Positions 1 to 64,000 of a DNA stretch of 64,000 bases are shown in pieces. Position numbers and translations under genes: made by a program. Origin of the DNA: Amycolatopsis sp. WQ 127309 (GTDB lineage Bacteria > Actinomycetota > Actinomycetes > Mycobacteriales > Pseudonocardiaceae); assembly GCF_023023025.1 (NCBI RefSeq), contig NZ_CP095481.1:7763001-7827000 (forward strand), in the 5' to 3' direction. The notes beneath the pieces are model-generated. The model was not told where the DNA came from, did not search any database, and worked only from the letters and a program-made list of their open reading frames with translations. Each line of letters begins with the position of its first letter. Position 1 is the first letter of the stretch.

Positions 1-910
1 GGGCCGGTTCCGGGACGAGATCCGCTGCTACGCGGACACGCCGTCGCTGCCGGACCCGCGCGCGATGGGCGTCCGGCTGCTGGACCGCAAGCAGCGCGGG
101 TTCACGATGCTGAAGATGGACGTGGGCATCGACCTGCTGTGGGACGTGCCGGGCGCGCTGATCGCGCCGCCGGGGGCCCGCGCGGACACCACGACGATGC
201 ACCCGTTCACCGGCATCCAGGTCACCGCGAAGGGCGTCGACCACCTGGTGTCCTATGTGGACATCGTCCGCTCCGTCGTCGGCTACGACATCGCGCTCGC
301 CGCCGACCACTTCGGCCACATCGCCCTCGACTCCGCCATCCGGATCGCCCGCGCGCTGGAGCCGTTCACGCTGGCGTGGATCGAGGACCTGATCCCGTGG
401 CAGCTGACCGACCAGTGGCGGCAGCTCACCACCGCCGTCGACGTCCCGACGTGCACGGGGGAGGACATCTACCTGCTCGACGGCTTCCGGCCGCTGCTGG
501 ACGCCGGCGCCATCCGCGTCGCGCACCCCGACCCGGCGACGGCGGGCGGGATCGCGGAGACCAAGCGGATCGGCGACTACGCGCAGGAACGCGGGATCGC
601 GATGGCGCTGCACCTGGCGGCGTCGCCCATCGCGACGATGGCGTGCGTGCACTTGGCCGCCGCCACCGAGAACTTCCTCGCCCTCGAACACCACGCGGCC
701 GAGGTGGGGTTCTGGAGCGACCTCGTCACCGGCCTGCCCCGCCCGCTGATCCGGAACGGCCACATCACCGTGCCGGACACGCCGGGACTCGGGTTCGGCG
801 ACGTCGACGAGGAGCTGCTGCGCCGCCACCTCGACCCCCGCGACCCGGTGTTCTTCGCCGAGACGACGCACTGGGACGGGGAGTCGAGCCACGACCGGTT
901 GTGGAGCTGA
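1..910 (+). CDS. Mandelate racemase/muconate lactonizing enzyme family protein (5' end missing)
   Basis: Partial gene: the frame is open from base 2 and ends at TGA 908-910, so the N-terminal capping domain is mostly outside the window. The visible part is the barrel of an enolase-superfamily sugar-acid dehydratase or racemase: an early KMD (LKMDVG), then ADHFGHIALDSAIR, WIEDL, TGEDIYLLDGF and a late FLALEHH stretch, matching the metal-ligand and acid/base regions of the family. It probably abstracts the alpha-proton of an acid sugar in a Mg-dependent way. The exact substrate cannot be told from this. It ends 8 bp before the convergent RraA-like gene, and the pair may serve one sugar-acid or aromatic-acid pathway (inference). 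Confidence 0.8.
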   Translation, partial: GRFRDEIRCYADTPSLPDPRAMGVRLLDRKQRGFTMLKMDVGIDLLWDVPGALIAPPGARADTTTMHPFTGIQVTAKGVDHLVSYVDIVRSVVGYDIALAADHFGHIALDSAIRIARALEPFTLAWIEDLIPWQLTDQWRQLTTAVDVPTCTGEDIYLLDGFRPLLDAGAIRVAHPDPATAGGIAETKRIGDYAQERGIAMALHLAASPIATMACVHLAAATENFLALEHHAAEVGFWSDLVTGLPRPLIRNGHITVPDTPGLGFGDVDEELLRRHLDPRDPVFFAETTHWDGESSHDRLWS

Positions 911-918
911 AAGCGCTG

Positions 919-1659
919 TCAGGCCGGGCCCCGCCGGGCGCGCCACCGCTCGTACTCGGGCCGGGCCTCGTCCGACAGCGGGTAGTACAACCGCATGTCG
1001 CCGCCCTCGGCCAGCCGGATCCGGGAGAACTCCTCCCATTCCGCGTGTTCCCGAGCGTGGGCCACCAGGGCGGGGGCGAGCTTGACCGGCACCACGACCG
1101 CCCCGTCGTCGTCGGCGACGACGATGTCGCCCGGCTCGACGAGCGTGCCACCGCACGCGATCGGCACGTTGACGGCGGCCGGGACGATGCCGGTCTGGGT
1201 GTGGAAGTTCGGTGTGGCGCCCCGGATCCAGAGCCCGAGGCCGAGCTGCTTGGCCTCGCCGGTGTCGCGCAGGCAGCCGTCGACCACGACGCCGGCGCCG
1301 CCGCGGCCCTTGAAGTAGGTCAGCATCATCTCGCCGAACACACCGCTCTCCATGTCGCCGCGCGCGTCGACGACGATCATGTCGCCGGGCCGGGCGTGGT
1401 ACATGACGTGCCGGTGCAGCTGCTTCTCCGGTTCTTCGTACTCCTCGACGGGGTAGAGGTCTTCCCGTTTCGGCAGGAACTGCAGCGTCAGCGCCGGGCC
1501 GGCCATGCGCACGCCGGGGGTCACCGAAACCGGGCCGCTGATGAACGCGCTGCGGATGCCCATGCGGCTGAGCTCGCCGCTGGCCGTCGCGCTGCCGATG
1601 GCCGCGAGAGCCGCGCTGAGGTCTGCGGGCGGGCGAACGATGTCATGCGTCTCGACCAC
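919..1659 (-). CDS. RraA-like/4-hydroxy-4-methyl-2-oxoglutarate aldolase family protein
   Basis: A protein of about 246 residues with the RraA/HMG-aldolase fold: an N-terminal LSAALAAIGSATASGELSRMG stretch, GPALTLQF, PGDMIVVDARGD, the active-site-like GGAGVVVDGCLRDT and NVPIACGGTLVEPGDIVVADDDGAVVV. Members are divalent-metal aldolases/decarboxylases of oxo-acids or regulators of RNase E. A catabolic aldolase role fits the neighbouring enolase-superfamily gene. I chose GTG at 1659 because GAGGGAG lies just upstream and family homology starts there. The same frame is open to an ATG at 1935 with about 92 extra residues that do not resemble the family. Confidence 0.75.
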   Translation of the reverse strand: MVETHDIVRPPADLSAALAAIGSATASGELSRMGIRSAFISGPVSVTPGVRMAGPALTLQFLPKREDLYPVEEYEEPEKQLHRHVMYHARPGDMIVVDARGDMESGVFGEMMLTYFKGRGGAGVVVDGCLRDTGEAKQLGLGLWIRGATPNFHTQTGIVPAAVNVPIACGGTLVEPGDIVVADDDGAVVVPVKLAPALVAHAREHAEWEEFSRIRLAEGGDMRLYYPLSDEARPEYERWRARRGPA

Positions 1660-1977
1660 GTCGATAGCTCCCTCGGGTCCGCGGATACCGTGACTGTCGA
1701 AGAGTTTCGCTGAGACTCCGGATCCGAGCCTAGTCCGGCGGACGTGCTTCCGCGACGTCATCCGGGTGGCGGTTTTGCCCTCCGCGACACCAAAACACCG
1801 ACTCCGCGGTCCACTGGGAACGCGGTTCCCCGTCGCTGCAGCGCTTCGGCCGGCGTGCACGTCGTACTGCCGGAAGCCGCCCTCGGTGAGGGCAGTGGGC
1901 GCGACGACGTCTCCGATGGCGTAAAGCTCTTTCATGCCGCCACTATGGGATCTCGAGCGGGTTGAGAGTCAAGGGCA

Positions 1978-2005
1978 CGGGCGGCCTCCGTCCAGAGGCC
2001 GCCCG
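1978..2005 (-). terminator. Hairpin terminator downstream of the TAP-like peptidase gene
   Basis: Perfect 11-bp inverted repeat CGGGCGGCCTC / GAGGCCGCCCG with a 6-nt loop, starting 12 nt past the stop of the gene ending at 2017. There is no clear U-tract, as is usual in actinomycetes. Confidence 0.65.
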
Positions 2006-2016
2006 CGCCGGGCCGA

Positions 2017-3561
2017 TCACTGCGTTGTGACGTCGGTGCAGTCGAGGTCCTTCTCCGGCAGCCGGCCGGTGTCCAGGAACGCCGTGGTGGCGGTGTCCGC
2101 GCAGGCCGAACCTTCGTGGTAGACGTAGTGCCCGCCGTTGCCGACGCCGACGAACGCGGCGCGGGTGCCCAGCGCGCGGCGCAGCCCGAGGCCGGAGTCC
2201 CACGGCGTGGCGTGGTCGCGGCGGTTCTGCAGGATCAGGGTGTTGCGCGGGCCCTGGCCGGCCACGGTGACCGGCTTCTCGACCGGTTGCGGCCAGAACG
2301 CGCACGGCCAGATGTTCGCCGGCATGCCCGCGGTCAGGGGCCAGGCCGTGCGGTCGGCGGCGGTGGCCCGGGCGTAGGCGCCGACGTCGTGCGACCACTC
2401 GGCGTCGCCGCAGGTGAGGGCCAGGAACATGGTCGCCTGGTTGTCCGCGGGGACACCCGGGGCGGCCGGGCCGTCGGCGAACACCTGCTTGAGCACCGCG
2501 CCGTCGGCGTCGGTGACCCGCCCGTCGGCCAGGTCGCCGGCGGCCTTCCAGACCTGGGCGAGCACCGGGAGGGTGTTGTTGTGGATGAGCAGCGCGTAGG
2601 TGACGCCACGCAGCATCGCCCCGCTCAACGACTGCGGCGTGCCCGGGACCGGCGCCGGCTGGTGGTCGAGCCGGTCGGCGAGCGCGAGGTAGGTCCGGGT
2701 GACCTCGGCGGGGGTGGCGCCGAGCCCGAGGGCGCCGTTCTGCGCGGCGGCGACGGCGGCCGCGTCGGGGAACCGTTCGGTCATGCCCTTGCTCCAGCTC
2801 GCCGCTTCGCCGGCCCACACGTGGGCGGGATCGACGTTGCCTTCCAGGATCACGCGGTCGGTCCGGTCCGGGAACAGTGCACTGTAGACGGTGCCGAGGT
2901 AGGTGCCGTAGGACTGGCCCCAGTACGAGATCTTGGCTTCGCCCAAGGCTTCCCGGACGCGGTCGAGGTCGCGGGCGGTGTTGGCGGTGGTGAAGTAGCG
3001 CAGGTTCTCCCCGGCCGTGGCAGCACACTTGGCGGCCGTGGCCCGGGCGGCCTGGACGTTCGCGTCGATCGAGCCGTCGGCGGCGGGGTAGGGGAAGAGG
3101 GCGGCGACGCTGGGGTTCTCGAGGCCGCAGCTCTGCGGGGTGCTGGTCCCGACCCCGCGCGGGTCGAAGCCGATCAGGTCGTAGCCGTCCAGGACGGGTT
3201 TCGGCAGCGTCGGGGCCATCGCGCCGGGTGTGTCGAGCCCCGGCAGCGCCGGACCACCCGGGTTCAGCAGCAGGACGCCGTGGCGCTTGGCGGGATCGGC
3301 GGCCCCCAGCCGGGAGATGACGACCTCGATCGACGCGCGGTCCGGCCGGCTGTAGTCCAGCGGTACCTTCACTTTCGCGCAGGTGAGCCGGGGATCCCGG
3401 GTCGTGCCCGGTGCCGCCGCCGGGCACGGTCCCCACGCGAGCGCCGCGGGCGGCCCCGGGCTGTCTTCGTCGTCCGCGCTGTCGCACGCCGCCGCGCCGA
3501 GAACGGTCAGCGTGGTCACCGCCAAAGCCGCCGCGAACCGTGACCCGCGTGTCTTCCTCAT
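2017..3561 (-). CDS. Secreted alpha/beta hydrolase, tripeptidyl aminopeptidase (TAP) family, probable lipoprotein
   Basis: 514 residues. An N-terminal signal (MRKTRGSR, hydrophobic stretch, then GAAACDS) suggests a lipoprotein cysteine near residue 26. The mature part has the TAP/SlpD layout: LLLNPGGP oxyanion loop, GFDPRGVGTS, nucleophile elbow GQSYG (Ser), and a C-terminal TAP domain with DHATPW and GGHYVYHEGSACAD carrying the presumed Asp and His plus paired cysteines. It would release short N-terminal peptides from extracellular proteins. Start ATG has GGAGGG about 9 nt upstream. It is monocistronic, with a hairpin after its stop. Confidence 0.85.
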   Translation of the reverse strand: MRKTRGSRFAAALAVTTLTVLGAAACDSADDEDSPGPPAALAWGPCPAAAPGTTRDPRLTCAKVKVPLDYSRPDRASIEVVISRLGAADPAKRHGVLLLNPGGPALPGLDTPGAMAPTLPKPVLDGYDLIGFDPRGVGTSTPQSCGLENPSVAALFPYPAADGSIDANVQAARATAAKCAATAGENLRYFTTANTARDLDRVREALGEAKISYWGQSYGTYLGTVYSALFPDRTDRVILEGNVDPAHVWAGEAASWSKGMTERFPDAAAVAAAQNGALGLGATPAEVTRTYLALADRLDHQPAPVPGTPQSLSGAMLRGVTYALLIHNNTLPVLAQVWKAAGDLADGRVTDADGAVLKQVFADGPAAPGVPADNQATMFLALTCGDAEWSHDVGAYARATAADRTAWPLTAGMPANIWPCAFWPQPVEKPVTVAGQGPRNTLILQNRRDHATPWDSGLGLRRALGTRAAFVGVGNGGHYVYHEGSACADTATTAFLDTGRLPEKDLDCTDVTTQ

Positions 3562-3715
3562 GGTGCTCGCCCTCCGCCGTTCGATGGTTTTGACGGCGCT
3601 GAAGGTAGCGAGGGCGGGACCGCGCGAACGTCACCCCGGAGTGGGCAGCCCGAGTAGCTCTCCCGGGGGACAACGGCCCGGATGGACACGCCGTGGGCGA
3701 GCGGCGTTGGCCGTG

Positions 3716-4294
3716 CTACGCGGCCGGTGCCGCGGGGATGGCGTTGTCGACGAGGACGGCCGCGACCGCGGCGGCGGTGGTGAACGCTTCGGCGTCGAGG
3801 ACCCGGCTGCGGGCCGAGGCGCCGTCCAGGAGCAGCGCCAGTTGCTCGCCGAGCTGTTCCGGGTCGGGGGCGCCGGCCTCGCGGGCGGCCTCGGTGAGCC
3901 GGGCGGCGAAGCCCAGTTTGTAGTCGCGGGCGTGCACGCGTGCGGGGTGGCCCGGGTCGGGGATTTCGACGGCCGCCGCGATGAAGGGGCACAGGGGCGA
4001 GTGCACGTCGAACACGGCGAGGAGCCGCTCGCGAGGTGTGAGGTCGGTGCGGTCGAACACTTCGGGCAGGATCTCGGGGTCGAATCGGCGCAGGCCTTCG
4101 GCGATCAGCTCGTCCTTGCCGGCGAAGTGCTGGTACAGCGTGCGTTTGGACACCCCGGCCACCGCGCAGAGCTGATCCATGCCGGTGCTGGTGATGCCTT
4201 GGTCGCGGAACAGCTGCTGTGACGCGCTGACGATGCGCTCCCGCGCGCCCCGGCCGCGCCGCAGACCCCGCGGTCCCTTCTCCACCTCTGTCAC
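3716..4294 (-). CDS. TetR family transcriptional regulator
   Basis: 192 residues. The N-terminal helix-turn-helix is clear (ARERIVSASQQLFRDQGITSTGMDQL, then AVAGVSKRTLYQHFAGKDELI), followed by a ligand-binding domain with SPLCPFIAAAVEIPDPGHP, a motif common in regulators of oxidoreductase genes. It is divergent from the SDR gene starting at 4420. The 125-bp gap holds two copies of a 14-nt sequence (4324-4337 and 4378-4391), plausible operators, so repression of itself and of the SDR gene is likely. Start is GTG at 4294; an in-frame GTG 9 nt further in is an alternative. Confidence 0.85.
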   Translation of the reverse strand: MTEVEKGPRGLRRGRGARERIVSASQQLFRDQGITSTGMDQLCAVAGVSKRTLYQHFAGKDELIAEGLRRFDPEILPEVFDRTDLTPRERLLAVFDVHSPLCPFIAAAVEIPDPGHPARVHARDYKLGFAARLTEAAREAGAPDPEQLGEQLALLLDGASARSRVLDAEAFTTAAAVAAVLVDNAIPAAPAA

Positions 4295-4323
4295 ATCCCC
4301 AGCTTAGCTCACTCGGGTACCGC

Positions 4324-4391
4324 TCGGTGTGCATAGCTTGCGTCCCGCTCGGCTGCTCGCTACGTTAGGTACTCAGATCGGTGTACATAGC
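4324..4391. promoter_or_regulatory. Paired direct repeats in the TetR/SDR divergent promoter
   Basis: TCGGTGTGCATAGC (4324-4337) and TCGGTGTACATAGC (4378-4391) differ at one base and are 54 bp apart. They are placed symmetrically between the two divergent genes, one near each, so they are candidate operators for the TetR protein. Confidence 0.5.
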
Positions 4392-4419
4392 ATCGGCACA
4401 GTGAGTGGATGGAGCGGTC

Positions 4420-5154
4420 GTGGGAAAGCTCGATGGCAAGGTCGCGGTGATCACCGGCGGGACGAGCGGGATGGCGCTGGCCGGTGCGAAGCTGTTCGTC
4501 GACGAAGGGGCGCACGTCTTCATTTCGGGCCGGCGGAAGGACGCGCTGGACGACGCCGTCAGGCTGATCGGCCGGAACGTCACCGGCGTGCAGGGCGATT
4601 CGGCCGACCTCGACGACCTGGACCGGTTGTTCGAGACGGTCAAGCGGGAGAAGGGTTCGGTCGACGTGGTGTGGGCGAGCGCCGGGACGGGCGAGCAGGG
4701 CAAGCTCGGCGAGATCACCCCGGAGCAGTTCGACGCCGCCTTCTCGCTGAACGCGCGCGGCACGCTGTTCACGATCCAGAAAGCGCTTCCGCTGCTCAAC
4801 GACGGCGGCTCGATCGTCATGACCGGGTCGAACGCGTCGCTGCGGGGCTATCCCGAGTGGAGCGTGTACGCGGCGAGCAAGGCCGTGCTGCCCGCCTACG
4901 CCCGGGTGTGGGTGGCCGAGCTGCGGGACCGGAAGATCCGGGTGAACGTGCTGACCCCCGGCCAGGTCGCCACGCCGATCCTGGCGGAGGTGATGGACGA
5001 GGCGACGAAGGCGCAGTTCGAGTCCGTGATCCCGCGGCGGGAAATGGGCCGCCCCGAAGAGATCGCGTCGGTCGCGTTGTTCCTCGCCTCGGACGACTCG
5101 AGCTACGTCAACGGCATGGAGCTGGTCGTCGACGGCGGCACCACGGTGATCTGA
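4420..5154 (+). CDS. Short-chain dehydrogenase/reductase (SDR)
   Basis: 244 residues, classical SDR. N-terminal cofactor site TGGTSGMA; a WASAGTG stretch stands where most members have NNAG; the catalytic Tyr and Lys are in SVYAASKAVL; PGQVATPI follows, and the C-terminus SSYVNGMELVVDGGTTVI is typical. An NAD(P)-dependent alcohol/ketone oxidoreductase; substrate unknown. I chose GTG 4420, with GGAG five nt upstream, over the GTG 15 nt earlier. It is divergent from a TetR gene and ends 8 bp from a convergent SDR. Confidence 0.85.
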   Translation: MGKLDGKVAVITGGTSGMALAGAKLFVDEGAHVFISGRRKDALDDAVRLIGRNVTGVQGDSADLDDLDRLFETVKREKGSVDVVWASAGTGEQGKLGEITPEQFDAAFSLNARGTLFTIQKALPLLNDGGSIVMTGSNASLRGYPEWSVYAASKAVLPAYARVWVAELRDRKIRVNVLTPGQVATPILAEVMDEATKAQFESVIPRREMGRPEEIASVALFLASDDSSYVNGMELVVDGGTTVI

Positions 5155-5162
5155 GCGCGTCG

Positions 5163-6068
5163 TCAGCCGGCGAAGTGGTGCTGGCTCAGCGCAAGGAGTT
5201 TCCGCTGGGTCGCGGGGTCGTGGGACACCGGGGGAGTGCTCGTTTCCTTGTCGCGGTTGAAGTAGCGGCCGGTGACCCCGGCCATGGCGGGGTCGGTCGC
5301 CATGCGGGTGGCGCTTCGCGCTCCTTCGGCGGGGGTGAGCAGGCTGCGGCGGATGAGGGCACGCATGGGGCGTAGCAGCGGGGGCACGAGGTCGTCGATG
5401 ATGTCGGTGGCGACGATGCCCGGGTGCAGGGCGTTGACGGTCACCCCGTCGGCGGCGAGGTCGCGGGCGAGGGCGTAGCCGGCGGTGACGGTCATCAGCT
5501 TGGCGCGTGCGTAGGCCTCGAAGGGTACGAAACCGGCCGCGGGGTTGAGTTCCGCGAGGTCGTCGACGCCGGTCAGGTCGAGAGTCGCCGGCCGCGGCTT
5601 GCCGGCGAGCTTGACCTGCCGGGTGTCGTTGAGCGTGTCGCTGGCGACGTTCACCACGCGGGCCCGGCCGCGGCGCAGCGCCGCGTCCAGCAGGGTGGTG
5701 AGGCCGTAGGCGGCTAGGTAGTCGAGGGCGATGTGCATCTCGACGCCGTCGGCCGAGACGCGGTGTTCGGGGAAGTGCGCACCGGCGTTGTTGACGAGGA
5801 GGTGGATCCGGTCGTGCCGCTCCAGGACGGTCTTCGCCGCGGTCACGACGTCGGCGCGCCGGGACAGGTCGCCGGGGATGACGTCGAGCCGGTTCGCCTG
5901 GGCACCGAGGAGTGCGCGCAAAGCGTGGGCACGAGCGGGATCGCGGGCGACGGTGAGCACGTGCGCACCCGCGCGGACGAGGTCGGCGGCGATGACCTGA
6001 CCCATGCCGCCGGTCGCGCCGGTGACGACGGCGACCTTCCCGGTCAGGTCGGGGACGGCGGCGCTCAC
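5163..6068 (-). CDS. Short-chain dehydrogenase, retinol dehydrogenase-like
   Basis: 301 residues. TGATGGMG cofactor loop, LLVNNAGAHF, serine in VVNVASD, catalytic YARAK and NALHPGIVATDI identify an SDR of the retinol-dehydrogenase/WW-domain oxidoreductase type, which is longer at the C-terminus than classical SDRs. The GTG start (6068) overlaps the TGA of the upstream NmrA-like gene in a 4-bp GTGA, so the two are almost surely translated from one message and controlled by the divergent TetR gene at 6761. Substrate unknown. Confidence 0.85.
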   Translation of the reverse strand: MSAAVPDLTGKVAVVTGATGGMGQVIAADLVRAGAHVLTVARDPARAHALRALLGAQANRLDVIPGDLSRRADVVTAAKTVLERHDRIHLLVNNAGAHFPEHRVSADGVEMHIALDYLAAYGLTTLLDAALRRGRARVVNVASDTLNDTRQVKLAGKPRPATLDLTGVDDLAELNPAAGFVPFEAYARAKLMTVTAGYALARDLAADGVTVNALHPGIVATDIIDDLVPPLLRPMRALIRRSLLTPAEGARSATRMATDPAMAGVTGRYFNRDKETSTPPVSHDPATQRKLLALSQHHFAG

Positions 6069-6682
6069 CGGCTGATCCGCGGGTAGGCGTGGGCGTACCG
6101 CGGGGTTTCGGCCTCGTCGAGCAGGAACGCGGCGAGATCGGCGCGGCCGATGGAGCTCCACAACCGGATCCGCAGGTCGGTGCCGGTCCGGTACTTCCCG
6201 ATCTCGTCGTGGTCCGCCAGCTTCGGCGGCCGCACGATCGTCCAGTCCAGGCCGGAGGCGGTGATGAGCGGCTCCATCGCCTCCTTGTCGCGCATGCGCT
6301 CGGCGACGTTCGCCCACACGGCCAAGGAGTACAGCGACTTGTCGTGCGTCTCCAGCACGCCGTGCGCGCTGAGGGCGATCAGACGGTCCACCCCCGCCGC
6401 CCTCATCGCGGTGACCGCGGAGCGGACGCCGTCGGTGCACACCGTCGTCGGCCCGGTGCCGGCGCCGCCCAGCGCGCTGATCACCACGCTCGTGCCCGGC
6501 AGGGCGCGGGTGAGGGCCGGGACATCGGTGACTTCGGGCCAGCTCACTTCGGCAAGCCCTTCGTGCGGCGCGAACGTCCCCACCCGGCGGACCGGCGCGA
6601 CCACGTGGTGCCCGCGCCGGAGCGCCGTGGACACCACGTGGCGTCCGGTGGCCCCGGTCGCTCCGAGTACCGTCACGGTCAT
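6065..6682 (-). CDS. NAD(P)H-binding NmrA/NAD-epimerase-like oxidoreductase
   Basis: 205 residues from the ATG that opens the Rossmann strand (MTVTVLGATGATGRHVV, glycine motif GATGATG). SVVISALGGAG and a C-terminal TPRYAHAYPRISR follow. It belongs to the atypical SDR group that includes NmrA-like and quinone-oxidoreductase-like proteins; catalytic residues of classical SDRs are absent. The frame is open to a TTG at 6739, and neither start has a clear ribosome site. The next gene begins inside its stop codon. An inverted repeat, TCTGT-gat-ACAGA (6682-6694), sits on the chosen start and may be regulatory. Confidence 0.8.
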   Translation of the reverse strand: MTVTVLGATGATGRHVVSTALRRGHHVVAPVRRVGTFAPHEGLAEVSWPEVTDVPALTRALPGTSVVISALGGAGTGPTTVCTDGVRSAVTAMRAAGVDRLIALSAHGVLETHDKSLYSLAVWANVAERMRDKEAMEPLITASGLDWTIVRPPKLADHDEIGKYRTGTDLRIRLWSSIGRADLAAFLLDEAETPRYAHAYPRISR

Positions 6683-6775
6683 CTGTGATACAGAATGTCT
6701 CATATTGCCATCATGCACACTCATCGTGCTTCGAGTCAAGTTGTCTCATAGGATCGGCTCGTGACCAGTGAGACA
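6682..6775. promoter_or_regulatory. Candidate TetR operator region between NmrA-like and TetR genes
   Basis: Contains TGTCTCATA at 6696-6704 and again at 6742-6750, the inverted form TGAGACA at 6769-6775 (inside the TetR gene start), and the small dyad TCTGT-gat-ACAGA at 6682-6694. The repetition around both start sites suggests autoregulation by the TetR protein. Confidence 0.45.
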
Positions 6776-7330
6776 GACCCCCGATCCGTGCGAAGCCGGG
6801 AAGCGATCCTGAACGCCGCCCGCGAGCTGCTGCTGGAAAGCGGCCCGACCGCGGTGACGCACGTGCAGGTCGCCGACCGCGCGGGGGTGGGCCGCGCGAC
6901 GGTCTACCGTCACTGGCCGCAGGCCGAACCGCTGCTCCTCGAGGCCATGGCCACCGTCCCGATGCCGTTCCTCGACCAGCCCACCAGGCCCACCCGGGAG
7001 TGGCTGCGCCGGGAGCTGACCGCCATCGCCCGTCAGCTCGAGCTGGACGACGTCCGCGCCGTGTCCACGACCCTGGCCAACACGGCCCTGTGGGACGAGA
7101 ACATGGACGCCCGCCGCGCCCAGTTCGCCGCCATCCTCACCGACCGCCTGGCAACCGCCCTGGACGACGCCCAGGCGCGCGGCGAGCTCACCCTTGCGCT
7201 GGCCAGCCGCAACGCCGCAGCCCTGACGATCGGCCCGCTGTACTACCGCAGCACCATCGAGCACGCCCCGGCCGACGCCACCCTCATCGACGCCGCCATC
7301 GCCGCCCTGGGCACCTGGTCCGCCGCTTAG
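6761..7330 (+). CDS. TetR family transcriptional regulator
   Basis: 189 residues. HTH region SREAILNAARELLLESGPTAVTHVQVADRAGVGRATVYRHWP, then a helical C-terminal domain (YYRSTIEHAPADATLIDAAI). GTG start at 6761. Divergent from the NmrA-like/SDR operon, with shared TGTCTCA elements in between, so it probably represses that operon and itself. The inducer is unknown. It ends 52 bp from the convergent small gene at 7383. Confidence 0.85.
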   Translation: MTSETDPRSVRSREAILNAARELLLESGPTAVTHVQVADRAGVGRATVYRHWPQAEPLLLEAMATVPMPFLDQPTRPTREWLRRELTAIARQLELDDVRAVSTTLANTALWDENMDARRAQFAAILTDRLATALDDAQARGELTLALASRNAAALTIGPLYYRSTIEHAPADATLIDAAIAALGTWSAA

Positions 7331-7382
7331 TGTGCTCGACCGAGCAAGGGTGGCCCGATCACCAGGTGGACGTCCGGAACCC

Positions 7383-7718
7383 CTAGTCGTCGTCCTCCGG
7401 GGCGATCTCCGGTTCCGCAAGATCGAGCGCCGCCAAGGCCGCGATCTCCTCCCGGACCCCGGCTTCCGCGCCGTCGAGGGCTGCTTGCCGATCGGCCTCG
7501 GGCAGGGCGTGCCACTCGTCGATGCCCGCGTGGGCCGCCTTCAGCGTCTCCTCGGACAGGTACGAGCGGTACAGCAGGTCTTCCGGCTTCGCGTGGCCCG
7601 CCAGGACGTCGCGGGCGAAGTCGGCCAGGTCGCCCTCGCCGCGGGCCAGCAGCACCAGCTGGTTGTGCCTCGCGAGCCGGCCCTGTGGTGTGCGCCACGG
7701 TGAGATCTCCACGGTCAC
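7383..7718 (-). CDS. Hypothetical protein coupled to a WXG-like protein
   Basis: 111 residues, acidic, ending EPEIAPEDDD; no signal peptide or membrane segment. It starts SPWRTPQGRLARHNQLVLLARGEGDLADFARDVLAGHA. I do not recognise the family. The GTG start at 7718 overlaps the stop of the upstream gene by 4 bp (GTGA), which indicates translational coupling. By analogy with paired WXG-type loci it might be a chaperone or partner of the upstream protein, but nothing in the sequence proves this. Confidence 0.65.
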   Translation of the reverse strand: MTVEISPWRTPQGRLARHNQLVLLARGEGDLADFARDVLAGHAKPEDLLYRSYLSEETLKAAHAGIDEWHALPEADRQAALDGAEAGVREEIAALAALDLAEPEIAPEDDD

Positions 7719-8836
7719 GTCCCCGGGTGCTTGTACGGTTCGCCGGGCCAGGCCTTCGCGGCGATTTCGCCGTTGCCCGCCACCAGCTCGGAGATCGACG
7801 CGATCGTGTGCGCCAGGGTGTTCAGCGTGTCGATGGCGGTGCGCAGCGGGGTCACCTCGGTCAGGATCCCGGCGATCGCCTGGCGCACGGACTCGCCGTC
7901 GCTCAGGCCGGCGATGCCCAGCAGGAACAGCTCCAGCGCCTTGCCGAGCTTGAGGACCTTGCCGAGCAACGCGTCGAGCAGTCCTTCGAGCGCGATGTCG
8001 AGCGCCTGCATGGCGTCGTAGGCCGCGCGGGCGAAGTTCTTGATCTTCTGGCCGGCCTCCGTGCAGAACTTGGCGTGTTCCGCGCAGGCGTGGGAGTAGT
8101 CGGTCAGCCAGGCGCGCGCGGCCTCGCCGGCGTGCCCGGTCCAGCGCTCCTGGATGCCGAAACGCCCGCGGTCGACGTTCTGCTTGATCTTGGCGAACGC
8201 GAGCCCGGTGTCCTCGAACACCATGCCCTGCCGCAGCAGCGCGTCCCAGTCGCCGGCCACCAGCTTCTCGACGACGGTCAGCAGGTCGATCCCGACCAGC
8301 TTCGTCAGCAGCCCCCGCGCCGCCCCGGAGATCGACGCCCCGCCCGCGATGTCGTCGGCGATGCGCTGGACCTCGATGTTCCAGCCGCCGAACGCGTCCT
8401 CGCCCGGGTTGTCCGGCCCGGTGTACTCGAGCTCGGGGTGCCGCGGATTGCGGGACGCGTTGTCGAAGTCGGTGAAGGACGCCGCGGTTTCGGGCGAGGC
8501 GACGTCGTCGGGCGCGACCCGTTCGGACAGCGAGTCCGGGTAGGCCGCGTCGGCCTTCGCGGCGGCTTCGTGGTCGGTCTCGCGGTACAGCTTCGCCACG
8601 GCGACGAGCGTGGTGTCGTAAGAGTCCGCGAGAGACTCGGCCTTGCCCCCGTTGGCGACGGCGAGCTCCTGCCACCGGTCGAGCGGCGCGGCGAGCTTGC
8701 CGAGCAGCCCTTCACCCCACTCGTTCGGCCCGGCGGTGGCGGCCGCCCGGTAGAGCCCGGCCGCGGCGCCGGCCCGCCCGGCCAGCGCGCCGAGCTTCTT
8801 GATCGCCTCGGGGTCGGCGTGGAAATCGCTGCTGAT
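7715..8836 (-). CDS. Large WXG100/ESX-like helical protein with probable ATC start
   Basis: 373 residues if read from ATC 8836, 294 from the first canonical start (GTG 8599). The upstream 79 codons have strong third-position GC and read smoothly (DFHADPEAIKKLGALAGRAG, LDRWQELAV, ESLADSYDTTLVAVAKL), much like the helical N-terminus of ESX-secreted or EspC-like proteins. No ATG, GTG or TTG occurs there, but GGAGG lies 7 nt before ATC 8836. The middle has FGGWNIEVQRIADDIAGGASISG and the C-terminus is helical, with an amphipathic LLDALLGKVLKLGKALELFLLGIAGL. Function unknown; a type VII substrate-like role is inferred. Its stop overlaps the next gene. Confidence 0.65.
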   Translation of the reverse strand: MSSDFHADPEAIKKLGALAGRAGAAAGLYRAAATAGPNEWGEGLLGKLAAPLDRWQELAVANGGKAESLADSYDTTLVAVAKLYRETDHEAAAKADAAYPDSLSERVAPDDVASPETAASFTDFDNASRNPRHPELEYTGPDNPGEDAFGGWNIEVQRIADDIAGGASISGAARGLLTKLVGIDLLTVVEKLVAGDWDALLRQGMVFEDTGLAFAKIKQNVDRGRFGIQERWTGHAGEAARAWLTDYSHACAEHAKFCTEAGQKIKNFARAAYDAMQALDIALEGLLDALLGKVLKLGKALELFLLGIAGLSDGESVRQAIAGILTEVTPLRTAIDTLNTLAHTIASISELVAGNGEIAAKAWPGEPYKHPGT

Positions 8837-8932
8837 GGTCGTGCCTCCGGGTCCGGTCGTGCTGACGACCGGTCCACGCGCGCCGGGGTGATCCGGTTTA
8901 GTGCCGGTCCACCCAGTGGAACGCCGCTCGGC

Positions 8933-9748
8933 TCACCGGTAGTCGGTGGACAGAGCCAGGTCACGCCACTGGTCGAGTTCACCGGCGACCGTGGCCAGCT
9001 TGTCCTCCACGAGCCGGACGCAGTCGCTGCCCAGCTGCAGCCGCAACGGCGGCTCCGCGGTCGTGACCAGACGGCGGATGGCGGTGACCGCGCGAGCCGG
9101 GTCGCCGGGCTGGTGGCCGTCGTTCTTCTCGATCGCCGAGGTCACGGCGCCGACGCTGCCGGCGTAGGCGGGCACGGTGACCGCGACCTGGCGACGACTG
9201 GCAGGGGCGAGGAAGTCCGTGCGGAACGAGCCGGGTTCGACGACGGTGATGTCGATCCCGAGCGGCCCGACCTCCGCGCGCAGCGCCTCGCTGAGGCCTT
9301 CGACGGCGAACTTGGCTGCGCTGTAGAGGCCGCGGCCCGCGCCGGAGGCGAACCCCGCGCTGGAGCTGATGTTCACGACGTGACCCGCGCCCTGGGCCCG
9401 CAACACCGGCAACGCGGCGCGGGTGACGTTGAGCAGCCCGAAGACGTTGGTGTCGAACAGCGCGCGCACGTCGGCGTCCGGCACCTCCTCGACGGCGCCG
9501 AAGAGCCCGTAACCGGCGTTGTTGACGAGCACGTCGATGCGGCCGAACCGTTCGACGGCCGCGGCGACGGCGGCTTGCGCCTGGGCCGGATCGGTGACGT
9601 CGAGGCGGACGTCCAGCCGCGGCCCGGCCGGGTCGCCGGGCGGCGGGTTCCGCGCGGCCGCGACGACCTGGTCGCCCGCGGCGAGGGCGGCGTCGGTGAG
9701 CGCCCGGCCGAAGCCGCGGGACGCGCCGGTGATGAACCAGACAGACAT
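8933..9748 (-). CDS. Short-chain dehydrogenase/reductase
   Basis: 271 residues. TGASRGFGRALTDAAL cofactor loop, LDVTDPAQA, VLVNNAGYGLFGAVEE, NISSSAG, catalytic YSAAKFAVEGLSEAL and VEPGSFRTDFLAP: a classical oxidoreductase of the kind usually annotated SDR family/short-chain type dehydrogenase. It lies directly downstream of the MmyB-type regulator gene (22 bp gap, same strand), so that regulator may control it. Substrate not deducible. Confidence 0.85.
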   Translation of the reverse strand: MSVWFITGASRGFGRALTDAALAAGDQVVAAARNPPPGDPAGPRLDVRLDVTDPAQAQAAVAAAVERFGRIDVLVNNAGYGLFGAVEEVPDADVRALFDTNVFGLLNVTRAALPVLRAQGAGHVVNISSSAGFASGAGRGLYSAAKFAVEGLSEALRAEVGPLGIDITVVEPGSFRTDFLAPASRRQVAVTVPAYAGSVGAVTSAIEKNDGHQPGDPARAVTAIRRLVTTAEPPLRLQLGSDCVRLVEDKLATVAGELDQWRDLALSTDYR

Positions 9749-9770
9749 GGTTGCTCCGTGATCGTGGGAC

Positions 9771-10604
9771 TCACCGGCCAGGCGGGTCGTCCGCGAGGGA
9801 GAGGGCGTAGCCGGCCAGCAGGGCGAGGGCGTCGCCGGCCGGGCCTCCCGGCTCGGCGTGGTAGACGACGAGGTGCTGCCCCGGCGCGCTGGTGACGGCC
9901 AGGTTTTCGAACCGCAGGGTCAGGTCCCCGGCGAGTTCGTGGTGGAAGTGCTTGACCGTCGCGGTCTTGGCCCGGACCTCGTGCTTGCCCCACAGGCGGG
10001 CGAAGTCGGGGCTGCCGACCGACAGTGTGCCCACCAGTTCGGCGAGGCGGGCGTCGTCGGGGTCCGGGTTGGCCGCGCGGAGGGCGGCGACGCAGCCTTC
10101 GGCGATCTTCGCCCAGTCGCGGTAGAAGACGCGGGCGCCGGGCTCGAGGAAGATGCCGCGCAGCAGGTTCCGTTCGCCGCGCAGCCAGGAGAACAGCGCT
10201 TCACCCAGCGGGTTGACGGCCAGGAGGTCGAAGTACCGGCCGTAGACCAGGGCCGGGGTGTGCGGCCAGGCGTCGAGCAGGGCCACGAGTCCCGGTGCCG
10301 CGTGCTCGGGCCGGGCCTTGCGCGGTTTCGCCGGTGCGGCGAGGCCGCGGAGGTAGGCGGCGGCCTCGTCGTCCAGCAGCAGGGCGTCGGCGAGAGCCGT
10401 CACGACCTGCGGCGAGGGGTGGGTGTCGCGGCCCTGTTCGAGCCGGGTGTAGTAGTCCGTGCTGACGCCGGCCAGCATGGCGACCTCGTCCCGGCGCAGC
10501 CCGGGTGTGCGGCGGTCGCCGTCCGGGATGCCGTGCTGCTCCGGCCGGGTCAGGGCGCGCCGGGCCCGGAGGAACTCGCCCAGCCGGGGTGCCGCGTGCG
10601 CCAC
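9771..10604 (-). CDS. Helix-turn-helix regulator, MmyB/XRE family
   Basis: 277 residues. N-terminal XRE domain: LGEFLRARRALTRPEQHGIP, RRTPGLRRDEVAMLAGVSTDYYTRLEQGRD. The C-terminal MmyB-like PAS-type ligand-binding domain has LLDAWPHTPALVYGRYFDLLAVNPLGEALF and LRFENLAVTSAPGQHLVVYHAEPG. These proteins often neighbour and control an SDR gene, as here. I chose GTG 10604 because AGGAGG lies 8 nt upstream; the frame is open to 10643. Confidence 0.85.
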   Translation of the reverse strand: MAHAAPRLGEFLRARRALTRPEQHGIPDGDRRTPGLRRDEVAMLAGVSTDYYTRLEQGRDTHPSPQVVTALADALLLDDEAAAYLRGLAAPAKPRKARPEHAAPGLVALLDAWPHTPALVYGRYFDLLAVNPLGEALFSWLRGERNLLRGIFLEPGARVFYRDWAKIAEGCVAALRAANPDPDDARLAELVGTLSVGSPDFARLWGKHEVRAKTATVKHFHHELAGDLTLRFENLAVTSAPGQHLVVYHAEPGGPAGDALALLAGYALSLADDPPGR

Positions 10605-10703
10605 GGTCACCACCTCCTGTCCGTCGCGGATCTTCGACCGCACCGACGCTAGCCGGGGATCGCCGGAGCCGGGTAGCTCTGCCAGGTCCCCCGAGGAACC
10701 GGG

Positions 10704-12227
10704 TCAGGCGACGGCGAAGCGGGTCAGCACCGCGGCCGGCCGGACCTCGGGCAGGGCCCGGCGGAACGCGCGGTAGTAGGCGAGTTCCTCTTTGGACCGC
10801 ACCGAGGTGGCCGGGTCGCGCCGCTCGGTCAGCTCGGCGTCACCGATGTGCCGGTTCCAGTACGGCGTCAGCAGGTCCGCGGCGCCGCTGCCGGTGCCGA
10901 ACTCCAGCTTGGGCCGCCAGAGCAGCCGGCCGGGGAGCCAGCCGGTGAACGCGCGGCGCAGGTGGCCTTTCTCGAGGCCGTCGGCTTCGAGGGATTTCAC
11001 GTTGTCCGGCAAGGACATCGCGTGGTCGACCACGCGGGCGTCGAGGAAGGGCACCCGCGCTTCCAGGCCGTGCGCCATCGTGACGCGGTCGCAGCGCTGG
11101 AGGTTGAGCCCGTGCAGCTGCTCGATGGTGCGCCGCAGCTCGCGGTGCAGCGCCGCGGGGTCGCGGTGACGTTCGTGGTAGTAGCTGTAGCCGGCGAAGA
11201 GCTCGTCCGCGCCTTCGCCGGTCAGCACCGCCTTGACGTGCTGTGCGGCCAGTTCGGCGAGGAACCAGTTCGGCACCGCGCTGCGGATGAGGCCGGCGTC
11301 GAACGACTCGACGGACGCGACGACGTCGTCGAGGGCCGCCACGGCCTGCGCGGCGTCGAAGACCGTTTCGCGGTGTTCCGTACCGAGGAATTCCGCGACT
11401 TCCCGGGCCGCGAGGAGGTCGGAAGACCCCTCGACGCCGACGGCGAACGTCTTCAACCGCCGCCCTTCGCGGGCGTACTCGGCCGCGGCGACGGCGGCGA
11501 CGATGCTGGAATCGAGCCCGCCGGAGAGGAAGACGCCGACCTCGACGTCGGCCATCAGGTGCCGGCGGACCGAGTCGACGAGCACGGCGCGCGTCCGGCT
11601 CTCCAGTTCCACCGCGGTGAGGCCGTCCTGGACGGGGGCGAAGGTGACGGCCGTGGCGAACCGGACCAGGCCGTCTTCCGGCGTCCACCAGCAGCCGGGC
11701 GGGAACATCTCCACCGCGTGCTGGACGGTGACCGGGAAAGCGCGCATTTCGGACGCGAAGTAGTACCGGCCGCCGGCCCGCGCCCAGTAGAGGGGCTTGA
11801 TGCCGAGGCGGTCGCGGGCCGCGACGAAGCGGCCGTCCGGGGTCGCCGCGCAGAGCGCCCACATCCCCTCCAGCCGGTCGAGCGCGCGCGGCCCTTCGGC
11901 GGTCAGCAACGCGAGCGCCGACTCGCTGTCCGACGCGGTGGTGAAGTGGTGGCCGGGCAGGCTTTCGCGCAGTTCGGCGTCGTTGTAGATCTCCCCGTTG
12001 CAGACCAGCGACCACGGCCCGGCCTCGCCGAGCGGCTGCCGTCCGTTGGCGGGCCCCACGATCGACAGCCGGTTGTGGCCGAGCCAGGCGCGTGCGCCGA
12101 CGCGGGCCTGGCCGGTGTCGTCGGGACCGCGGTGGGCCAGCCGGGTGAGCATGGCCCGGCCGGTGGCCACGACGTCGGAGGTGATCGCTTCGGACGAGGG
12201 GGCGAACCACGCGACTATTCCGCACAT
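10704..12227 (-). CDS. asnB: Asparagine synthetase, glutamine-hydrolysing
   Basis: 507 residues. It begins MCGIVAWF, with Cys2 as the glutaminase nucleophile; then LAHRGPDDTGQ and a CNGEIYND loop complete the N-terminal Ntn domain. The synthetase domain has the PPi-loop SGGLDSSIVAAVAA and GEGADELFAGYSYYHE. It makes asparagine from aspartate, ATP and glutamine, or a related amide in a specialised pathway. ATG 12227 is fixed by the need for Cys2, even though the frame is open to 12335; no ribosome site precedes it, so the mRNA may be leaderless. Divergent from the IclR gene (78 bp apart). Confidence 0.9.
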   Translation of the reverse strand: MCGIVAWFAPSSEAITSDVVATGRAMLTRLAHRGPDDTGQARVGARAWLGHNRLSIVGPANGRQPLGEAGPWSLVCNGEIYNDAELRESLPGHHFTTASDSESALALLTAEGPRALDRLEGMWALCAATPDGRFVAARDRLGIKPLYWARAGGRYYFASEMRAFPVTVQHAVEMFPPGCWWTPEDGLVRFATAVTFAPVQDGLTAVELESRTRAVLVDSVRRHLMADVEVGVFLSGGLDSSIVAAVAAAEYAREGRRLKTFAVGVEGSSDLLAAREVAEFLGTEHRETVFDAAQAVAALDDVVASVESFDAGLIRSAVPNWFLAELAAQHVKAVLTGEGADELFAGYSYYHERHRDPAALHRELRRTIEQLHGLNLQRCDRVTMAHGLEARVPFLDARVVDHAMSLPDNVKSLEADGLEKGHLRRAFTGWLPGRLLWRPKLEFGTGSGAADLLTPYWNRHIGDAELTERRDPATSVRSKEELAYYRAFRRALPEVRPAAVLTRFAVA

Positions 12228-12305
12228 GCAGGTCACGCTAGGTCGGCCCGTGCGTCGGTGACAACCGCAGTTGCGCTCCGCGCACGGCCGTCGGACACTG
12301 GGCCG

Positions 12306-13058
12306 ATGGCGAACGACAGTCTGACCAGCGTCCACCGGGCCCTCGATGTGCTGCGGACGCTCGGTGCGGGCCCGCTCGGGGTCCAGGCGGTCGCCGAGGC
12401 CCTGGCGGCCGAGAAGACCCAGATCTCGCGGACGCTGAAGGTGCTGCTCGAGGAGGGGTTCGCCGAGCGCGACCCGAAGACCCTGGAGTACCGCCTCGGC
12501 TGGCAGCTCTACGCGCTCGCCGGCGCGGCCGGGGACGGCCGGCTCCGGCAGGACGCGCCCCGGGCGCTGCGCACCCTGGTCCAGGAGCTGGGGGAGGCGG
12601 CGTACCTGACCGTCCGGGAGGGTGACGCGGCCCTGACCGTGCTGAGCGAGCAGGCGGGACGCAGCGTCCAGGCGCGCGAGTGGATCGGCCGAGGTACGCC
12701 GCTGAGCTGCACCTCCAGTGGGCGGGCGCTGCTGTTCGGCTTGGCCGACGCCGAGATCACCGCCCTGCTCGCGGCCAGGCCGGGCGCGCTGCCCGGCACC
12801 CGGCGGGCTCCGCGGACCGTCGCCGCGGTGCTGAAGCGGCTGCGCGAGGAGCGGCCGGCGGGCTACGTCGTCGCCGCGGAGGAGTACGAGATCGGCCTCA
12901 CCGCGGTCGCGGCCCCCGTGCTCGACTTCCGCGGCACGCCGCTGGCGGCGGTGAACGTGTCGGTGCCCAGCTTCCGGCTCACCGAGGACGGCCTGGCGCG
13001 GATCGTGGCGGCGGTGACCGCCACGGCCGCGGAGCTGTCGCCCGGCCTCCGGGGGTGA
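12306..13058 (+). CDS. IclR family transcriptional regulator
   Basis: 250 residues. Winged helix at the N-terminus (LTSVHRALDVLRTLG, VQAVAEALAAEKTQISRTLKVLLEEGF), then the IclR effector domain (AYLTVREGDAALTVLSEQ, GTPLSCTSSGRALLFGL, GYVVAAEEYEIGLTAVAAPVLD, PLAAVNVSVPSFR). Divergent from asnB, which it may regulate; the ligand is unknown. Confidence 0.85.
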   Translation: MANDSLTSVHRALDVLRTLGAGPLGVQAVAEALAAEKTQISRTLKVLLEEGFAERDPKTLEYRLGWQLYALAGAAGDGRLRQDAPRALRTLVQELGEAAYLTVREGDAALTVLSEQAGRSVQAREWIGRGTPLSCTSSGRALLFGLADAEITALLAARPGALPGTRRAPRTVAAVLKRLREERPAGYVVAAEEYEIGLTAVAAPVLDFRGTPLAAVNVSVPSFRLTEDGLARIVAAVTATAAELSPGLRG

Positions 13059-13067
13059 GCCGGGTCG

Positions 13068-13628
13068 TCACCCGACGAGCAGGCCGACCGCGGTGGTCAA
13101 GCGGCCGAGGTACGCCTCCCGCGTCTCGACCTGGTGCTTCACCCCGATCGACACGCTGATCAGCGTCTGCGCGACCTGGATCGCGGCCGCCCGCCCCGCC
13201 GTCTCGGCGATCGCGTCGGTGACGAGTTCCGCGAAGCGGGCCGGAGCGGTCTCGACGATCTCGCCGAGCAGGTCCGGGTTCTGCTCGATGACGCTCGTGA
13301 CGTCCCGGCCCAGCGGCCCGACGTAGCGGCCGGCCCAGCGGTCGAACGCGCCGGCCAGCCGCTCGCGCAGCGGCCGGTCCGCGGCGACGAGGACGGCCTG
13401 CGCCGCGGCGAGGTCCTGTTCCAGCGCCCGGGTGAACGCGGCCCGGAACAGCGTTTCCTTCGATTCGAACAAGAAGTACAGGCCGGGCCGCGAGATCCGG
13501 GCCGTGCGCGCCAGTTCCTCCATGGACGTCTTGCGGTAGCCGTGGCGGGCGAAGGTGAGCAGCGCTGACTCGAGCACCGCGTCACGACGAGCCGCGGTAC
13601 CGGCGTTCGACGTCTCGGGGGCGACCAT
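13068..13628 (-). CDS. TetR family transcriptional regulator
   Basis: 186 residues. HTH: RDAVLESALLTFARHGYRKTSMEELARTARISRPGLYFLFESKETLF. The C-terminal domain is helical (AQTLISVSIGVKHQVETREAYLGRL). Divergent from the SDR gene at 13691 with only 62 bp between; that gap holds an 8-bp inverted repeat with a 16-bp spacer (13654-13685), an obvious operator candidate covering both promoters. Confidence 0.85.
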   Translation of the reverse strand: MVAPETSNAGTAARRDAVLESALLTFARHGYRKTSMEELARTARISRPGLYFLFESKETLFRAAFTRALEQDLAAAQAVLVAADRPLRERLAGAFDRWAGRYVGPLGRDVTSVIEQNPDLLGEIVETAPARFAELVTDAIAETAGRAAAIQVAQTLISVSIGVKHQVETREAYLGRLTTAVGLLVG

Positions 13629-13653
13629 GCGCCGATCCTACGAGTCGTGGACT

Positions 13654-13685
13654 CACTATACAAGAACTGTCTAGTACGTATAGTG
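13654..13685. promoter_or_regulatory. Inverted repeat operator, TetR/SDR divergent promoter
   Basis: CACTATAC (13654-13661) and GTATAGTG (13678-13685) are perfect arms around 16 bp. The right arm includes TATAGT, which could be the -10 box of the SDR gene; its ATG at 13691 lies 6 nt further on, consistent with a leaderless transcript blocked by the TetR protein. Confidence 0.55.
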
Positions 13686-13690
13686 GCGCC

Positions 13691-14647
13691 ATGACCACAC
13701 GTGAACTCATCACCACCCAGTTCTCCGCCGCCAGCACCGCGGACGAGGTGCTGGCGGGCGTCGACCTCGCCGGAATCCGCGCGATCGTGACCGGGGCGTC
13801 CTCGGGCATCGGCGCCGAAACGGCCCGCGCGCTCGCGGCCGCCGGCGCCGAGGTCACCCTCGCCGTCCGGAACCCGGTCGCCGGCCAATCCGTCGCCGAC
13901 GCCATCACCGGCACGACGCGCGTCGCGGTGCTCGATCTCGCCGACCAGGCGGCGGTCCGGCGGTTTGCCGATGGCTGGAACGGGCCGTTGCACCTGCTCG
14001 TCGCCAACGCCGGTGTCGTCACCGGCGGCCTGGAGCGGACGCCGGAAGGGTGGGAGCTGCAGTTCGCGACGAACCACCTCGGCCACTTCGCGCTGGCCAC
14101 CGGCCTGCACGACGCGCTCGCCCGTGGGGCCGCCGACCGCGGCGAAGCGCGCGTCGTCTCGCTCAGCTCGACCGCGCACATGCGCGCGAACGTCGATTTC
14201 GACGACCCGCACTTCGCGCGCCAGGCCTACGACCCGCAGCTCGCGTACGCCCGGTCGAAGACCGCGAACTCGCTGTTCGCCGTCGAAGCGACCCGCCGCT
14301 GGGCCGCCGACGGCGTCTTCGCGAACGCCGTCAACCCCGGCGGGATCGCGACCGGGCTGCAGCGGAACTTCACCCCGGCGCAGAAGGCGTCCCTCGACGC
14401 GGCCGAAGCCGCCGGCACCTTCACCTACAAGACCGTCGAGCAGGGCGCCGCGACCACCATCGTCGCCGCCGTCGCGCCGCAGTTCGCCCGCACCGGTGGC
14501 CACTACCTCGACGACGCCCAGGAGGCGTACACCGTGCCGGACGACGCCGCCCTCGCCGACCACCCGCACGGCGTGAAGGAATGGGCGCTCGACCCGGCCG
14601 CCGCGAAGCGCCTCTGGGACGTCTCCACCGAGTTGATCCACGGCTGA
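13691..14647 (+). CDS. Short-chain dehydrogenase, oxidoreductase/retinol dehydrogenase-like
   Basis: 318 residues. TGASSGIGAETARALAAAGAEVTLAVRN, LLVANAGVV, FATNHLGHFALATGL, SLSSTAHM and the active-site stretch QLAYARSKTANSLFAVEATRR (Tyr-Arg-Ser-Lys spacing altered to YARSK, which still gives YxxxK). The long C-terminal part (NPGGIATGLQRN, GGHYLDDAQEAYTV) is the form usual in actinobacterial oxidoreductases of this size. No ribosome site; probably leaderless. Divergent from TetR. Confidence 0.85.
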   Translation: MTTRELITTQFSAASTADEVLAGVDLAGIRAIVTGASSGIGAETARALAAAGAEVTLAVRNPVAGQSVADAITGTTRVAVLDLADQAAVRRFADGWNGPLHLLVANAGVVTGGLERTPEGWELQFATNHLGHFALATGLHDALARGAADRGEARVVSLSSTAHMRANVDFDDPHFARQAYDPQLAYARSKTANSLFAVEATRRWAADGVFANAVNPGGIATGLQRNFTPAQKASLDAAEAAGTFTYKTVEQGAATTIVAAVAPQFARTGGHYLDDAQEAYTVPDDAALADHPHGVKEWALDPAAAKRLWDVSTELIHG

Positions 14648-14704
14648 GGACGATCGGTCACGCACCCGGGCCCTTGCGTCTTCGCTATTCAGCGATACTA
14701 TCTA

Positions 14705-14731
14705 CCAGTAGTCACTGACACTGAGTACTGG
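14705..14731. promoter_or_regulatory. Candidate PadR operator
   Basis: Inverted repeat CCAGTA (14705-14710) / TACTGG (14726-14731) with the direct repeat CACTGA-CACTGA inside, ending at the ribosome site of the PadR gene. A PadR autoregulatory site is a reasonable reading. Confidence 0.4.
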
Positions 14732-14744
14732 GGAGAGGTGATCC

Positions 14745-15074
14745 GTGGGCAAGCAGGTGACGGAGATGCTCAAGGGGGTGCTGGAGGGCATCGTCCTGGC
14801 GATCCTGGGCCGCCGGGCCGCGTACGGCTACGAGATCACGGCGTGGCTGCGGGACCAGGGGTTCTCCGACATCGCCGAGGGCACGGTCTACGCGCTGCTG
14901 GTCAGGATCGAGCAACGCGGCTTCGTCGACGTGGAGAAGGTGCCGTCGGAGAAAGGGCCGCCCCGCAAGGTGTATTCGCTCAACGCGCAGGGACGGCAGC
15001 ACCTCGAAGAGTTCTGGAAGACCTGGGGCTTTCTCGCCGAACGGCTCGAACAGCTCCGCGAAGGGGGCAACTGA
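14745..15074 (+). CDS. PadR family transcriptional regulator
   Basis: 109 residues. PadR winged-helix: MLKGVLEGIVLAILGRRAAYGYEITAWL, then FSDIAEGTVYALLVRIEQRGFVDVEKV and GPPRKVYSLNAQGRQHL. GTG start with GGGAGAGG upstream. It heads a four-gene operon (PadR, DUF1048 protein, ABC ATPase, ABC permease) seen in many actinobacteria; it probably represses this drug-export operon until a ligand binds. Confidence 0.9.
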   Translation: MGKQVTEMLKGVLEGIVLAILGRRAAYGYEITAWLRDQGFSDIAEGTVYALLVRIEQRGFVDVEKVPSEKGPPRKVYSLNAQGRQHLEEFWKTWGFLAERLEQLREGGN

Positions 15075-15076
15075 CG

Positions 15077-15445
15077 ATGAAGATCTCGGATATCACCGCG
15101 AGGGTGATCGGCGACAAACGGCGCTGGCGGGCGTACAAGGCGCGCAGCAAAAGGCTTCCCGAGAACTACCGCCTGGCGGTCGCGGCGCTGGAGCGGTACC
15201 TGATGTTCTTCGGGGCGGCGGACGGCGAGAGCGCGGCGTCGATGTTCGAGGACCTGATCGACCTGTTCGAACGAGCCGCGGCGGACGGGACGCCCATCCG
15301 CGAGATCGTCGGGGAGGACCCCGTCGACTTCGTCGAGGCGTTCATCCAGAACTACACGAAGGGTGGCTGGATCATCCGGGAACGGGACCGGCTGACCAAC
15401 GGCATCAAGCGCGCCGAAGAAGCGACCGGCGAGGCTCGATCATGA
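15077..15445 (+). CDS. DUF1048 family protein
   Basis: 122 residues, helical, no membrane segment: MKISDITARVIGDKRRWRAYKARSKRLP, LDLFERAAADGTPIREIVGEDPVDFVEAFIQNY. The family regularly sits between a PadR gene and an ABC exporter; its biochemical role is unknown. It starts 2 bp after the PadR stop and its own stop overlaps the ATG of the ATPase gene (4-bp ATGA). Confidence 0.85.
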   Translation: MKISDITARVIGDKRRWRAYKARSKRLPENYRLAVAALERYLMFFGAADGESAASMFEDLIDLFERAAADGTPIREIVGEDPVDFVEAFIQNYTKGGWIIRERDRLTNGIKRAEEATGEARS

Positions 15446-16206
15446 CGGCCGCGATCCACGTGCAGGGTCTGGAGAAGTCGTACAAGACGCTGAAGGTGCT
15501 GCGCGGCGTGGACTTCGACGTCGCGCGGGGCAGCATCTTCGCCCTGCTCGGCTCGAACGGGGCCGGCAAGACGACCGTCGTGAAGATCCTTTCCACCTTG
15601 CTCGCGTCCGACGCGGGAACCGCCGTCGTGCACGGCTTCGACGTCGCCACTCAGGCCGAGGACGTGCGGGCGTCCTTCAGTCTCACGGGACAGTTCGCGG
15701 CCGTCGACGAGATCCTCAGCGGCCGCGAGAACCTCGTGCTGGTCGCCCGGCTCCGGCACCTCAAGGGAGCGGGCACGATCGCGGACGACCTGCTCCGGCG
15801 CTTCTCGCTGACCGACGCCGGCGACCGGAAGGTGGCGACGTACTCGGGAGGCATGCGCCGCCGCCTCGACATCGCGATGAGCCTGGTCGGGAACCCGCCG
15901 GTCATCTTCCTCGACGAGCCGACGACCGGGCTCGACCCGCAGGGGCGCATCGAGGTGTGGCAGGCCGTCAAGGAACTCGCCGGCCGCGGCACGACGGTGC
16001 TGCTGACGACGCAGTACCTGGACGAGGCCGAGCACCTCGCCGACCGGATCGCGATCCTCCACGGAGGCCGGATCATCGTGAACGGCACCCTCGCCGAGCT
16101 CCGGCGGCTCCTGCCGCCGGCCAAGGTCGAATACGTCGAGAAGCAGCCGACCCTCGAAGACGTCTTCCTCACCCTCGTCGGCAACGCCGGCCGGGGGGAA
16201 CAGTGA
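15442..16206 (+). CDS. ABC transporter ATP-binding protein, DrrA type
   Basis: 254 residues. Walker A GSNGAGKTTV, Q-loop TGQFAAVDEILSG, signature TYSGGMRRRLDIAM, Walker B PVIFLDEPTTGLDPQ and the switch region TQYLDEAEHLADRI. The short C-terminal domain VEKQPTLEDVFLTLVG is typical of daunorubicin-resistance ATPases. With the next gene it forms an exporter for a hydrophobic compound. It overlaps the upstream DUF1048 gene and the downstream permease. Confidence 0.92.
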   Translation: MTAAIHVQGLEKSYKTLKVLRGVDFDVARGSIFALLGSNGAGKTTVVKILSTLLASDAGTAVVHGFDVATQAEDVRASFSLTGQFAAVDEILSGRENLVLVARLRHLKGAGTIADDLLRRFSLTDAGDRKVATYSGGMRRRLDIAMSLVGNPPVIFLDEPTTGLDPQGRIEVWQAVKELAGRGTTVLLTTQYLDEAEHLADRIAILHGGRIIVNGTLAELRRLLPPAKVEYVEKQPTLEDVFLTLVGNAGRGEQ

Positions 16207-16973
16207 TGACCAAACACTTCTTCGGCGACGCAGCTGTCCTGCTCGGACGGTCCCTGCGGCACATCACGCGCAGCGTGGACACGATCATCACCACCGCGAT
16301 CATGCCGATCGCCATGCTGCTGCTGTTCGTCTACGTGTTCGGCGGCGCGATCAAAGCGGGCTCGGATTCGTACGTGAACTACCTGCTGCCCGGCATCCTG
16401 CTCATCACCGTTGCCTCAGGCATCTCCTACACCGCGTTCCGGCTCTTCCTGGACATGAAGAACGGCATCTTCGAACGGTTCCAGTCCATGCCGATCGCAC
16501 GCTCGGCCGTGCTGTGGGCGCACGTGCTGACCTCGCTCGTCGCGAACCTGATCTCGCTCGTGGTCGTCGTGGGCGTCGCCCTGCTCATGGGCTTCCGCTC
16601 GGGGGCGGGCGTGGCGGCGTGGCTCGCGGTGCTGGGCGTCCTGGTCCTGTTCACCTTGGCGCTGACGTGGCTCGCCGTCATCCCAGGCCTCACCGCGAAG
16701 TCGGTCGACGGCGCGAGCGCGTTCTCCTACCCGCTGATCTTCCTGCCGTTCCTCAGTTCGGCGTTCGTGCCCACCGGCACGATGCCCGGCCCGGTGCGCG
16801 CCTTCGCCGAACACCAGCCGGTGACGTCCATCGTCAACGCCCTGCGCAGCCTGTTCACGCAGCAGCCGGTCGGTTCCGACATCTGGATCGCCCTCGCGTG
16901 GTGCGTCGGCATCCTCGTCGTCGCGTACTTCTTCGCCACGCTCACCTATCGCCGCCGGATTCGGCATGCCTGA
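16206..16973 (+). CDS. ABC transporter permease, DrrB type (ABC-2)
   Basis: 255 residues with about six membrane segments: MPIAMLLLFVYVFGG, YLLPGILLITVASG, LISLVVVVGVALLMGF, AVLGVLVLFTLALTWLAV, FLPFLSSAFVPTGTMPG and the last at WIALAWCVGILVVAYFFATL. The NALRSLF and LPFLSSAFVP motifs are usual in the daunorubicin-type family. Start ATG 16206 shares its A with the stop of the ATPase gene. Partner of the preceding ATPase. Confidence 0.9.
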   Translation: MTKHFFGDAAVLLGRSLRHITRSVDTIITTAIMPIAMLLLFVYVFGGAIKAGSDSYVNYLLPGILLITVASGISYTAFRLFLDMKNGIFERFQSMPIARSAVLWAHVLTSLVANLISLVVVVGVALLMGFRSGAGVAAWLAVLGVLVLFTLALTWLAVIPGLTAKSVDGASAFSYPLIFLPFLSSAFVPTGTMPGPVRAFAEHQPVTSIVNALRSLFTQQPVGSDIWIALAWCVGILVVAYFFATLTYRRRIRHA

Positions 16974-17059
16974 ACGCGTCACCACGTGGTGGCCAGGCTC
17001 CTGATCGAGAAGGTCGCCGGCCTTGCTGTCGTGTCAGCCGTGGCTGTACTGTCCGACGC

Positions 17060-17395
17060 ATGCTGACGTGTGAGACACGGGGAGCGGCGCTGGCCCGGCT
17101 GGGGCGCGCGCTGGCCGACCCGACGCGGTGCAAGATCCTCGTGTCCCTGCTGGACGGGGCGAACTACCCCGGTCAGCTCGCCAAGGAACTGGGCCTGAGC
17201 CGCTCCAACGTCTCGAACCACCTGGCCTGCTTGCGCGGGTGCGGCCTGGTCGTCGCGACCTACCAGGGGCGTCAGGTCCACTACGGACTGGCGGACCAGC
17301 ACCTGGCTCGCGCGCTCCGCGAGCTGGTCCAGCTGGTGCTCGCGGTCGATCCCGAGCAGCCCTGCGTGGACGACGTCGAGCCGGTGAAGGCATGA
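17060..17395 (+). CDS. cmtR: ArsR/SmtB-type metal sensor, CmtR-like
   Basis: 111 residues, close to mycobacterial CmtR by eye: MLTCETRGAALARLGRALAD, PTRCKILVSLLDG, the recognition helix LGLSRSNVSNHLACLRGCGLVVATYQGRQVHY and QLVLAVDPEQPCVDD. Cys57 and Cys61 in the recognition helix region and Cys102 near the C-terminus are all conserved; in the mycobacterial protein these bind Cd/Pb and release DNA. It should repress itself and the overlapping cation-efflux gene (ATGA overlap). Confidence 0.9.
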   Translation: MLTCETRGAALARLGRALADPTRCKILVSLLDGANYPGQLAKELGLSRSNVSNHLACLRGCGLVVATYQGRQVHYGLADQHLARALRELVQLVLAVDPEQPCVDDVEPVKA

Positions 17396-18075
17396 GCGGC
17401 GACGCCGAACCACGCGTCGAGCTGCTGCCGATCGCGCAAGGCGGCTGCACCGACGGATGTTGTGCTGTCCAAGCGACGGACGCCGACCGCCGGGCGGTGC
17501 TGTCGCGCCGGGTGCGGCTGCTGGTGGCCGCCACGATCGGCTACAACGTGGCCGAGGCGGTCATCGCGATCTCGGCCGGGTCGGTGGCGTCCTCGACGGC
17601 GCTGATCGGGTTCGGGCTCGACTCGGTCATCGAAGTCGCCTCCGCCTCGGCCGTCGCCTGGCAGTTCTCCGGCCCGGACCCGCAGGCGCGCGAACGGACG
17701 GCGCTGAAGGTGATCGCGGCGTCGTTCTTCGCGCTCGCCGCGTACGTCACGGTCGAGTCGGTGCGCGCCCTGTTCGGCGCGGAGCCGGCCGGGCAGTCCA
17801 CCGTCGGGATCGTGCTGGCGGCGGTGTCGTTGCTGGTGATGCCGTTCCTGTCCCACGCGCAACGCCGGGCCGGGCGCGAGCTGGGTTCGGCGAGCGCGGT
17901 CGCCGACTCGAAGCAGACGCTGCTGTGCACCTACCTCTCCGGCGTCCTGCTGCTCGGGCTGCTGGTGAACGCACTGTTCGGCTGGTCGTGGGCCGATCCG
18001 GCCGTGGCCTTGGTGATCGCCGCCGTCGCGGTGCGGGAAGGCCGCGAGGCTTGGCGCGGCGAGCACTGCTGCTGA
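17392..18075 (+). CDS. Cation diffusion facilitator-like metal efflux protein
   Basis: 227 residues, about six membrane helices. Transmembrane motif GFGLDSVIEVASASAVAW supplies the acidic metal site; ADSKQTLLCTYLSGVLLLGLLVNAL and WADPAVALVIAAVAVREG match the second half of CDF/cation transporters. It lacks the large cytosolic C-terminal domain of ZitB-type CDFs. Unusually it has Cys clusters at both ends, GGCTDGCCAV near residue 20 and a terminal EHCC. It overlaps cmtR by 4 bp, so it probably exports the metal CmtR senses (Cd/Pb/Zn). Confidence 0.8.
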   Translation: MSGDAEPRVELLPIAQGGCTDGCCAVQATDADRRAVLSRRVRLLVAATIGYNVAEAVIAISAGSVASSTALIGFGLDSVIEVASASAVAWQFSGPDPQARERTALKVIAASFFALAAYVTVESVRALFGAEPAGQSTVGIVLAAVSLLVMPFLSHAQRRAGRELGSASAVADSKQTLLCTYLSGVLLLGLLVNALFGWSWADPAVALVIAAVAVREGREAWRGEHCC

Positions 18076-18124
18076 AACCGCGGTGAAACCGGCGTGAATC
18101 CCGCTGCCCGCATCCTCCTCGTGT

Positions 18125-18143
18125 CGTGGCCGCTCCGGCCACG
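18125..18143 (+). terminator. Hairpin between the CDF and DrrA-type genes
   Basis: 8-bp stem CGTGGCCG / CGGCCACG with a 3-nt loop, 50 nt after the CDF stop and just before the ribosome site of the next gene. It may terminate the metal operon or act in the leader of the ABC operon. Confidence 0.4.
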
Positions 18144-18160
18144 CCGACGGAAGGGGGCGC

Positions 18161-19114
18161 ATGGACAGCGCTGCATCCGCGATCGCGGTGACCGGGCTGC
18201 GCAAGTCGTTCGGTGACCGGATCGTGCTCGACGGTATCGACCTGGACGTGCCGGCCGGGACGACGTTCGCCCTGCTGGGGCCCAACGGAGCGGGGAAGAC
18301 CACCGCGGTGCGGATCCTCTCCACGCTCATCCGGGCCGACGGCGGGCAGGCGCGGATCGCCGGGCACGACCTCGCCGCGGAACCGGACGCGGTGCGGGCC
18401 GCGATCGGCGTCACCGGCCAGTTCTCGGCCGTGGACGACCTGCTGACCGGCGAGGAGAACCTCGTCCTGATGGCCGACCTGCACCACCTCGGCCGCGTCG
18501 AAGGACGGCGGCGGGTCGCCGAGCTGCTCGACCGCTTCGACCTCGCCGATGCGGCGAGACGCCTGGCGACGACGTACTCCGGAGGCATGCGGCGTCGCCT
18601 CGACCTGGCCATGACGCTGGTGGGCGACCCGCGCGTGATCTTCCTCGACGAGCCGACGACCGGGCTCGACCCGCGCAGCCGCCGCACGATGTGGCAGATC
18701 ATCCGGGAGCTGGTCGCCGGCGGCGTCACGATCTTCCTCACCACGCAGTACCTGGACGAGGCCGATGAGCTGGCCGACCGGATCGCGGTCCTCGACCACG
18801 GCGAGATCGTCGCGGCCGGGACCGCGAAGGAGCTCAAGCGGAGCGTGCCCGGCGGCCACGTGCGCCTGCAGTTCCGCGACGTCGCCGACCTCGACGCGGC
18901 CGCGCGGGCGTTCGGCGAAGGGCGCCGCGACGACGAAACCGTCGCCCTCCAGGTGCCGGGCGACGGCGGGGTCCGCGCGCTGCGGGCCGTGCTGGACCGC
19001 CTGGAAGACGCCGGGATCGACCCGGACGAGCTGTCCGTGCACACCCCCGACCTCGACGACGTCTTCTTCGCCCTCACCGGCCACACCACCACCGCGAAGG
19101 AGACGGCCCGATGA
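18161..19114 (+). CDS. ABC transporter ATP-binding protein, DrrA type
   Basis: 317 residues. Walker A GPNGAGKTTAV, Q-loop TGQFSAVDDLLTGEEN, signature TYSGGMRRRLDLAM, Walker B RVIFLDEPTTGLDPRS, TQYLDEADELADRI. The longer C-terminal domain (GGHVRLQFRDVADLDAAARAF to LSVHTPDLDDVFFALTGH) matches full-length DrrA. It has a strong ribosome site (GGAAGGGGG) and overlaps the permease gene by 4 bp. Export substrate unknown. Paralogous to the ATPase at 15442. Confidence 0.92.
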   Translation: MDSAASAIAVTGLRKSFGDRIVLDGIDLDVPAGTTFALLGPNGAGKTTAVRILSTLIRADGGQARIAGHDLAAEPDAVRAAIGVTGQFSAVDDLLTGEENLVLMADLHHLGRVEGRRRVAELLDRFDLADAARRLATTYSGGMRRRLDLAMTLVGDPRVIFLDEPTTGLDPRSRRTMWQIIRELVAGGVTIFLTTQYLDEADELADRIAVLDHGEIVAAGTAKELKRSVPGGHVRLQFRDVADLDAAARAFGEGRRDDETVALQVPGDGGVRALRAVLDRLEDAGIDPDELSVHTPDLDDVFFALTGHTTTAKETAR

Positions 19115-19875
19115 GCGACGCGACGACCATGGTGCGGCGCAACTTCCGTCACACGCTCCGCAACCCGGGCGCGATGATCATGACGATCGCGCTGCCGGTC
19201 GTGCTCCTGCTGCTGTTCGTCGGAGTGTTCGGCGGCGCGCTGACCGCGGGGCTCGGGACGGGGGCGCCGGGCCGCAGCTACCTCGACTACCTCGTCGCCG
19301 GGATCCTCCTGATGACCGTGGGCTACGGCGCCACGACGACGGCGATGGCGGTCAACCGGGACATGACCGCGGGCATCATCGCCCGCTTCCGCACGATGGC
19401 GATCTCCCGCGCGTCCGTGCTGACCGGCCACGTCGTCGGCTCGACCGTCCGCACCCTGGTCAGCGCCGTCCTGGTGGTCGCGGTCGCGCTGCTGCTGGGT
19501 TTCCGGCCGGACGGCGATCCGCTGCGCTGGCTCGCCGCCTTCGGGATCCTCACCCTGCTCACGCTCGCCCTGATGTGGCTCGGCGTCGCGGTCGGGCTGG
19601 CCGCCAAGACCGCCGAGGGCACCGCGCCGTTCACGTTCGCGGTCCAGCTGCTGCCGTTCCTCAGCAGCGCGTTCGTCGCCCCCGACGCGATGTCGGGCGC
19701 GGTGCGCTGGTTCGCGGCGCACGAGCCGTTCACCCCGATCATCGACGCCCTGCGCGGCCTGCTGCTCGGTACTCCCGTTGCCGGACACGGCTTCCTCGCC
19801 GTCGGCTGGTGCGTGGGGCTCGCCCTGGCGGGCTACTTCTGGGCGCGGGCGCTGTTCAGGCGGGATCCGCGCTGA
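19111..19875 (+). CDS. ABC transporter permease, DrrB type (ABC-2)
   Basis: 254 residues, about six membrane helices: MIMTIALPVVLLLLFVGVFGG, YLVAGILLMTVGYGATTTA, LVSAVLVVAVALLLGF, LLPFLSSAFVAPDAMSG, FLAVGWCVGLALAGYFWA. FTPIIDALRGLL matches the C-terminal motif of the family. Its 3' end overlaps the convergent AfsR-like gene by 43 bp. Confidence 0.9.
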   Translation: MSDATTMVRRNFRHTLRNPGAMIMTIALPVVLLLLFVGVFGGALTAGLGTGAPGRSYLDYLVAGILLMTVGYGATTTAMAVNRDMTAGIIARFRTMAISRASVLTGHVVGSTVRTLVSAVLVVAVALLLGFRPDGDPLRWLAAFGILTLLTLALMWLGVAVGLAAKTAEGTAPFTFAVQLLPFLSSAFVAPDAMSGAVRWFAAHEPFTPIIDALRGLLLGTPVAGHGFLAVGWCVGLALAGYFWARALFRRDPR

Positions 19876-22800
19876 TCCCGGGCGCGCAGCTCGGCCGAGG
19901 CCGCGGCGCGCAGCCCGTCGTGGTCCAGGTCGGCGTACGCCGAGACGGCCTCGGCGTACGCCGCCGGGTCGGCGTGTTCGGCGACGTCCCGCAGCCGTGT
20001 GATCGACATCGCCGGCTGGAACGACCGCTGCAGCCCGAACCGCCCGGCGAGCGCGACCAGCCGCGCACCCGACGCCGTGTCTCCACGGCCGAGGTCGGAC
20101 ACGGCCAGCGCCACCAGGAGCGAGCCACACGCCGGAAACTCCACGACGGGCGCGGAGGTGACCATTGTGGACAGTGGGCCGGCCAGGCCCGCGACGACGT
20201 CCGCGACGAGGTCCAGGCGGTCGTGCCGGGCGTGGGTGACCACCGCGACGGCCTGGACCTCCCACGTCCAGAGCCCGGCGCCGGTGGTCGTCCGCAGGTG
20301 GCCGGCGGCCTGCCGCCACAGGCGCAGCCCGCCGTCGACGTCGCCGCGGCTGAGCAGGATCTCGGCGCGGGAGCAGACGTCGAACATCGGCAACCCGATC
20401 GGCTCGTCGTCCCCGGCGCCCGGCTGCAGGCCCCGTTCGGCTTCGTCGAACGCGCCGCGTTGCAGGTTGGCCAGCACCTTCGCCCAGCGCGCCCGGGTGG
20501 AGGTGGAGCGCGCGCCGAGGTCTTCGAGCAGCGACAGCGCGACGTCGATGTGCCGGAGGGCCTCGTCGCCGGGATCGACCTGCAGGCAGAGCTCGCCGAC
20601 GCGGGCGTGCGCGAGTGCCACCGGCAGCGGCGTGCCGTCGTGCTCGAGCCGCGCGAGCCGCCCGCAGCGCGCCGTCGAGATCGTTGACGCCTTCCCGGAC
20701 GTAGCTGGCGATGTAGTTCGCCATACCCGCGAGCACCGGCTGGTCGCTGTCGCACAGTCGTTGCCGTGCCGCCTCATCCGGGGCGCACAACGCCGCCTGG
20801 ATGGCCCGGACGGGGTCGTCCGGCGGCGCGGCGGGCAGCCGGCGCAGCGTGACCAGGGTGCGGCGGGCCGACGTGGTGCGCATGAGCAGGCTGATCAGCG
20901 CACCCAGCACGGTCGCGGTGCGGGTGGCTTCGAGGACGTCCGGGGCCGGGCGGTGGTGCGACAGCAGCCACGCCGTCTCCTCGGCCAGCGCGGTGAGCCG
21001 CGTGAAGTTCGACTCGGTGACCCACAGGCTGCCGAGGACCGCGGCGATCGCGGCGACGGCCGCCCCGTCTTCGAGAGCGAGTCCGTGCTGCAGGGCCAAG
21101 GCGAGGTTGTCCTCTTCGACGCGGATCCGGCCGACGGCCTGGACGAGGTCGGGACCGACGACCGCATCGTGGTTCGTCAGCCCGAAATCCCGGGCCCAGG
21201 CCAGAAAATCGCCGATGACTCGCTCGGTTTCGCCGTCGATCTCGGCGCGACGCGCCCCGCTGAACTCGCGCACGGTCTCCAGCATCCGGAACCGGGTGCC
21301 CGCCGTGTCGTCGACCGGTTTGAGCAACGACTGGTCGACCAGCTGCTCCAGCACGGCGTCGTCGCCGAGCACGTGGCGGGCGGCGTCGGCGGTGAAACCA
21401 CCGGGGAACACCGAGAGCGCGCGCATGGCGGCCTGCCCGGCGCCGTCGAGCAGGTGCCAGCTCCAGCCGATGACGGCGTGCAGCGTCCGGTGCCGGTCGG
21501 GGGCGTCCCGGGAGGACCCGCGCAGCACGGCGAACCGGTCCGCCAGCCGCCCGGTGATCTCGGCGACGGACATGACCCGGATCCGGGCCGCGGCCAGCTC
21601 GACCGCCAGCGGCAGCCCGTCCAAGCGCTCGCAGAGCGTCCGGACGGCGTCCGGCGGCAGGTCGGCGCCGGGCCGGGCCGCGCGGGCGCGCTGGGTGAAC
21701 AGCTCGGCGGCGGTCGGGAGGTCCAGTTCGGGCAGGGGGTAGACCGATTCGGCCGACAGGCCGAGCGGGGCGCGGCTGGTGGTGAGTACCCGGAGGTCGC
21801 CGCTCAGCGACACCAGGCCGTGCACCAGGTCCGCCACGCCGCGCACGACGTGCTCGCAGTTGTCCAGCACCAGCAGCACGGGGTCGGTCCCGAGCGCTTC
21901 GACGACGCCGGCGAGCACCGCGGGGCCACTCACGCCGAACCCGGCCGCGACCGCTCCCGCGACGTCGTCGTCCGCGGTGAGCGCGGCCAGTTCGATGAAG
22001 TGCACGACCCGCTGGCCGGCCTGGCGGCCGATGGCGTGCGCGAGCCGGGTCTTGCCCAGGCCGCCGGGGCCGGTGATCGACACGACCCGGGCGGCGCGCA
22101 GCAGCGCGGTCACCGCGGCGATGTCCTGGTCGCGGCCCAGCAGCGGGTTCGGTTCGTGGCGGACGCCGTGCCGCTGCGCGGGGGTGTCGCCGAGCAGCAG
22201 CTCGCGGTGCAGCGCCCGGAGCGCGGGTCCGGGGTCGCTGCCCAGGTCGTCGCGCAGGGTCCGCCGGTGGTCCTCGTACCGGTTCAGGGCCGCGGCCGGG
22301 CCGGCGGTCACGGCGTCGCACCGCAGCAGCTCCAGCAGGACCTCCTCGTCCGCCGGCCGGTCCTGCCGGACGTCGCCGAGGGGGCCGGCGGCCTCGGCGT
22401 ACCGGCCGAGCCGGGCCAGGGCGAGCGCCCGGGAACGGGTCAGGCTCCGGTACGTCGTGACGGCGGCGGCCCGCAGGGTGGACAACGGGTCGTCGAGGGT
22501 GGGGTCCGTGGGGCCGTCGTACCACGCGAGCCCGGCTTCGGCGTGCTCGAGGGCGCCTGCGTGATCGCCGGCGCGGGCGGCCTGCGTGCTCGCCGCCGCG
22601 TGGAGCAGGACGGCCGAGACGTCGACCTGCTCTTCGCGCAGGGAGAGGCGGTAGCCGGTGGGGGTGGTGACGATGACGTCCGGGCCGAGCCGCGCCCGGG
22701 TCCGCGACACCAGGATCTGCAACGCCTTGGCCGGGTGCTCGGGCTGGTCATACGGCCACAGCTCGGCCACCAGCCGGTCCGCGCCGCACCCGCCGCGCAG

Positions 22801-22899
22801 GCGGCCGGCGAGCAACGCCAGCAGCGCGCCCGGCCGGGCGCCGGTGAGCTCCCGGCCGCGGAAGGAGACCCGGGACAGCAGGGTCAGCTCGACGGTCAC
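19833..22899 (-). pseudogene. AfsR/SARP-type regulator (BTAD, NB-ARC, TPR-like), split by a frameshift
   Basis: Reading from GTG 22899: winged-helix SARP DNA-binding domain (RELTGARPGALLALLAG, LWPYDQPEHPAKALQILVSRTRARLG), BTAD domain to about residue 240, P-loop GPGGLGKTRLAH at 277-284, Walker B-like VLLVLDNCEHV, LTTSRAPLGL and DGLPLAVELAAARI. Sensible sequence in this frame stops near 20660 (NDLDGALRAA). From there the +1 frame carries the helical-repeat C-terminus (LARLEHDGTPLP, LANLQRGAFDEAERGL) to a stop at 19833. Dropping one base near the G-rich run at 20655-20667 would restore a protein of about 1,020 residues. Such proteins activate antibiotic or exporter genes. Either a real null allele or a sequence error. 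Confidence 0.65.
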
Positions 22900-23033
22900 G
22901 GACGTCAGGCTAGCCGCACCGGGAGCCGGCCGGGGGAGCGTGCCCGGCAACCGGATCGTCCACATCGGACCGGATTCCGCACGTCGCGGGCGACCCACCG
23001 GCATCCTCCGGTCCGACCGCGGCTACCGGTGGA

Positions 23034-24947
23034 TCACCGGGTCAGGAACTCGTCCAGCCGCAGTGCCCGGCCGACGATCCGGACGTCGCCGATCCAGCCG
23101 TGGAACACGTTGTCGAGCGCGCCGCCGTATTCGTGGCCGCCGAGGAGCCACGCGAGGCCGAGGGAGGCGATGCCGACGGAGTCGGTGAACGGGTTGTCGG
23201 CCACGGGGGAGCTTTCGACGTAGACCTTGGTGCGGTGCCCGTCGTTGACGACCGCGAGGTGCCACCACTGGTCTTCGGCCAGGCCGTGGCTCCAGTTGGT
23301 GGTCGGGTAGGTCTGGCTGAGCGGGTAGCAGTTGAACTGGACCTCACGACCGTTGTTCGTGGTCATGAGCTGGGCCACCGGCTCCTTCGGGTCGGTGTTC
23401 TTCCCGTGCTTGCCCGCGTCGCCGGACGCGCCGCGGCGGACCAGGACGGGCATGTTGCCGTTGGTGCCGCCGTCCCAGTCGCGCGGGATCTTCACGAACG
23501 TCTCGATGGTGTAGCCGCGCTTGAACGTCTCGGTGTTCAGCGGCGCGCCCGGGCCCGTGGTCAGGTACGCGCCGTGCAGCGGGCTCCGGCCGCCGGCGAA
23601 CCGGAGGCTGGCGTGGCCCGGCTGGTCGGGGTGGTGGTCGTCGGTCCAGGTCAGGGCGTCGGGGGCGGTGCCGGCGACGGACTGCAGCGTGAGGTCGTTG
23701 CCGTGACCCGACAGGTCGCGCACCCGCTGGCCGGCGGTGACGGCGCTGCCGTTCGCGCCGACGCCGTCGAAGCGCCAGTACGCGAGCGTGCCCGGCACGA
23801 GCACCTTGCCGGCCGGTCGCGCCGGGCGGACCGGCACGGGGATGAAGCCGGCGAAGCGCCGCTCGAAGTCGAACGGCATCGAGAAGCGGTCGACGGCCGT
23901 GGTGAGCCGCGACTCCAGCACCTCCATGCGGTTGCGCTTCGCGGGGTCCTTCTCGAGGATCCACGGCGAGACCGTCTCGACGTCGATCGTGTCGCGCTCG
24001 AGGTCGAAGTGGTACAGGCGCAGCATGCCGCCGCCGCTCATGTACCGGTTCTGGTAGTTCGTGATGTGCAGGTGCACGTCATGGCCGGCGGCGTTCTTCT
24101 TCGTCGTGCGGCCCGAGGGCCAGTAGTGGCCGTTGAGCGTGAGGAAGATCTGGTCGTTGTCCTTGATCAGCGAGTCCCACACGGTCTGGCCGTAGCCGGT
24201 GATCTCGGCGTTGTCCTCGGCGTCGCCCGACTCGTACGGGTAGACCTCGTCGCCGTAGGTCGGCGCGACGATCTCGTGGCAGGTGAGGATCACCGGCAGC
24301 TTCGGGTGCTTCTTGATGACGTCGTTGGCCCACGCGAAGCCGGCGGCCGAGGTGCGCCAGTCCATGGCCAGCAGCAGCCATTCGCGCCCGGCGGCGCGGA
24401 AGACGTGCGCGGTGTTGTAGCCGCTCGCGTCGGCGCCGAGGAACGACTTCTGCCGGCGGAACCGCTGCGGGCCCATCGTCTGCAGGTACGGCGTGGTGCC
24501 GCGGGTGTCGTCACCGGACACGTCGTGGTTGCCCGCGAGGACGCTGTAGGCGAGACCGGCCGAGTCGGCCTGCTTGAACGTCTTGTCCACGGCCTGGAAC
24601 GACGTGACGTCGGCGTCCTGCGTCAGGTCGCCGAGGTGGGCCAGGAAGACGATGTTGTGGTCCGGGGCGCCGCTGTTGGCGATCACGTACCGCAGCGACG
24701 CTTCCTGCGGCTCCGGGTTGATGCTGTTCTGGCTGCCCCAGTAGAGGTACTGGGTGTCCGGCATCACGGCGACGGTGAACTGGCGGCTCTCGCCGTCCGG
24801 ATTCCACCTGCTTCTGTCGGCACTGTTTGCGATGTCGGCTTCGGCCGGTGCGGCGCCGAGCGCGCCCAGCGCCGTCGCGCCGACGCCGGCCAGCCCCGCG
24901 TTCCGCAGGAAGGACCGCCGGTTCGGGCCCGCCGGGTTTTCGCGCAT
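23034..24947 (-). CDS. Tat-exported metallophosphoesterase with LamG-type C-terminal domain
   Basis: 637 residues from ATG 24947, which has TGAGG upstream; an ATG 12 nt earlier is the alternative. A twin-arginine signal (NRRSFLRNAGLAGVGA) ends near AEA. The calcineurin-like phosphoesterase domain shows the metal-ligand motifs MPDTQ, HLGDLTQD, AGNHDVSGD and LNGHYWPSG with a CHE motif between. From about residue 395 a concanavalin-like LamG domain (GTLAYWRFDG, GYTIETFVKIPRDW, WHLAVVNDGHRTKVYV, GWIGDVRIVGRAL) probably binds glycan. An extracellular phosphatase or nuclease-like enzyme; substrate unknown. It is monocistronic. Confidence 0.85.
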   Translation of the reverse strand: MRENPAGPNRRSFLRNAGLAGVGATALGALGAAPAEADIANSADRSRWNPDGESRQFTVAVMPDTQYLYWGSQNSINPEPQEASLRYVIANSGAPDHNIVFLAHLGDLTQDADVTSFQAVDKTFKQADSAGLAYSVLAGNHDVSGDDTRGTTPYLQTMGPQRFRRQKSFLGADASGYNTAHVFRAAGREWLLLAMDWRTSAAGFAWANDVIKKHPKLPVILTCHEIVAPTYGDEVYPYESGDAEDNAEITGYGQTVWDSLIKDNDQIFLTLNGHYWPSGRTTKKNAAGHDVHLHITNYQNRYMSGGGMLRLYHFDLERDTIDVETVSPWILEKDPAKRNRMEVLESRLTTAVDRFSMPFDFERRFAGFIPVPVRPARPAGKVLVPGTLAYWRFDGVGANGSAVTAGQRVRDLSGHGNDLTLQSVAGTAPDALTWTDDHHPDQPGHASLRFAGGRSPLHGAYLTTGPGAPLNTETFKRGYTIETFVKIPRDWDGGTNGNMPVLVRRGASGDAGKHGKNTDPKEPVAQLMTTNNGREVQFNCYPLSQTYPTTNWSHGLAEDQWWHLAVVNDGHRTKVYVESSPVADNPFTDSVGIASLGLAWLLGGHEYGGALDNVFHGWIGDVRIVGRALRLDEFLTR

Positions 24948-25103
24948 GATCTGCCTCATTCGGTTGTGCAGGGGAATCCTTCGGCGACCCGGACGCTATT
25001 CCCGCCTGCTTGAGCCGACGCGAACACCAGGTGGCCTGTTCACGTCGGCTCCCTTACGGCGCGGCCCTGGAACTGGTGACAATTCCTGTCCTGTCCGGGG
25101 AAT

Positions 25104-25799
25104 TCACCCGGATTCGGGCCGCAGGTTGTCCATGAGCAGGCCGAGGGCGAACTCGAAGCGGTCGTGCCCGGAACCGGAGATCAGCTCGGCGGCGTGGCGT
25201 CGGGTCTGCGGGAACTCCTCGGCGGGCAACGCGGTGAAGCGGTCCAGCAGCTCCTCGTGGCTGAGGACCCATTCCTGGTCCTGGTGCCGGCGCCGCTGCC
25301 GGACCAGCGACTGCTCCAGCGCGTAGGCGCTGACGTAGAGGGACATCGCGTCGCGGGCCCAGCCGGCCGTCCTCGGTGCGACGCCGCCCGCGAGCAGGAT
25401 CGCCAGGATCCCTTCGCCGACCCGCAGCGTTTCCCGGTTGGTCGGCACCGTGGCCAGCGCGGCGCGCGAGACTCCGGGGTAATCGAGGTACAGGTCGCGG
25501 ATCCGCGAGTACACCCCGAGCAGCTGCCCGCGCCAGGCCGCCGGGTCCGGTTCGGGGAGCACCACCGCGGCGTAGAGCCGGCCGATCAGCAGGTCGTCGA
25601 TGTCGTCCTTGGTGGCGATGTGCGCGTACAGCGACGACGGACCGGTGCCGAGCACGGCGGCGACCCGGCGGATGGTCAGCGCGTCGTACCCCTCGGTGGC
25701 GACGACTTCCAGGGCGGCGTCGGTGATCCGGTCGACGGTGATCGGCTTCTTGCGCGGTGCCGCCGCCCCTGGTCGGGCGTGGCGCGAGTCGGCGGGCAT
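25104..25799 (-). CDS. TetR family transcriptional regulator
   Basis: 231 residues. HTH: VDRITDAALEVVATEGYDALTIRRVAAVLGTGPSSLYAHIATKDDIDDLLI. The C-terminal domain (SLYVSAYALEQSLVRQRRRHQDQEWVLS) matches the TetR C-terminal form seen in TetR proteins paired with monooxygenases. ATG 25799 chosen; GTG 25808 is in frame. Divergent from the FAD monooxygenase gene; two palindromes in the gap are its likely operators. Confidence 0.85.
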   Translation of the reverse strand: MPADSRHARPGAAAPRKKPITVDRITDAALEVVATEGYDALTIRRVAAVLGTGPSSLYAHIATKDDIDDLLIGRLYAAVVLPEPDPAAWRGQLLGVYSRIRDLYLDYPGVSRAALATVPTNRETLRVGEGILAILLAGGVAPRTAGWARDAMSLYVSAYALEQSLVRQRRRHQDQEWVLSHEELLDRFTALPAEEFPQTRRHAAELISGSGHDRFEFALGLLMDNLRPESG

Positions 25800-25820
25800 G
25801 TCGATCACTATAACTTGACA

Positions 25821-25871
25821 CGAACTAAGTTCGCTAGGTACAACTCGAAGGGTCGACGAACTAAGTTCGTC
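25821..25871. promoter_or_regulatory. Tandem palindromic operators for the TetR/monooxygenase pair
   Basis: CGAACTAAGTTCG occurs at 25821-25833 and again at 25857-25869; the second extends to arms GACGAAC / GTTCGTC (25855-25871). The centres are 36 bp apart, between the two divergent starts. Near-certain binding sites for the adjacent TetR protein. Confidence 0.7.
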
Positions 25872-25892
25872 CGGGAGTTCCGGAGGTGTGTG

Positions 25893-27017
25893 GTGCGAGT
25901 TTCCGTGGTCGGAGCCGGCCTGGGAGGGCTGGCTCTCGCGCAGGGTCTGCGTGGTGCCGGGATCGAGGCGGAGGTGTTCGAGCGCGACCCGGGCATCGTC
26001 GCCCGGTTCCAGGGCTACCGGCTCGTGCTGAACCCGATCGGGTTCCAGGCGGTGCGCGACTGCCTGCCGGCGCGCTGGCACCCGTTGCTGGACGAGATCG
26101 TCATGGACGCCTCGGCCGAGCAGCTGGTCCTGGACCCGCGGCTCAACGAGATCGGCAGGCTCGGCGCGGGCCGGACCGGCATCGTGGTCGACCGGCAGGT
26201 GCTGCGGCACCTGGTGCTGACCGGCCTCACCGTGCACGCCGACGCCGCGCTGACCGGCTACGACGTGCTGCCCGGCGGCCAGGTCCGCGCCCGGTTCGCC
26301 CGCCGCGACCCGGCCACCGCCGACCTGCTCGTCGGCGCGGACGGCGTCACCTCCGCGGTCCGCGGGGTGCTGTCGCCGCAGACCACCCCGACCGACACCG
26401 GCGTCCGGTTCGTCATCGGCCGCACCCCGCTGACCGACGAGTTCGCCGGCCTGTCCAGGGCGTACGGCTCGAAGATCGCGGGCGACGGCGTCAGCCTCCT
26501 GCTGGGCGCGATGCGGTTCCGCACCCCGCCCAAGCAGGCCGCCGAGCGTCTGGCCCCCGAAGTCACGCTGCCCGACATCGGCGACTACGTGCGCTGGGCC
26601 ATGATCCTGCCACCGGACGGCTCACTGGCGGACCTGACCCCGCAGGACGCCGTACTGTCCAGAATGGACGGTTGGCACCCGCAGCTGCGAGCACTGATCG
26701 AGCAGGCCGACCCGGACAACAGCACGCTGCTGTCCATCCGGGTGGTCAAGCCGGGAGCACGCTGGGCCCCCGGCCCGGTCACGTTGCTGGGCGACGCGAT
26801 CCACGCCACCTCCCCGACGGGCGGCAACGGAGCGAACACCGCCCTGCGCGACGCCGACCTGCTACGCCGCAACCTGATCGCGACGGCCGAAGGCCGCCAG
26901 AACCTGCTGAGCGCAATCGATGACTACGAGCGCCGGATGTTCGAGTACGGCGCCGAGGCCGTGCACAGCAGTCTCGAGAAGCTGCCCGCCTTCGCCCCCG
27001 AAGCGAAACTGTCCTGA
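25893..27017 (+). CDS. FAD-dependent monooxygenase (aromatic hydroxylase type)
   Basis: 374 residues. It starts with the dinucleotide-binding motif SVVGAGLGGLALAQGL, then FERDPGI, the central LLVGADGVTSAVR (DG motif) and the FAD-ribityl GD motif LLGDAIHATSPTGGNGANTALRDADLL. This is the TetX/PHBH-like single-component hydroxylase family, which inserts one oxygen into an aromatic or polycyclic substrate using NAD(P)H. GTG 25893 has GGAGG 6 nt upstream. Probably induced by its substrate through the divergent TetR protein; it may detoxify an antibiotic (inference). Confidence 0.88.
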   Translation: MRVSVVGAGLGGLALAQGLRGAGIEAEVFERDPGIVARFQGYRLVLNPIGFQAVRDCLPARWHPLLDEIVMDASAEQLVLDPRLNEIGRLGAGRTGIVVDRQVLRHLVLTGLTVHADAALTGYDVLPGGQVRARFARRDPATADLLVGADGVTSAVRGVLSPQTTPTDTGVRFVIGRTPLTDEFAGLSRAYGSKIAGDGVSLLLGAMRFRTPPKQAAERLAPEVTLPDIGDYVRWAMILPPDGSLADLTPQDAVLSRMDGWHPQLRALIEQADPDNSTLLSIRVVKPGARWAPGPVTLLGDAIHATSPTGGNGANTALRDADLLRRNLIATAEGRQNLLSAIDDYERRMFEYGAEAVHSSLEKLPAFAPEAKLS

Positions 27018-27059
27018 AGCCGGCCGATCCACCACCACGAAGAGAACGAACATTCCCGG

Positions 27060-27578
27060 TCAGAGATTCGCGGTGGGGGTACCGTTCCGCCAGACGCACG
27101 GCGTGGTGTTGCCGATCGCCAGCCGCTGGTTGACGTTGCCTTGCAGGCTCATGAGGTAGCCGTCGCGCCGGGCGTTCATGAACAGGTCGCCCGGCCGGTT
27201 GTCGGCGTCGAGCGCCCAGCCGTGGCTCGCCCACCAGGCCTTGAGCGCGTCGAAGTACGCGCCGTTCTGCGCGGCCTGGATTCCGTTGACCCAGAAGCCG
27301 ACGCCGAGCTGGACGCGGCCGGTGGGTTTGTCGGAACCGTCCGTGCAGTTCAACGGCTGGGGTGGCAGCGCCTCCAGCGTGAAGCCTCCGGGGAAGACAG
27401 CGGCCGCGGCCTCGTGGATCTGGTCGGTCGCGGACGTCTGCGCCTGGGCGAGGGAGGTGGTGGGTTCCACGGGATCGTCTCCGCATGCGGCAGTGGTGCT
27501 GGCCAACAGGACTACGAGGACCAGGAGCCACCGAAGGTTCTTCGGCGTCCCCAGGGGGCCTCGAGGCGAAGGGATCAC
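27060..27578 (-). CDS. Putative lipoprotein, third gene of the DUF1023 cassette
   Basis: 172 residues. N-terminal basic region, hydrophobic LRWLLVLVVLLASTTAACGDD with a plausible lipoprotein cysteine. The mature domain has two further cysteines (PLNCTDGSD, NTTPCVWRNG), FPGGFTLEALPPQ, WWASHGWALDADNRPGDLFMNARRDGYLMSLQG. The layout resembles small actinobacterial lipoproteins carried with WXG100/DUF1023 genes; function unknown. GTG 27578 overlaps the stop of the hydrolase gene (GTGA), so the pair is coupled. Confidence 0.7.
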   Translation of the reverse strand: MIPSPRGPLGTPKNLRWLLVLVVLLASTTAACGDDPVEPTTSLAQAQTSATDQIHEAAAAVFPGGFTLEALPPQPLNCTDGSDKPTGRVQLGVGFWVNGIQAAQNGAYFDALKAWWASHGWALDADNRPGDLFMNARRDGYLMSLQGNVNQRLAIGNTTPCVWRNGTPTANL

Positions 27579-29227
27579 GGCGCAGCCGCACCTGCTATCA
27601 CGGCGGCCATCCCCCGCAGCGACTTCGAGTTCGGATCCCAGTAGTCGGAGTGGCCGCCGGTGAGGTCCGAGTCGAACGGGTGCCCGCCGAACCACCCGGT
27701 GGTCGGGTCCGGGCCCAGCGGATCGATTCGGTCGAGCGCCGGGTTGTCGAAGTTCGTCAAGGCGGGGACCGGGTCCATCGCCGATTTCGTGGCGTACAGG
27801 TGGTGGCTCATCTGGTCGGGCGGGACGCCGTCGAGGCGCAAGTCGGTGGCGTGCTGCACACCGACGCCCGGACTGGCGACCATGACGAGGTTGTCGGCGG
27901 GCAGGCCGAAGTCACGGGCGGTCTGGCCGACCACGGTGGTGCCGTAGCTGTGGCCGATCACGGTGGAGTTGACGCTGATCGGGTCGTGGCTGGCGTCGAG
28001 CCCGTCCTGGAAGCGCCGCAGGCCGGGCTCGGCGTGATCGGCGAAGCTCGTGCCGGCGGCGTCGGGAACGATGCTCTGCGGCGCGTCGTAGCCGGCCCAG
28101 GTGATCACCGAGGTCGGTACCGGGTTGATCATGCTCGCGGTCTGGCTCATGATGTCGGCCCGCTGGATGTCGGTGGCGAATCCGTCGAGCCCGGCGTAGG
28201 TGCCGGGAACGTAGGTGGCCAGGTTCTGCGCGTGGTCCGGGTTGCCGACGGCGATGATGGCGTGCCCGGCGCCGTTGGTGTCCACTCCCAGCAGGAACGC
28301 GGGCGGCTGACCGGGCAGGGGCTGCGTCAGCCGCTCGTTGATCGCGTCCAGCCCTTGGAGTTTCTTGTCCACGGGAGCCAGTTCCCGCTCGAGGTCGAAG
28401 TACTCGCTCTGCTGCGTCGGGTCGGACCGGTCCAGCGCGGCCATCCGCTGCCGCAGGTCGTCACGCTGACTCCGCAGGTCGGAGTACCGCTGACCGAAGA
28501 CGTCTCGGTTGGCCTTGTCGCGTACCTCGGCGGGCAGGCCGTCCATGGCGCCGAGGGCCGCCGGCCGGTCGTGGAGCAGGATCGCGCGGCCGGCGGGGGA
28601 GAGGCTCGCCCACCAGGCCGCGGTCTGCGACGGGGTGGCGCCGGCGGGTGGTTCCGGCAACGTGAGACCGGGATCGAGCGCGCCGGCCGCGGCCGCGGCG
28701 GCCACGGTCGTCTCGTCACCGGTGCCGAACTCGCCGGTTTCGGCGCGTTCGAGCACGGACGCGAGATCGCTGTCAATGTCCTCGGCCGTGCGCAACGCTT
28801 GGGTGACGTCGTCGACGACCTGCCGGCAGGCGCGTTCCCGATCTTGCGGGTGCAGATCCGGCGGTGGCTCGCGGTCACGAAAAGTGTCGGTCACAGTCCC
28901 GGAATCGGTGATCTGATAGCCGTACTTGAGGGCCAATTCTTCCGCGTTCGTGATCGCGTTCTGCACCCCGGTGATCGCATCAGCCGCTTGGGTGATGGCC
29001 TTGCCGACGATGCTCGCACCGGCCGCGAGCTTGTCGATGCGGGACATCAGCGCTCGGTGCGCCGAGCCGGCGGTGTCGGCGGCGGGGCCGGTCCAGTCGT
29101 TCACCGGAACGGCTTTCCCGAAATCATCACCCGAATGGATCAGGACATCGAGCTGACGCCGGATCGCGGTGTAGATCTCGTCGAGCTGGGTGGTGTTCCA
29201 CCGTTTCACGTCGGAGAGCGAGACCAT
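27575..29227 (-). CDS. WXG-like/DUF1023 alpha/beta hydrolase
   Basis: 550 residues. The N-terminal 90 residues are a WXG100-like helical hairpin (VNDWTGPAADTAGSAHRALMSRID). A Pro/Ala linker and coiled-coil-like RQRMAALDRSDPTQQSEYFDLERELAPVDKKLQGLD follow. The C-terminal third is the DUF1023 hydrolase: GVDTNGAGHAIIAVGNPD, YVPGT, nucleophile elbow GHSYGTTVVG and GGHSDYW with the likely His. An esterase-like protein probably exported by an ESX-type system (inference). Its ATG shares a base with the stop of the upstream gene and its stop overlaps the lipoprotein gene. Confidence 0.82.
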   Translation of the reverse strand: MVSLSDVKRWNTTQLDEIYTAIRRQLDVLIHSGDDFGKAVPVNDWTGPAADTAGSAHRALMSRIDKLAAGASIVGKAITQAADAITGVQNAITNAEELALKYGYQITDSGTVTDTFRDREPPPDLHPQDRERACRQVVDDVTQALRTAEDIDSDLASVLERAETGEFGTGDETTVAAAAAAGALDPGLTLPEPPAGATPSQTAAWWASLSPAGRAILLHDRPAALGAMDGLPAEVRDKANRDVFGQRYSDLRSQRDDLRQRMAALDRSDPTQQSEYFDLERELAPVDKKLQGLDAINERLTQPLPGQPPAFLLGVDTNGAGHAIIAVGNPDHAQNLATYVPGTYAGLDGFATDIQRADIMSQTASMINPVPTSVITWAGYDAPQSIVPDAAGTSFADHAEPGLRRFQDGLDASHDPISVNSTVIGHSYGTTVVGQTARDFGLPADNLVMVASPGVGVQHATDLRLDGVPPDQMSHHLYATKSAMDPVPALTNFDNPALDRIDPLGPDPTTGWFGGHPFDSDLTGGHSDYWDPNSKSLRGMAAVIAGAAAP

Positions 29228-29535
29228 CAGCGTGGGCCTCGCAGGGATCCGGCGCCGGTCAGCTCGTCACCACCGGCCTGGTCCGCGCGCTGGTAGCTGT
29301 CCGCCGCCGTCTCGAGGTTCTCGGCGTGCGCGTCGGCGTCGGCGCACCAGGCTTTGAAGGCTGTTGTCCACGACCGGCCCGACGCCGGCGCGATGCCGGC
29401 GGTCGTGCCGCCCGGCATCGCCGTGGCCAACGTGCCCACCGGTTCCCCGCAGTCGACGGCCCGCAGTTCGCCCACCGCGTCAGCGGCGGATCTTCGTGCG
29501 GCGCGCAACGCCTCCGGGACAGTGCGAAACCCCAT
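29227..29535 (-). CDS. Small ESX/WXG100-like helical protein
   Basis: 102 residues: VPEALRAARRSAADAVGELRAVDCGEP, SGRSWTTAFKAWCADADAHAENLETAADSYQRADQA. Two predicted helices around a Ser-Trp turn and a C-terminal YxxxD-like pattern (SYQRAD) resemble the EspC/WXG100 export signal. First gene of a three-gene overlapping operon. TGATG overlap with the hydrolase gene. Family assignment is by pattern only. Confidence 0.65.
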   Translation of the reverse strand: MGFRTVPEALRAARRSAADAVGELRAVDCGEPVGTLATAMPGGTTAGIAPASGRSWTTAFKAWCADADAHAENLETAADSYQRADQAGGDELTGAGSLRGPR

Positions 29536-29832
29536 GTCGTCCCTCCCCGTAGCAGCCCAGTCACACTAAGCCGCTTGAATGGGGGGGTGCAATATGCAGG
29601 GTGCACGGTAGTGACAACCGTCCAGCTTTTGTCCAGTCCGTTTTTGAATGTGCGTCACCGGATGTGGTGACTCGGGCGGAGAATACCGCCATTCGGGTTT
29701 ATGAACTGTCGGTGGACGTTTGGTGCGGCGATCTTGAATGCGCATTGCGGTGGAATCGACCGCGACCACCGCCGTGGTCGCCGTCGCCTTCGTGGCGGTG
29801 GTCGCGGTCAGCTTTGTTTCCTCGCAAGGACT
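29536..29832. other. Intergenic region between two minus-strand units
   Basis: 297 bp with lower GC than the flanks. It should hold the promoter of the WXG-like operon (left part) and the terminator of the chitosanase gene (29758-29809). A stretch of seven G (near 29582) is the only other oddity. No gene seen. Confidence 0.5.
29758..29809 (-). terminator. Strong hairpin terminator after the chitosanase gene
   Basis: Perfect 16-bp inverted repeat GACCGCGACCACCGCC (29758-29773) / GGCGGTGGTCGCGGTC (29794-29809), loop 20 nt, starting 23 nt past the stop at 29833. The longest perfect stem in the window. Confidence 0.75.
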
Positions 29833-30600
29833 TCAGATGCCCATGCTGGTGCCGAGGCTGTCCAGGGCCTTCTGGACCAAGGCCTGGGCGTTGGCGTTCA
29901 GGCTGGAGTTCGCGCCGTTCACGACCCAGGACGAGCCGGAGAAGATCACCACGGTCACGCCGTTGTCGACGCCGCCCGTGGTGCCGCTGCTGGGGATGCC
30001 GAGCGATGAGGCCGCTTTCACCGACGCCTCGCCCAGTTCGCGGGAGTCGTTGTCCGATGTGGTCTGGTCGTTGCCCGTCTGCGTGTCGCCGAAGATCGCG
30101 CCGATCACCTTGCTCTTGTAGAACATCAGCGCGAACTGGCGCCCCTTGATGCCGTGCTCCTTGTAGAAGAAGTGCGGGCACGGGCTCTTGCGGTCGTAGC
30201 AGTCGTCACCCAGCACGTAGAACGGCACGTGGTGCGCGGCCAGCTGGTCGCCGTTGCTGTCCTGGAACGTCGTCTCGTCCTGGTGGTCCGGGTCGGAATC
30301 GGGGTCACTGCCGTCGTCGTCGACGGCCAGGGACGAGCTGTAGGCGTAGACGCCCGACGACACCTGGAACACGTTGACGTTCTGCGACCGCGTCATGGTG
30401 TTGATGTGGGGCTTGGAGTTGACCTTGTTCGCGGTCGTGCTGTTCTTCTGGACGCCGGCCAGTACTTCGGCGGCCGTGTACGTCTTGTCCGTCGAGGCCG
30501 GGGAAGCGGTGGCCGCCTCGGCGACCTTGACGCCGAGCGGCGGCGCGATGAGCGTCAGAGCCGCGGCGGCTACCACAGCGAAGCGCTTGCGGGATGACAT
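29833..30600 (-). CDS. Secreted chitosanase-like protein, glycoside hydrolase family 75
   Basis: 255 residues. A clear Sec signal (SSRKRFAVVAAAALTLIAPPLGVKVAEA). The mature part has VFQVSSGVYAYSSSLAVDDDGSD, DETTFQD, VPFYVLGDD, FALMFYKSKVIGAIFGDTQ, ELGEASVKAASSLGIPSSGTTGG and VTVVIFSGS, matching the GH75 endo-chitosanase pattern (acidic residues in the VDDDG region). It would cut chitosan outside the cell. A GGAGGG ribosome site precedes the ATG. The upstream 19-nt near-palindrome at 30623-30641 resembles the operator reported for actinomycete chitosanase genes, which supports the call. Confidence 0.7.
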   Translation of the reverse strand: MSSRKRFAVVAAAALTLIAPPLGVKVAEAATASPASTDKTYTAAEVLAGVQKNSTTANKVNSKPHINTMTRSQNVNVFQVSSGVYAYSSSLAVDDDGSDPDSDPDHQDETTFQDSNGDQLAAHHVPFYVLGDDCYDRKSPCPHFFYKEHGIKGRQFALMFYKSKVIGAIFGDTQTGNDQTTSDNDSRELGEASVKAASSLGIPSSGTTGGVDNGVTVVIFSGSSWVVNGANSSLNANAQALVQKALDSLGTSMGI

Positions 30601-30622
30601 GGTCGGGGACCCTCCATCGTTA

Positions 30623-30641
30623 GTTAGGAAAGTTACCTAAC
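30623..30641 (-). promoter_or_regulatory. CsnR-box-like operator upstream of the GH75 gene
   Basis: GTTAGGAAAGTTACCTAAC: arms GTTAGG / CCTAAC around AAAGTTA, 22 nt upstream of the start codon. From memory, Streptomyces chitosanase genes carry a similar AGGAAAGTTTCCT-type box bound by the ROK repressor CsnR. No ROK gene lies in this window. Confidence 0.55.
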
Positions 30642-30753
30642 AGAGGAAACCACCTGTGACCCCGATCTTGTGAAAGTTTTACCAATATTTTGGAGAAATG
30701 TCCCGGTCTTCGGGGCACGCTCACGAGCCCGCCGACCGCGAGAATCCCGGCGG

Positions 30754-31965
30754 TCACCCCAGACGTGCGGCGCGGGTCAGGAGGTGCCGGCGCTCGGGTT
30801 CGCTGGTGGTGCGCCGGGCCGCCTCGTGGTAGCCGGCGCGGGCCGCGTCGTGGTCGCCGGCCAGCTCCAGCAGGTGGGCCCGCACGGACACGAGGTGGTG
30901 GGACGCGGAGATGCGCTCGTCGGCCGAGACGGCGTCGAGCAGGGCCAGCCCGGCCGCGGGTCCGTGCACCTCGGCGACCGCCACCGCCCGGTTGAGGGTC
31001 ACCGTCGGGTTGGGGGCCACGCGCTCGAGAACCGTGTAGAGGGCCAGGATCTGCGGCCAGTCGGTGGCCGCGGCGGTGGGCGCCTCGTCGTGGACGGCGG
31101 CGATGGCGGCCTGCAGCTGGTACGGCCCGATCGGGCCCCGCGACAGGGCGCCGGTCACCAGCGCCACGCCTTCGGCGATGGCCTCGGTGTTCCAGCGCGT
31201 CCGGTCCTGCTCGCTCAGCGGCACCAGCGACCCGTCCGGGGCCGTGCGGGCCCGGCGCCGGGCGTCGGTCAGCAGCAGCAGGCCCAGCAGCCCGGCCACT
31301 TCGCCGTCGCCGGGGACCAGCCGGTGCAGCTCGCGGGCCAGCCGGATGGCCTCGGCCGTCAGCTCGGCCCGCACCAGCCGCGCCCCCGACGTGGCCGTGT
31401 AGCCCTCGTTGAAGACGAGGTAGACCACGTGGAGCACGACGCCGAGCCGCTGCGCCTGCTCGGCCGGCGGCGGCAGGGCGAAGCCGGCGCCGGCGGCCTT
31501 GATGCGTTGCTTCGCCCGGCTGATGCGCTGCCCCATGGTCGCCTCGGGCACAAGGAAGGCCCGGGCGATCTCGGCGGTCGACAGACCGCCGACGGCCCGC
31601 AGGGTCAGCGCGATCTGCGACGGGGCGGTCAGCACCGGGTGGCAGCACAGGAACAGCAGCGTGAGGGTGTCGTCGCCGGCGTGCACCTCGCCGCCGGCGG
31701 GCGGAGGCGGCGTGCGGATCGCGTCCGCCTCCTCCCGCCGGCGCCGGGCGACGTCGCTGCGCACCTGGTCGGCGAGGCGCCGCGTCGCCACCGTCGTCAG
31801 CCACGCCCGGGGACTCTCCGGCCACCCCTCGACCGGCCACTGGGTGGTGGCCGCCACCAGGGCCTCCTGGACGGCGTCCTCGCAGGCGTCGAACAGGCCG
31901 TAGCGGCGCACCAGCGCACCGAGCACCTCCGGGACCAGCCGCCGGACGGCCTGCCAGTCGGTCAC
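30754..31965 (-). CDS. ECF sigma factor with TPR-like C-terminal extension (SigJ/ECF42-like, DUF6596)
   Basis: 403 residues. Sigma-2 region: VPEVLGALVRRYGLFDACEDAVQEALVAATTQWP, SPRAWLTTVATRRLADQ. Sigma-4: LRAVGGLSTAEIARAFLVPEATMGQRISRAKQRI. The extension of more than 200 residues contains DUF6596 (VVYLVFNEGYTATSG) and helical repeats (AVAEVHGPAAGLALLDAV). Such ECF42-type factors are regularly encoded beside YCII-domain proteins, as here, and need no anti-sigma factor. GTG 31965 overlaps the YCII stop (GTGA). Regulon unknown. Confidence 0.9.
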   Translation of the reverse strand: MTDWQAVRRLVPEVLGALVRRYGLFDACEDAVQEALVAATTQWPVEGWPESPRAWLTTVATRRLADQVRSDVARRRREEADAIRTPPPPAGGEVHAGDDTLTLLFLCCHPVLTAPSQIALTLRAVGGLSTAEIARAFLVPEATMGQRISRAKQRIKAAGAGFALPPPAEQAQRLGVVLHVVYLVFNEGYTATSGARLVRAELTAEAIRLARELHRLVPGDGEVAGLLGLLLLTDARRRARTAPDGSLVPLSEQDRTRWNTEAIAEGVALVTGALSRGPIGPYQLQAAIAAVHDEAPTAAATDWPQILALYTVLERVAPNPTVTLNRAVAVAEVHGPAAGLALLDAVSADERISASHHLVSVRAHLLELAGDHDAARAGYHEAARRTTSEPERRHLLTRAARLG

Positions 31966-32324
31966 GGCTCGACGTCGGCCTCGTGCATGAGCGGCCGGAC
32001 CTCGACACCCCAGTGGCGTGCCGACGGGTTGCGGGCCGCGATCTCCAGGGCCCGGTCCAGGCTGTCGCAGTCGAGGATCGTGAAGCTGCCCAGGTACTCC
32101 TTGGCCTCGGCGAAGGGGCCGTCGGTCACCACCGGCGTCCCGCCGGTGACCCGGACCATCTTGGAGTTCATCTGGTCGGCCATCCCGTAGGCGCCGACCA
32201 GCTCGCCGGACTCGAACAGCTCCTGGTTGAGGGCGTCGGTCTCGCGGATGAGCTCGGCGAGGGCCTCCGCGCCGATCGAGGTGAAGGCTTCCTCGTTGCC
32301 GTAGATCAGCAGCATGTACTTCAC
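31962..32324 (-). CDS. YCII-related (DGPF) protein
   Basis: 120 residues: MKYMLLIYGNEEA, TGGTPVVTDGPFAEAKEYLGSFTILDCDSLDRALEIAARNP. The DGPF motif and dimeric ferredoxin-like fold define the family; it is the usual partner of ECF42 sigma factors, perhaps as a sensor or an enzyme. It overlaps both neighbours by 4 bp, so the three genes form one translationally linked operon. Confidence 0.9.
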   Translation of the reverse strand: MKYMLLIYGNEEAFTSIGAEALAELIRETDALNQELFESGELVGAYGMADQMNSKMVRVTGGTPVVTDGPFAEAKEYLGSFTILDCDSLDRALEIAARNPSARHWGVEVRPLMHEADVEP

Positions 32325-33058
32325 AGCGCGCTCCTCTGCTCCGGCCGGCCCGGTCCGACCAGCTCGCCGCTGGCCCCGCGATCGTCCAGCACCAGCTTCG
32401 ACCGCCCGGTGACGGTATAGCGAATATGGGTGACCCCCGGCGTCGCGGCAACCCGGGTCGGGACCAGCTCGATGCCGTCGTCCGCGCCGAGACCGAGACC
32501 GGCGCCGAGCAAGTGCTGGCCGTCGCCGAGCAGCACCGGGGCGATGTGCAGCTCGAGCTGGTCGAGCAGCCCGGCGCGCAGCACCTGCTGCAGGAGCTCC
32601 CCGCCGCCGGCCACCGCGACGTCCTTGTCACCGGCGGCGGCGCGGGCCAGCTCGACGGCCCGCTCGAGCCCGTCGGTGACGAAGGTGAAGGAGGTGCCGC
32701 CCTCGCGTTCGAGCACCTCCCGGGGGCGGTGGGTGACGACGAACACCGGCGCGTGGAACGGCGGCTCGTCGCCCCAGGGGAACTCGCCGGCGTCGAACAT
32801 GCGCCGGCCCATGACGTAGGCCCCGGCCGCGGCGAACGTCTCCTCGATGATCTCCGAGTCGACCGACCGCTCGCCGCCGTCGAAGCCCTGTCGCTCGCGC
32901 CAGGCCGCGGCGTCGACGACCCAGCGGGTGACCCGGAAGAACCCGGGCGCTTCGGGGCCCCGCATCCAGCCGCTCATGTCCAGGGGGTTTCGCGTGTCGC
33001 GCGGTCCGGTGTAGAAGCCGTCGAGGGATATCGACATCTGCGCGGTCACCTTGGTCAT
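32321..33058 (-). CDS. Dihydrofolate reductase/RibD C-terminal-like protein
   Basis: 245 residues. VTAQMSISLDGFYTGPRD at the start, AYVMGRRMFDAGEFPWGDEPPFHAPVFVVTHRPRE, DKDVAVAGGGELLQQVLRAGLLDQLELHIAPVLLGDGQHL: the deaminase-reductase (RibD_C) fold with an NADPH-binding region. Members are often annotated dihydrofolate reductase family but true DHFR activity is unlikely. First gene of the operon with the YCII and ECF genes. Confidence 0.85.
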   Translation of the reverse strand: MTKVTAQMSISLDGFYTGPRDTRNPLDMSGWMRGPEAPGFFRVTRWVVDAAAWRERQGFDGGERSVDSEIIEETFAAAGAYVMGRRMFDAGEFPWGDEPPFHAPVFVVTHRPREVLEREGGTSFTFVTDGLERAVELARAAAGDKDVAVAGGGELLQQVLRAGLLDQLELHIAPVLLGDGQHLLGAGLGLGADDGIELVPTRVAATPGVTHIRYTVTGRSKLVLDDRGASGELVGPGRPEQRSAL

Positions 33059-33193
33059 CGTTCGTGCTCCTGCCGTGGTGGCGACCCTGTTCGGCCGCCG
33101 GTGCCCACTGGTCGGAGCCGGCCGTCCTTTCTCGACACGCGCCGGGGAGAAATTTCCGAGGAGAAGTGCTCGCCGGTCGGATCGCGTGCGGGC

Positions 33194-33856
33194 TCAGCGC
33201 GTCGTCAGGTAGCTGACGAGCATGTCGGCGAGCATGCGCCGGTGGTGCTCGCGGTGCGCGGGGTCCAGCATGTCGCGGTCGAAGATGGCGTTGAACGTGT
33301 AGCGGTTCGCGGTGCGGAACACGCAGAACGCGCTGATCGTCATGTGCACGTCGAGCGCGTCGACGTCGTCACGGAACTGCCCGGCTTCGCGGCCGCGAGC
33401 GAGGATGCGGGTGAGCACGTCGAGGGCCGGGTTGGCCAGGTTGGACAGCGCGCTCGAGCGCGCGATGTGCTCGGCGCGGTGGATGTTCTCGATGCTGACC
33501 AGCCGCACGAAGTCGGGGTGGGACTCGTGGTGGTCGAAGGTGAGCCCCGCGAGCTGCCGGATGGCCTCGGCGGGGTCGAGGTGGTCGACGTCGAGGTTCC
33601 GCTCGAGGGAGCGGATGACGATGTAGGCCCGTTCGAGGACCTCGACGAACAGCTGGTCCTTGTTGGTGAAGTAGTAGTAGATCATCCGCTTGGTGGTGCG
33701 GGTCTTCGCGGCGATCTCGTCCACCCGCGCGCCGTCGAAGCCCTTTTCGGCGAACTCGCGGGCGGCCGTGTCGAGGATCTCGGCGCGGGTCCGGTCCGCG
33801 TCGCGGATGCGTTCGGGCCCGCCTTTCGCCACCTCGTCCTGTGCTGGTGCGGCCAC
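33194..33856 (-). CDS. TetR family regulator of the quinate/shikimate catabolic genes
   Basis: 220 residues. RDADRTRAEILDTAAREFAEKGFDGARVDEIAAKTRTTKRMIYYYFTNKDQLF is the HTH; the C-terminal domain (IHRAEHIARSSALSNLANPALDVLTRIL, ISAFCVFRTANRYTFNAIF) is of the TetR_C type common beside 3-dehydroshikimate dehydratase genes. Divergent from those genes; an inverted repeat at 33949-33970 over their promoter is its probable site. Inducer is likely a pathway intermediate (inference). Confidence 0.85.
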   Translation of the reverse strand: MAAPAQDEVAKGGPERIRDADRTRAEILDTAAREFAEKGFDGARVDEIAAKTRTTKRMIYYYFTNKDQLFVEVLERAYIVIRSLERNLDVDHLDPAEAIRQLAGLTFDHHESHPDFVRLVSIENIHRAEHIARSSALSNLANPALDVLTRILARGREAGQFRDDVDALDVHMTISAFCVFRTANRYTFNAIFDRDMLDPAHREHHRRMLADMLVSYLTTR

Positions 33857-33948
33857 GGACGTCCTTCCTCGCTTCGGCTGGTGTGCCCACTCTAGGACGT
33901 CGCGAGGGATCGAAGCCCCTTCACGGCACCGGTGCCATGAGGTACAAA

Positions 33949-33970
33949 TAACGTACTAGTTCGTACATTA
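33949..33970. promoter_or_regulatory. Inverted repeat operator before the shikimate dehydrogenase-like gene
   Basis: TAACGTAC (33949-33956), centre TAGTTC, GTACATTA (33963-33970); arms match in 7 of 8 positions. It ends 11 nt before the GTG start at 33982, where it would overlap the promoter. Confidence 0.55.
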
Positions 33971-33981
33971 CGGGAGTGGTC

Positions 33982-34920
33982 GTGTCCTTGTCTTCGGCTG
34001 TCGAGACGATCCGCGCCACCGCGTCGCGGGCGCGGCCGGACACGGTGCTGACGGGGCTGATCGGCGCGGGCATCGGGCCGTCGCTGAGCCCGCCGCTGCA
34101 CGAGACCGAGGCCCGCCGGCTCGGGCTGGAGCTGGTCTACGCGCGGTTCGACCTGGACGACCACGCGGTGCCGGCCACCGCCGTCGGCCCGCTGCTGGCC
34201 GCGGCCCGCGACGCCGGCTACCGCGGGCTCAACATCACCCACCCGTGCAAGCAGCTGGTTCTGGAGCACCTGGACGAGCTGTCCGCCGACGCCACGGCCC
34301 TGGCGGCGGTCAACACCGTCGTCTTCCGGGACGGCCGGGCGATCGGGCACAACACCGACTGGTCCGGTTTCGCCCGCGCGCTCCGGACCGGGCTGCCGGA
34401 CGTCGACCTCGGCACGGTCGTGGTGCTCGGCGCGGGCGGCGCCGGTGCCGCGGTGACCCACGGCCTGCTCACCGCCGGGGCGGGGCACGTCCGGGTCTTC
34501 GACGTCGACACCGGCCGGGCCGGAGCGCTCGCCGCCGCCCTCGCCGGCCGCTTCGGGGCTGAGCGCGCGTCGGCGGGCGCGGACCTCGCGACGGACGTCG
34601 CGGCCGCGGACGGCCTCGTGCACGCCACCCCGACCGGGATGGCCGCCCACCCCGGCCTGCCGCTTCCCGCCGGCCTGCTGCGCCCCGGCCTGTGGGTCGC
34701 GGAGGTGGTCTACCGCCCGCTCGAAACGGAGCTGGTCCGCACCGCCCGCGCCCTCGGCGCGCCGGTGCTCGAGGGCGGCCGGATGGCCGTGTTCCAGGCG
34801 GCGGAGGCGTTCACCCTGTTCACCGGCGCCGAACCCGACGCCGGGCGGATGCTGCGTCACCTCGGCGTGCTGACCGGAGACACCCCACGTGAAAGGCAGC
34901 CCGCCGATGTCCTCGACTGA
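33982..34920 (+). CDS. aroE: Shikimate/quinate dehydrogenase
   Basis: 312 residues. Substrate domain motifs GPSLSPPLHETEA, NITHPCKQ (catalytic Lys) and NTDWSGF; NADP/NAD-binding VVVLGAGGAGAAVTHGLL; C-terminal GRMAVFQAAEAFTLFTG. It interconverts shikimate (or quinate) and the dehydro form. As it is followed by a 3-dehydroshikimate dehydratase gene, a catabolic role (QsuD-like) is more likely than aromatic biosynthesis. GTG 33982 has GGGAG five nt upstream; GTG 33976 is in frame. Overlaps the next gene by 14 bp. Confidence 0.88.
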   Translation: MSLSSAVETIRATASRARPDTVLTGLIGAGIGPSLSPPLHETEARRLGLELVYARFDLDDHAVPATAVGPLLAAARDAGYRGLNITHPCKQLVLEHLDELSADATALAAVNTVVFRDGRAIGHNTDWSGFARALRTGLPDVDLGTVVVLGAGGAGAAVTHGLLTAGAGHVRVFDVDTGRAGALAAALAGRFGAERASAGADLATDVAAADGLVHATPTGMAAHPGLPLPAGLLRPGLWVAEVVYRPLETELVRTARALGAPVLEGGRMAVFQAAEAFTLFTGAEPDAGRMLRHLGVLTGDTPRERQPADVLD

Positions 34921-36754
34921 CTCCCGCCGTTCGATCGCCACCGTCTGCCTGTCCGGGACGCTCGAAGACAAGCTCACCGCGGCCGCCCGGGCCGGGTTCG
35001 ACGGCGTGGAGATCTTCGAGAACGACCTCGTCGCCTCGCCGTGGTCGGCGAAGGAGGTCGGCGAGCACTGCGCCGAGCTGGGTCTGTCGATCGACCTGTA
35101 CCAGCCGTTCCGGGACTTCGAGGCGGTGCCGCCGGCCGTGCTCGCGCGGAACCTCCGGCGCGCGGAGCTGAAGTTCGACGTCATGGAGCAGCTGGGCACC
35201 GACACGATGCTGGTCTGCTCGACCGTGTCCCCGGACGCGGTCGACGACGACGACCTCGCCGCCGAGCAGCTGCACCTGCTGGCCGAGCACGCCGCCGCGC
35301 GGGGCCTGCGGATCGCCTACGAAGCGCTGGCCTGGGGCCGGTTCGTCAACACCTACGAGCACTCCTGGCGGATCGTGCGCCGGGCCGCCCACCCCGCCCT
35401 GGGGTTGTGCCTCGACAGCTTCCACATCCTCTCGCGCGGCAGCGACCCGGCCGCGATCCGCACGATCCCCGGCGAGAAGCTGTTCTTCCTGCAGCTGGCC
35501 GACGCGCCGCGACTGCAGATGGACGTGCTGCAGTGGAGCCGCCACCACCGGCTGTTTCCGGGCCAGGGCTCGTTCGACCTGACCGCCTTCACCGGGCACG
35601 TGCTCGCGGCCGGGTACCGCGGGCCGCTGTCGCTCGAGGTGTTCAACGACGTCTTCCGCCAGGCCGACCCGGTACCGGCGGCCGTCGACGCGATGCGCTC
35701 CCTGCTGGCCCTGCAGGAGAACCTCGGGGTCGCGGACCTGCCGCCCGCCCCGGCGCTGGCCGGGCACACGTTCGTCGAGCTGGCCGTCGACGACGTGTCG
35801 GCGCCGCGGGTGGCGGAAGCGTTGCGCGGACTGGGTTTCGCCGAGACGGGCCGGCACCGGTCCAAGCCCGTCCGGTTGTGGCAGCAGGGTGACGCGCGGA
35901 TCCTGCTCAACGGCGACGGTCCGGGCCCCACCGGGAGCGCGTCGGTCGGCGCGGTCGCCGTCGAAAGCGCGGACCCGGTCGCCTCGGCCCGGCGCGCCCA
36001 GCGGCTGCGGGCGCCGATCCTGCCGCGCGACCACCGCGCGGACGAGGCGGACCTCTCGGCGATCGCCGCACCGGACGGGACGTCGGTCTTCTTCTGCCGC
36101 ACCGGCGCGGAAACCGGCGACAGCTGGCTCGGCGACTTCACGCTGTCCGACGCTCCCGGCCCGGGCGCGGGGGTGACCGGGATCGGCTACCTCGGCCTGA
36201 CCCAGCCGTTCGACCACTTCGACGAGGCGACGCTGTTCTACCGCGCGGTGCTCGGCCTCGAGCCGGAGCCGGTGACGGAGTTCGCGGCGCCGTTCGGCCT
36301 CGTGCGCAGCCGCACGGTGACCGATGCCTCGGGCCGCGTCCGCATCGCTCTGGAGTCGTCGCTGCTGCGGCGAGGGGAGTGGGCACCGAGCGTGCGGGAG
36401 CCCCAGCGAATCGCCCTGACCAGCGATGACGCGCTCGCGAGCGCGCGGCGGATGCGGGAACTGGGCGCGCCGCTGCTGGACATCCCGGGCAACTACTACG
36501 ACGACCTCGACGCCCGCCTGGCCCCGGACCCCGAGCTGCTCACGGCCTTGAGACGGCAGTCGGTGCTCTACGACCGCGACGAGCATGGAGAACTGTTGCA
36601 CTTCTTCACGCTGGTGCTCGGTGGCCGGATCTTCTTCGAGGTGGTGCAACGAATCGGCGGCTACGCGGGCGACGGCGCGGCGAACTCCCCGGTCCGGATG
36701 GCCGCACACCGCGGCCAGCGCGACGCGAGGGGCGAAGCGTCCACAGAGGACTGA
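34907..36754 (+). CDS. qsuB: 3-dehydroshikimate dehydratase, QsuB type (isomerase plus HPPD-like domains)
   Basis: 615 residues, close to the usual length of about 618. The N-terminal half is a TIM-barrel of the xylose isomerase-like type (SIATVCLSGTLEDKLTAAARAGFDGVEI, YEALAWGRFVNTYEHSW, GLCLDSFHIL, QLADAP, SLEVFND) with metal ligands. The C-terminal half is a 4-hydroxyphenylpyruvate-dioxygenase-like vicinal oxygen chelate pair (GIGYLGLTQPFDHFDEATLFYRAVLGLE, ELLHFFTLVLGGRIFFEVVQRIGGYAGDG). It dehydrates 3-dehydroshikimate to protocatechuate. Operon with the dehydrogenase; together they convert quinate/shikimate to an entry point of the beta-ketoadipate pathway. Confidence 0.9.
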   Translation: MSSTDSRRSIATVCLSGTLEDKLTAAARAGFDGVEIFENDLVASPWSAKEVGEHCAELGLSIDLYQPFRDFEAVPPAVLARNLRRAELKFDVMEQLGTDTMLVCSTVSPDAVDDDDLAAEQLHLLAEHAAARGLRIAYEALAWGRFVNTYEHSWRIVRRAAHPALGLCLDSFHILSRGSDPAAIRTIPGEKLFFLQLADAPRLQMDVLQWSRHHRLFPGQGSFDLTAFTGHVLAAGYRGPLSLEVFNDVFRQADPVPAAVDAMRSLLALQENLGVADLPPAPALAGHTFVELAVDDVSAPRVAEALRGLGFAETGRHRSKPVRLWQQGDARILLNGDGPGPTGSASVGAVAVESADPVASARRAQRLRAPILPRDHRADEADLSAIAAPDGTSVFFCRTGAETGDSWLGDFTLSDAPGPGAGVTGIGYLGLTQPFDHFDEATLFYRAVLGLEPEPVTEFAAPFGLVRSRTVTDASGRVRIALESSLLRRGEWAPSVREPQRIALTSDDALASARRMRELGAPLLDIPGNYYDDLDARLAPDPELLTALRRQSVLYDRDEHGELLHFFTLVLGGRIFFEVVQRIGGYAGDGAANSPVRMAAHRGQRDARGEASTED

Positions 36755-36788
36755 TGCGGCTTCATCGCGTCGAACGTGGTCGGATTGC

Positions 36789-37700
36789 TCAATCTTGCTT
36801 TGCCGCGGCGGCGCCACCGCGCTGCCACATGTCGTAGTTGCCGCACTCCGCCGTGATGTCGGCTGCCTCCTGGGCCGCGGCGAAGAAGTCGTCGACCATC
36901 GGTGAGGTGCGGGACGCCGCCACCGCGAGGCACACCTGTTCGGGCGCCAGATCCGGGATGGGCACGTAGCTGATGTCCGGGTGGGAGTAGAACACCGTCG
37001 CCGAGCGGGCCAGGAACGAGATGCCCCGGCCGGCCGCGACGTGCTCCAGCGTTTCGTCCACCCCGCGCACCACGTAGCCCGCGTTGGGGTGAGGGCGTCC
37101 GGTGGGCTGCGTGCTGGTGTCGGCCGGCCAGATCAGCGGCTCGCCGGCCAGGTCGGCTTCGGTGACTTCCTCCTTGCCCGCCAACCGATGGCCGGCGGGA
37201 AGGACCGCCACCCGGGGTTCGGTGTAGAGCGGGGCGACGCGCAAGCCTGCCTCGTCGATGGGCAGCCGCACGTAGGCGATGTCGATGCGGCCGTCCAGCA
37301 GCATCGGGGCCTGGTCGTCGCTCTCGATCCGTTGTACGTCAACGGGAACGTCCGGGTGGCGGGCGGCGAACAGGTTCACCGCGGGGGCCGTCGCGACACC
37401 CGCGCGGAAGCCGACCATCAGCCGCCGGCTGCCCCGTGCGGCCACGGTCACCCGGTGGCGGGCCGCCTGCGCGGAGGCGAGCAGCGGGCCGGCGTCGGCC
37501 AGCAGCTGCCGGCCGGCGTCGGTCAGCGTGACGCCGTGGCTGTCTCGTGCCAGCAGCGCGGCGCCGAGATCCTTCTCCAGCGCGCGAATCTGCCGGCTGA
37601 GCACCGGCTGGGCGATGTGCAGCTCATCGGCGGCGCGGCCGAAGTGCAGCTTGTCGGCGACGGCGACGAAGTAGCGCAGCTTGCGCAGGTCCAGATCCAT
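36789..37700 (-). CDS. LysR family transcriptional regulator
   Basis: 303 residues. HTH: MDLDLRKLRYFVAVADKLHFGRAADELHIAQPVLSRQIRALEKDLG. Effector domain: LMVGFRAGVATAPAVNLFAARHPDVPVDVQ, DIAYVRLPIDEAGLRVAPLYTEPRVAVLPAGH. Start ATG has GGGAGG upstream. Divergent from the F420-reductase-like gene at 37890 (189 bp apart), the likely target; a GGACA-acg-TGTCC dyad lies at 37851-37863 in that gap. Confidence 0.88.
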   Translation of the reverse strand: MDLDLRKLRYFVAVADKLHFGRAADELHIAQPVLSRQIRALEKDLGAALLARDSHGVTLTDAGRQLLADAGPLLASAQAARHRVTVAARGSRRLMVGFRAGVATAPAVNLFAARHPDVPVDVQRIESDDQAPMLLDGRIDIAYVRLPIDEAGLRVAPLYTEPRVAVLPAGHRLAGKEEVTEADLAGEPLIWPADTSTQPTGRPHPNAGYVVRGVDETLEHVAAGRGISFLARSATVFYSHPDISYVPIPDLAPEQVCLAVAASRTSPMVDDFFAAAQEAADITAECGNYDMWQRGGAAAAKQD

Positions 37701-37850
37701 GGAACCTCCCGGTCCGGCGATGCCTCCAGGGTATCGCAGCAGCTGAAAGAGGTCTTGGACACGCACTCGGGCCGCTGGCAGCCTCGGGAACAGGACGCCG
37801 TTCGGGCACGTCATCCGGCGGCGTCGACGGCTCGACAGTGGACGACGACG

Positions 37851-37863
37851 GGACAACGTGTCC
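37851..37863. promoter_or_regulatory. Small dyad upstream of the F420-reductase-like gene
   Basis: GGACA-acg-TGTCC, 27 nt before the ATG at 37890, inside the LysR/reductase divergent gap; a possible operator. Confidence 0.3.
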
Positions 37864-37889
37864 TGTCCGGCTCCGGGAGGTAGCACATC

Positions 37890-38507
37890 ATGAGCAACAT
37901 CAGCATCATCGGTCTGGGCGGGATGGCCCGCGCGATCGGCGCCCGCGCGGTCGAGGGCGGCCACACCGTCGAGGTCATCGGCCGCGACGCCGTCAAGGCC
38001 AAGGAGGTGGCCGCGGCCCTCGGTGCCACGGCCGGGACCTTCGGCGCCACCCCGGCCGGCGACCTCGTCATCCTCGCCGTGCCGCACGCCGGCGGCGTGC
38101 CCGTGGTCACCCAGTACGGGGACGCGCTGGCCGGCAAGGTCATCGTCGACATCTCCAACACGTTCGCCGGCCCCGACGACACCGTGCTGGTCACCGCCGA
38201 GGGCAGTTCCGGCGCGCAGGAGATCGCCGAGGCCGCCCCGGCGAGCGCGCACGTGGTCAAGGCGTTCAACACCGTCTTCGGGCACGTCCTGGCCAAGGGA
38301 GGTCCGCTGGACGTGCTCGTCGCCGGCGACGACGCGGTGGCCAAGGCGAGCGTGTCGGCGTTCGTCGAAAGCCTCGGGCTGCGCCCGCTGGATGCCGGTG
38401 GCCTGGCGATGGCGCACTGGCTGGAGGGCGCCGGCCTGCTGCTGATGGGCCTGGCCCGCAACGGCGCGGGGTTCGACGTCGCGCTCGGCGTCACGATCCT
38501 CGACTGA
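37890..38507 (+). CDS. NADP oxidoreductase, coenzyme F420-dependent-like
   Basis: 205 residues. ISIIGLGGMARAIGARAVEGGHTVEVIGRD is a glycine-rich Rossmann start; LVILAVPHAGG, VIVDISNTFAG, VVKAFNTVFGHVLAKG (the KAFNT motif of F420:NADP reductases), DALDVLVAGDDAVAKASVSAFVESLGLRPLDAGGL. It may move hydride between F420 and NADP or act as a ketone reductase. First of three oxidoreductase genes in a row; a second paralogue is at 39511. Confidence 0.85.
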   Translation: MSNISIIGLGGMARAIGARAVEGGHTVEVIGRDAVKAKEVAAALGATAGTFGATPAGDLVILAVPHAGGVPVVTQYGDALAGKVIVDISNTFAGPDDTVLVTAEGSSGAQEIAEAAPASAHVVKAFNTVFGHVLAKGGPLDVLVAGDDAVAKASVSAFVESLGLRPLDAGGLAMAHWLEGAGLLLMGLARNGAGFDVALGVTILD

Positions 38508-38554
38508 GCGGCGCACCACCGCACACCTAAACCCCATTAAGGAGCACCAGGAAA

Positions 38555-39496
38555 ATGCGCGTTTTCGTCACCGGCGGGACCGGCCACGCCGGCTCGTACC
38601 TCGTCCCGGACCTCATCGCCGCCGGGCACGAAGTCACCGGCCTGGCCCGGTCGGACGCTTCCGCGGCGGCGTTGTCCGCACTCGGCGCGAAGGTGCGCCG
38701 CGGCAGCCTCGAGGACCTCGACGGGCTCAAGGAGGCGGCCGCCGGTTCCGATGGCGTCATCCACGTCGCGCACCGGCAGGACCTGCTCCCGACCGGCGGG
38801 ATGGACGCCGTGGCCGCCGCGGAGCTCCCGATCGTGCTCGCGTACGGCGAGGCGCTCGCGGGAACCGGAAAGCCGCTGGTCATGGCCGGGAGCATCGGCT
38901 CGCCCGGGAACGGGCGGACCCTGGACCGGCCGGCCACCGAGGACGACCCGGCCCTGCCGGCCGGCGACGAGCACCAGGGCACCCTGCGGGCTCGCAACGT
39001 CGTGGAAACCGCTGTCGTCGGCCTCGCCGAGCGGGGAGTGCGGTCTTCGGTCGTGCGGCTTCCCACCATCATGCACAGCGCGACCGACGCGGGCTTCCTC
39101 ACCGCATTGATTGCCGTCGCGAAGGAAAAGGGTTTCGCCGGCTACCCTGGAGACGGCGCGAACCGGTGGAACGCGGTGCACGTCCGCGACGCCGCCTCCG
39201 TGTTCCGCCTGGCGCTGGAGAAGGGCGCGGCCGGCCGGTACTGGCACGCCGTCGAGAGCGAGGGCATCCCGTTCCGCGCGGTCGCGGAGGCCATCGGCAG
39301 CCGTCTCGGCCTGCCCGCCGTGAGCATTCCACTGGACGAGCTGATGCTGCCGGGCTACTTCGGGTTCCTCGCGGCCGTGGTCACGCTGGACCTTCCGGTG
39401 TCCAGCCGCATCACCCGCCGGACCCTCGGCTGGGAGCCCGGTGAGCCCGACCTGCTCACCGATCTGGACAACGGCCACTACTTCCCGGCCGGCTGA
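38555..39496 (+). CDS. NAD-dependent epimerase/dehydratase-like (extended SDR) protein
   Basis: 313 residues. VFVTGGTGHAGSYLVPDLIAAGHEVTGLARSD has the TGGxGxxG motif; GSLEDLDGL, HVAHRQDLL, GSIGSPGN, RSSVVRLPTIMHS, WNAVHVRDAASVFRLALEKG follow. It is the actinobacterial NAD(P)-binding type often seen beside LysR genes; the strict YxxxK of epimerases is not evident. Ribosome site AAGGAG. Same operon as the flanking F420-reductase-like genes (47 and 14 bp gaps). Confidence 0.82.
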   Translation: MRVFVTGGTGHAGSYLVPDLIAAGHEVTGLARSDASAAALSALGAKVRRGSLEDLDGLKEAAAGSDGVIHVAHRQDLLPTGGMDAVAAAELPIVLAYGEALAGTGKPLVMAGSIGSPGNGRTLDRPATEDDPALPAGDEHQGTLRARNVVETAVVGLAERGVRSSVVRLPTIMHSATDAGFLTALIAVAKEKGFAGYPGDGANRWNAVHVRDAASVFRLALEKGAAGRYWHAVESEGIPFRAVAEAIGSRLGLPAVSIPLDELMLPGYFGFLAAVVTLDLPVSSRITRRTLGWEPGEPDLLTDLDNGHYFPAG

Positions 39497-39510
39497 CGGA
39501 AGGCGCCGAT

Positions 39511-40179
39511 ATGACGACGGTGGGATTCATCGGAAGTGGCAACATCGGCAGTGCCGTCGCGCGGCTCGCGATCGAGGCCGGGCACCAGGTCGTGCTCAGC
39601 AACTCACGCGGTCCCGGAACGCTCGCGGACGCGGTCGCCGAGCTGGGGCCGCGGGCGTCCGCGGCGACGAGCGGGCAGGCCGCGGCGGCCGGTGACATCG
39701 TGGTGGTCACGGTGCCGGTCACGGCGTTCCCCGACTTGCCCGCCACGGCACTGGCCGGGAAGACGGTCATCGACACGTGCAACTACGGCCCCGAGCGTGA
39801 CGGGCACATCGCCGCGCTCGACAGCGGGTCGCTCACCTCGAGCGAACTGTTGCTGCGGTACCTCCCGGACGCCCTGCTCGTGAAGGCGTTCAACAACATC
39901 TTCCACAAACACCTGCTGGCCCTCGCCCGCCCGGTGGGGGCGGCCGACCGTTCGTACCTGCCGATCGCCGGGGACTCCGCGCCGGCGAAGGCGGCGGTGA
40001 CCGAGTTCGTCGAGTCCATCGGGTACGGCGTGGTGGACGCGGGATCGCTGCCCGACGGCTGGCGGCAGGCGACGGGCACGCCGGTGTGGGGAACCCCGTA
40101 CGGGCCGTACCCCGACGAGAAGGGCTCACCGGCCGGCGAGAACGCCATCCGCGCGGCACTGGCCGCCGCGACGCGGTAA
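39511..40179 (+). CDS. NADPH-dependent F420 reductase-like protein
   Basis: 222 residues. VGFIGSGNIGSAVARLAIEAGHQVVLSNSRGP, VVVTVPVTAFPDL, VIDTCNYGPERDG, LLVKAFNNIFHKHLLALAR, ADRSYLPIAGDSAPAKAAVTEFVESIGYGVVDAG. Family as for the gene at 37890, with which it shares the KAFN motif. Catalysis unknown; probably reduces a small-molecule substrate along with its neighbours. Confidence 0.85.
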   Translation: MTTVGFIGSGNIGSAVARLAIEAGHQVVLSNSRGPGTLADAVAELGPRASAATSGQAAAAGDIVVVTVPVTAFPDLPATALAGKTVIDTCNYGPERDGHIAALDSGSLTSSELLLRYLPDALLVKAFNNIFHKHLLALARPVGAADRSYLPIAGDSAPAKAAVTEFVESIGYGVVDAGSLPDGWRQATGTPVWGTPYGPYPDEKGSPAGENAIRAALAAATR

Positions 40180-40282
40180 CGCCGAGGCCGTACGGCAGTC
40201 ACGTCAGTCTCGGCCAGGATCGGCCGACGGGCCGGGAGACTCGGCCTCGCCACGGCCCTCGCCACAGGACCACCACCCGGCA

Positions 40283-40324
40283 ACCCCGGTCACCGTGTTG
40301 GCCACCCCGGTCACCGTGTTGGCC
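40283..40324. repeat. Perfect tandem 21-bp repeat
   Basis: The unit starting ACCCCGGTCACCGTGTTGG occupies 40283-40303 and 40304-40324 exactly; a third, degenerate copy follows (GCTCCGGTCGG). In a non-coding gap. Confidence 0.8.
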
Positions 40325-40602
40325 GCTCCGGTCGGCTTCGGCCGCCCACGGTAACTCCGAGGCTTGCGTGGCTTCCGGTGCGGCGGGGCTGGCTTGCGGC
40401 GGCTTGGTGCCGGGCCTGCGTGACGCGGGCCGGCGGTGTCGGTAGCCGAACGCCGGTCCGGCTCGAACCCGACCCTCCCGGCAGCCGACTACTCCACGAG
40501 GACGACTGCGACGAGGTAACGGGTCAGTTCGGCGCGGGTCTGAGCCGCCGCGAAAGTCCACAGTGGATGGTTCGGCGCAGTGAGGCGCGTCACAGTGTGG
40601 CC

Positions 40603-40631
40603 GGGAACCCCGGCCGCCCGGGACCCGACTG
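40603..40631 (+). promoter_or_regulatory. ECF-type promoter, copper motif copy 1 (PepSY operon)
   Basis: GGGAAC (40603-40608), 17-nt spacer, CGACTG (40626-40631). Predicted start of transcription near 40637, giving a leader of about 20 nt with ribosome site AAGGGAG before ATG 40658. Three more copies with the same spacing lie in the copper island. Confidence 0.65.
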
Positions 40632-40657
40632 TTGACGTGGCGGCTGAAGGGAGCCCG

Positions 40658-41989
40658 ATGTCCATCGAAGAGCGCGAAAAGCTCGTACCGGAGCCGGTTG
40701 CCGAGCCGCGGGCCGGCTGGGCGTCGATCCGGCCGCTGGTGCTGCGCCTGCACTTCTACGCCGGTGTCTTCATCAGCCCGTTCCTGCTCGTGGCCGCGGT
40801 CACCGGGCTGGCCTACGTCTGGGCACCGCAGGCGGAACAGGCCGTCTACGACCGGGAACTGCACGTGCCCGCGGCGCCGGGCACCGTCCCGCTGGACCAG
40901 CAGGCCGCGGCGGCGCGGGCCCTCGTGCCGGACGGCACGCTGACCGGGGTGCGGCCCGGGATGACGCCGACCGACACGACGCAGGTGATCTTCGACCGGC
41001 CCGGTTTGGAAGCCAGCTACCACTGGACGGTGTTCGTCGACCCGCACACCGGCGACGTCCGCGGCCGGCTGGAGACCTACGGCTCGGGGCAGGCGATGCC
41101 GTTGCGGAGCTGGATCGACGTCCTGCACCGCAGCCTCCACCTCGGCGACTTCGGCCGCCTGTACAGCGAACTGGCCGCCAGCTGGCTGTGGGTCGTCGCG
41201 CTGGCCGGCCTGGCGCTCTGGCTCGGCCGGCGCCGCCGCAAGCGCGTGTCGGCGCCAAGCCCCCGGGCCAAGCTGCTGACCTGGCACGGCCGAACCGGCC
41301 TGGTTCTCGCGACCGGGCTGCTGTTCCTGTCCGCCACCGGCCTGACGTGGTCGCAGTACGCCGGCGACAGCATCAGCGAACTGCGCTCGCAGCTGGACTG
41401 GACCTCACCTTCGGTGTCGGCCACGGTCCCCGCGTCGAGCGGACGCGACATCGGCTTCGACGGCGCGCGCGAAGCCACGCTGCGGGCCGGGCTGGCCGAC
41501 CCGGTCGAGGTCCGCCCGCCGGCCGGGCCGGGCAAGGCCTACGTCGTGGCGCAGGTCGGCCGGAGCTGGCCGGTGCGGGCCGATTCGATGGCCGTCGACC
41601 CGGCGACCGGGACCGTCACCGACACCCTGCGGTTCGCGGACTACAACCTCGCGGCGAAGCTGAGCACGTGGGGGATCGACGCCCACATGGGCTTCCTCTT
41701 CGGGATCTGGAACCAGATCGCCTTGACGCTGCTGGCGGTCGTGCTGGTCGCCGTGATCGTCTGGGGCTACCGGATGTGGTGGCTGCGGCGGCCGACGCGC
41801 GGCGAGGCCCGGTTCGGCCGGCCGCCGGCGCGCGGAGCGTGGCGGCGGATCCCGGGTCGGGTGCTGGCCCCGGCGGTGGTCGTGGTCGCCGTCGTCGGCT
41901 ACTACCTGCCGTTGTTCGGGTTGTCACTGCTGGGTTTCGTCATCGTGGACGGCCTGCTCGAGCTGCGCCGGCGGAAGGTGGACGCATGA
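40658..41989 (+). CDS. PepSY-associated transmembrane protein
   Basis: 443 residues, four to five membrane helices: LRLHFYAGVFISPFLLVAAVTGLAYV, WLWVVALAGLALWLG, HGRTGLVLATGLLFLSATGLTW and, near the end, FGIWNQIALTLLAVVLVAVIVWGYRMWWLRRP. The family (DUF2534/PiuB-like) often supports metal reduction or uptake at the membrane. PepSY-like stretches lie between (HWTVFVDPHTGDVRG, DSMAVDPATGTVTD). First gene of a copper-related run, with the shared promoter element 27 nt upstream and a 4-bp overlap with the DUF5134 gene. Confidence 0.85.
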   Translation: MSIEEREKLVPEPVAEPRAGWASIRPLVLRLHFYAGVFISPFLLVAAVTGLAYVWAPQAEQAVYDRELHVPAAPGTVPLDQQAAAARALVPDGTLTGVRPGMTPTDTTQVIFDRPGLEASYHWTVFVDPHTGDVRGRLETYGSGQAMPLRSWIDVLHRSLHLGDFGRLYSELAASWLWVVALAGLALWLGRRRRKRVSAPSPRAKLLTWHGRTGLVLATGLLFLSATGLTWSQYAGDSISELRSQLDWTSPSVSATVPASSGRDIGFDGAREATLRAGLADPVEVRPPAGPGKAYVVAQVGRSWPVRADSMAVDPATGTVTDTLRFADYNLAAKLSTWGIDAHMGFLFGIWNQIALTLLAVVLVAVIVWGYRMWWLRRPTRGEARFGRPPARGAWRRIPGRVLAPAVVVVAVVGYYLPLFGLSLLGFVIVDGLLELRRRKVDA

Positions 41990-42597
41990 TCACGACTGAA
42001 GGCCTGCGCTGGATCCTGACGGCGTTGTTCGTGCTCACCGGGGCGTTCTGCGCCTACCGGTGCGCGCGGCAGGGGACCGCCGCGGAGCGGGTCGGCGACG
42101 TCCTCCACGTCGTCATGTGCGTCGCGATGGTGGTGATGGCGTGGCCTGCGGGCATGGGCTTCGCGCGGCTACCGCAGACCGTCCTGTTCGGACTCGCGGC
42201 GGTGTGGTTCGCCGGCGTGGCGGTGACCGGCGCCGCGCACGCCGACCACGGCGGCCGCCGGGCGGCGAGCTACCACGTGGTGATGATGGCGGCCATGGCG
42301 TGGATGGTGTTCGTGATGCCGCGGGCGATGAGCGGCATGTCCGGCGGCGGGATGATGGACATGCCTGGGCATCCCGGGATGACCATGCCCGTCGCCGGCT
42401 CCGGCAGTGGCACTCCGGTCGACGTGCGGGTCGTCGCGCTCGTGCTGCTGGCCGCGTTCGTGGTGGCGGGCCTGGTCTTCCTGTCCCGGGCGTTCGACGA
42501 CGCGCGGGCGTCGGGGCCGCCCCTGCGGTTCCTGGGTCGCGGCGCCGACGGCGCGATGGCCCTCGGCATGGGCCTGATGCTGCTGACCATGGCCTGA
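41986..42597 (+). CDS. DUF5134 membrane protein, Met/His-rich
   Basis: 203 residues, about five membrane helices (WILTALFVLTGAFCAY, VLHVVMCVAMVVMAWPAGMG, VLFGLAAVWFAGVAVTGAAH, VVALVLLAAFVVAGLVF). The loop MSGMSGGGMMDMPGHPGMTMP is rich in Met and His, a typical copper-binding composition. The family's role is unknown but it is often next to copper genes in actinobacteria. ATGA overlap with the PepSY gene. Confidence 0.82.
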   Translation: MITTEGLRWILTALFVLTGAFCAYRCARQGTAAERVGDVLHVVMCVAMVVMAWPAGMGFARLPQTVLFGLAAVWFAGVAVTGAAHADHGGRRAASYHVVMMAAMAWMVFVMPRAMSGMSGGGMMDMPGHPGMTMPVAGSGSGTPVDVRVVALVLLAAFVVAGLVFLSRAFDDARASGPPLRFLGRGADGAMALGMGLMLLTMA

Positions 42598-42642
42598 CAC
42601 GACCGTCCGAAGTGGACGTCCGAAGTGGGCTGGATCACAACG

Positions 42643-42671
42643 CGGAACCGCGGGTGGTCTCCGGCCGACGT
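42643..42671 (+). promoter_or_regulatory. ECF-type promoter, copper motif copy 2 (CopD-CtaG gene)
   Basis: CGGAAC (42643-42648), 17-nt spacer, CGACGT (42666-42671). Transcription would start at about 42677-42679, on the GTG start of the next gene, which has no usable ribosome site: a leaderless mRNA. Confidence 0.6.
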
Positions 42672-42678
42672 CTGAGGG

Positions 42679-44598
42679 GTGAAGACGTCCGGGTTCCGCG
42701 CCGTGGTCGTGACGGCGGTGGTGGCCGGGCTGGCGCTGCTGCTGCTCGTGGTCGCCACGGCGGGCGATGTGTACGGCCCGCTGGGCAACGCCGACCCGGG
42801 GCCGCTGACGACCTACGGCTTCGCGGTGGTCCGGTTCGTGGCCGACGCCGCGGCCGCAGGAGCGTTCGGTGGCTTGGTGTTCGCCGCGTTCGTCGCGCCC
42901 GGACGACGGGGCGGGGCCCTGTCGGCCGACGCCTTCGCGGCCTCCCGGTTCGCCGCCGGCAGTGCGGCGTGCTGGCTGGCGGCGGCCGCGGTCGCCGTGC
43001 CGTTCTCGGCGGCGGTCGCGGCGGGGCTGCCGGTCGCGCGCGTGCTGCGGCCCGAGGTGTTCCTGCCGACGCTCAGCGCCACCGAGGAACCGAAGGCCTG
43101 GCTCTGCGTCGCGGTCGCGGCGGCGGTGGTGACCGCGCTGGCCTGGCCCGCGATGGCCTGGCGCACCGTCGTCGCGGCCGCCGTGGTCGCCGCCGCCGGG
43201 CTGCTCCCGCTGGTCGCCGTCGGGCACGTGTCGGTCGGCGCGGGACACGACGTGGCGACCAACGCGATGTTCTGGCACGTGCCGGCGGCGAGTGCCTGGC
43301 TCGGCGCGCTGGTGGCGTTGCCGGCCCGGCTGCGCCGGGGGCCGGTGCCGGACTTGGTGCTGCGCCGCTACCACCGGCTGTCGGTGACGTGCTTCGCCGT
43401 GGTCGCGACGTCCGGGGCGGTCTCCGGTCTTGTCCTGACCCGGCCGGACGGCTTGGTCGGCCGCTACGGTCTCGTGCTCGCCGTCGAGACCGCTTTGCTC
43501 GTCGGCGCGGGGCTGCTGCTGGCCGCGTGGCGACGGCGGCAGCGCGGCGTCCGGCTGGTCGTGGCGGAGCTGCTCCTGCTGGCGCTGGGAACCGGCGGCT
43601 CGGCCGCGCTGACCGTGCTCGTGCCGCCGGCTTTCCCGAACCATCCGGCGACCGTGCAGGAAACCGTGCTCGGCTACGGCCTCGACGCCCCGCAGACGTT
43701 CGCCCGGCTGGTCGGGGAGTGGCGTCCGGACCTGCTGTTCGCGCCCGTCGCGCTGATCGCGGTGACGGCCTACCTGCTCGCAGTGCGGCGGCTGCGACGC
43801 CGTGGTGACCACTGGCCGCCGGGGCGGGTGGTCGCCTGGCTCGCCGGCTGGGCGATCGTCCTCGTCGTGACGTCCTCGGGACTCGGCGTCTACGCGCCCG
43901 GGACGTTCAGCCTGCACATGGTCACGCACATGGCGTTGAACATGTTCGCGCCGGTGCTGCTCGTGCTCGGCGGCCCGGTCACCCTCGCGCTGCGTGCGCT
44001 CCCCGCGGGTGCCCACGGCGACGTCCCCGGTGCGCGGGAGTGGGTGACGTCGTTGCTGCACGCGCCGGTGACCCGGTTCTTCGCGCACCCCGCGGTGGCC
44101 GCGATCCTGTTCGCCGGGTCGTTCTACGTGCTCTACTTCTCGGACCTGTTCGGTCAGGCGATGCTCTACCACTGGGCGCACCAGCTGATGAAGGCCCACT
44201 TCCTGGCGTCGGGTTACCTGTTCGCCTGGGTCGTGGTCGGTGCGGACCGGACACCCCGGCAGCTGCCGCACCTCGCGCGGCTGGGGATGGTGTTCGCGGT
44301 CATGCCGTTCCACGCTTTCTTCGGCGTGATCCTGATGAGCAAACAGACCGTGATCGCCTCCACCTACTACCACTACCTCGCGCTGCCGTGGGCCGGTGAC
44401 CTGCTCGCCGATCAGCGCCTCGGCGGCGGCATCGCCTGGGCCAGTGGGGAAATCCCGATGGTCGTCATGGTGGTCGCCCTGCTGGTGCAGTGGTCGCGCG
44501 ACGACGAACGCCGCGCCCGGCGGGCCGACCGCAGCGGCGACGGGGACTTCGACGCCTACAACGCGATGCTCGCCCAGCTCGCGGGACGAAGGAACTGA
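42679..44598 (+). CDS. CopD-CtaG fusion: copper import/cytochrome oxidase assembly membrane protein
   Basis: 639 residues with many membrane helices. The N-terminal half is CopD-like (GHVSVGAGHDVATNAMFWHVPAASAWLGALVALPARL, RYHRLSVTCFAVVATSGAVSGLVL). The C-terminal half is caa3-type CtaG (VYAPGTFSLHMVTHMALNMFAPVLLVLGGPVTLALRALP, FYVLYFSDLFGQAMLYHWAHQLMKAHFLASGYLFAW, VMPFHAFFGVILMSKQTVIASTYYHYLALPW) with conserved His residues for copper. It probably moves copper across the membrane and supplies CuA/CuB sites. Directly upstream of copA (9 bp). Confidence 0.88.
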   Translation: MKTSGFRAVVVTAVVAGLALLLLVVATAGDVYGPLGNADPGPLTTYGFAVVRFVADAAAAGAFGGLVFAAFVAPGRRGGALSADAFAASRFAAGSAACWLAAAAVAVPFSAAVAAGLPVARVLRPEVFLPTLSATEEPKAWLCVAVAAAVVTALAWPAMAWRTVVAAAVVAAAGLLPLVAVGHVSVGAGHDVATNAMFWHVPAASAWLGALVALPARLRRGPVPDLVLRRYHRLSVTCFAVVATSGAVSGLVLTRPDGLVGRYGLVLAVETALLVGAGLLLAAWRRRQRGVRLVVAELLLLALGTGGSAALTVLVPPAFPNHPATVQETVLGYGLDAPQTFARLVGEWRPDLLFAPVALIAVTAYLLAVRRLRRRGDHWPPGRVVAWLAGWAIVLVVTSSGLGVYAPGTFSLHMVTHMALNMFAPVLLVLGGPVTLALRALPAGAHGDVPGAREWVTSLLHAPVTRFFAHPAVAAILFAGSFYVLYFSDLFGQAMLYHWAHQLMKAHFLASGYLFAWVVVGADRTPRQLPHLARLGMVFAVMPFHAFFGVILMSKQTVIASTYYHYLALPWAGDLLADQRLGGGIAWASGEIPMVVMVVALLVQWSRDDERRARRADRSGDGDFDAYNAMLAQLAGRRN

Positions 44599-44607
44599 GG
44601 AGAACGC

Positions 44608-46848
44608 ATGACCACCGCAACCCCGGTCACCGGGGCGGTCCGCACGGTCGACCTGGCCGTGTCGGGCATGACGTGCGCGGCCTGCTCGGCGCGGGTCGAA
44701 CGCACCCTGAACAAGCTCGACGGCGTCCGCGCCTCGGTCAACTACGCCACCGAGCGGGCCACCGTGCAGGTGCCCGCCGAGTTCGACGACGACGTGCTGA
44801 TCGAGCGGATCCGCAAGGCGGGCTACGGCGCCCGCCTCCGGGGTGACGACGACGAGGACCTCACGCTGCGGCGGGTCCGCGACCTGCTGCGCCGGCTGGT
44901 CGTCGCGGCGGTGCTCGCCGTGCCGCTGGGCAACCTCTCCATCACCCTGGCCCTGGTCCCGTCGCTGCGGTTCCCCGGCTGGCAGCTGCTCTGCCTCGGC
45001 CTCGCGGTGCCGGTGGTGTTCTGGGCGGCGCTGCCGTTCCACCGGGCCGCCCTGCGCAACCTGCGGCACCGATCGTCCAGTATGGACACGCTGGTGTCGC
45101 TCGGTGTCCTGGCTTCCTTCACGTGGTCGGCGTGGGCGACCTTGGCCGGCGGCCACGACCCCGGCTACTGGGTCGGGTTCGGGCCGACCGCGGCCGGCGC
45201 GGACGCGATCTACCTCGACGTCGCCGCCGGCGTGACGACCTTCCTGCTGGCCGGCCGCTACTTCGAGAGCCGGTCACGCCGCAGCGCCGCCGGGCTGCTG
45301 GCCGCTCTCGACGCGCTCGCCGCGAAAGACGTGCGGGTGCTGCGCGACGGCGTCGAGCGGATGGTGCCGGTGGGGGAGCTGGCCGTCGGCGACCTGTTCG
45401 TGGTGAAGCCGGGGGAGGCGCTCGCCGCCGACGGCGTGGTCGACAGTGGACAGTCCACTGTGGATCTCAGCGCGGTCACCGGGGAGCCGGTGCCCGCGGA
45501 GGCCGGGCCGGGTGACCGGGTGATCGGCGCGTCGGTGAACCGGGACGGCCGCCTGGTCGTGCGCGCCACGGCCGTCGGCGCCCACACCCAGCTCGCGCAG
45601 ATGACCGCGCTCGCCGAGCGGGCCCAGGCGCGCAAGGCGTCGGTGCAGCGGCTGGTGGACCGGATCTGCGCGGTGTTCGTGCCGGTCGTGCTCGTGCTGT
45701 CGCTGCTCACCCTCGGCGGGTGGCTGCTCACCGGGCACCCGGTGCGTGACGCGTTCACCGCGGCGGTGTCGGTGCTGATCATCGCCTGCCCGTGCGCGCT
45801 GGGCCTGGCGACGCCGACCGCGCTGATGGCCGGGGTCGGCCGCGGTGTCCAGCTGGGCATCCTCATCAAGGGCCCGGACGCGCTGGAGGCCGGCCGGCGG
45901 ATCGACACCGTCGTGCTCGACAAGACCGGCACCGTGACCACCGGCCGGATGACCGTCACCGGTGTCCACCCGGCGCCCGGCCGCAGCCGCGGCGACCTGC
46001 TGTGGTTCGCCGGCGCGACCGAAGCCGGCTCCGAGCACGCCATCGCCGCGGCCGTCGTGACGGCGGCGCGCGCGGAACTCGCCGACCTTCCCGACGTCAC
46101 CGGGTTCACGGCGCTGCCCGGGCTGGGCGCGCAGGGCACAGTGGACGGTCGCGTGGTCCTGGCCGGCAGCCCGAAGCTGTTCGCCGACCGCGCCGTCGTC
46201 CTCGACGCCGGGTTCGAGGCGCTCGTGGACGCCGCACACCGGGCCGGCGCGGTGCCGGTGCTCGTCGCCGTCGACGGCGAGGTGGCCGGGCTGCTCGTGG
46301 TCCGCGACGTCGTGAAGCCCTCGGCCGCGGCGGCCGTGACCGCGCTGCGTGAGCTGGGCCTGCGGACCGTGCTGCTCACCGGCGACCACGAGATCCCGGC
46401 CCGGGCCGTCGGCGCCGAGATCGGCGTCGACGAGGTCTGGGCGGGCGTGCTGCCGGCTGACAAGGCCCGTGCGGTCGAGGAGCTGCGCGCCGCGGGCTCC
46501 CGGGTCGCCGTGGTCGGCGACGGCGTCAACGACGGCCCGGCGCTCGCGACCGCCGACCTCGGCATGGCCATGGCCCACGGCAGCGACATCGCGCTCCGCT
46601 CGGCCGACGTGGTCCTCGTGCGGGAGGACCTGAATGTCGTCCCGGACGCCATCCGGCTCGCCGACCACACGCTGCGGACGATCCGCGGCAACCTCGTGTG
46701 GGCCTTCGGCTACAACGTGGCCGCGCTCCCGCTGGCCGCGCTCGGCCTGCTCAACCCCTTGATCGCCGGCGCCGCGATGTCGCTGTCGTCGGTCCTGGTG
46801 GTCTCCAACAGCCTGCGGCTGCGGTCGTTCAGCCGGCCGAGGGCGTGA
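44608..46848 (+). CDS. copA: Copper-transporting P1B-type ATPase
   Basis: 746 residues. One N-terminal HMA domain with GMTCAACSARVERTL; actuator TGEPVP; membrane copper site CPC in IIACPCALGLATPTALM; phosphorylation DKTGTVTTG; HP motif SEHAIAAAV; hinge GDGVNDGPALATADLGMAM; and C-terminal YNVAALPLAALGLLNPLIAGAAMSLSSVLVVSN with the Tyr-Asn and Met-Ser-Ser ligands of CopA-type (Cu+) pumps. It exports Cu(I) using ATP. Same operon as the CopD-CtaG gene. Paralogue at 49246. Confidence 0.93.
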   Translation: MTTATPVTGAVRTVDLAVSGMTCAACSARVERTLNKLDGVRASVNYATERATVQVPAEFDDDVLIERIRKAGYGARLRGDDDEDLTLRRVRDLLRRLVVAAVLAVPLGNLSITLALVPSLRFPGWQLLCLGLAVPVVFWAALPFHRAALRNLRHRSSSMDTLVSLGVLASFTWSAWATLAGGHDPGYWVGFGPTAAGADAIYLDVAAGVTTFLLAGRYFESRSRRSAAGLLAALDALAAKDVRVLRDGVERMVPVGELAVGDLFVVKPGEALAADGVVDSGQSTVDLSAVTGEPVPAEAGPGDRVIGASVNRDGRLVVRATAVGAHTQLAQMTALAERAQARKASVQRLVDRICAVFVPVVLVLSLLTLGGWLLTGHPVRDAFTAAVSVLIIACPCALGLATPTALMAGVGRGVQLGILIKGPDALEAGRRIDTVVLDKTGTVTTGRMTVTGVHPAPGRSRGDLLWFAGATEAGSEHAIAAAVVTAARAELADLPDVTGFTALPGLGAQGTVDGRVVLAGSPKLFADRAVVLDAGFEALVDAAHRAGAVPVLVAVDGEVAGLLVVRDVVKPSAAAAVTALRELGLRTVLLTGDHEIPARAVGAEIGVDEVWAGVLPADKARAVEELRAAGSRVAVVGDGVNDGPALATADLGMAMAHGSDIALRSADVVLVREDLNVVPDAIRLADHTLRTIRGNLVWAFGYNVAALPLAALGLLNPLIAGAAMSLSSVLVVSNSLRLRSFSRPRA

Positions 46849-47035
46849 GGACCTCGTCCAGCACGCCCGCCTTGACGTCGGCGACGAGTACCTCCAGCCG
46901 GTCGAGGCTCATCTCGATCCGCTGGCCGAAGTCGTCGGTGATGACGGTCGCGCGCTCCGGCGGAGCGCCTTCGGCCACGTGCAGCTCCGGGCAGCCGCAG
47001 TTGCACGGGCCGCAGAAGGTCGCGATGTGACGCAG
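46829..47035 (-). CDS. Cys-rich small protein, probable metal-binding, without canonical start codon
   Basis: About 68 residues read from CTG 47035 to TGA at 46829: FCGPCNCGCPELHV (four closely spaced Cys), then RATVITDDFGQRIEMSLDRLEVLVADVKAGVLDEVL. The codon bias and acidic, well-ordered C-terminus show a real gene, but no ATG, GTG or TTG precedes the Cys motif in this frame. The frame begins at the stop of the anti-sigma gene (47040-47042), so re-initiation at CTG, or a +1 shift on that stop (GCC-TGA-C), is possible. Likely copper-binding by location. The 3' end overlaps copA by 20 bp. Confidence 0.55.
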   Translation of the reverse strand: MRHIATFCGPCNCGCPELHVAEGAPPERATVITDDFGQRIEMSLDRLEVLVADVKAGVLDEVLTPSAG

Positions 47036-47039
47036 GTCG

Positions 47040-47777
47040 TCAGGCCGCGCGGCGACGGCTGGCCGGCAGGTGCGGGAACCGGCGGCGCCGGGCCTGACCG
47101 CCGTCCTCGGCGCGGGGTTCCCAGCCGAGCGTGACGTCGTCGTGCGCCGCGGGCTCGACGCGGGCGCCCGTGCCCGGCGTCGACGTGCGGCGGTGCTGGC
47201 GGCGGACGCCGTAGAGGAGCCCGACCCCGGCCACGAGCAGGCCGTGGGACAGCACCCGGGACACGGTCACCTCGCCGTCGAAGAGGTCGATGCCCGACAC
47301 GAGACCGAGGACGGCCACGAACCCGGCCAGCGCGGGCAGCAGCCCCGACGCCGTCGCCGGGCGCAGCGCCGCCCAGAGCAGGCCGAAGCCCATCGCGAGG
47401 TTCCAGGCCGCGCTCTCGTTGCCGAGGTGCACCGCCATCGCCATCATCCCGCCGTGGCCGGCGTGGCCGACGTCCGCGCCGAGGAGCTCGGCGAACCCGA
47501 GGCCGCTCTGGACCAGCGCGACGAGGGCCAGCGCGATCCGCAGGCCCCAGCGCTGGGCCGAGGGCGCCGGGACCTCGGTGAGGATGCGCTCGGTCAGGTC
47601 GGGCACCTGCGGTGCCTCGCGGACCAGCAGCAGCCGCCGCAGCCGCACGGCGTCGTCGTGCCACGCCCGGCAGTGCGGGCAGCCCGCGAGGTGGCGGTCC
47701 ACCACCGCGTCCGGCAGCGAACCCGCTTCACCGTCGATCCGGGCCGAGAGCGCTTCGCGGAAGTCGGAGCAGTTCAC
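47040..47777 (-). CDS. Zinc-finger (zf-HC2) anti-sigma factor, membrane-bound
   Basis: 245 residues from GTG 47777 (homologues typically begin M-N/D-C). N-terminal zf-HC2 with DRHLAGCPHCRAWHDD (HxxxCxxC), then about five membrane helices, including LRIALALVALVQSGLGF and GLLPALAGFVAVLGLVSG. The loop ADVGHAGHGGMMAMAVHLGNES is rich in His and Met and might sense copper. It is divergent from the SigC-like gene at 47840, its probable partner. A GGGAAC-N17-CGACTA element ends 7 nt before GTG 47777, fitting a leaderless transcript. GTG 47783 is the alternative start. Confidence 0.85.
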   Translation of the reverse strand: MNCSDFREALSARIDGEAGSLPDAVVDRHLAGCPHCRAWHDDAVRLRRLLLVREAPQVPDLTERILTEVPAPSAQRWGLRIALALVALVQSGLGFAELLGADVGHAGHGGMMAMAVHLGNESAAWNLAMGFGLLWAALRPATASGLLPALAGFVAVLGLVSGIDLFDGEVTVSRVLSHGLLVAGVGLLYGVRRQHRRTSTPGTGARVEPAAHDDVTLGWEPRAEDGGQARRRRFPHLPASRRRAA

Positions 47778-47784
47778 CTCCACA

Positions 47785-47813
47785 TAGTCGCGCGGAGACC
47801 CGTCGGAGTTCCC
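47785..47813 (-). promoter_or_regulatory. ECF-type promoter, copper motif copy 3 (anti-sigma gene)
   Basis: On the minus strand: GGGAAC (47813-47808), 17-nt spacer, CGACTA (47790-47785). Start of transcription expected at about 47779-47776, at GTG 47777. It lies in the 62-bp gap before the SigC-like gene. Confidence 0.6.
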
Positions 47814-47839
47814 GGGGGTGTGGGTTACGGTGTCGTTCC

Positions 47840-48412
47840 GTGAACTCCAGCCGGGATCGTGACGACGAACGGATCACCGCGCTCGCCCTCGCCGCGGCGC
47901 GCGGTGACCAGCGCGCCTACGCGGACTGGGTGCGCTCGACCCAGGCCGACGTCTGGCGGTTCGTGGCCCACCTGACCGACTCGGTGATCGCCGACGACCT
48001 GACGCAGGAAACGTACGCCCGCGCGGTGACCGCGCTCACCCGGTTCGCCGGGCGGTCGTCGTCGCGCACCTGGCTGCTGTCGATCGCCCGCCGGGCCGTG
48101 GTCGACCACTTCCGGGCGCGCTCGGCGCGACCGCGGCTGTCCGGTCAGGACTGGACGGCGGCGGCCGAAGAACAGTCCGCCCGCGGCCGGGCGGGCTCGG
48201 CCGGGTTCGAAGAGGTCGTCGAGGTCGGGCTGTTGTTGCGGGACCTGGACGGCGAGCGGCGCGAGGCGCTCGTGCTGACCCAGCTGCTCGGCTACACCTA
48301 CGCCGAGGCCGCCGAGATCTGCGGCTGCCCGATCGGGACCGTGCGTTCCCGCGTCGCCCGGGCCCGCGAGGACCTGCTGACCGCGCGCGACGAGCGCGGC
48401 AACGTCATCTGA
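47840..48412 (+). CDS. ECF RNA polymerase sigma factor, SigC-like (copy 1)
   Basis: 190 residues. Region 2: STQADVWRFVAHLTDSVIADDLTQETYARAVTALTRFAG, TWLLSIARRAVVDHFR. Region 4: RREALVLTQLLGYTYAEAAEICGCPIGTVRSRVARAREDLL. The pattern matches mycobacterial SigC, a factor linked to copper acquisition there. It is divergent from the zf-HC2 anti-sigma gene and convergent with a second SigC-like gene, in the middle of the copper genes. GTG start. Likely reads the GGAAC-N17-CGAC promoters around it (inference). Confidence 0.88.
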   Translation: MNSSRDRDDERITALALAAARGDQRAYADWVRSTQADVWRFVAHLTDSVIADDLTQETYARAVTALTRFAGRSSSRTWLLSIARRAVVDHFRARSARPRLSGQDWTAAAEEQSARGRAGSAGFEEVVEVGLLLRDLDGERREALVLTQLLGYTYAEAAEICGCPIGTVRSRVARAREDLLTARDERGNVI

Positions 48413-48413
48413 G

Positions 48414-48430
48414 GAGTCCACAGTGGACTC
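48414..48430. terminator. Palindrome between the two convergent sigma genes
   Basis: GAGTCCAC-A-GTGGACTC, 8-bp arms, directly after the stop of the first sigma gene and ending 2 bp before the stop of the second. It can serve as a two-way terminator; it also contains the 11-mer TCCACAGTGGA that recurs in the window. Confidence 0.45.
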
Positions 48431-48432
48431 GC

Positions 48433-49008
48433 TCAGCTGACCGCCGGATACCCCGGCCGGACTCCGGCCATCGCCGCCAGCAGGTCTTCCCGTGCCCGGG
48501 CGACGCGGGAGCGGATCGTGCCCACGGGACACCCGCAGACTTCCGCGGCGTCCGCATAGGACAGTCCCAGCGTCTGCGTCAGCACGAACGCGTCGCGCCG
48601 GTCGACGTCGAGGGCCTGGACCAGCTGGTCGAGCACGACCTGCTCGTCGAACCGCGCCGCGCGGGCCGGCTCGGCGCGCTCCGCCGCGGCCTCCCAGTCG
48701 GTCACCGACGACCGGCGCGGCCGGGCCTGCAGCGCGCGGATGTGGTCGGCGACCGTCCGCCGCGCGATGGACAGCAGCCAGGTCCGGGCCGAGGAGTCGC
48801 CCTTGAACCGGTGCAGGCTGCCCAGCGCCCGCAGGTAGGTCTCCTGGCTCAGGTCGTCCGCCGACTGCGCGTCGCAGAGCCCGGCGACGAACCGCCAGAC
48901 GAAGGGCTGGGTGGCGCGGAGGAACTGCTCGAGAGCCGGGCCGTCGCCGCGGCCGGCGAGCAGGGCCCACCGCGTGATGTCGGCGTCGTTCGCGCGTTCT
49001 GGCCTCAC
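48433..49008 (-). CDS. ECF RNA polymerase sigma factor, SigC-like (copy 2)
   Basis: 191 residues. WALLAGRGDGPALEQFLRATQPFVWRFVAGLCDAQSADDLSQETYLRALGSLHRFKG, TWLLSIARRTVADHIRALQARPRRSS, DAFVLTQTLGLSYADAAEVCGCPVGTIRSRVARAREDLL. Clearly paralogous to the sigma gene at 47840 but with different surface residues and no anti-sigma gene of its own. Start is probably GTG 49008 (weak ribosome site). Divergent from the truncated CopZ/CopA2 pair. Confidence 0.88.
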   Translation of the reverse strand: MRPERANDADITRWALLAGRGDGPALEQFLRATQPFVWRFVAGLCDAQSADDLSQETYLRALGSLHRFKGDSSARTWLLSIARRTVADHIRALQARPRRSSVTDWEAAAERAEPARAARFDEQVVLDQLVQALDVDRRDAFVLTQTLGLSYADAAEVCGCPVGTIRSRVARAREDLLAAMAGVRPGYPAVS

Positions 49009-49066
49009 ACCCGCTACTACGTCGCCCACGCCGATCCGGTTGAAAACGATCTTGAAGAAAACCGGC

Positions 49067-49095
49067 GGGAACCAAACGCTTCCCGCACCCGACCT
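49067..49095 (+). promoter_or_regulatory. ECF-type promoter, copper motif copy 4 (CopZ-like/CopA2)
   Basis: GGGAAC (49067-49072), 17-nt spacer, CGACCT (49090-49095). Transcription would start near 49101, giving a leader of about 35 nt with ribosome site GGAAGGTGG before ATG 49136. A CCGGTT / AACCGG inverted repeat (49036-49065) lies just upstream. Confidence 0.65.
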
Positions 49096-49135
49096 TCCCG
49101 CACGACACGGCCGTGGGCCGGGAAGGTGGACGACG

Positions 49136-49245
49136 ATGACCCAGACGACGTACGCGGTGACCGGGATGACCTGCGGGCACTGCGCCAGTTCGGTCCGCGA
49201 GGAGCTCGGCGAGCTGGTCCGGGTCGCGGGCTGCCAGCTCGTCCG

Positions 49246-49249
<4 letters not shown>
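49136..49249 (+). CDS. Truncated CopZ-like copper chaperone peptide
   Basis: 37 residues: TYAVTGMTCGHCASSVREELGEL followed by VRVAGCQLVR and a stop. The first strand, the GMTCGHC copper loop and the first helix of an HMA chaperone are intact. The end looks like the final strand of the same fold (usually EAGYQLV). About 30 central residues are missing, as if by an in-frame deletion. Good ribosome site (GGAAGG). It overlaps the ATG of CopA2 (ATGA). It may still bind Cu(I) through the two Cys, or be a decayed chaperone. Confidence 0.7.
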
Positions 49250-51588
<2,339 letters not shown>

Positions 51589-51608
51589 CGCGGTTCGCTC
51601 CGGCGTTC

Positions 51609-51636
51609 GGGGCCGGGAGCTGCGGCTCCCGGCCCC
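51609..51636. terminator. Bidirectional hairpin terminator
   Basis: Perfect 12-bp stem GGGGCCGGGAGC / GCTCCCGGCCCC with a 4-nt loop, 20 nt after copA2 and 50 nt past the stop of the convergent small gene. Confidence 0.8.
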
Positions 51637-51686
51637 GCGTCAGTGCGTGCCGGACGCGGACCGCCGGTCCTCACCGGAGGATCCGC

Positions 51687-51842
51687 TCAGTACCAGTGCC
51701 CGCGGCCGCCGACCTTGCGCCCGGTCCCACCCAGGACGGCGAGGATGACGCCGGCGACGGCCAGGACGATGCCGATCGTGTACAGCACGGGGATGCCGAT
51801 GAGAAAGCCGAGGACGATCAGGATGACGCCGAGGATGATCAC
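51687..51842 (-). CDS. Small membrane protein, DUF6131 family
   Basis: 51 residues: two hydrophobic helices (IILGVILIVLGFLIGIPVLY, IGIVLAVAGVILAVLGG) and a basic tail ending GRGHWY. This is the usual form of DUF6131, a common small actinobacterial membrane protein of unknown role. GTG start with AGGAG about 9 nt upstream. Confidence 0.8.
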   Translation of the reverse strand: MIILGVILIVLGFLIGIPVLYTIGIVLAVAGVILAVLGGTGRKVGGRGHWY

Positions 51843-52039
51843 GGTCGGGAAGCTCCTTCTGCTCGCGGAGGGCCGGGCACCGGATGTGGTGGCCGCTCGC
51901 CCGGGCCCGGAGTGCCCAGGGAGCTCCGCGGTCAAACACACGTCTTCATCCCATCGGGCCACGGGGGACGGACCGGCGGGACGGACGTCGCTCAGGGGCC
52001 GTCGACCGACCTCGGGATCACCGCCGCCGCACCGTGCCG

Positions 52040-52861
52040 CTATTCCGACACGTGGGCGGTGTGCTTCAGCCAGTGTTCGGCCAGCGCGACCTTGCCCTCG
52101 GTGATGACGTAGCCGGCCTTCTTGCCCGTCAGGGGAATCCGGCGCGTCATGACGAACAGCAGCGACTTCGCCTGACCGCTGACGGTCACGTCGGCCGTGC
52201 CGTTGCGGTCCCAGCGCGTGCCTTCGGCGTAGCGCTCGACGTACCACTCGCCGGAGTTGCCGAGGCCGGGTTCGTCGGTGGCGTGCCAGTGCAGGACCTC
52301 GCCGCCACCGCGGATCGCCTTCGCCGAGACCGGGCTCTGCTGCTCCCACGTCGGCGAGGTGAGCATGGCCAGGTGGTTGGTGATGAGATCCGCGGCGGTG
52401 GCGGCGTCGAGGTCGTAGCCGAGGTCGTAGTCGTCGCCCGCGGCCGCGGCCGCGTCGTAACCGTGGATGACGGCCTCGTTGAGCAGGCTGTGCAGCCAGA
52501 ACTCCGCGCCGGTCCGCTTGTCGTCGGCGGCGTTGAACACCGAGTCCGCCAGCGCCTCGTCGGAGCAGGCCGCGACCGCGCGGGCGGCGGCGTCGGACAG
52601 CCAGTCCTGCCACTCCGCGACCTTGGGCGCCTTGGGCTTCTCGGCGCTGGGCAGCTCGGTCGGGTCGCTGACCCGGCGCTCGACGAGCTCGGACACCCAG
52701 TGCAGCGTCTGGCCGACGTGCTGGACCAGGTCTTTCACCGTCCAGTCCGGGCAGGTCGGCACCGAAGTCCTGGCACCGGCCGTGACAGCGGATTTCGCCA
52801 GCCGCAGCACGTGGTCCTCGAGTGCCAGCCGGCAGCGTTCCGCGTTCAGCTCGGGAATCAT
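52040..52861 (-). CDS. Maleylpyruvate isomerase family, mycothiol-dependent enzyme
   Basis: 273 residues. N-terminal MDMPI/DinB-like bundle: RTSVPTCPDWTVKDLVQHVGQTLHWV (His motif), FWLHSLLNEAVIHGYDAAAAAG (second His motif), then the C-terminal domain (GEVLHWHATDEP, GEWYVERY, GTADVTVSGQAKSLLFVMTRRIPL). The family uses mycothiol as a thiol cofactor; the substrate is unknown. A single gene. Confidence 0.88.
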   Translation of the reverse strand: MIPELNAERCRLALEDHVLRLAKSAVTAGARTSVPTCPDWTVKDLVQHVGQTLHWVSELVERRVSDPTELPSAEKPKAPKVAEWQDWLSDAAARAVAACSDEALADSVFNAADDKRTGAEFWLHSLLNEAVIHGYDAAAAAGDDYDLGYDLDAATAADLITNHLAMLTSPTWEQQSPVSAKAIRGGGEVLHWHATDEPGLGNSGEWYVERYAEGTRWDRNGTADVTVSGQAKSLLFVMTRRIPLTGKKAGYVITEGKVALAEHWLKHTAHVSE

Positions 52862-53047
52862 GTGTTCGCCCTTCCGTGCTTCATCAGCTCGAGTTCACGG
52901 CTCGCCCGATCCGGGGATCGCCGAACTCGCCACCGCGTCCTGACTGACGGTGTACCGCTCCGCGCGCTGCCGCAAACGGTTCGGCCGACAATCACGGACC
53001 CGCCGTCCACATAAGGCTTTTTCGAAGAAGTGGCGGCCCTCTGCCGG

Positions 53048-53614
53048 CTACGGCTCGACCAGTCTGCGTACGGCGTCGACGATCGTGGCGCGTCTGGCCG
53101 CGTGCTCCTGGGGGCCCAGGTCGCTGATCTCCTGGTTTTGGTGGGCCCACATCGAGGCGGTGTTGATGGTGAGCATCAGCAGTTCCGGGGCGGTGAAACG
53201 CGTGGACAGCCTGCCTTCCTCCTGGGCCTGCCGGATCGCGTCGAACTTCGCCCGGTTCGCCTTGGTGATGGCTTCGATCGCCGGCCGGCGACCCGGCTGC
53301 TCCAGCCGGTGCCACGCGGCGAGGCGCATCACCTCCGGATGAGCGGTCTGCCCGTCGAAGAGGGCGCCCGCGTACTCCGGCAGGTCGTCGGGGGAGAGCG
53401 GGGCCTGCTCCGTCGTCCGCACGACGACCTGGTCGAACACGGCGTGGAAGAGTTCCTCCTTGCCGCCGAAGTAGGTGTAGACGAGGCCCACGCTGCACCG
53501 GGCCCGGCCGGCGAGCCGGTCGATCCGCGCGCCGGCGATGCCGTGCTCGGCGAACTCGGCCAGCGCGGCCTCCAGCAGTGCGCGGCGCTTCGCCTCGGGA
53601 TCTCGGGGTGTCAT
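53048..53614 (-). CDS. TetR family transcriptional regulator
   Basis: 188 residues from ATG 53614. HTH: EAKRRALLEAALAEFAEHGIAGARIDRLAGRARCSVGLVYTYFGGKEELFHAV. C-terminal TetR domain (HPEVMRLAAWHRLEQPGRRPAIEAI, LLMLTINTASMWAHQNQEI). Divergent from an SDR/esterase operon; two TGAACGTTCA palindromes in between. An in-frame ORF extends to 53701 but crosses the operators. Confidence 0.88.
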   Translation of the reverse strand: MTPRDPEAKRRALLEAALAEFAEHGIAGARIDRLAGRARCSVGLVYTYFGGKEELFHAVFDQVVVRTTEQAPLSPDDLPEYAGALFDGQTAHPEVMRLAAWHRLEQPGRRPAIEAITKANRAKFDAIRQAQEEGRLSTRFTAPELLMLTINTASMWAHQNQEISDLGPQEHAARRATIVDAVRRLVEP

Positions 53615-53632
53615 GCGACCCACGCTATTGAG

Positions 53633-53700
53633 TGAACGTTCATTTGACAAGTTGGGACGGACCGTGCTTACCTGGACGGGTCGAATTGAATGAACGTTCA
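53633..53700. promoter_or_regulatory. Two TGAACGTTCA operators, TetR/SDR divergent promoter
   Basis: Perfect 10-bp palindromes at 53633-53642 and 53691-53700, centres 58 bp apart, one by each divergent start. A TTGACA (53644-53649) lies between them and fits a -35 box. Good operator candidates for the TetR protein. Confidence 0.7.
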
Positions 53701-53713
53701 CTTAGGAGTTGGG

Positions 53714-54613
53714 ATGGACATCCCTTCGCAGGTCGGGAAGCGTGCACTGGTCACCGGGGGCACCGGCGGGATCGGGTTCGAGACGGTGGTGGCGCTGGCC
53801 GGGGCCGGGGCCGAGGTGGTCGTCGCCGGCCGGGGGAGGGCCAAGGTCGACCAGGCGGTCGCCGCGGTGCGCGAGGCCGTCGGCACCGCCAAGGTGGAGG
53901 GGCTGGTGCTCGACCTGGCCTCGCTGGCCTCGATCGACGGGGCCGCCTCCGCCGTGCTCGCCGGCGGGCAGCCACTCGACCTGCTGATCAACAACGCGGG
54001 CGTCATGGCCGTGCCCGAGCGGCGGGAGACCGCGGACGGGTTCGAGCTGACCTTCGGGACCAACCACCTCGGGCACTTCGCGCTGACCGGGCGCCTGCTG
54101 CCGGCCCTGCTGGCCGCGCCCGCGGCCCGGGTGGTGACGGTGAGCGCGAAGGTGGCGCGGAACAAGGGCGCGACGCTCGAGGATCCGCTGAGCGCGCAGT
54201 CCTACGGCTCGGGGATGGCCTCGTACACGAAGTCGAAGCTGGCGAACGTGGTCTTCACGCTGGAGCTGGCGCGACGGGCGGCCGGAACCAGGATCACCGC
54301 CGTCGCCGTGCACCCGGGCACGAGCAACACGGGGCTGCAGCAGCACCTGCCGAAGTACATGCAGGTCATGGCGTCGGTGGTGCTCGAGCGGTTCGTGGGC
54401 CAGAGCCCGGCCGACGCGGCCCGGCCGTCCCTGTATGCCGCGACGAACTCCGGCGTCAAGGCGGGTGACTTCGTCGTGCCGGACGGGCGCGCCGAGCTTC
54501 GCGGGGCTCCGCACGTCGCCGAGATGCCCCCGGCCGCCACCGATCCCGCCGTCGGGCGTCGGCTGTGGGAACTGTCCGAACAGCTGACGCACGTCAGCTA
54601 CTCCTTCCGGTGA
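53714..54613 (+). CDS. Short-chain dehydrogenase, retinol dehydrogenase-like
   Basis: 299 residues. TGGTGGIGFETVVALAGAGAEVVVAGRG, LINNAGVMAVPE, GTNHLGHFALTGRLL, VTVSAKVAR, the active site MASYTKSKLANVVFTLELARR (YTKSK) and HPGTSNTGLQQH. NAD(P)-dependent oxidoreductase. ATG 53714 with AGGAG upstream; under TetR control. Followed by an alpha/beta hydrolase gene with 14 bp between stop and start. Confidence 0.87.
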   Translation: MDIPSQVGKRALVTGGTGGIGFETVVALAGAGAEVVVAGRGRAKVDQAVAAVREAVGTAKVEGLVLDLASLASIDGAASAVLAGGQPLDLLINNAGVMAVPERRETADGFELTFGTNHLGHFALTGRLLPALLAAPAARVVTVSAKVARNKGATLEDPLSAQSYGSGMASYTKSKLANVVFTLELARRAAGTRITAVAVHPGTSNTGLQQHLPKYMQVMASVVLERFVGQSPADAARPSLYAATNSGVKAGDFVVPDGRAELRGAPHVAEMPPAATDPAVGRRLWELSEQLTHVSYSFR

Positions 54614-54627
54614 AAGGGCTTTCCGCC

Positions 54628-55590
54628 ATGACCTTCCGGTTCGAATCCGTGTCCGAGTCCACTTTGGACCAGATGCGCGGGATCAACGCACAGCTCGCCG
54701 CCGCCGACCTCCCGGACCCCACCACCGCCGAAGGGCTGGCGGTGATGCGCGGAACGACGTTCCAGGTCCCGGCGGCGACCGAGCTGGTTCCGACCGACCG
54801 CAGGGTGTCCGGGCCCGCGGGCGAGGCGACCGTGCGGATCATCCGGCCGGCCGGCCCGGTGACCGGCGTCGTGTTCCACGTGCACGGCGGCGGTTTCGTG
54901 CTCGGCGCGCCCGCGGACGACGACGCGATCAACGACCTGCTGGCGCGCACGGCGGGCGTCGCCGTGGTGTCCACCCGCTACCGGCTCGCACCGGAGCACA
55001 CGTTCCCCGCTCCGATCGAGGACTGCCTCGCGGCGGCGGTGTGGCTGGCGGGCGCGGTGGAGGAGGAGTTCGGCACCGACCGGATCGTGGTGTCCGGGTA
55101 CTCGGCGGGCGGCAACCTGGCGGCGCACACGTTACTGCTCCTGCGGGACGGCTTCCCCGAGCTGTTCGGACGAGTCGTCGGAGCGAGCCTGGTGTTCGGG
55201 GTCTACGACCTGTCGCGCACGCCGAGTTCACGCTCGGCCACGCCGGACACCCCGGTGCTGCCGCCGCGCTGGCTCGACCAGTTTGTCGGGCTGGCGTTCC
55301 CGGGGCTGGACAAGGAGAAGCTCCGCGACGGCGGTATCTCCCCGCTCTATGCCGACCTGCACGGAATGCCGCCGGCCCTGTTCACCGTGGGAGAACGAGA
55401 CCCCCTGCTGGACGACTCGCTGTTCATGGCCGCACGCTGGCGCGCCGCGGGCGGGCGAAGCGAACTGGCGGTGTGGCCGGAGTCCCCACACGGTTTCGTC
55501 GGAATGACCCCACCGACCGGCCTGCCGGCACAGCACCGGATCAACGCATGGGTGAAGGCGCTGCTGAGCGAGAAGCAACCGGCCGAGTGA
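54628..55590 (+). CDS. Alpha/beta hydrolase (HSL family esterase)
   Basis: 320 residues. Oxyanion loop VFHVHGGGFVLGAP; YRLAPEHTFPAPIEDCLAA; nucleophile VVSGYSAGGNLAAH; TVGERDPLLDDS with the Asp and SPHGFVGM with the His. Hormone-sensitive-lipase type carboxylesterase. Start ATG 54628 (AAAGGG upstream); GTG 54610 overlapping the SDR stop is the alternative. Second gene of the TetR-controlled operon, so it may act on the SDR's product. Confidence 0.9.
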   Translation: MTFRFESVSESTLDQMRGINAQLAAADLPDPTTAEGLAVMRGTTFQVPAATELVPTDRRVSGPAGEATVRIIRPAGPVTGVVFHVHGGGFVLGAPADDDAINDLLARTAGVAVVSTRYRLAPEHTFPAPIEDCLAAAVWLAGAVEEEFGTDRIVVSGYSAGGNLAAHTLLLLRDGFPELFGRVVGASLVFGVYDLSRTPSSRSATPDTPVLPPRWLDQFVGLAFPGLDKEKLRDGGISPLYADLHGMPPALFTVGERDPLLDDSLFMAARWRAAGGRSELAVWPESPHGFVGMTPPTGLPAQHRINAWVKALLSEKQPAE

Positions 55591-55597
55591 GAGGCGA

Positions 55598-55630
55598 CCG
55601 CCGCGTTGCCGGAGAAGGTGAACGCGGCGG
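55598..55630. terminator. Hairpin between convergent esterase and thioesterase genes
   Basis: 10-bp stem CCGCCGCGTT (55598-55607) / AACGCGGCGG (55621-55630), 13-nt loop, 7 nt after the esterase stop. Confidence 0.6.
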
Positions 55631-55689
55631 CCAATTTCGTGACGGCGGGCTCTGTGGCCGCGGCTCCAGCGTGCGCGGACCAGTCCGGG

Positions 55690-57102
55690 TCACGACCACA
55701 GCAGGCCCGCCAGGTGCCGCGCGATGACGCCGACGTGCGGCGGGTCCACGACCGACAGGTGGTGCGCGGGCACCGGCACGATCTCCAGGCGCGGGCACAG
55801 GTCCGCCCAGCCCGCCGCGGCGTCGGTGCGGGAGTACCGCGGTTCCATGGCCAGCCCGGCGGCGTACGGCTCGGTCGCCCGGTAGAGCACGACCCGGCCG
55901 TCGTAGGGCGGCGGCACCGCGCGTTCGGCGGCGAGAGTGTCCGAAAAGGACTGACGCTGGCGCCGCAGCACGCCGGGGCCGAGCAGCCCGGCCTCGGCGA
56001 CCCGTCGCACGGTCAGCTCGATCTGCTCCTCCTCGGGCAGCGGCGCGAGCTCGTCGTGACCGAGGCGGACGGCCCGGCCGTAGGTGCCTTCGACGTACCC
56101 GGTGAACCGCAGGAACCGCCGCGCCGACGACGCCCGCGGGTCGAGGTCCGGTTCCGGCAGGGGCAGCGTGGTGTCGATGAGGGCGACGAGGTCGACGTCC
56201 GCGCCCTCCTCGGCGAGCTTCGCGGCGACGCCGTAGGCCAGCGCCCCGCCGAACGACCAGCCGGCCAGCCGGTAGGGCCCGTCCCGCTGGGCCTCGCGCA
56301 CCAGCGGCAGCAGCCGGTCGACGCGCTCCTCGACGCTGCCCCCGGGGACGCGTTCGAAGCCGACGCACGGCAGCGCTTCGGGCAGCCGCTCCAGCAGCGG
56401 CCGGTAGACCGTGCACGTGCTCCCGCCGGGGTGGAACAGCAGCAGCGGCGTGACGCCGGCGTCCCCGGGCGCGAGGACGTGGACCGGCCCGCGTTCCTCC
56501 CGGGTGTCGAGGACGGCCCGCGCGACGTCGGCGACGGCGGCCAGGGAGTCGTGCCGCAGCAGGTCGACGGCGTCGACCGGGGTGTCCAGCTCGGTCGTGA
56601 GCCCATCGGCGAGCAGCTGGGCGAGGCGTACGGGCCGGTCGGTGCCGGACAGCAGGACGTGCGTGCCGCTCGGCTCGGTCCCGGTGTGCGCGGCCCACAG
56701 CCGCAGGACCAGCCGGTCGGCGGCGTCCCAGGCCCGCCCGCGCGCCGGTCGCGGGGACTCGCCTTGCCGGAGGGCGAGATCGCGGTTGAGGTCGGCGAGG
56801 GTGGTGCCCCGCGGGACGGTCGCGGCATCCGGTCCGGTGCCGGGCTCCGCGCGTGGCGCCGGCCCGCGCCGGCCCGGTGGCGCCACGGCGGTCACGGTTC
56901 CGGACCCCGATCCGGAACCGCGGTTCAGCTCGGCAGGCCCCCCGGCCGTCGAGGTGAACCAGTGCCGCTCGTGGCGCCACCGCATCGGCGGGACGTCCAC
57001 CGGCCGGGCCCCGTCACGCGGCTCGGCCGGCGTGACCCGCATCCCCGCGCACGTGGCCGGGACGACGTCGGGCTCGCCGCCGCCGGGCGAGAGGTTTCTC
57101 AT
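55690..57102 (-). CDS. PKS-like remnant: degenerate carrier domain plus thioesterase
   Basis: 470 residues. Residues 38-50 (VPPMRWRHERHWF) look like the linker after an acyltransferase domain in polyketide synthases. Residues about 125-200 have the carrier-protein pattern (LVLRLWAAHTG, LSGTDRPVRLAQLL, LLRHDSLAAVADVAR) but where the phosphopantetheine serine should be (D-S-L) there is D-R-P, so it cannot be loaded. From about 215 a thioesterase follows: LLLFHPGGSTCTVYRPLLERL, nucleophile GWSFGGALAYG (Ser283), VALIDTTLP, PAHHLSVVDPPHVGVIARHL. No KS or AT. Its ATG overlaps the stop of the FAAL gene (ATGA). Confidence 0.72.
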   Translation of the reverse strand: MRNLSPGGGEPDVVPATCAGMRVTPAEPRDGARPVDVPPMRWRHERHWFTSTAGGPAELNRGSGSGSGTVTAVAPPGRRGPAPRAEPGTGPDAATVPRGTTLADLNRDLALRQGESPRPARGRAWDAADRLVLRLWAAHTGTEPSGTHVLLSGTDRPVRLAQLLADGLTTELDTPVDAVDLLRHDSLAAVADVARAVLDTREERGPVHVLAPGDAGVTPLLLFHPGGSTCTVYRPLLERLPEALPCVGFERVPGGSVEERVDRLLPLVREAQRDGPYRLAGWSFGGALAYGVAAKLAEEGADVDLVALIDTTLPLPEPDLDPRASSARRFLRFTGYVEGTYGRAVRLGHDELAPLPEEEQIELTVRRVAEAGLLGPGVLRRQRQSFSDTLAAERAVPPPYDGRVVLYRATEPYAAGLAMEPRYSRTDAAAGWADLCPRLEIVPVPAHHLSVVDPPHVGVIARHLAGLLWS

Positions 57103-58811
57103 CGCACCAAGGCCTTTCCGTACGCGTGGGCGAGGTAGCGGTCGCGGCAGGCGCTGCGGGCGATCTTGCCGCTGGACGTCCGCGGGACCTGGCCCCGCGG
57201 CACGAGGACGACGTCGCGCAGCGCCAGCCCGTGCGCGGCGGCCACGAGCCGCCGGACCGTCGCGGTCAGGTCCCGTTCGGACTGCTCGGACAGCTCGGCG
57301 TGGCCGCGGTGCTCTGCGACGACGACCGCGCCCCCGGTGTCGGCCGCCGCGACGGCGAACGCGGCCACGCTGCCCGGGCGGATCGCCTGGTTCGCGTCGG
57401 CGACGGTCGCCTCGACGTCCTGCGGGTAGTGGTTGCGGCCGTCGACGATGACGAGGTCCTTGAGCCGGCCGGCGATGTAGAGCGCGCCGTCGTGGCGGAC
57501 GCCGAGGTCGCCGGTGCGCAGCCACGGCCCGGCCGGCAACCCACGTTGGTCGCCGGTCAGCCGGGCGCCGAAGGTTTCCGTGCTGTCGATCGGCTGCTGC
57601 CAGTACCCGTCGCCGACGTTGGGGCCGTGGACCCAGATCTCGCCGACCGCCCCGTCCGGGAGCGCGACGGCGGTGTCCGGGTCGACGAGCGCCACGTGCT
57701 GGCCCGCCGGCGCACCGCAGGCGACCAGCCGGACGCCGTCACCCGCCTCGATCGCGACGCCTTCGCCGAGCGCGTCGCGGTCGAACGTCGTGACGCGCGG
57801 AGCGGCGTCGGCGGTGGTCACGAAGACGGTCGCCTCGGCCAGGCCGTAGGACGGGCGCGTCTGCCGCGGCCGGTAGCCGGCGACGGCGAAGGCCGTGTGG
57901 AACCGGTCGAGGAAGTCCGGGTTGATCGGCTCGGCCCCGTTGATGATCCCGGCGACGCCGCCGAGGCGCAGCCGGGCGCGGTCGGCTTCCCGCACGCGGC
58001 TCGCGCAGTAGCGGAAGGCGAAGTTCGGCGCGGCGGTCCACGCGCCGGGCCGGTCACCGAGCAGTTCCAGCCAGCGGATCGGGCGTTCGATGAAGGCCAG
58101 CGGGTCCATCAGCACCGAGCGCAGGCCCAGCACCAGCGGCGTGATCAGGCCGAGGACCAGACCCATTTCGTGGAACAGCGGCAGCCACGAGACCGTCGTC
58201 GCCTCCTCGGGGTCGAGGCCGAGCCCGCGGGTGGCCTGCCGCACGTTGGCGAGCACGTTCGCGTGGGTCAGCACCACGCCGGCGGGAGAGCGGGTGGAGC
58301 CGCACGTGTACTGCAGGTACGCGACGTCGCTTGCCTGCGCTTCCGGGGCGGGCCTCGTCCGGACCGCGTCGACGCGGTCGACGGCCACGACGGCCACGCC
58401 GGCTCCGAGCAACTCCTCGACGGCGGGCCGCGCGGCGGACGTCGTGACGACGGCCGCGGGCGCGCAGTCGGCGAGCACCGCGGTGAGCCGCCCGGCGCGC
58501 CCGGGCAGGCCGGGAGCGAACAGCGGCACGGCGATCGCGCCCGCGGCGATCGCGGCGAGGAACCCGACGACGTAGTCGATGCCCTGCGGGCAGAGCACGG
58601 CCACCCGGTCGCCGGGCCGGACCGGCAGCGCGCCCGCCGCGGCGTCGACGCGCCGGGCCAGCTCCCGCCAGGTGAGGGTCCGCCGCCGCCCGTCGCGGTC
58701 GGCGCTGAAGTCGGCGAAGGTCAGCGCGGGGTCGTCGGCCTTGACCTTCGCCCAGTGCCGCAGGCACGCGGTCAGGGTGTCAGTCGCCGGGCTCTCCGGG
58801 GCCAGGTTCAT
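57099..58811 (-). CDS. Fatty acyl-AMP ligase (FAAL/FadD-like)
   Basis: 570 residues. AMP-binding motif YTCGSTRSPAGVVLTHANV (168-185; usually YTSGST, here Cys), SWLPLFHEMGLVLG, YGLAEATVFVTT, WLRTGDLGVRHDGALYIAGRLKDLVIVDGRNHYPQDVEATV and the C-terminal Lys region RTSSGKIARSACR. The NHYPQDVE and TRSPAG forms are usual in FAALs that make acyl-adenylates for transfer to a carrier protein rather than acyl-CoA. The partner gene overlaps its stop; the only carrier domain nearby lacks its serine, so the acceptor is unclear. Confidence 0.87.
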   Translation of the reverse strand: MNLAPESPATDTLTACLRHWAKVKADDPALTFADFSADRDGRRRTLTWRELARRVDAAAGALPVRPGDRVAVLCPQGIDYVVGFLAAIAAGAIAVPLFAPGLPGRAGRLTAVLADCAPAAVVTTSAARPAVEELLGAGVAVVAVDRVDAVRTRPAPEAQASDVAYLQYTCGSTRSPAGVVLTHANVLANVRQATRGLGLDPEEATTVSWLPLFHEMGLVLGLITPLVLGLRSVLMDPLAFIERPIRWLELLGDRPGAWTAAPNFAFRYCASRVREADRARLRLGGVAGIINGAEPINPDFLDRFHTAFAVAGYRPRQTRPSYGLAEATVFVTTADAAPRVTTFDRDALGEGVAIEAGDGVRLVACGAPAGQHVALVDPDTAVALPDGAVGEIWVHGPNVGDGYWQQPIDSTETFGARLTGDQRGLPAGPWLRTGDLGVRHDGALYIAGRLKDLVIVDGRNHYPQDVEATVADANQAIRPGSVAAFAVAAADTGGAVVVAEHRGHAELSEQSERDLTATVRRLVAAAHGLALRDVVLVPRGQVPRTSSGKIARSACRDRYLAHAYGKALVR

Positions 58812-58827
58812 GGGGTTCTCCTCCGGT

Positions 58828-59160
58828 CTATCGGGCCGGCCGCGGCGCCGCGTGCTGCCACGCGGTGACGGCCAGGGTGTCGAGGTCGGTGGCTCCGGCG
58901 ACGGTGCGCAGTCGTGTCAGGACCTGGTGGTAGGACGGGGTTTCCGCGCTGGCGACGTCGAAGGTGCCGCGTGGCGCGAGCGGAACCGCGCCGGCTGGCA
59001 GCAGGACGGCCACGGGAACAGCGGGCGGCAGCGAAACCGGACGCATTGTTTCCGGTTCTCCCGTCGAGCCGGAAATAGTGCCGGCCGCGGCCACGACGAT
59101 CAGCAGGGCCGCGACGCGCACCAGCGGAAAACGGGACGGGCGATGATTTCGGGCAGTCAT
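58828..59160 (-). CDS. Small secreted or anchored protein of the FAAL operon
   Basis: 110 residues: basic N-terminus, one hydrophobic segment (PLVRVAALLIVVAAAGTISG), a Pro/Val-rich stretch and a C-terminal helical part (SYHQVLTRLRTVAGATDLDTLAVTAWQHAA). Not recognised. ATG start; 16 bp upstream of the FAAL gene on the same strand, so it is the first gene of that operon. A TTGACA-N17-TACTTG promoter is about 100 bp upstream. Confidence 0.6.
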   Translation of the reverse strand: MTARNHRPSRFPLVRVAALLIVVAAAGTISGSTGEPETMRPVSLPPAVPVAVLLPAGAVPLAPRGTFDVASAETPSYHQVLTRLRTVAGATDLDTLAVTAWQHAAPRPAR

Positions 59161-59804
59161 GGACCCGCCCTTTCCGGTGGATTCTAGGGTTCGCGGTCCC
59201 GCGGTGGAACGGCGTGTGCGGTGGCCGTCGACCCGGCGGCGCAGGGCGAACGCTACGACAAGTAATCGGTTACCGGAAGAGTGTCAAGAAAACGTAAAAG
59301 CTCTTCATCTACTGGGGGTGACCTGCGAAATCACCATGATTTGGCTGGTGAAGCCCAAGGGTTACCCGTGGGTACGACGACTGTGATCACGATGGGTGAT
59401 CGCAGGCTCACCCGCGTGGGGGAGTGTTCGCTTTTCTGTTCTCTTCCCTTCGCTTTGTCCGGCCGGGTGGCGGACAAGACAATTGCTGTTCCAGGCCGGG
59501 TTCCTCTGGCTTGTGCGCATGCCCCGGATGTTTTTCGGGTGATCGCTGTCACTTTTTCGAATTCGATCGATCGACCGGAGAAGGGAATACGCACGCACAG
59601 AAATCGCCGCCGAGACCACCGTCGGCGGTGACCCGCGGACGGCTGGACCCGACCAGGTGTCCCGCTGTTCCGCGGCGTGTCGCTAGGTGAGCCAACGGCC
59701 CGCCCCTGGCTCCGCACCGCCCGCCGGTGGACCCGGCCCGACGGACCGGAGGTCTGTCAGAGAGACTGGGGGCCAGTGCCCGCCCTCTCGACCTGGAGCC
59801 GTTG
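59161..59804. other. Long, relatively AT-rich intergenic leader region
   Basis: 644 bp with no gene I can support. GC is clearly lower than in the flanks from about 59250 to 59620. It holds a minus-strand promoter for the FAAL operon (59259-59287), several stem candidates (GGTGA/TCACC at 59317-59335, GGGTGA/TCACCC at 59394-59413, CCGCCG/CGGCGG at 59607-59628) and the start of the cold-shock gene's leader. A structured 5' leader is possible; no known riboswitch was recognised. Confidence 0.5.
59259..59287 (-). promoter_or_regulatory. Sigma-70-like promoter of the FAAL operon
   Basis: Minus strand: TTGACA (59287-59282), 17-nt spacer, TACTTG (59264-59259). It would start an mRNA near 59252 with a leader of about 90 nt before ATG 59160. 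Confidence 0.45.
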
Positions 59805-60752
59805 ATGCCGCAAGGGACCGTCCGTTGGTTCGACGCCGAACGTGGTTTCGGCTTCCTCGCGCCCGAGGACGGCTCGCCGGACGTGTTCGTGCACGCCTCC
59901 GAGATCGTCGGGGACGGCGGCGCGAAAGTGCTCCGCGAGGGTCAGGCCGTCGTGTTCGAGGTCGGCGAGAACGACCGCGGGCCCCAGGCGCTGCACGTTC
60001 GCGTCACCGCCGATGCGGCCACCGGCAGCGCCGTGGGCCTGCTCGGCACCGTCACCTGGTACGAGCCGGGCAAGGGGTACGGCTTCGCGTCGCCGGACGG
60101 CGGCGGCGCCGACATCTTCGTGCACAGCTCCGCCATCGTGACCGGCGGCGTGGTCACCGAGGGGCAGCGGGTGGCCTTCCTGATCGTCGAGGGCGAGCGC
60201 GGCCCGCAGGCCGGGCACGTGATCCCGCTGGGAGAAGGGGCCGGCTCACCCGCTGCGGCCGGTATCGCGGACGGTGCCGACGGCACGGTGGCCTGGTACG
60301 ACGAGGACAAGGGCTTCGGCTTCATCAACCCCGATTCCGGCGCTGGGGACGTCTTCGTTCACGCCCGGGCCCTGGCGGAGGGGCTGACGTGGCTCGCGGA
60401 GGGCGACCGCGTCGCCTACGAGGTGGCCAGTGGAGACAAGGGCCCGCAGGCCCGCGACGTGCACCTGGTCCGGGGCGCCGAGCCCCAGACGGCGCCGCAG
60501 CGGCCGGCACCTGCCGCGGCCGCAGGGCCGGCGGCGCGGGACGTGCCCGCACGAGGCGGCGAGGGCGTCGTCGCGCGCTACGACGACGACCGCGGCTTCG
60601 GCTTCATCACCCCGGACGCAGGCGGCGACGATCTCTTCGCCCACGCGTCCGTGATCACGGGGTCGGAGCCGCTGCAGAAGGGTGACCGGGTCCGGTACGC
60701 GGTGCGTCAGAGCGACCGGGGCCCGCAGGCCGACCGCATCGAACGCCTCTGA
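59805..60752 (+). CDS. Protein with four tandem cold-shock domains
   Basis: 315 residues from ATG 59805 (GGAG upstream). Four cold-shock domains in a row: about 1-67 ([29 protein letters not shown]), 80-142 ([29 protein letters not shown]), 158-222 ([29 protein letters not shown]) and 252-315 ([29 protein letters not shown]). RNP1 (GFGF/GYGF) is kept in all four and RNP2 is FVH except FAH in the last. Each ends with a RGPQA/KGPQA motif. It should bind single-stranded RNA/DNA over a long stretch. Bacterial Csp proteins normally have one domain. A TTG-like upstream region extends the frame to 59727 but lacks support. Confidence 0.9.
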
Positions 60753-60759
60753 CGAGGCG

Positions 60760-61262
60760 GCCCGTTCGATCCGGTCGTAGCGCAGCCCGAGGCGTTTGAA
60801 CCGCAGCAGCCAGGAGATGGTGCGTTCGACGACCCAGCGGACCCGGCCGAGGCGGGACTTGCCCTCAATCCCGCGCCGGGCGATAGGGACCTTGATACCG
60901 CGGCGGGTCAGGTAGCCGCGGCAGCGGCGGTAGTCGTAGCCCTTGTCGGCATGCAGCTTGTCCGGTCGGCATCGTGGCCGGCCCGCCCGGCCGTGGTGGC
61001 CGCGCACGGTCGGGTGCTTGCCGCCGACGACATGATGTGCAGCGGTAGCCCGTTCGCGTCGCACAGAACGTGGTGCTTGGAGCCGGCTTTACCCCGGTCA
61101 GTGGGGCTCCGGCCGGTCAGCTCGCCACGACTGCTCACGATCGACGACCAGGACCCCCGCCGTGATTCCCGAGCCGGCCGCTCAGGTCGGGCACCGCAAA
61201 CGCCGCGGTTCCCTCAGCGGACGTGCTGCACGCCGTGATCACTTGGACCAGGACTTTGTCGG
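60760..61262 (-). pseudogene. IS5-family transposase remnant
   Basis: Pieces of an IS5-type DDE transposase in two frames. Frame one (to about 60965): DKLHADKGYDYRRCRGYLTRRGIKVPIARRGIE, RLGRVRWVVERTISWLLRFKRLGLRYDR, containing the last Glu/Lys region. Frame two (about 61040-61140): GELTGRSPTDRGKAGSKHHVLCDANGLPLHI. The frames are joined by a shift near 61030, the N-terminus is missing and the C-terminus stops at the end of the cold-shock gene. No terminal inverted repeats seen. Inactive. Confidence 0.75.
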
Positions 61263-61269
61263 ACGCGTC

Positions 61270-62265
61270 CTAGACGACGGCGAGTGCGACGCCCGCCCCG
61301 GTGATCAGGACGCACGCCGCGATCGTGGTGCGGCGGTAGTGCAGGATCAGCGCCGCGAACTCGCGCAGCAGGGCGCTCGGCAGGAAGTAGCGCGCGGTGG
61401 GGGAGCCGGTCGCGTGGATCGGCAGCCCGAGGCGGCGGCACTCCACCGCCGTGCGGAAGACGTGGTAGTTGCTCGTCACGGCCAGCACCCGGCCCGCCCG
61501 ATCGGACTGGGGGAGCAGCGCGGCCGAGAACCGCAGGTTCTCCTCGGTCGTCGTCGCCTGGTCCTCGCGGCGGATCCGGTCCTCCGGGACGCCGCGCTCG
61601 CGCAGGTAGCCGTGCATCGCGTCGGCCTCCGTGACGCTCTCGCCCGGGCCCTTCCCGCCGGAGACGACCAGCAGCGGCGGGTGCGCGGGTTCCCGTTCGT
61701 AGAGCCGGATCGCGCGGTCGAGGCGGCCGGCGAGCAGGGGCGGGACGCGGTCGCCGGCGAGCCCGCAGCCGAGGACGATGATCGCCTCGACGTCCCGGTG
61801 GCGCCCGACCCGGCTGTAGAGCACGGAGTAGACCAGCAGCGACGTGAGCAGGAACCCGAAGTAACTCGTGAGCACGATGGCGATCGCCACCAGTGCCGTG
61901 CCCCAGCGGCCGAGCGGGACGAAGAAGAGCACTTCGAGCGTGATCAGCCCGACGCCCAGGGCCAGTGACAGCAGGTTTCCCTTGCTGCGGCCTTCCTTCC
62001 GCCACATCTGCGCGCCGTTGAAGATCAGCGCGGCGGGCAGCACCAGCGCGACGATCACCGCGATCGCCGCCAGCAGCACGGCGACGATCGGGGTCAGCCA
62101 CTCGAGGTGCAGGGCCTCGCGCAGCAGCCAGGCGCCGGTCAGCAGCAACGCGACCCCGAGCCAGACGGCGTTCCCGAGCCGGCGCGGTTCGCGCGCGAGC
62201 CGGATCAGGAAGACGAGCAGCGCGACACCGGCGGCCAAGGGCAGCGCGGCTCCGGCGAAGTTCAC
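61270..62265 (-). CDS. YdcF/ElyC-type (DUF218) membrane protein
   Basis: 331 residues. About five membrane helices in the first 170 residues (LPLAAGVALLVFLIRLA, AVWLGVALLLTGAWLL, IVAVLLAAIAVIVALVLPAALI, ALVAIAIVLTSYFGFLLTSLLVYSVLY). The DUF218 domain follows: AIIVLGCGLAGDRVPPLLAGRLDRAIRLY, LLVVSGGKGPGES, TTTEENLRFS, VTSNYHVFRTAVECRRLG, plus a last helix. Linked to envelope functions in other bacteria; substrate unknown. It ends right at the IS remnant. Confidence 0.88.
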   Translation of the reverse strand: MNFAGAALPLAAGVALLVFLIRLAREPRRLGNAVWLGVALLLTGAWLLREALHLEWLTPIVAVLLAAIAVIVALVLPAALIFNGAQMWRKEGRSKGNLLSLALGVGLITLEVLFFVPLGRWGTALVAIAIVLTSYFGFLLTSLLVYSVLYSRVGRHRDVEAIIVLGCGLAGDRVPPLLAGRLDRAIRLYEREPAHPPLLVVSGGKGPGESVTEADAMHGYLRERGVPEDRIRREDQATTTEENLRFSAALLPQSDRAGRVLAVTSNYHVFRTAVECRRLGLPIHATGSPTARYFLPSALLREFAALILHYRRTTIAACVLITGAGVALAVV

Positions 62266-62331
62266 CCGGCCTCCCCTGACTGTTCCCCCACGAGGAAGTC
62301 AACGTAGCCGAGGGACTCCGGGGCCGCGAAC

Positions 62332-62365
62332 CGGGGCGAGTCACCCGGGAGAGTGACTCGCCCCG
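62332..62365 (-). terminator. Strong hairpin terminator after the catalase gene
   Basis: 13-bp perfect stem CGGGGCGAGTCAC (62332-62344) / GTGACTCGCCCCG (62353-62365), 8-nt loop, 4 nt past the catalase stop. Confidence 0.8.
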
Positions 62366-62369
62366 TTCG

Positions 62370-63893
62370 TCAGGCCTTCTTCTGCATGCTCGACCGGGCG
62401 GGGTTCGCCTGCTTCGCCGCCTTCGGGTCCTTCTCGTCGGCCTTGGCGCGGACGCCCGACTCGATCCGGTCGCCGATGTCCTTGTCGACGTTGCGCCAGT
62501 AGTCGAAGGCGCGCTGCAGCACCGGCTCGGTGACGCCGTTGAGCAGGTGACCCACGACGTTGTCGACGAACCGCTCGCGGCCGGCGTCGTCGAAGACCTC
62601 ACGGATCATCGTGCCGGCCTGGCCCCAGTCGTCGTCCTCCTCGCGCAGCGTGTACGCCGTGCGGACCATGTCGCCGTCGGTGTGCCAGCCCGCCGGCCGG
62701 CCGTACTTCGCGACATCGGCGTGCGGGCCGCTCTTGGAGTTCGGCGCGTACACCGGGTCGGCGACCTTGGTGTAGCGCATCGCGCCGTCCTTGCTGTAGC
62801 TGTGCACCGGCGACACGGGCGCGTTGACCGGCAGCTGCTTGTAGTTCGCGCCGATCCGGTAGCGGTGCGCGTCCGGGTAGGAGAACAGCCGGCCCAGCAG
62901 CATCTTGTCCGGGCTCGCGCCGATCCCCGGCACCAGGTTGCTCGGCTCGAACGCGGCCTGCTCGATCTCGGTGTGGTGGTCGGTCGGGTTCCGGTCCAGC
63001 GTCATCCGGCCGACGTCGATGAGCGGGTAGTCGGCGTGCGGCCACACCTTCGTGAGGTCGAACGGGTTGAACCGGTAGGTCTTGGCGTCCTCGAACGGCA
63101 TGACCTGGACCTTGAGCGTCCAGCTGGGATGGTCGCCGGCCTCGATCGACTCGTACAGGTCGCGCGTGTGGTAGTCGGTGTCGGCGGCGGCCATCTGGTC
63201 GGCCTCGTCCTGGGTGAAGGTCTCGACACCCTGGTCGGTCTTGAAGTGGTACTTCACCCAGAAGCGCTCACCGCCGGCGTTGACCCACATGTAGGTGTGC
63301 GAGCTGTAGCCGTTCATGTGGCGCCAGGTCCGCGGGATGCCGCGGTCGCCCATCAGCCACGTCACCTGGTGCGCCGACTCCGGCGACAGCGTCCAGAAGT
63401 CCCACTGCATGTCGTGGTCGCGCAGGTTGTTGTCGGCGCGGCGCTTCTGCGAGCGGATGAAGTGCTGGAACTTCAACGGGTCGCGCAGGAAGAACACCGG
63501 GGTGTTGTTCCCGACCATGTCGTAGTTGCCTTCGCTGGTGTAGAACTTGACCGCGAAGCCGCGCGGGTCGCGCCAGGTGTCGGGGCTGCCCCGCTCGCCG
63601 GCGACGGTGGAGAACCGGATCAGCAGGTCGGTCTTCGTCCCCGGCTGGAACACCGCGGCCTTCGTGTACGCGCTGACGTCGCCGGTCACCTCGAACCGCC
63701 CGAAGGCACCACTGCCTTTGGCGTGCGGCTGCCGCTCGGGGACGCGCTCGCGGTTGAACTGCGCCATCTGCTCGATGAGGTAGTTGTCGTGCAGCAGGAT
63801 CGGGCCGTCCGCCCCGACGGTGAGCGAGTGTTCGTCGCTTTCGACGGGAATGCCGGCGTCGGTGGTGGTCGGTTCGGGATGGATCTGCGTCAC
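62370..63893 (-). CDS. katA: Haem catalase, monofunctional
   Basis: 507 residues, clade-3-type length. Catalytic His in [19 protein letters not shown], Asn in [46 protein letters not shown], and proximal haem ligand Tyr in [14 protein letters not shown]. It splits hydrogen peroxide to water and oxygen in the cytoplasm. GTG 63893 has an AAAGAGGA site and overlaps the stop of the FurA-type gene (GTGA). FurA-type repressors classically govern a linked peroxidase/catalase gene, so peroxide induction is expected. Confidence 0.93.
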
Positions 63894-64000
63894 TGCGGTC
63901 CTCTTTCTGCGTGGTGGTTCGCGGCGCACCCGGGGCAGAAGCCCCAGAACACCACTTCCGCCTCGTCGATGGTGAAGCCGTGCCCGGTGCCGGGGGTGAG
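63890..64000 (-). CDS. furA: FurA-type ferric-uptake-family regulator (3' end only)
   Basis: Only the last 36 residues lie in the window: [56 protein letters not shown] matches the C-terminus of actinobacterial FurA (structural Cys pair CPGC). It overlaps the catalase gene by 4 bp and would repress it until oxidised by peroxide. Confidence 0.8.

What the first reader, a model, noticed from the sequence alone, without database searches (positions are those of the whole stretch)
40603..49095. Shared GGAAC-N17-CGAC promoter element at four copper transcription units
The same bipartite element with an exactly 17-nt spacer occurs before the PepSY operon (40603-40631), the CopD-CtaG gene (42643-42671), the anti-sigma gene (47785-47813, minus strand) and the CopZ-like/CopA2 pair (49067-49095). 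Each sits at promoter distance; for CopD-CtaG and the anti-sigma gene the predicted transcript start falls on the start codon, explaining the missing ribosome sites. With about 72% GC assumed, a rough hand estimate is under one chance match in the whole window on both strands. Two SigC-like sigma genes lie inside the cluster. This suggests a self-contained ECF-sigma copper regulon with an autoregulated anti-sigma factor.
Basis: partly seen in the sequence, partly recalled or inferred. Interest (0 to 1): 0.85.

Follow-up and report, generated by a model that had tools for sequence, protein, structure and literature searches.

The report
SigC-type copper regulon with autoregulated anti-sigma
A short DNA switch shared by four copper gene groups in an Amycolatopsis-type soil bacterium is a real promoter kept in mycobacteria and other relatives, and it points to a candidate for the missing brake on SigC, a sigma factor linked to coping with copper shortage.

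Summary
GGAAC-N17-CGAC lies at all four stated places, all non-coding; the window's other three copies lie in genes. The bare pattern is not rare (301 copies genome-wide), so the rarity estimate fails and conservation carries the case. The element precedes the anti-sigma gene in 30 of 30 Amycolatopsis-type loci fetched (own included) and 56 of 80 named mycobacterial, Rhodococcus, Nocardia and metagenomic loci. In a pooled set it precedes 95 of 121 anti-sigma genes with spacer 17, against at most 2 for any other spacer from 10 to 24. Usually CGAC-N9-start: probably leaderless. Most PepSY, DUF5134 and copper-ATPase relatives carry it too. SigC genes do not (1 of 98): only the inhibitor is in the regulon. 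SigC and anti-sigma co-occur (45 of 45 versus 1 of 15 genomes). In Mycobacterium asiaticum the element precedes a chalkophore-type operon, a copper ATPase and the anti-sigma, beside sigC. Best reading: an ECF36/SigC regulon, probably for copper shortage, with an autoregulated membrane anti-sigma as likely sensor. Inferred, not shown: direction, copper binding, sigma binding. Autoregulation is not universal (24 of 80 lack it).

The parts
40604..40629 (+). GGAAC-N17-CGAC element before the PepSY-DUF5134 operon; CGAC ends 28 nt before the ATG
   Evidence: 28 of 35 PepSY relatives have it upstream
40658..41989 (+). PepSY_TM membrane protein
   Evidence: Pfam PF03929 E 1.4e-68
41986..42597 (+). DUF5134 membrane protein, overlaps the PepSY stop codon
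   Evidence: PF17197 E 9.1e-32
42644..42669 (+). GGAAC-N17-CGAC element before CopD-CtaG; CGAC-N9-GTG (leaderless geometry)
   Evidence: in sense before 14 of 72 CopD-CtaG relatives
42679..44598 (+). CopD-CtaG fusion membrane protein
   Evidence: PF09678 E 4.6e-90; CopD and CtaG NCBIfam models match below cut-off
44608..46848 (+). CopA1, P1B Cu-type ATPase, probably in one operon with CopD-CtaG
   Evidence: TIGR01511 over cut-off
46829..47038 (-). Possible small Cys-rich ORF (CGPCNCGCPE) downstream of the anti-sigma gene; start codon not settled
   Evidence: translation; no Pfam match
47040..47777 (-). zf-HC2 anti-sigma factor with four predicted membrane helices; start refined to GTG 47777 (the listed ORF starts at 47783)
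   Evidence: PF13490; alignments A1 and A2; model pLDDT 81.6; start geometry
47787..47812 (-). GGAAC-N17-CGAC element before the anti-sigma gene; CGAC-N9-GTG (leaderless geometry)
   Evidence: upstream of 95 of 121 relatives, 56 of 80 named loci
47840..48412 (+). sigma1, SigC-like ECF sigma factor, divergent from the anti-sigma gene
   Evidence: best PDB matches M. tuberculosis SigC domains; NF007231 209 bits, cut-off 219
48433..49029 (-). sigma2, SigC-like ECF sigma factor, an old paralogue of sigma1
   Evidence: tree
49068..49093 (+). GGAAC-N17-CGAC element before the CopZ-like ORF and CopA2; 42-nt leader
   Evidence: also before CopZ in the 2 relatives counted (L079, L081)
49136..49249 (+). 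CopZ-like ORF, 37 aa, shorter than the 68-aa CopZ of two relatives
   Evidence: PF00403 partial; comparison
49246..51588 (+). CopA2, P1B Cu-type ATPase
   Evidence: TIGR01511 over cut-off

Best explanation
The element is a bipartite -35/-10 promoter read by the SigC-type (ECF36) sigma factors encoded in the cluster. It drives PepSY-DUF5134, CopD-CtaG-CopA1, CopZ-CopA2 and the anti-sigma gene. The sigma genes are expressed from other promoters; active sigma makes more of its own membrane inhibitor, a negative feedback loop. The anti-sigma holds the sigma factor through its N-terminal zinc-finger domain and senses extracytoplasmic copper status through a conserved His/Glu/Asp/His set at the outer face of its four-helix bundle; loss of copper there probably releases the sigma factor. 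Shown here: the element, its fixed spacing, its conservation, the leaderless geometry, and sigma/anti-sigma co-occurrence and neighbourhood. Inferred: sigma identity, direction (shortage rather than excess), copper binding, and which sigma the anti-sigma binds.
For: Spacer 17 in 95 of 121 anti-sigma upstream regions, other spacers at most 2; 78 of 95 with identical CGAC-to-Cys distance. Also 28 of 35 PepSY, 55 of 70 DUF5134, 54 of 74 CopA and 2 of 2 CopZ relatives. SigC (E 2e-37 or better) is in 45 of 45 genomes with the anti-sigma and 1 of 15 without; Fisher P 9e-13, uncorrected for kinship. SigC upstream regions carry the element in sense in 1 of 98; [quoted passage not shown] Mycobacterium asiaticum locus L188: element before a PPE-TauD-FcoT-FadD-like-ACP-NRPS-like run, before a CopA1-like ATPase (the CtpB counterpart by my reading) and before the anti-sigma, with sigC next door; ctpB and the nrp operon are taken as direct SigC targets with almost identical predicted promoter elements (PMC7924339 passages). 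Copper link: anti-sigma fused to CopC-CopD in L072, L256 and L259, and CopC-CopD on the same frame in L261, whose zinc finger is seen by eye only. Shortage link: SigC prevents copper starvation (PMC7924339); C. glutamicum sigmaC regulon activated on copper deprivation (PMC7337898 passage); isocyanide-synthase cluster with two divergent elements beside SigC in L108. Sensor site: E123, D166, H180 invariant and H119 at least 90% in 24 sequences; the matching H115, E119, D162, H176 invariant in 11 mycobacterial-type sequences; helices 77-100, 114-140, 142-169, 174-179 and 181-200 would put all four near the outer ends.
Against: 24 of 80 named loci (mostly Mycolicibacterium and Mycobacterium) and 13 of 27 class-wide matches lack the exact element before the anti-sigma, although all 24 genomes keep SigC over the cut-off, so autoregulation is not universal. 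CopD-CtaG has it in sense in only 14 of 72 (five Amycolatopsis-type, nine Nocardia). Spacer 17 is cleanest for the anti-sigma; before CopA genes spacer 14 also occurs 9 times in 74 and before PepSY spacer 13 3 times in 35. Only 21 of 60 genomes pass the curated SigC cut-off, and the window's own two do not (209 and 205 of 219 bits). CopZ/CopA ATPases usually export copper. No expression or binding data. Two old SigC paralogues and one anti-sigma leave the pairing open. The window anti-sigma gives no DUF2275 match at E 0.001. H119 is missing in L071 and L073. No significant fold match for the model.
Confidence: 0.8

Rival explanations
1. Same promoters and same sigma family, but the regulon answers copper excess: CopA/CopZ export copper and the anti-sigma releases the sigma factor on copper binding.
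For: Two P1B Cu ATPases and a CopZ-like ORF; His/Met-rich loop GHAGHGGMMAM in the anti-sigma.
Against: Characterised SigC relatives answer shortage (PMC7924339; PMC7337898); chalkophore-type and isocyanide-synthase operons carry the element in relatives; CopD-CtaG fits import or oxidase assembly (recalled).
Confidence: 0.15
2. The element is the promoter of a different ECF sigma factor with a similar consensus, and the SigC genes are only neighbours.
For: The genome encodes many ECF-type sigma factors (42 matches to the SigC model in G000, most of those listed weak); other actinobacterial ECFs read GGAAC-like boxes (recalled).
Against: Co-occurrence with SigC across 60 genomes; frequent neighbourhood of SigC, anti-sigma and copper genes; counterparts of reported SigC targets carry the element in L188.
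Confidence: 0.06
3. The element is a repressor operator or a chance recurrence of codon-like words in GC-rich DNA.
For: 301 genome copies; of the 40 examined, 26 were labelled inside coding frames, one of them wrongly; the excess over the reversed pattern could partly be codon bias.
Against: Exact spacing and distance to start conserved across families; nearly absent in sense before SigC in the same loci.
Confidence: 0.02

Closest known systems
Mycobacterium tuberculosis SigC (ECF36) regulon: ctpB and ppe1-nrp
   Same: SigC-type sigma; Cu ATPase target; in the M. asiaticum locus L188 a CopA-like ATPase, the anti-sigma and a chalkophore-type operon carry the element
   Different: Window has two SigC paralogues beside an anti-sigma gene and no NRPS operon in the cluster; M. 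tuberculosis sigC is described as monocistronic with no anti-SigC identified (PMC7924339)
Putative RscA (anti-SigC, Rv0093c) of mycobacteria
   Same: Anti-sigma gene near sigC; a clade that lacks sigC is reported to lack the putative rscA too (PMC6917791 passages); Rv0093c has an anti-sigma signature and is fused to sigC in MAC (PMC7563442 passage)
   Different: That rscA is Rv0093c is my reading; orthology of the window protein to either was not tested directly (no M. tuberculosis genome read); RscA function is only putative in print
Corynebacterium glutamicum sigmaC
   Same: ECF sigma whose regulon is reported to be activated on copper deprivation or disturbed heme a insertion (PMC7337898)
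   Different: Its reported target there is the cytochrome bd operon; C. glutamicum matches the SigC model below its cut-off
[quoted passage not shown]
   Same: Anti-sigma controlled ECF sigma factor
   Different: [quoted passage not shown] here only the anti-sigma carries the element

Membership tests
ECF36 / SigC sigma factors | Sequence similarity to M. tuberculosis SigC regions 2 and 4 | tested here: met
   Best PDB hits 2o7g and 2o8x for sigma1; 2o7g best and 2o8x fourth for sigma2
ECF36 / SigC sigma factors | NCBIfam SigC equivalog NF007231 over its curated cut-off | tested here: not met
   209 and 205 bits against 219; 21 of 60 relatives pass. So the window genes are SigC-like members of the group, not named SigC equivalogs
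ECF36 / SigC sigma factors | Placement among SigC-like proteins in a tree | tested here: inconclusive
   sigma1, sigma2 and the third copy fall among mycobacterial, Nocardia and Rhodococcus SigC-like rows, but no outgroup ECFs were included
ECF-type promoter | GGAAC -35 and CGxC-like -10 at fixed spacing and distance to start | tested here: met
ECF-type promoter | Mapped transcript start and transcription by the sigma factor | not testable with these tools
   needs 5'-end mapping and run-off assays
zf-HC2 membrane anti-sigma factors | N-terminal zinc-finger motif H-x3-C-x2-C | tested here: met
   PF13490; H31, C35, C38 invariant
zf-HC2 membrane anti-sigma factors | Binds and inhibits its sigma factor | not testable with these tools
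   -
DUF2275 membrane domain (reported on some ECF36 fusions) | PF10039 match | tested here: inconclusive
   No match for the window protein at E 0.001; the mycobacterial homologue P0124 matches just over the cut-off
Copper-starvation regulon | Induced by copper limitation | not testable with these tools
   Inferred from SigC literature and chalkophore-type targets in relatives

The most novel reading that the evidence does not exclude
The anti-sigma is the missing anti-SigC factor and is itself an extracytoplasmic copper sensor: a His/Glu/Asp/His site (H119, E123, D166, H180) at the outer face of its four-helix bundle holds copper when it is plentiful, and metal loss frees SigC. Because only the inhibitor is in the regulon, the circuit is a pure negative-feedback copper-starvation switch, kept in many members of its order and in other orders of the class, which also drives chalkophore-type biosynthesis.
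Probability: 0.4. Interest if true: 0.85.

Novelty: new variant of a known kind. Interest (0 to 1): 0.72.

Why it matters
How SigC senses copper shortage was listed as an open question, with no anti-SigC factor identified (PMC7924339), and a review files SigC under a proposed conformational mechanism while noting forms fused to anti-sigma factors in its group (PMC8999054). The conserved promoter makes the regulon readable in many actinobacterial genomes, marks an isocyanide-synthase cluster (L108) as a candidate copper-chelator pathway, and gives four named residues to test as a copper-sensing site in harmless soil bacteria.

Tried and rejected
Rarity of the bare motif as the main argument: rejected, 301 genome copies. 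Idea that loci lacking the element before the anti-sigma have lost SigC: rejected, all 24 genomes have SigC over the cut-off. Idea that the sigma genes are autoregulated by the element: rejected, 1 of 98. Fusion of SigC to an anti-sigma in G055, the one genome with SigC but no anti-sigma match: its stop-to-stop frame shows no zinc-finger or membrane extension by eye. Fold search of the anti-sigma model: no match at E 0.001; weak partial matches to MucA cytoplasmic domain bound to AlgU (E 3-4.4). First genome-contig scan with the window protein found no relative and alignment A1 was too divergent to scan with; the mycobacterial alignment A2 worked.

A full list of promoter-position sites in the own genome was not made: of 301 bare matches only the 40 GGGAACY-type sites were examined one by one, with a coding score trained on ten ORFs of this window; the loci L001-L030 and L141-L150 were not examined. 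Of the 40, 26 were labelled inside a coding frame and 14 not. The score is imperfect: it labelled the PepSY site (L133) 'inside', because downstream PepSY codons enter the scored stretch, so other labels may be wrong too. Of the 14, seven had a downstream frame scoring over 20: the window's anti-sigma and CopZ/CopA2 sites (L134, L135), DUF5134 at 6.25 Mb (L126), and L117, L119, L128 and L140, which were not pursued.

Literature: ten searches, all papers seen as listings or passages only. The 2021 ECF classification and a guessed identifier meant for the ChIP paper cited as [11] in PMC7924339 were not held, so the published SigC consensus was not compared letter by letter.

Rows dropped before counts: own-genome locus L104; two short L079 pieces and the L151 sigma hit with an in-frame stop from the tree; the own locus L241 and the second-half fragments L269 and L270 from the count (27 rows remain, 14 with the element; L243, L245 and L268 repeat loci seen earlier). 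One search pools loci that partly repeat genomes, so its counts are not independent.
Full report
WHAT IS THERE. The window lies in an 11.13 Mb single-contig genome of an Amycolatopsis-type bacterium (close homologues of its anti-sigma carry Amycolatopsis names; relative G029 has a contig of the same length, 8,045,121, as the A. jiangsuensis source of P0004). Between 40.6 and 51.6 kb lie PepSY_TM, DUF5134, CopD-CtaG, CopA1, a zf-HC2 anti-sigma gene, two SigC-like sigma genes, a short CopZ-like ORF and CopA2. Both sigma proteins have an M. tuberculosis SigC domain as best solved relative, but both score just under the curated SigC cut-off (209 and 205 of 219 bits). Their recognition helices are nearly the same by eye, so both may read the same promoter.

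THE ELEMENT. GGAAC-N17-CGAC is present at the four places claimed, all non-coding, while the three other window copies are inside genes. Genome-wide the bare pattern has 301 matches against 185 for the reversed pattern, so rarity is not the argument. The stricter GGGAACY-N16-CGAC has 40 matches (reversed control 22). I examined all 40: 26 were labelled inside coding frames, one of them (the PepSY site) wrongly, and 14 not. Seven of the 14 had a downstream frame scoring over 20: the window's anti-sigma and CopZ/CopA2 sites, a DUF5134 gene beside a third SigC-like gene at 6.25 Mb (L126/L104), and L117, L119, L128 and L140, not pursued. The CopD-CtaG site has C before GGAAC and is not among the 40.

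CONSERVATION. The anti-sigma was found in 45 of 60 genomes (own included). In all 30 loci fetched from that search (the best matches, own included) the element with spacer 17 sits just before the gene. In the 40 larger loci L061-L100, from the same genus and other families of the order, it does so in 37, the exceptions being L065, L078 and L080; most of these repeat the genomes of the first set. A scan of named genomes with a mycobacterial alignment (best 80 of 104 relatives kept) gave 56 of 80 with the exact element: 52 at -35, three at -36 and one at -41. In a pooled set of 129 loci (L061-L110 without L104, and L151-L230) the element lies in sense upstream of 95 of 121 anti-sigma, 28 of 35 PepSY, 55 of 70 DUF5134, 54 of 74 CopA, 14 of 72 CopD-CtaG and 2 of 2 CopZ genes. 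For the anti-sigma other spacers from 10 to 24 gave at most 2 and the antisense strand 7. Other groups are less clean: spacer 14 occurs 9 times before CopA and spacer 13 3 times before PepSY. The 14 CopD-CtaG genes are five Amycolatopsis-type and nine Nocardia ones; elsewhere the element is often antisense (50 of 72), which fits divergent DUF5134 or PepSY genes. A class-wide sample matched 27 of 197 genomes, own included, and 14 of 27 N-terminal matches outside the own genome had the exact element.

AGAINST UNIVERSALITY. The 24 named loci without the element before the anti-sigma all lie in genomes with a SigC gene over the model's cut-off. Of these 24, I mapped six (L194, L195, L200, L204, L212, L224): in five of them other copper genes still have the element upstream or beside them, and L195, a 9 kb contig, showed only the anti-sigma. 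So autoregulation of the anti-sigma has been lost or replaced in that group.

CIRCUIT. SigC genes carry the element in sense in 1 of 98 cases; it lies antisense upstream of 89, because the anti-sigma or a copper gene is commonly transcribed away from them. The sigma gene is therefore outside its own regulon and only the inhibitor is fed back. The anti-sigma transcript is probably leaderless: 78 of 95 have CGAC exactly 15 nt before the conserved Cys codon, i.e. CGAC-N9-start when the Cys is codon 3. The extended -10 reads CGACTA: T in 70 and A in 83 of 90 distinct sequences.

WHICH SIGMA. A strong SigC match (E 2e-37 or better) is present in 45 of 45 genomes with the anti-sigma and in 1 of 15 without it; the best match of the other 14 is 3e-21 or weaker (Fisher P 9e-13, not corrected for kinship). 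By the curated cut-off only 21 of 60 count as SigC. In the tree (56 rows, no outgroup) sigma1 groups with L106, L108 and L076, two of which are second SigC copies of their genomes, and sigma2 groups with L081 and the third own copy, so they are old paralogues. In the closest relative (L079) a sigma2-like gene, aligned in two pieces, lies just upstream of the anti-sigma in the same direction; in L076 a sigma1 relative lies divergent from a short zf-HC2 gene and then the long anti-sigma. The window looks like a merger of two such systems around one anti-sigma; which sigma it binds is open.

DIRECTION. In Mycobacterium asiaticum (L188) the element precedes a run of PPE, TauD, FcoT, AMP-ligase, carrier-protein and NRPS-like genes, a CopA1-like ATPase (52% identity; the CtpB counterpart by my reading) and the anti-sigma, with sigC beside them. 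PMC7924339 (passages) reports that SigC prevents copper starvation, that induced sigC raises ctpB and nrp operon genes, that earlier ChIP work found almost identical predicted SigC promoter elements before both, and that no anti-SigC factor had been identified. PMC9600254 (passages) ties nrp operon genes to growth in low copper. PMC7337898 (passages) says that copper deprivation led to activation of the C. glutamicum sigmaC regulon. In L108, beside a second SigC, two divergent elements precede an MFS / asparagine-synthase / P450 / isocyanide-synthase (PF05141) run and a binding-protein / FecCD uptake system. Copper shortage is therefore more likely than excess, but this is inference.

SENSOR. 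In 24 anti-sigma sequences C5, R9, S13, D17, H31, C35, C38, Q92, E123, A130, D166 and H180 are invariant and H119 is at least 90% conserved (L071 and L073 lack it); in 11 mycobacterial-type ones the matching H115, E119, D162 and H176 are invariant. The zf-HC2 domain is fused to CopC and CopD in L072, L256 and L259; L261 has CopC and CopD on the frame that matched the anti-sigma alignment, with no zf-HC2 match at E 0.001. Copper binding is untested.

KNOWN OR NEW. A putative anti-SigC gene, rscA, is already named in mycobacteria, and a clade lacking sigC is reported to lack it too (PMC6917791, passages); in MAC species sigC is reported fused to Rv0093c (PMC7563442, passages); some ECF36 members are fused to anti-sigma factors with DUF2275 (PMC8999054, passages). 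I found no report, in searches of an open-licence library, of the anti-sigma as a conserved leaderless member of the SigC regulon, of its link to copper genes by a shared promoter, or of a copper site in it. The published SigC consensus could not be read, so part of the motif may be known.

VERDICT.

Noticed in passing
window 49136-49249; L079 from 11380; L081 near 9044-9124: The CopZ-like ORF has 37 aa whereas the two relatives with the gene at the same place have 68 aa and a similar beginning and end; it looks internally shortened in frame.
   Followed up: partly
window 46829-47038 (-): Small Cys-rich reading frame (CGPCNCGCPE) directly downstream of the anti-sigma gene, no Pfam match.
   Followed up: partly
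L108 9429-17834: Cluster beside a second SigC gene with an isocyanide synthase (PF05141), P450, asparagine synthase, MFS and a binding-protein/FecCD uptake system, and two divergent elements; candidate copper-chelator pathway.
   Followed up: partly
L106 8356-19733: Second SigC gene with a short zf-HC2 gene, CopC, an ABC transporter with weak ZnuA-like binding protein, acyl-CoA dehydrogenase, CoA-transferase and AMP-ligase, several preceded by the element.
   Followed up: partly
L072 8145-10568; L256, L259, L261: Single frames joining an anti-sigma region to CopC and CopD domains; the zinc finger of L261 has no Pfam match.
   Followed up: partly
G000:C1:6249056-6251006 (L104, L126): Third SigC-like gene with a DUF5134 gene preceded by the element, about 1.56 Mb from the window cluster.
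   Followed up: partly
alignments A1 and A2: Most anti-sigma C-termini end in -AA or -VA, and the mycobacterial-type ones in a conserved RGRRRxHLxxxDGxA-like tail; possibly a protease recognition end.
   Followed up: no
L151 15285-15851: The SigC-like hit of Mycobacterium helveticum has one in-frame stop; left as it is.
   Followed up: no
L162: A contig labelled Bifidobacterium breve MAG carries a mycobacterial-type anti-sigma gene, probably a binning error.
   Followed up: no
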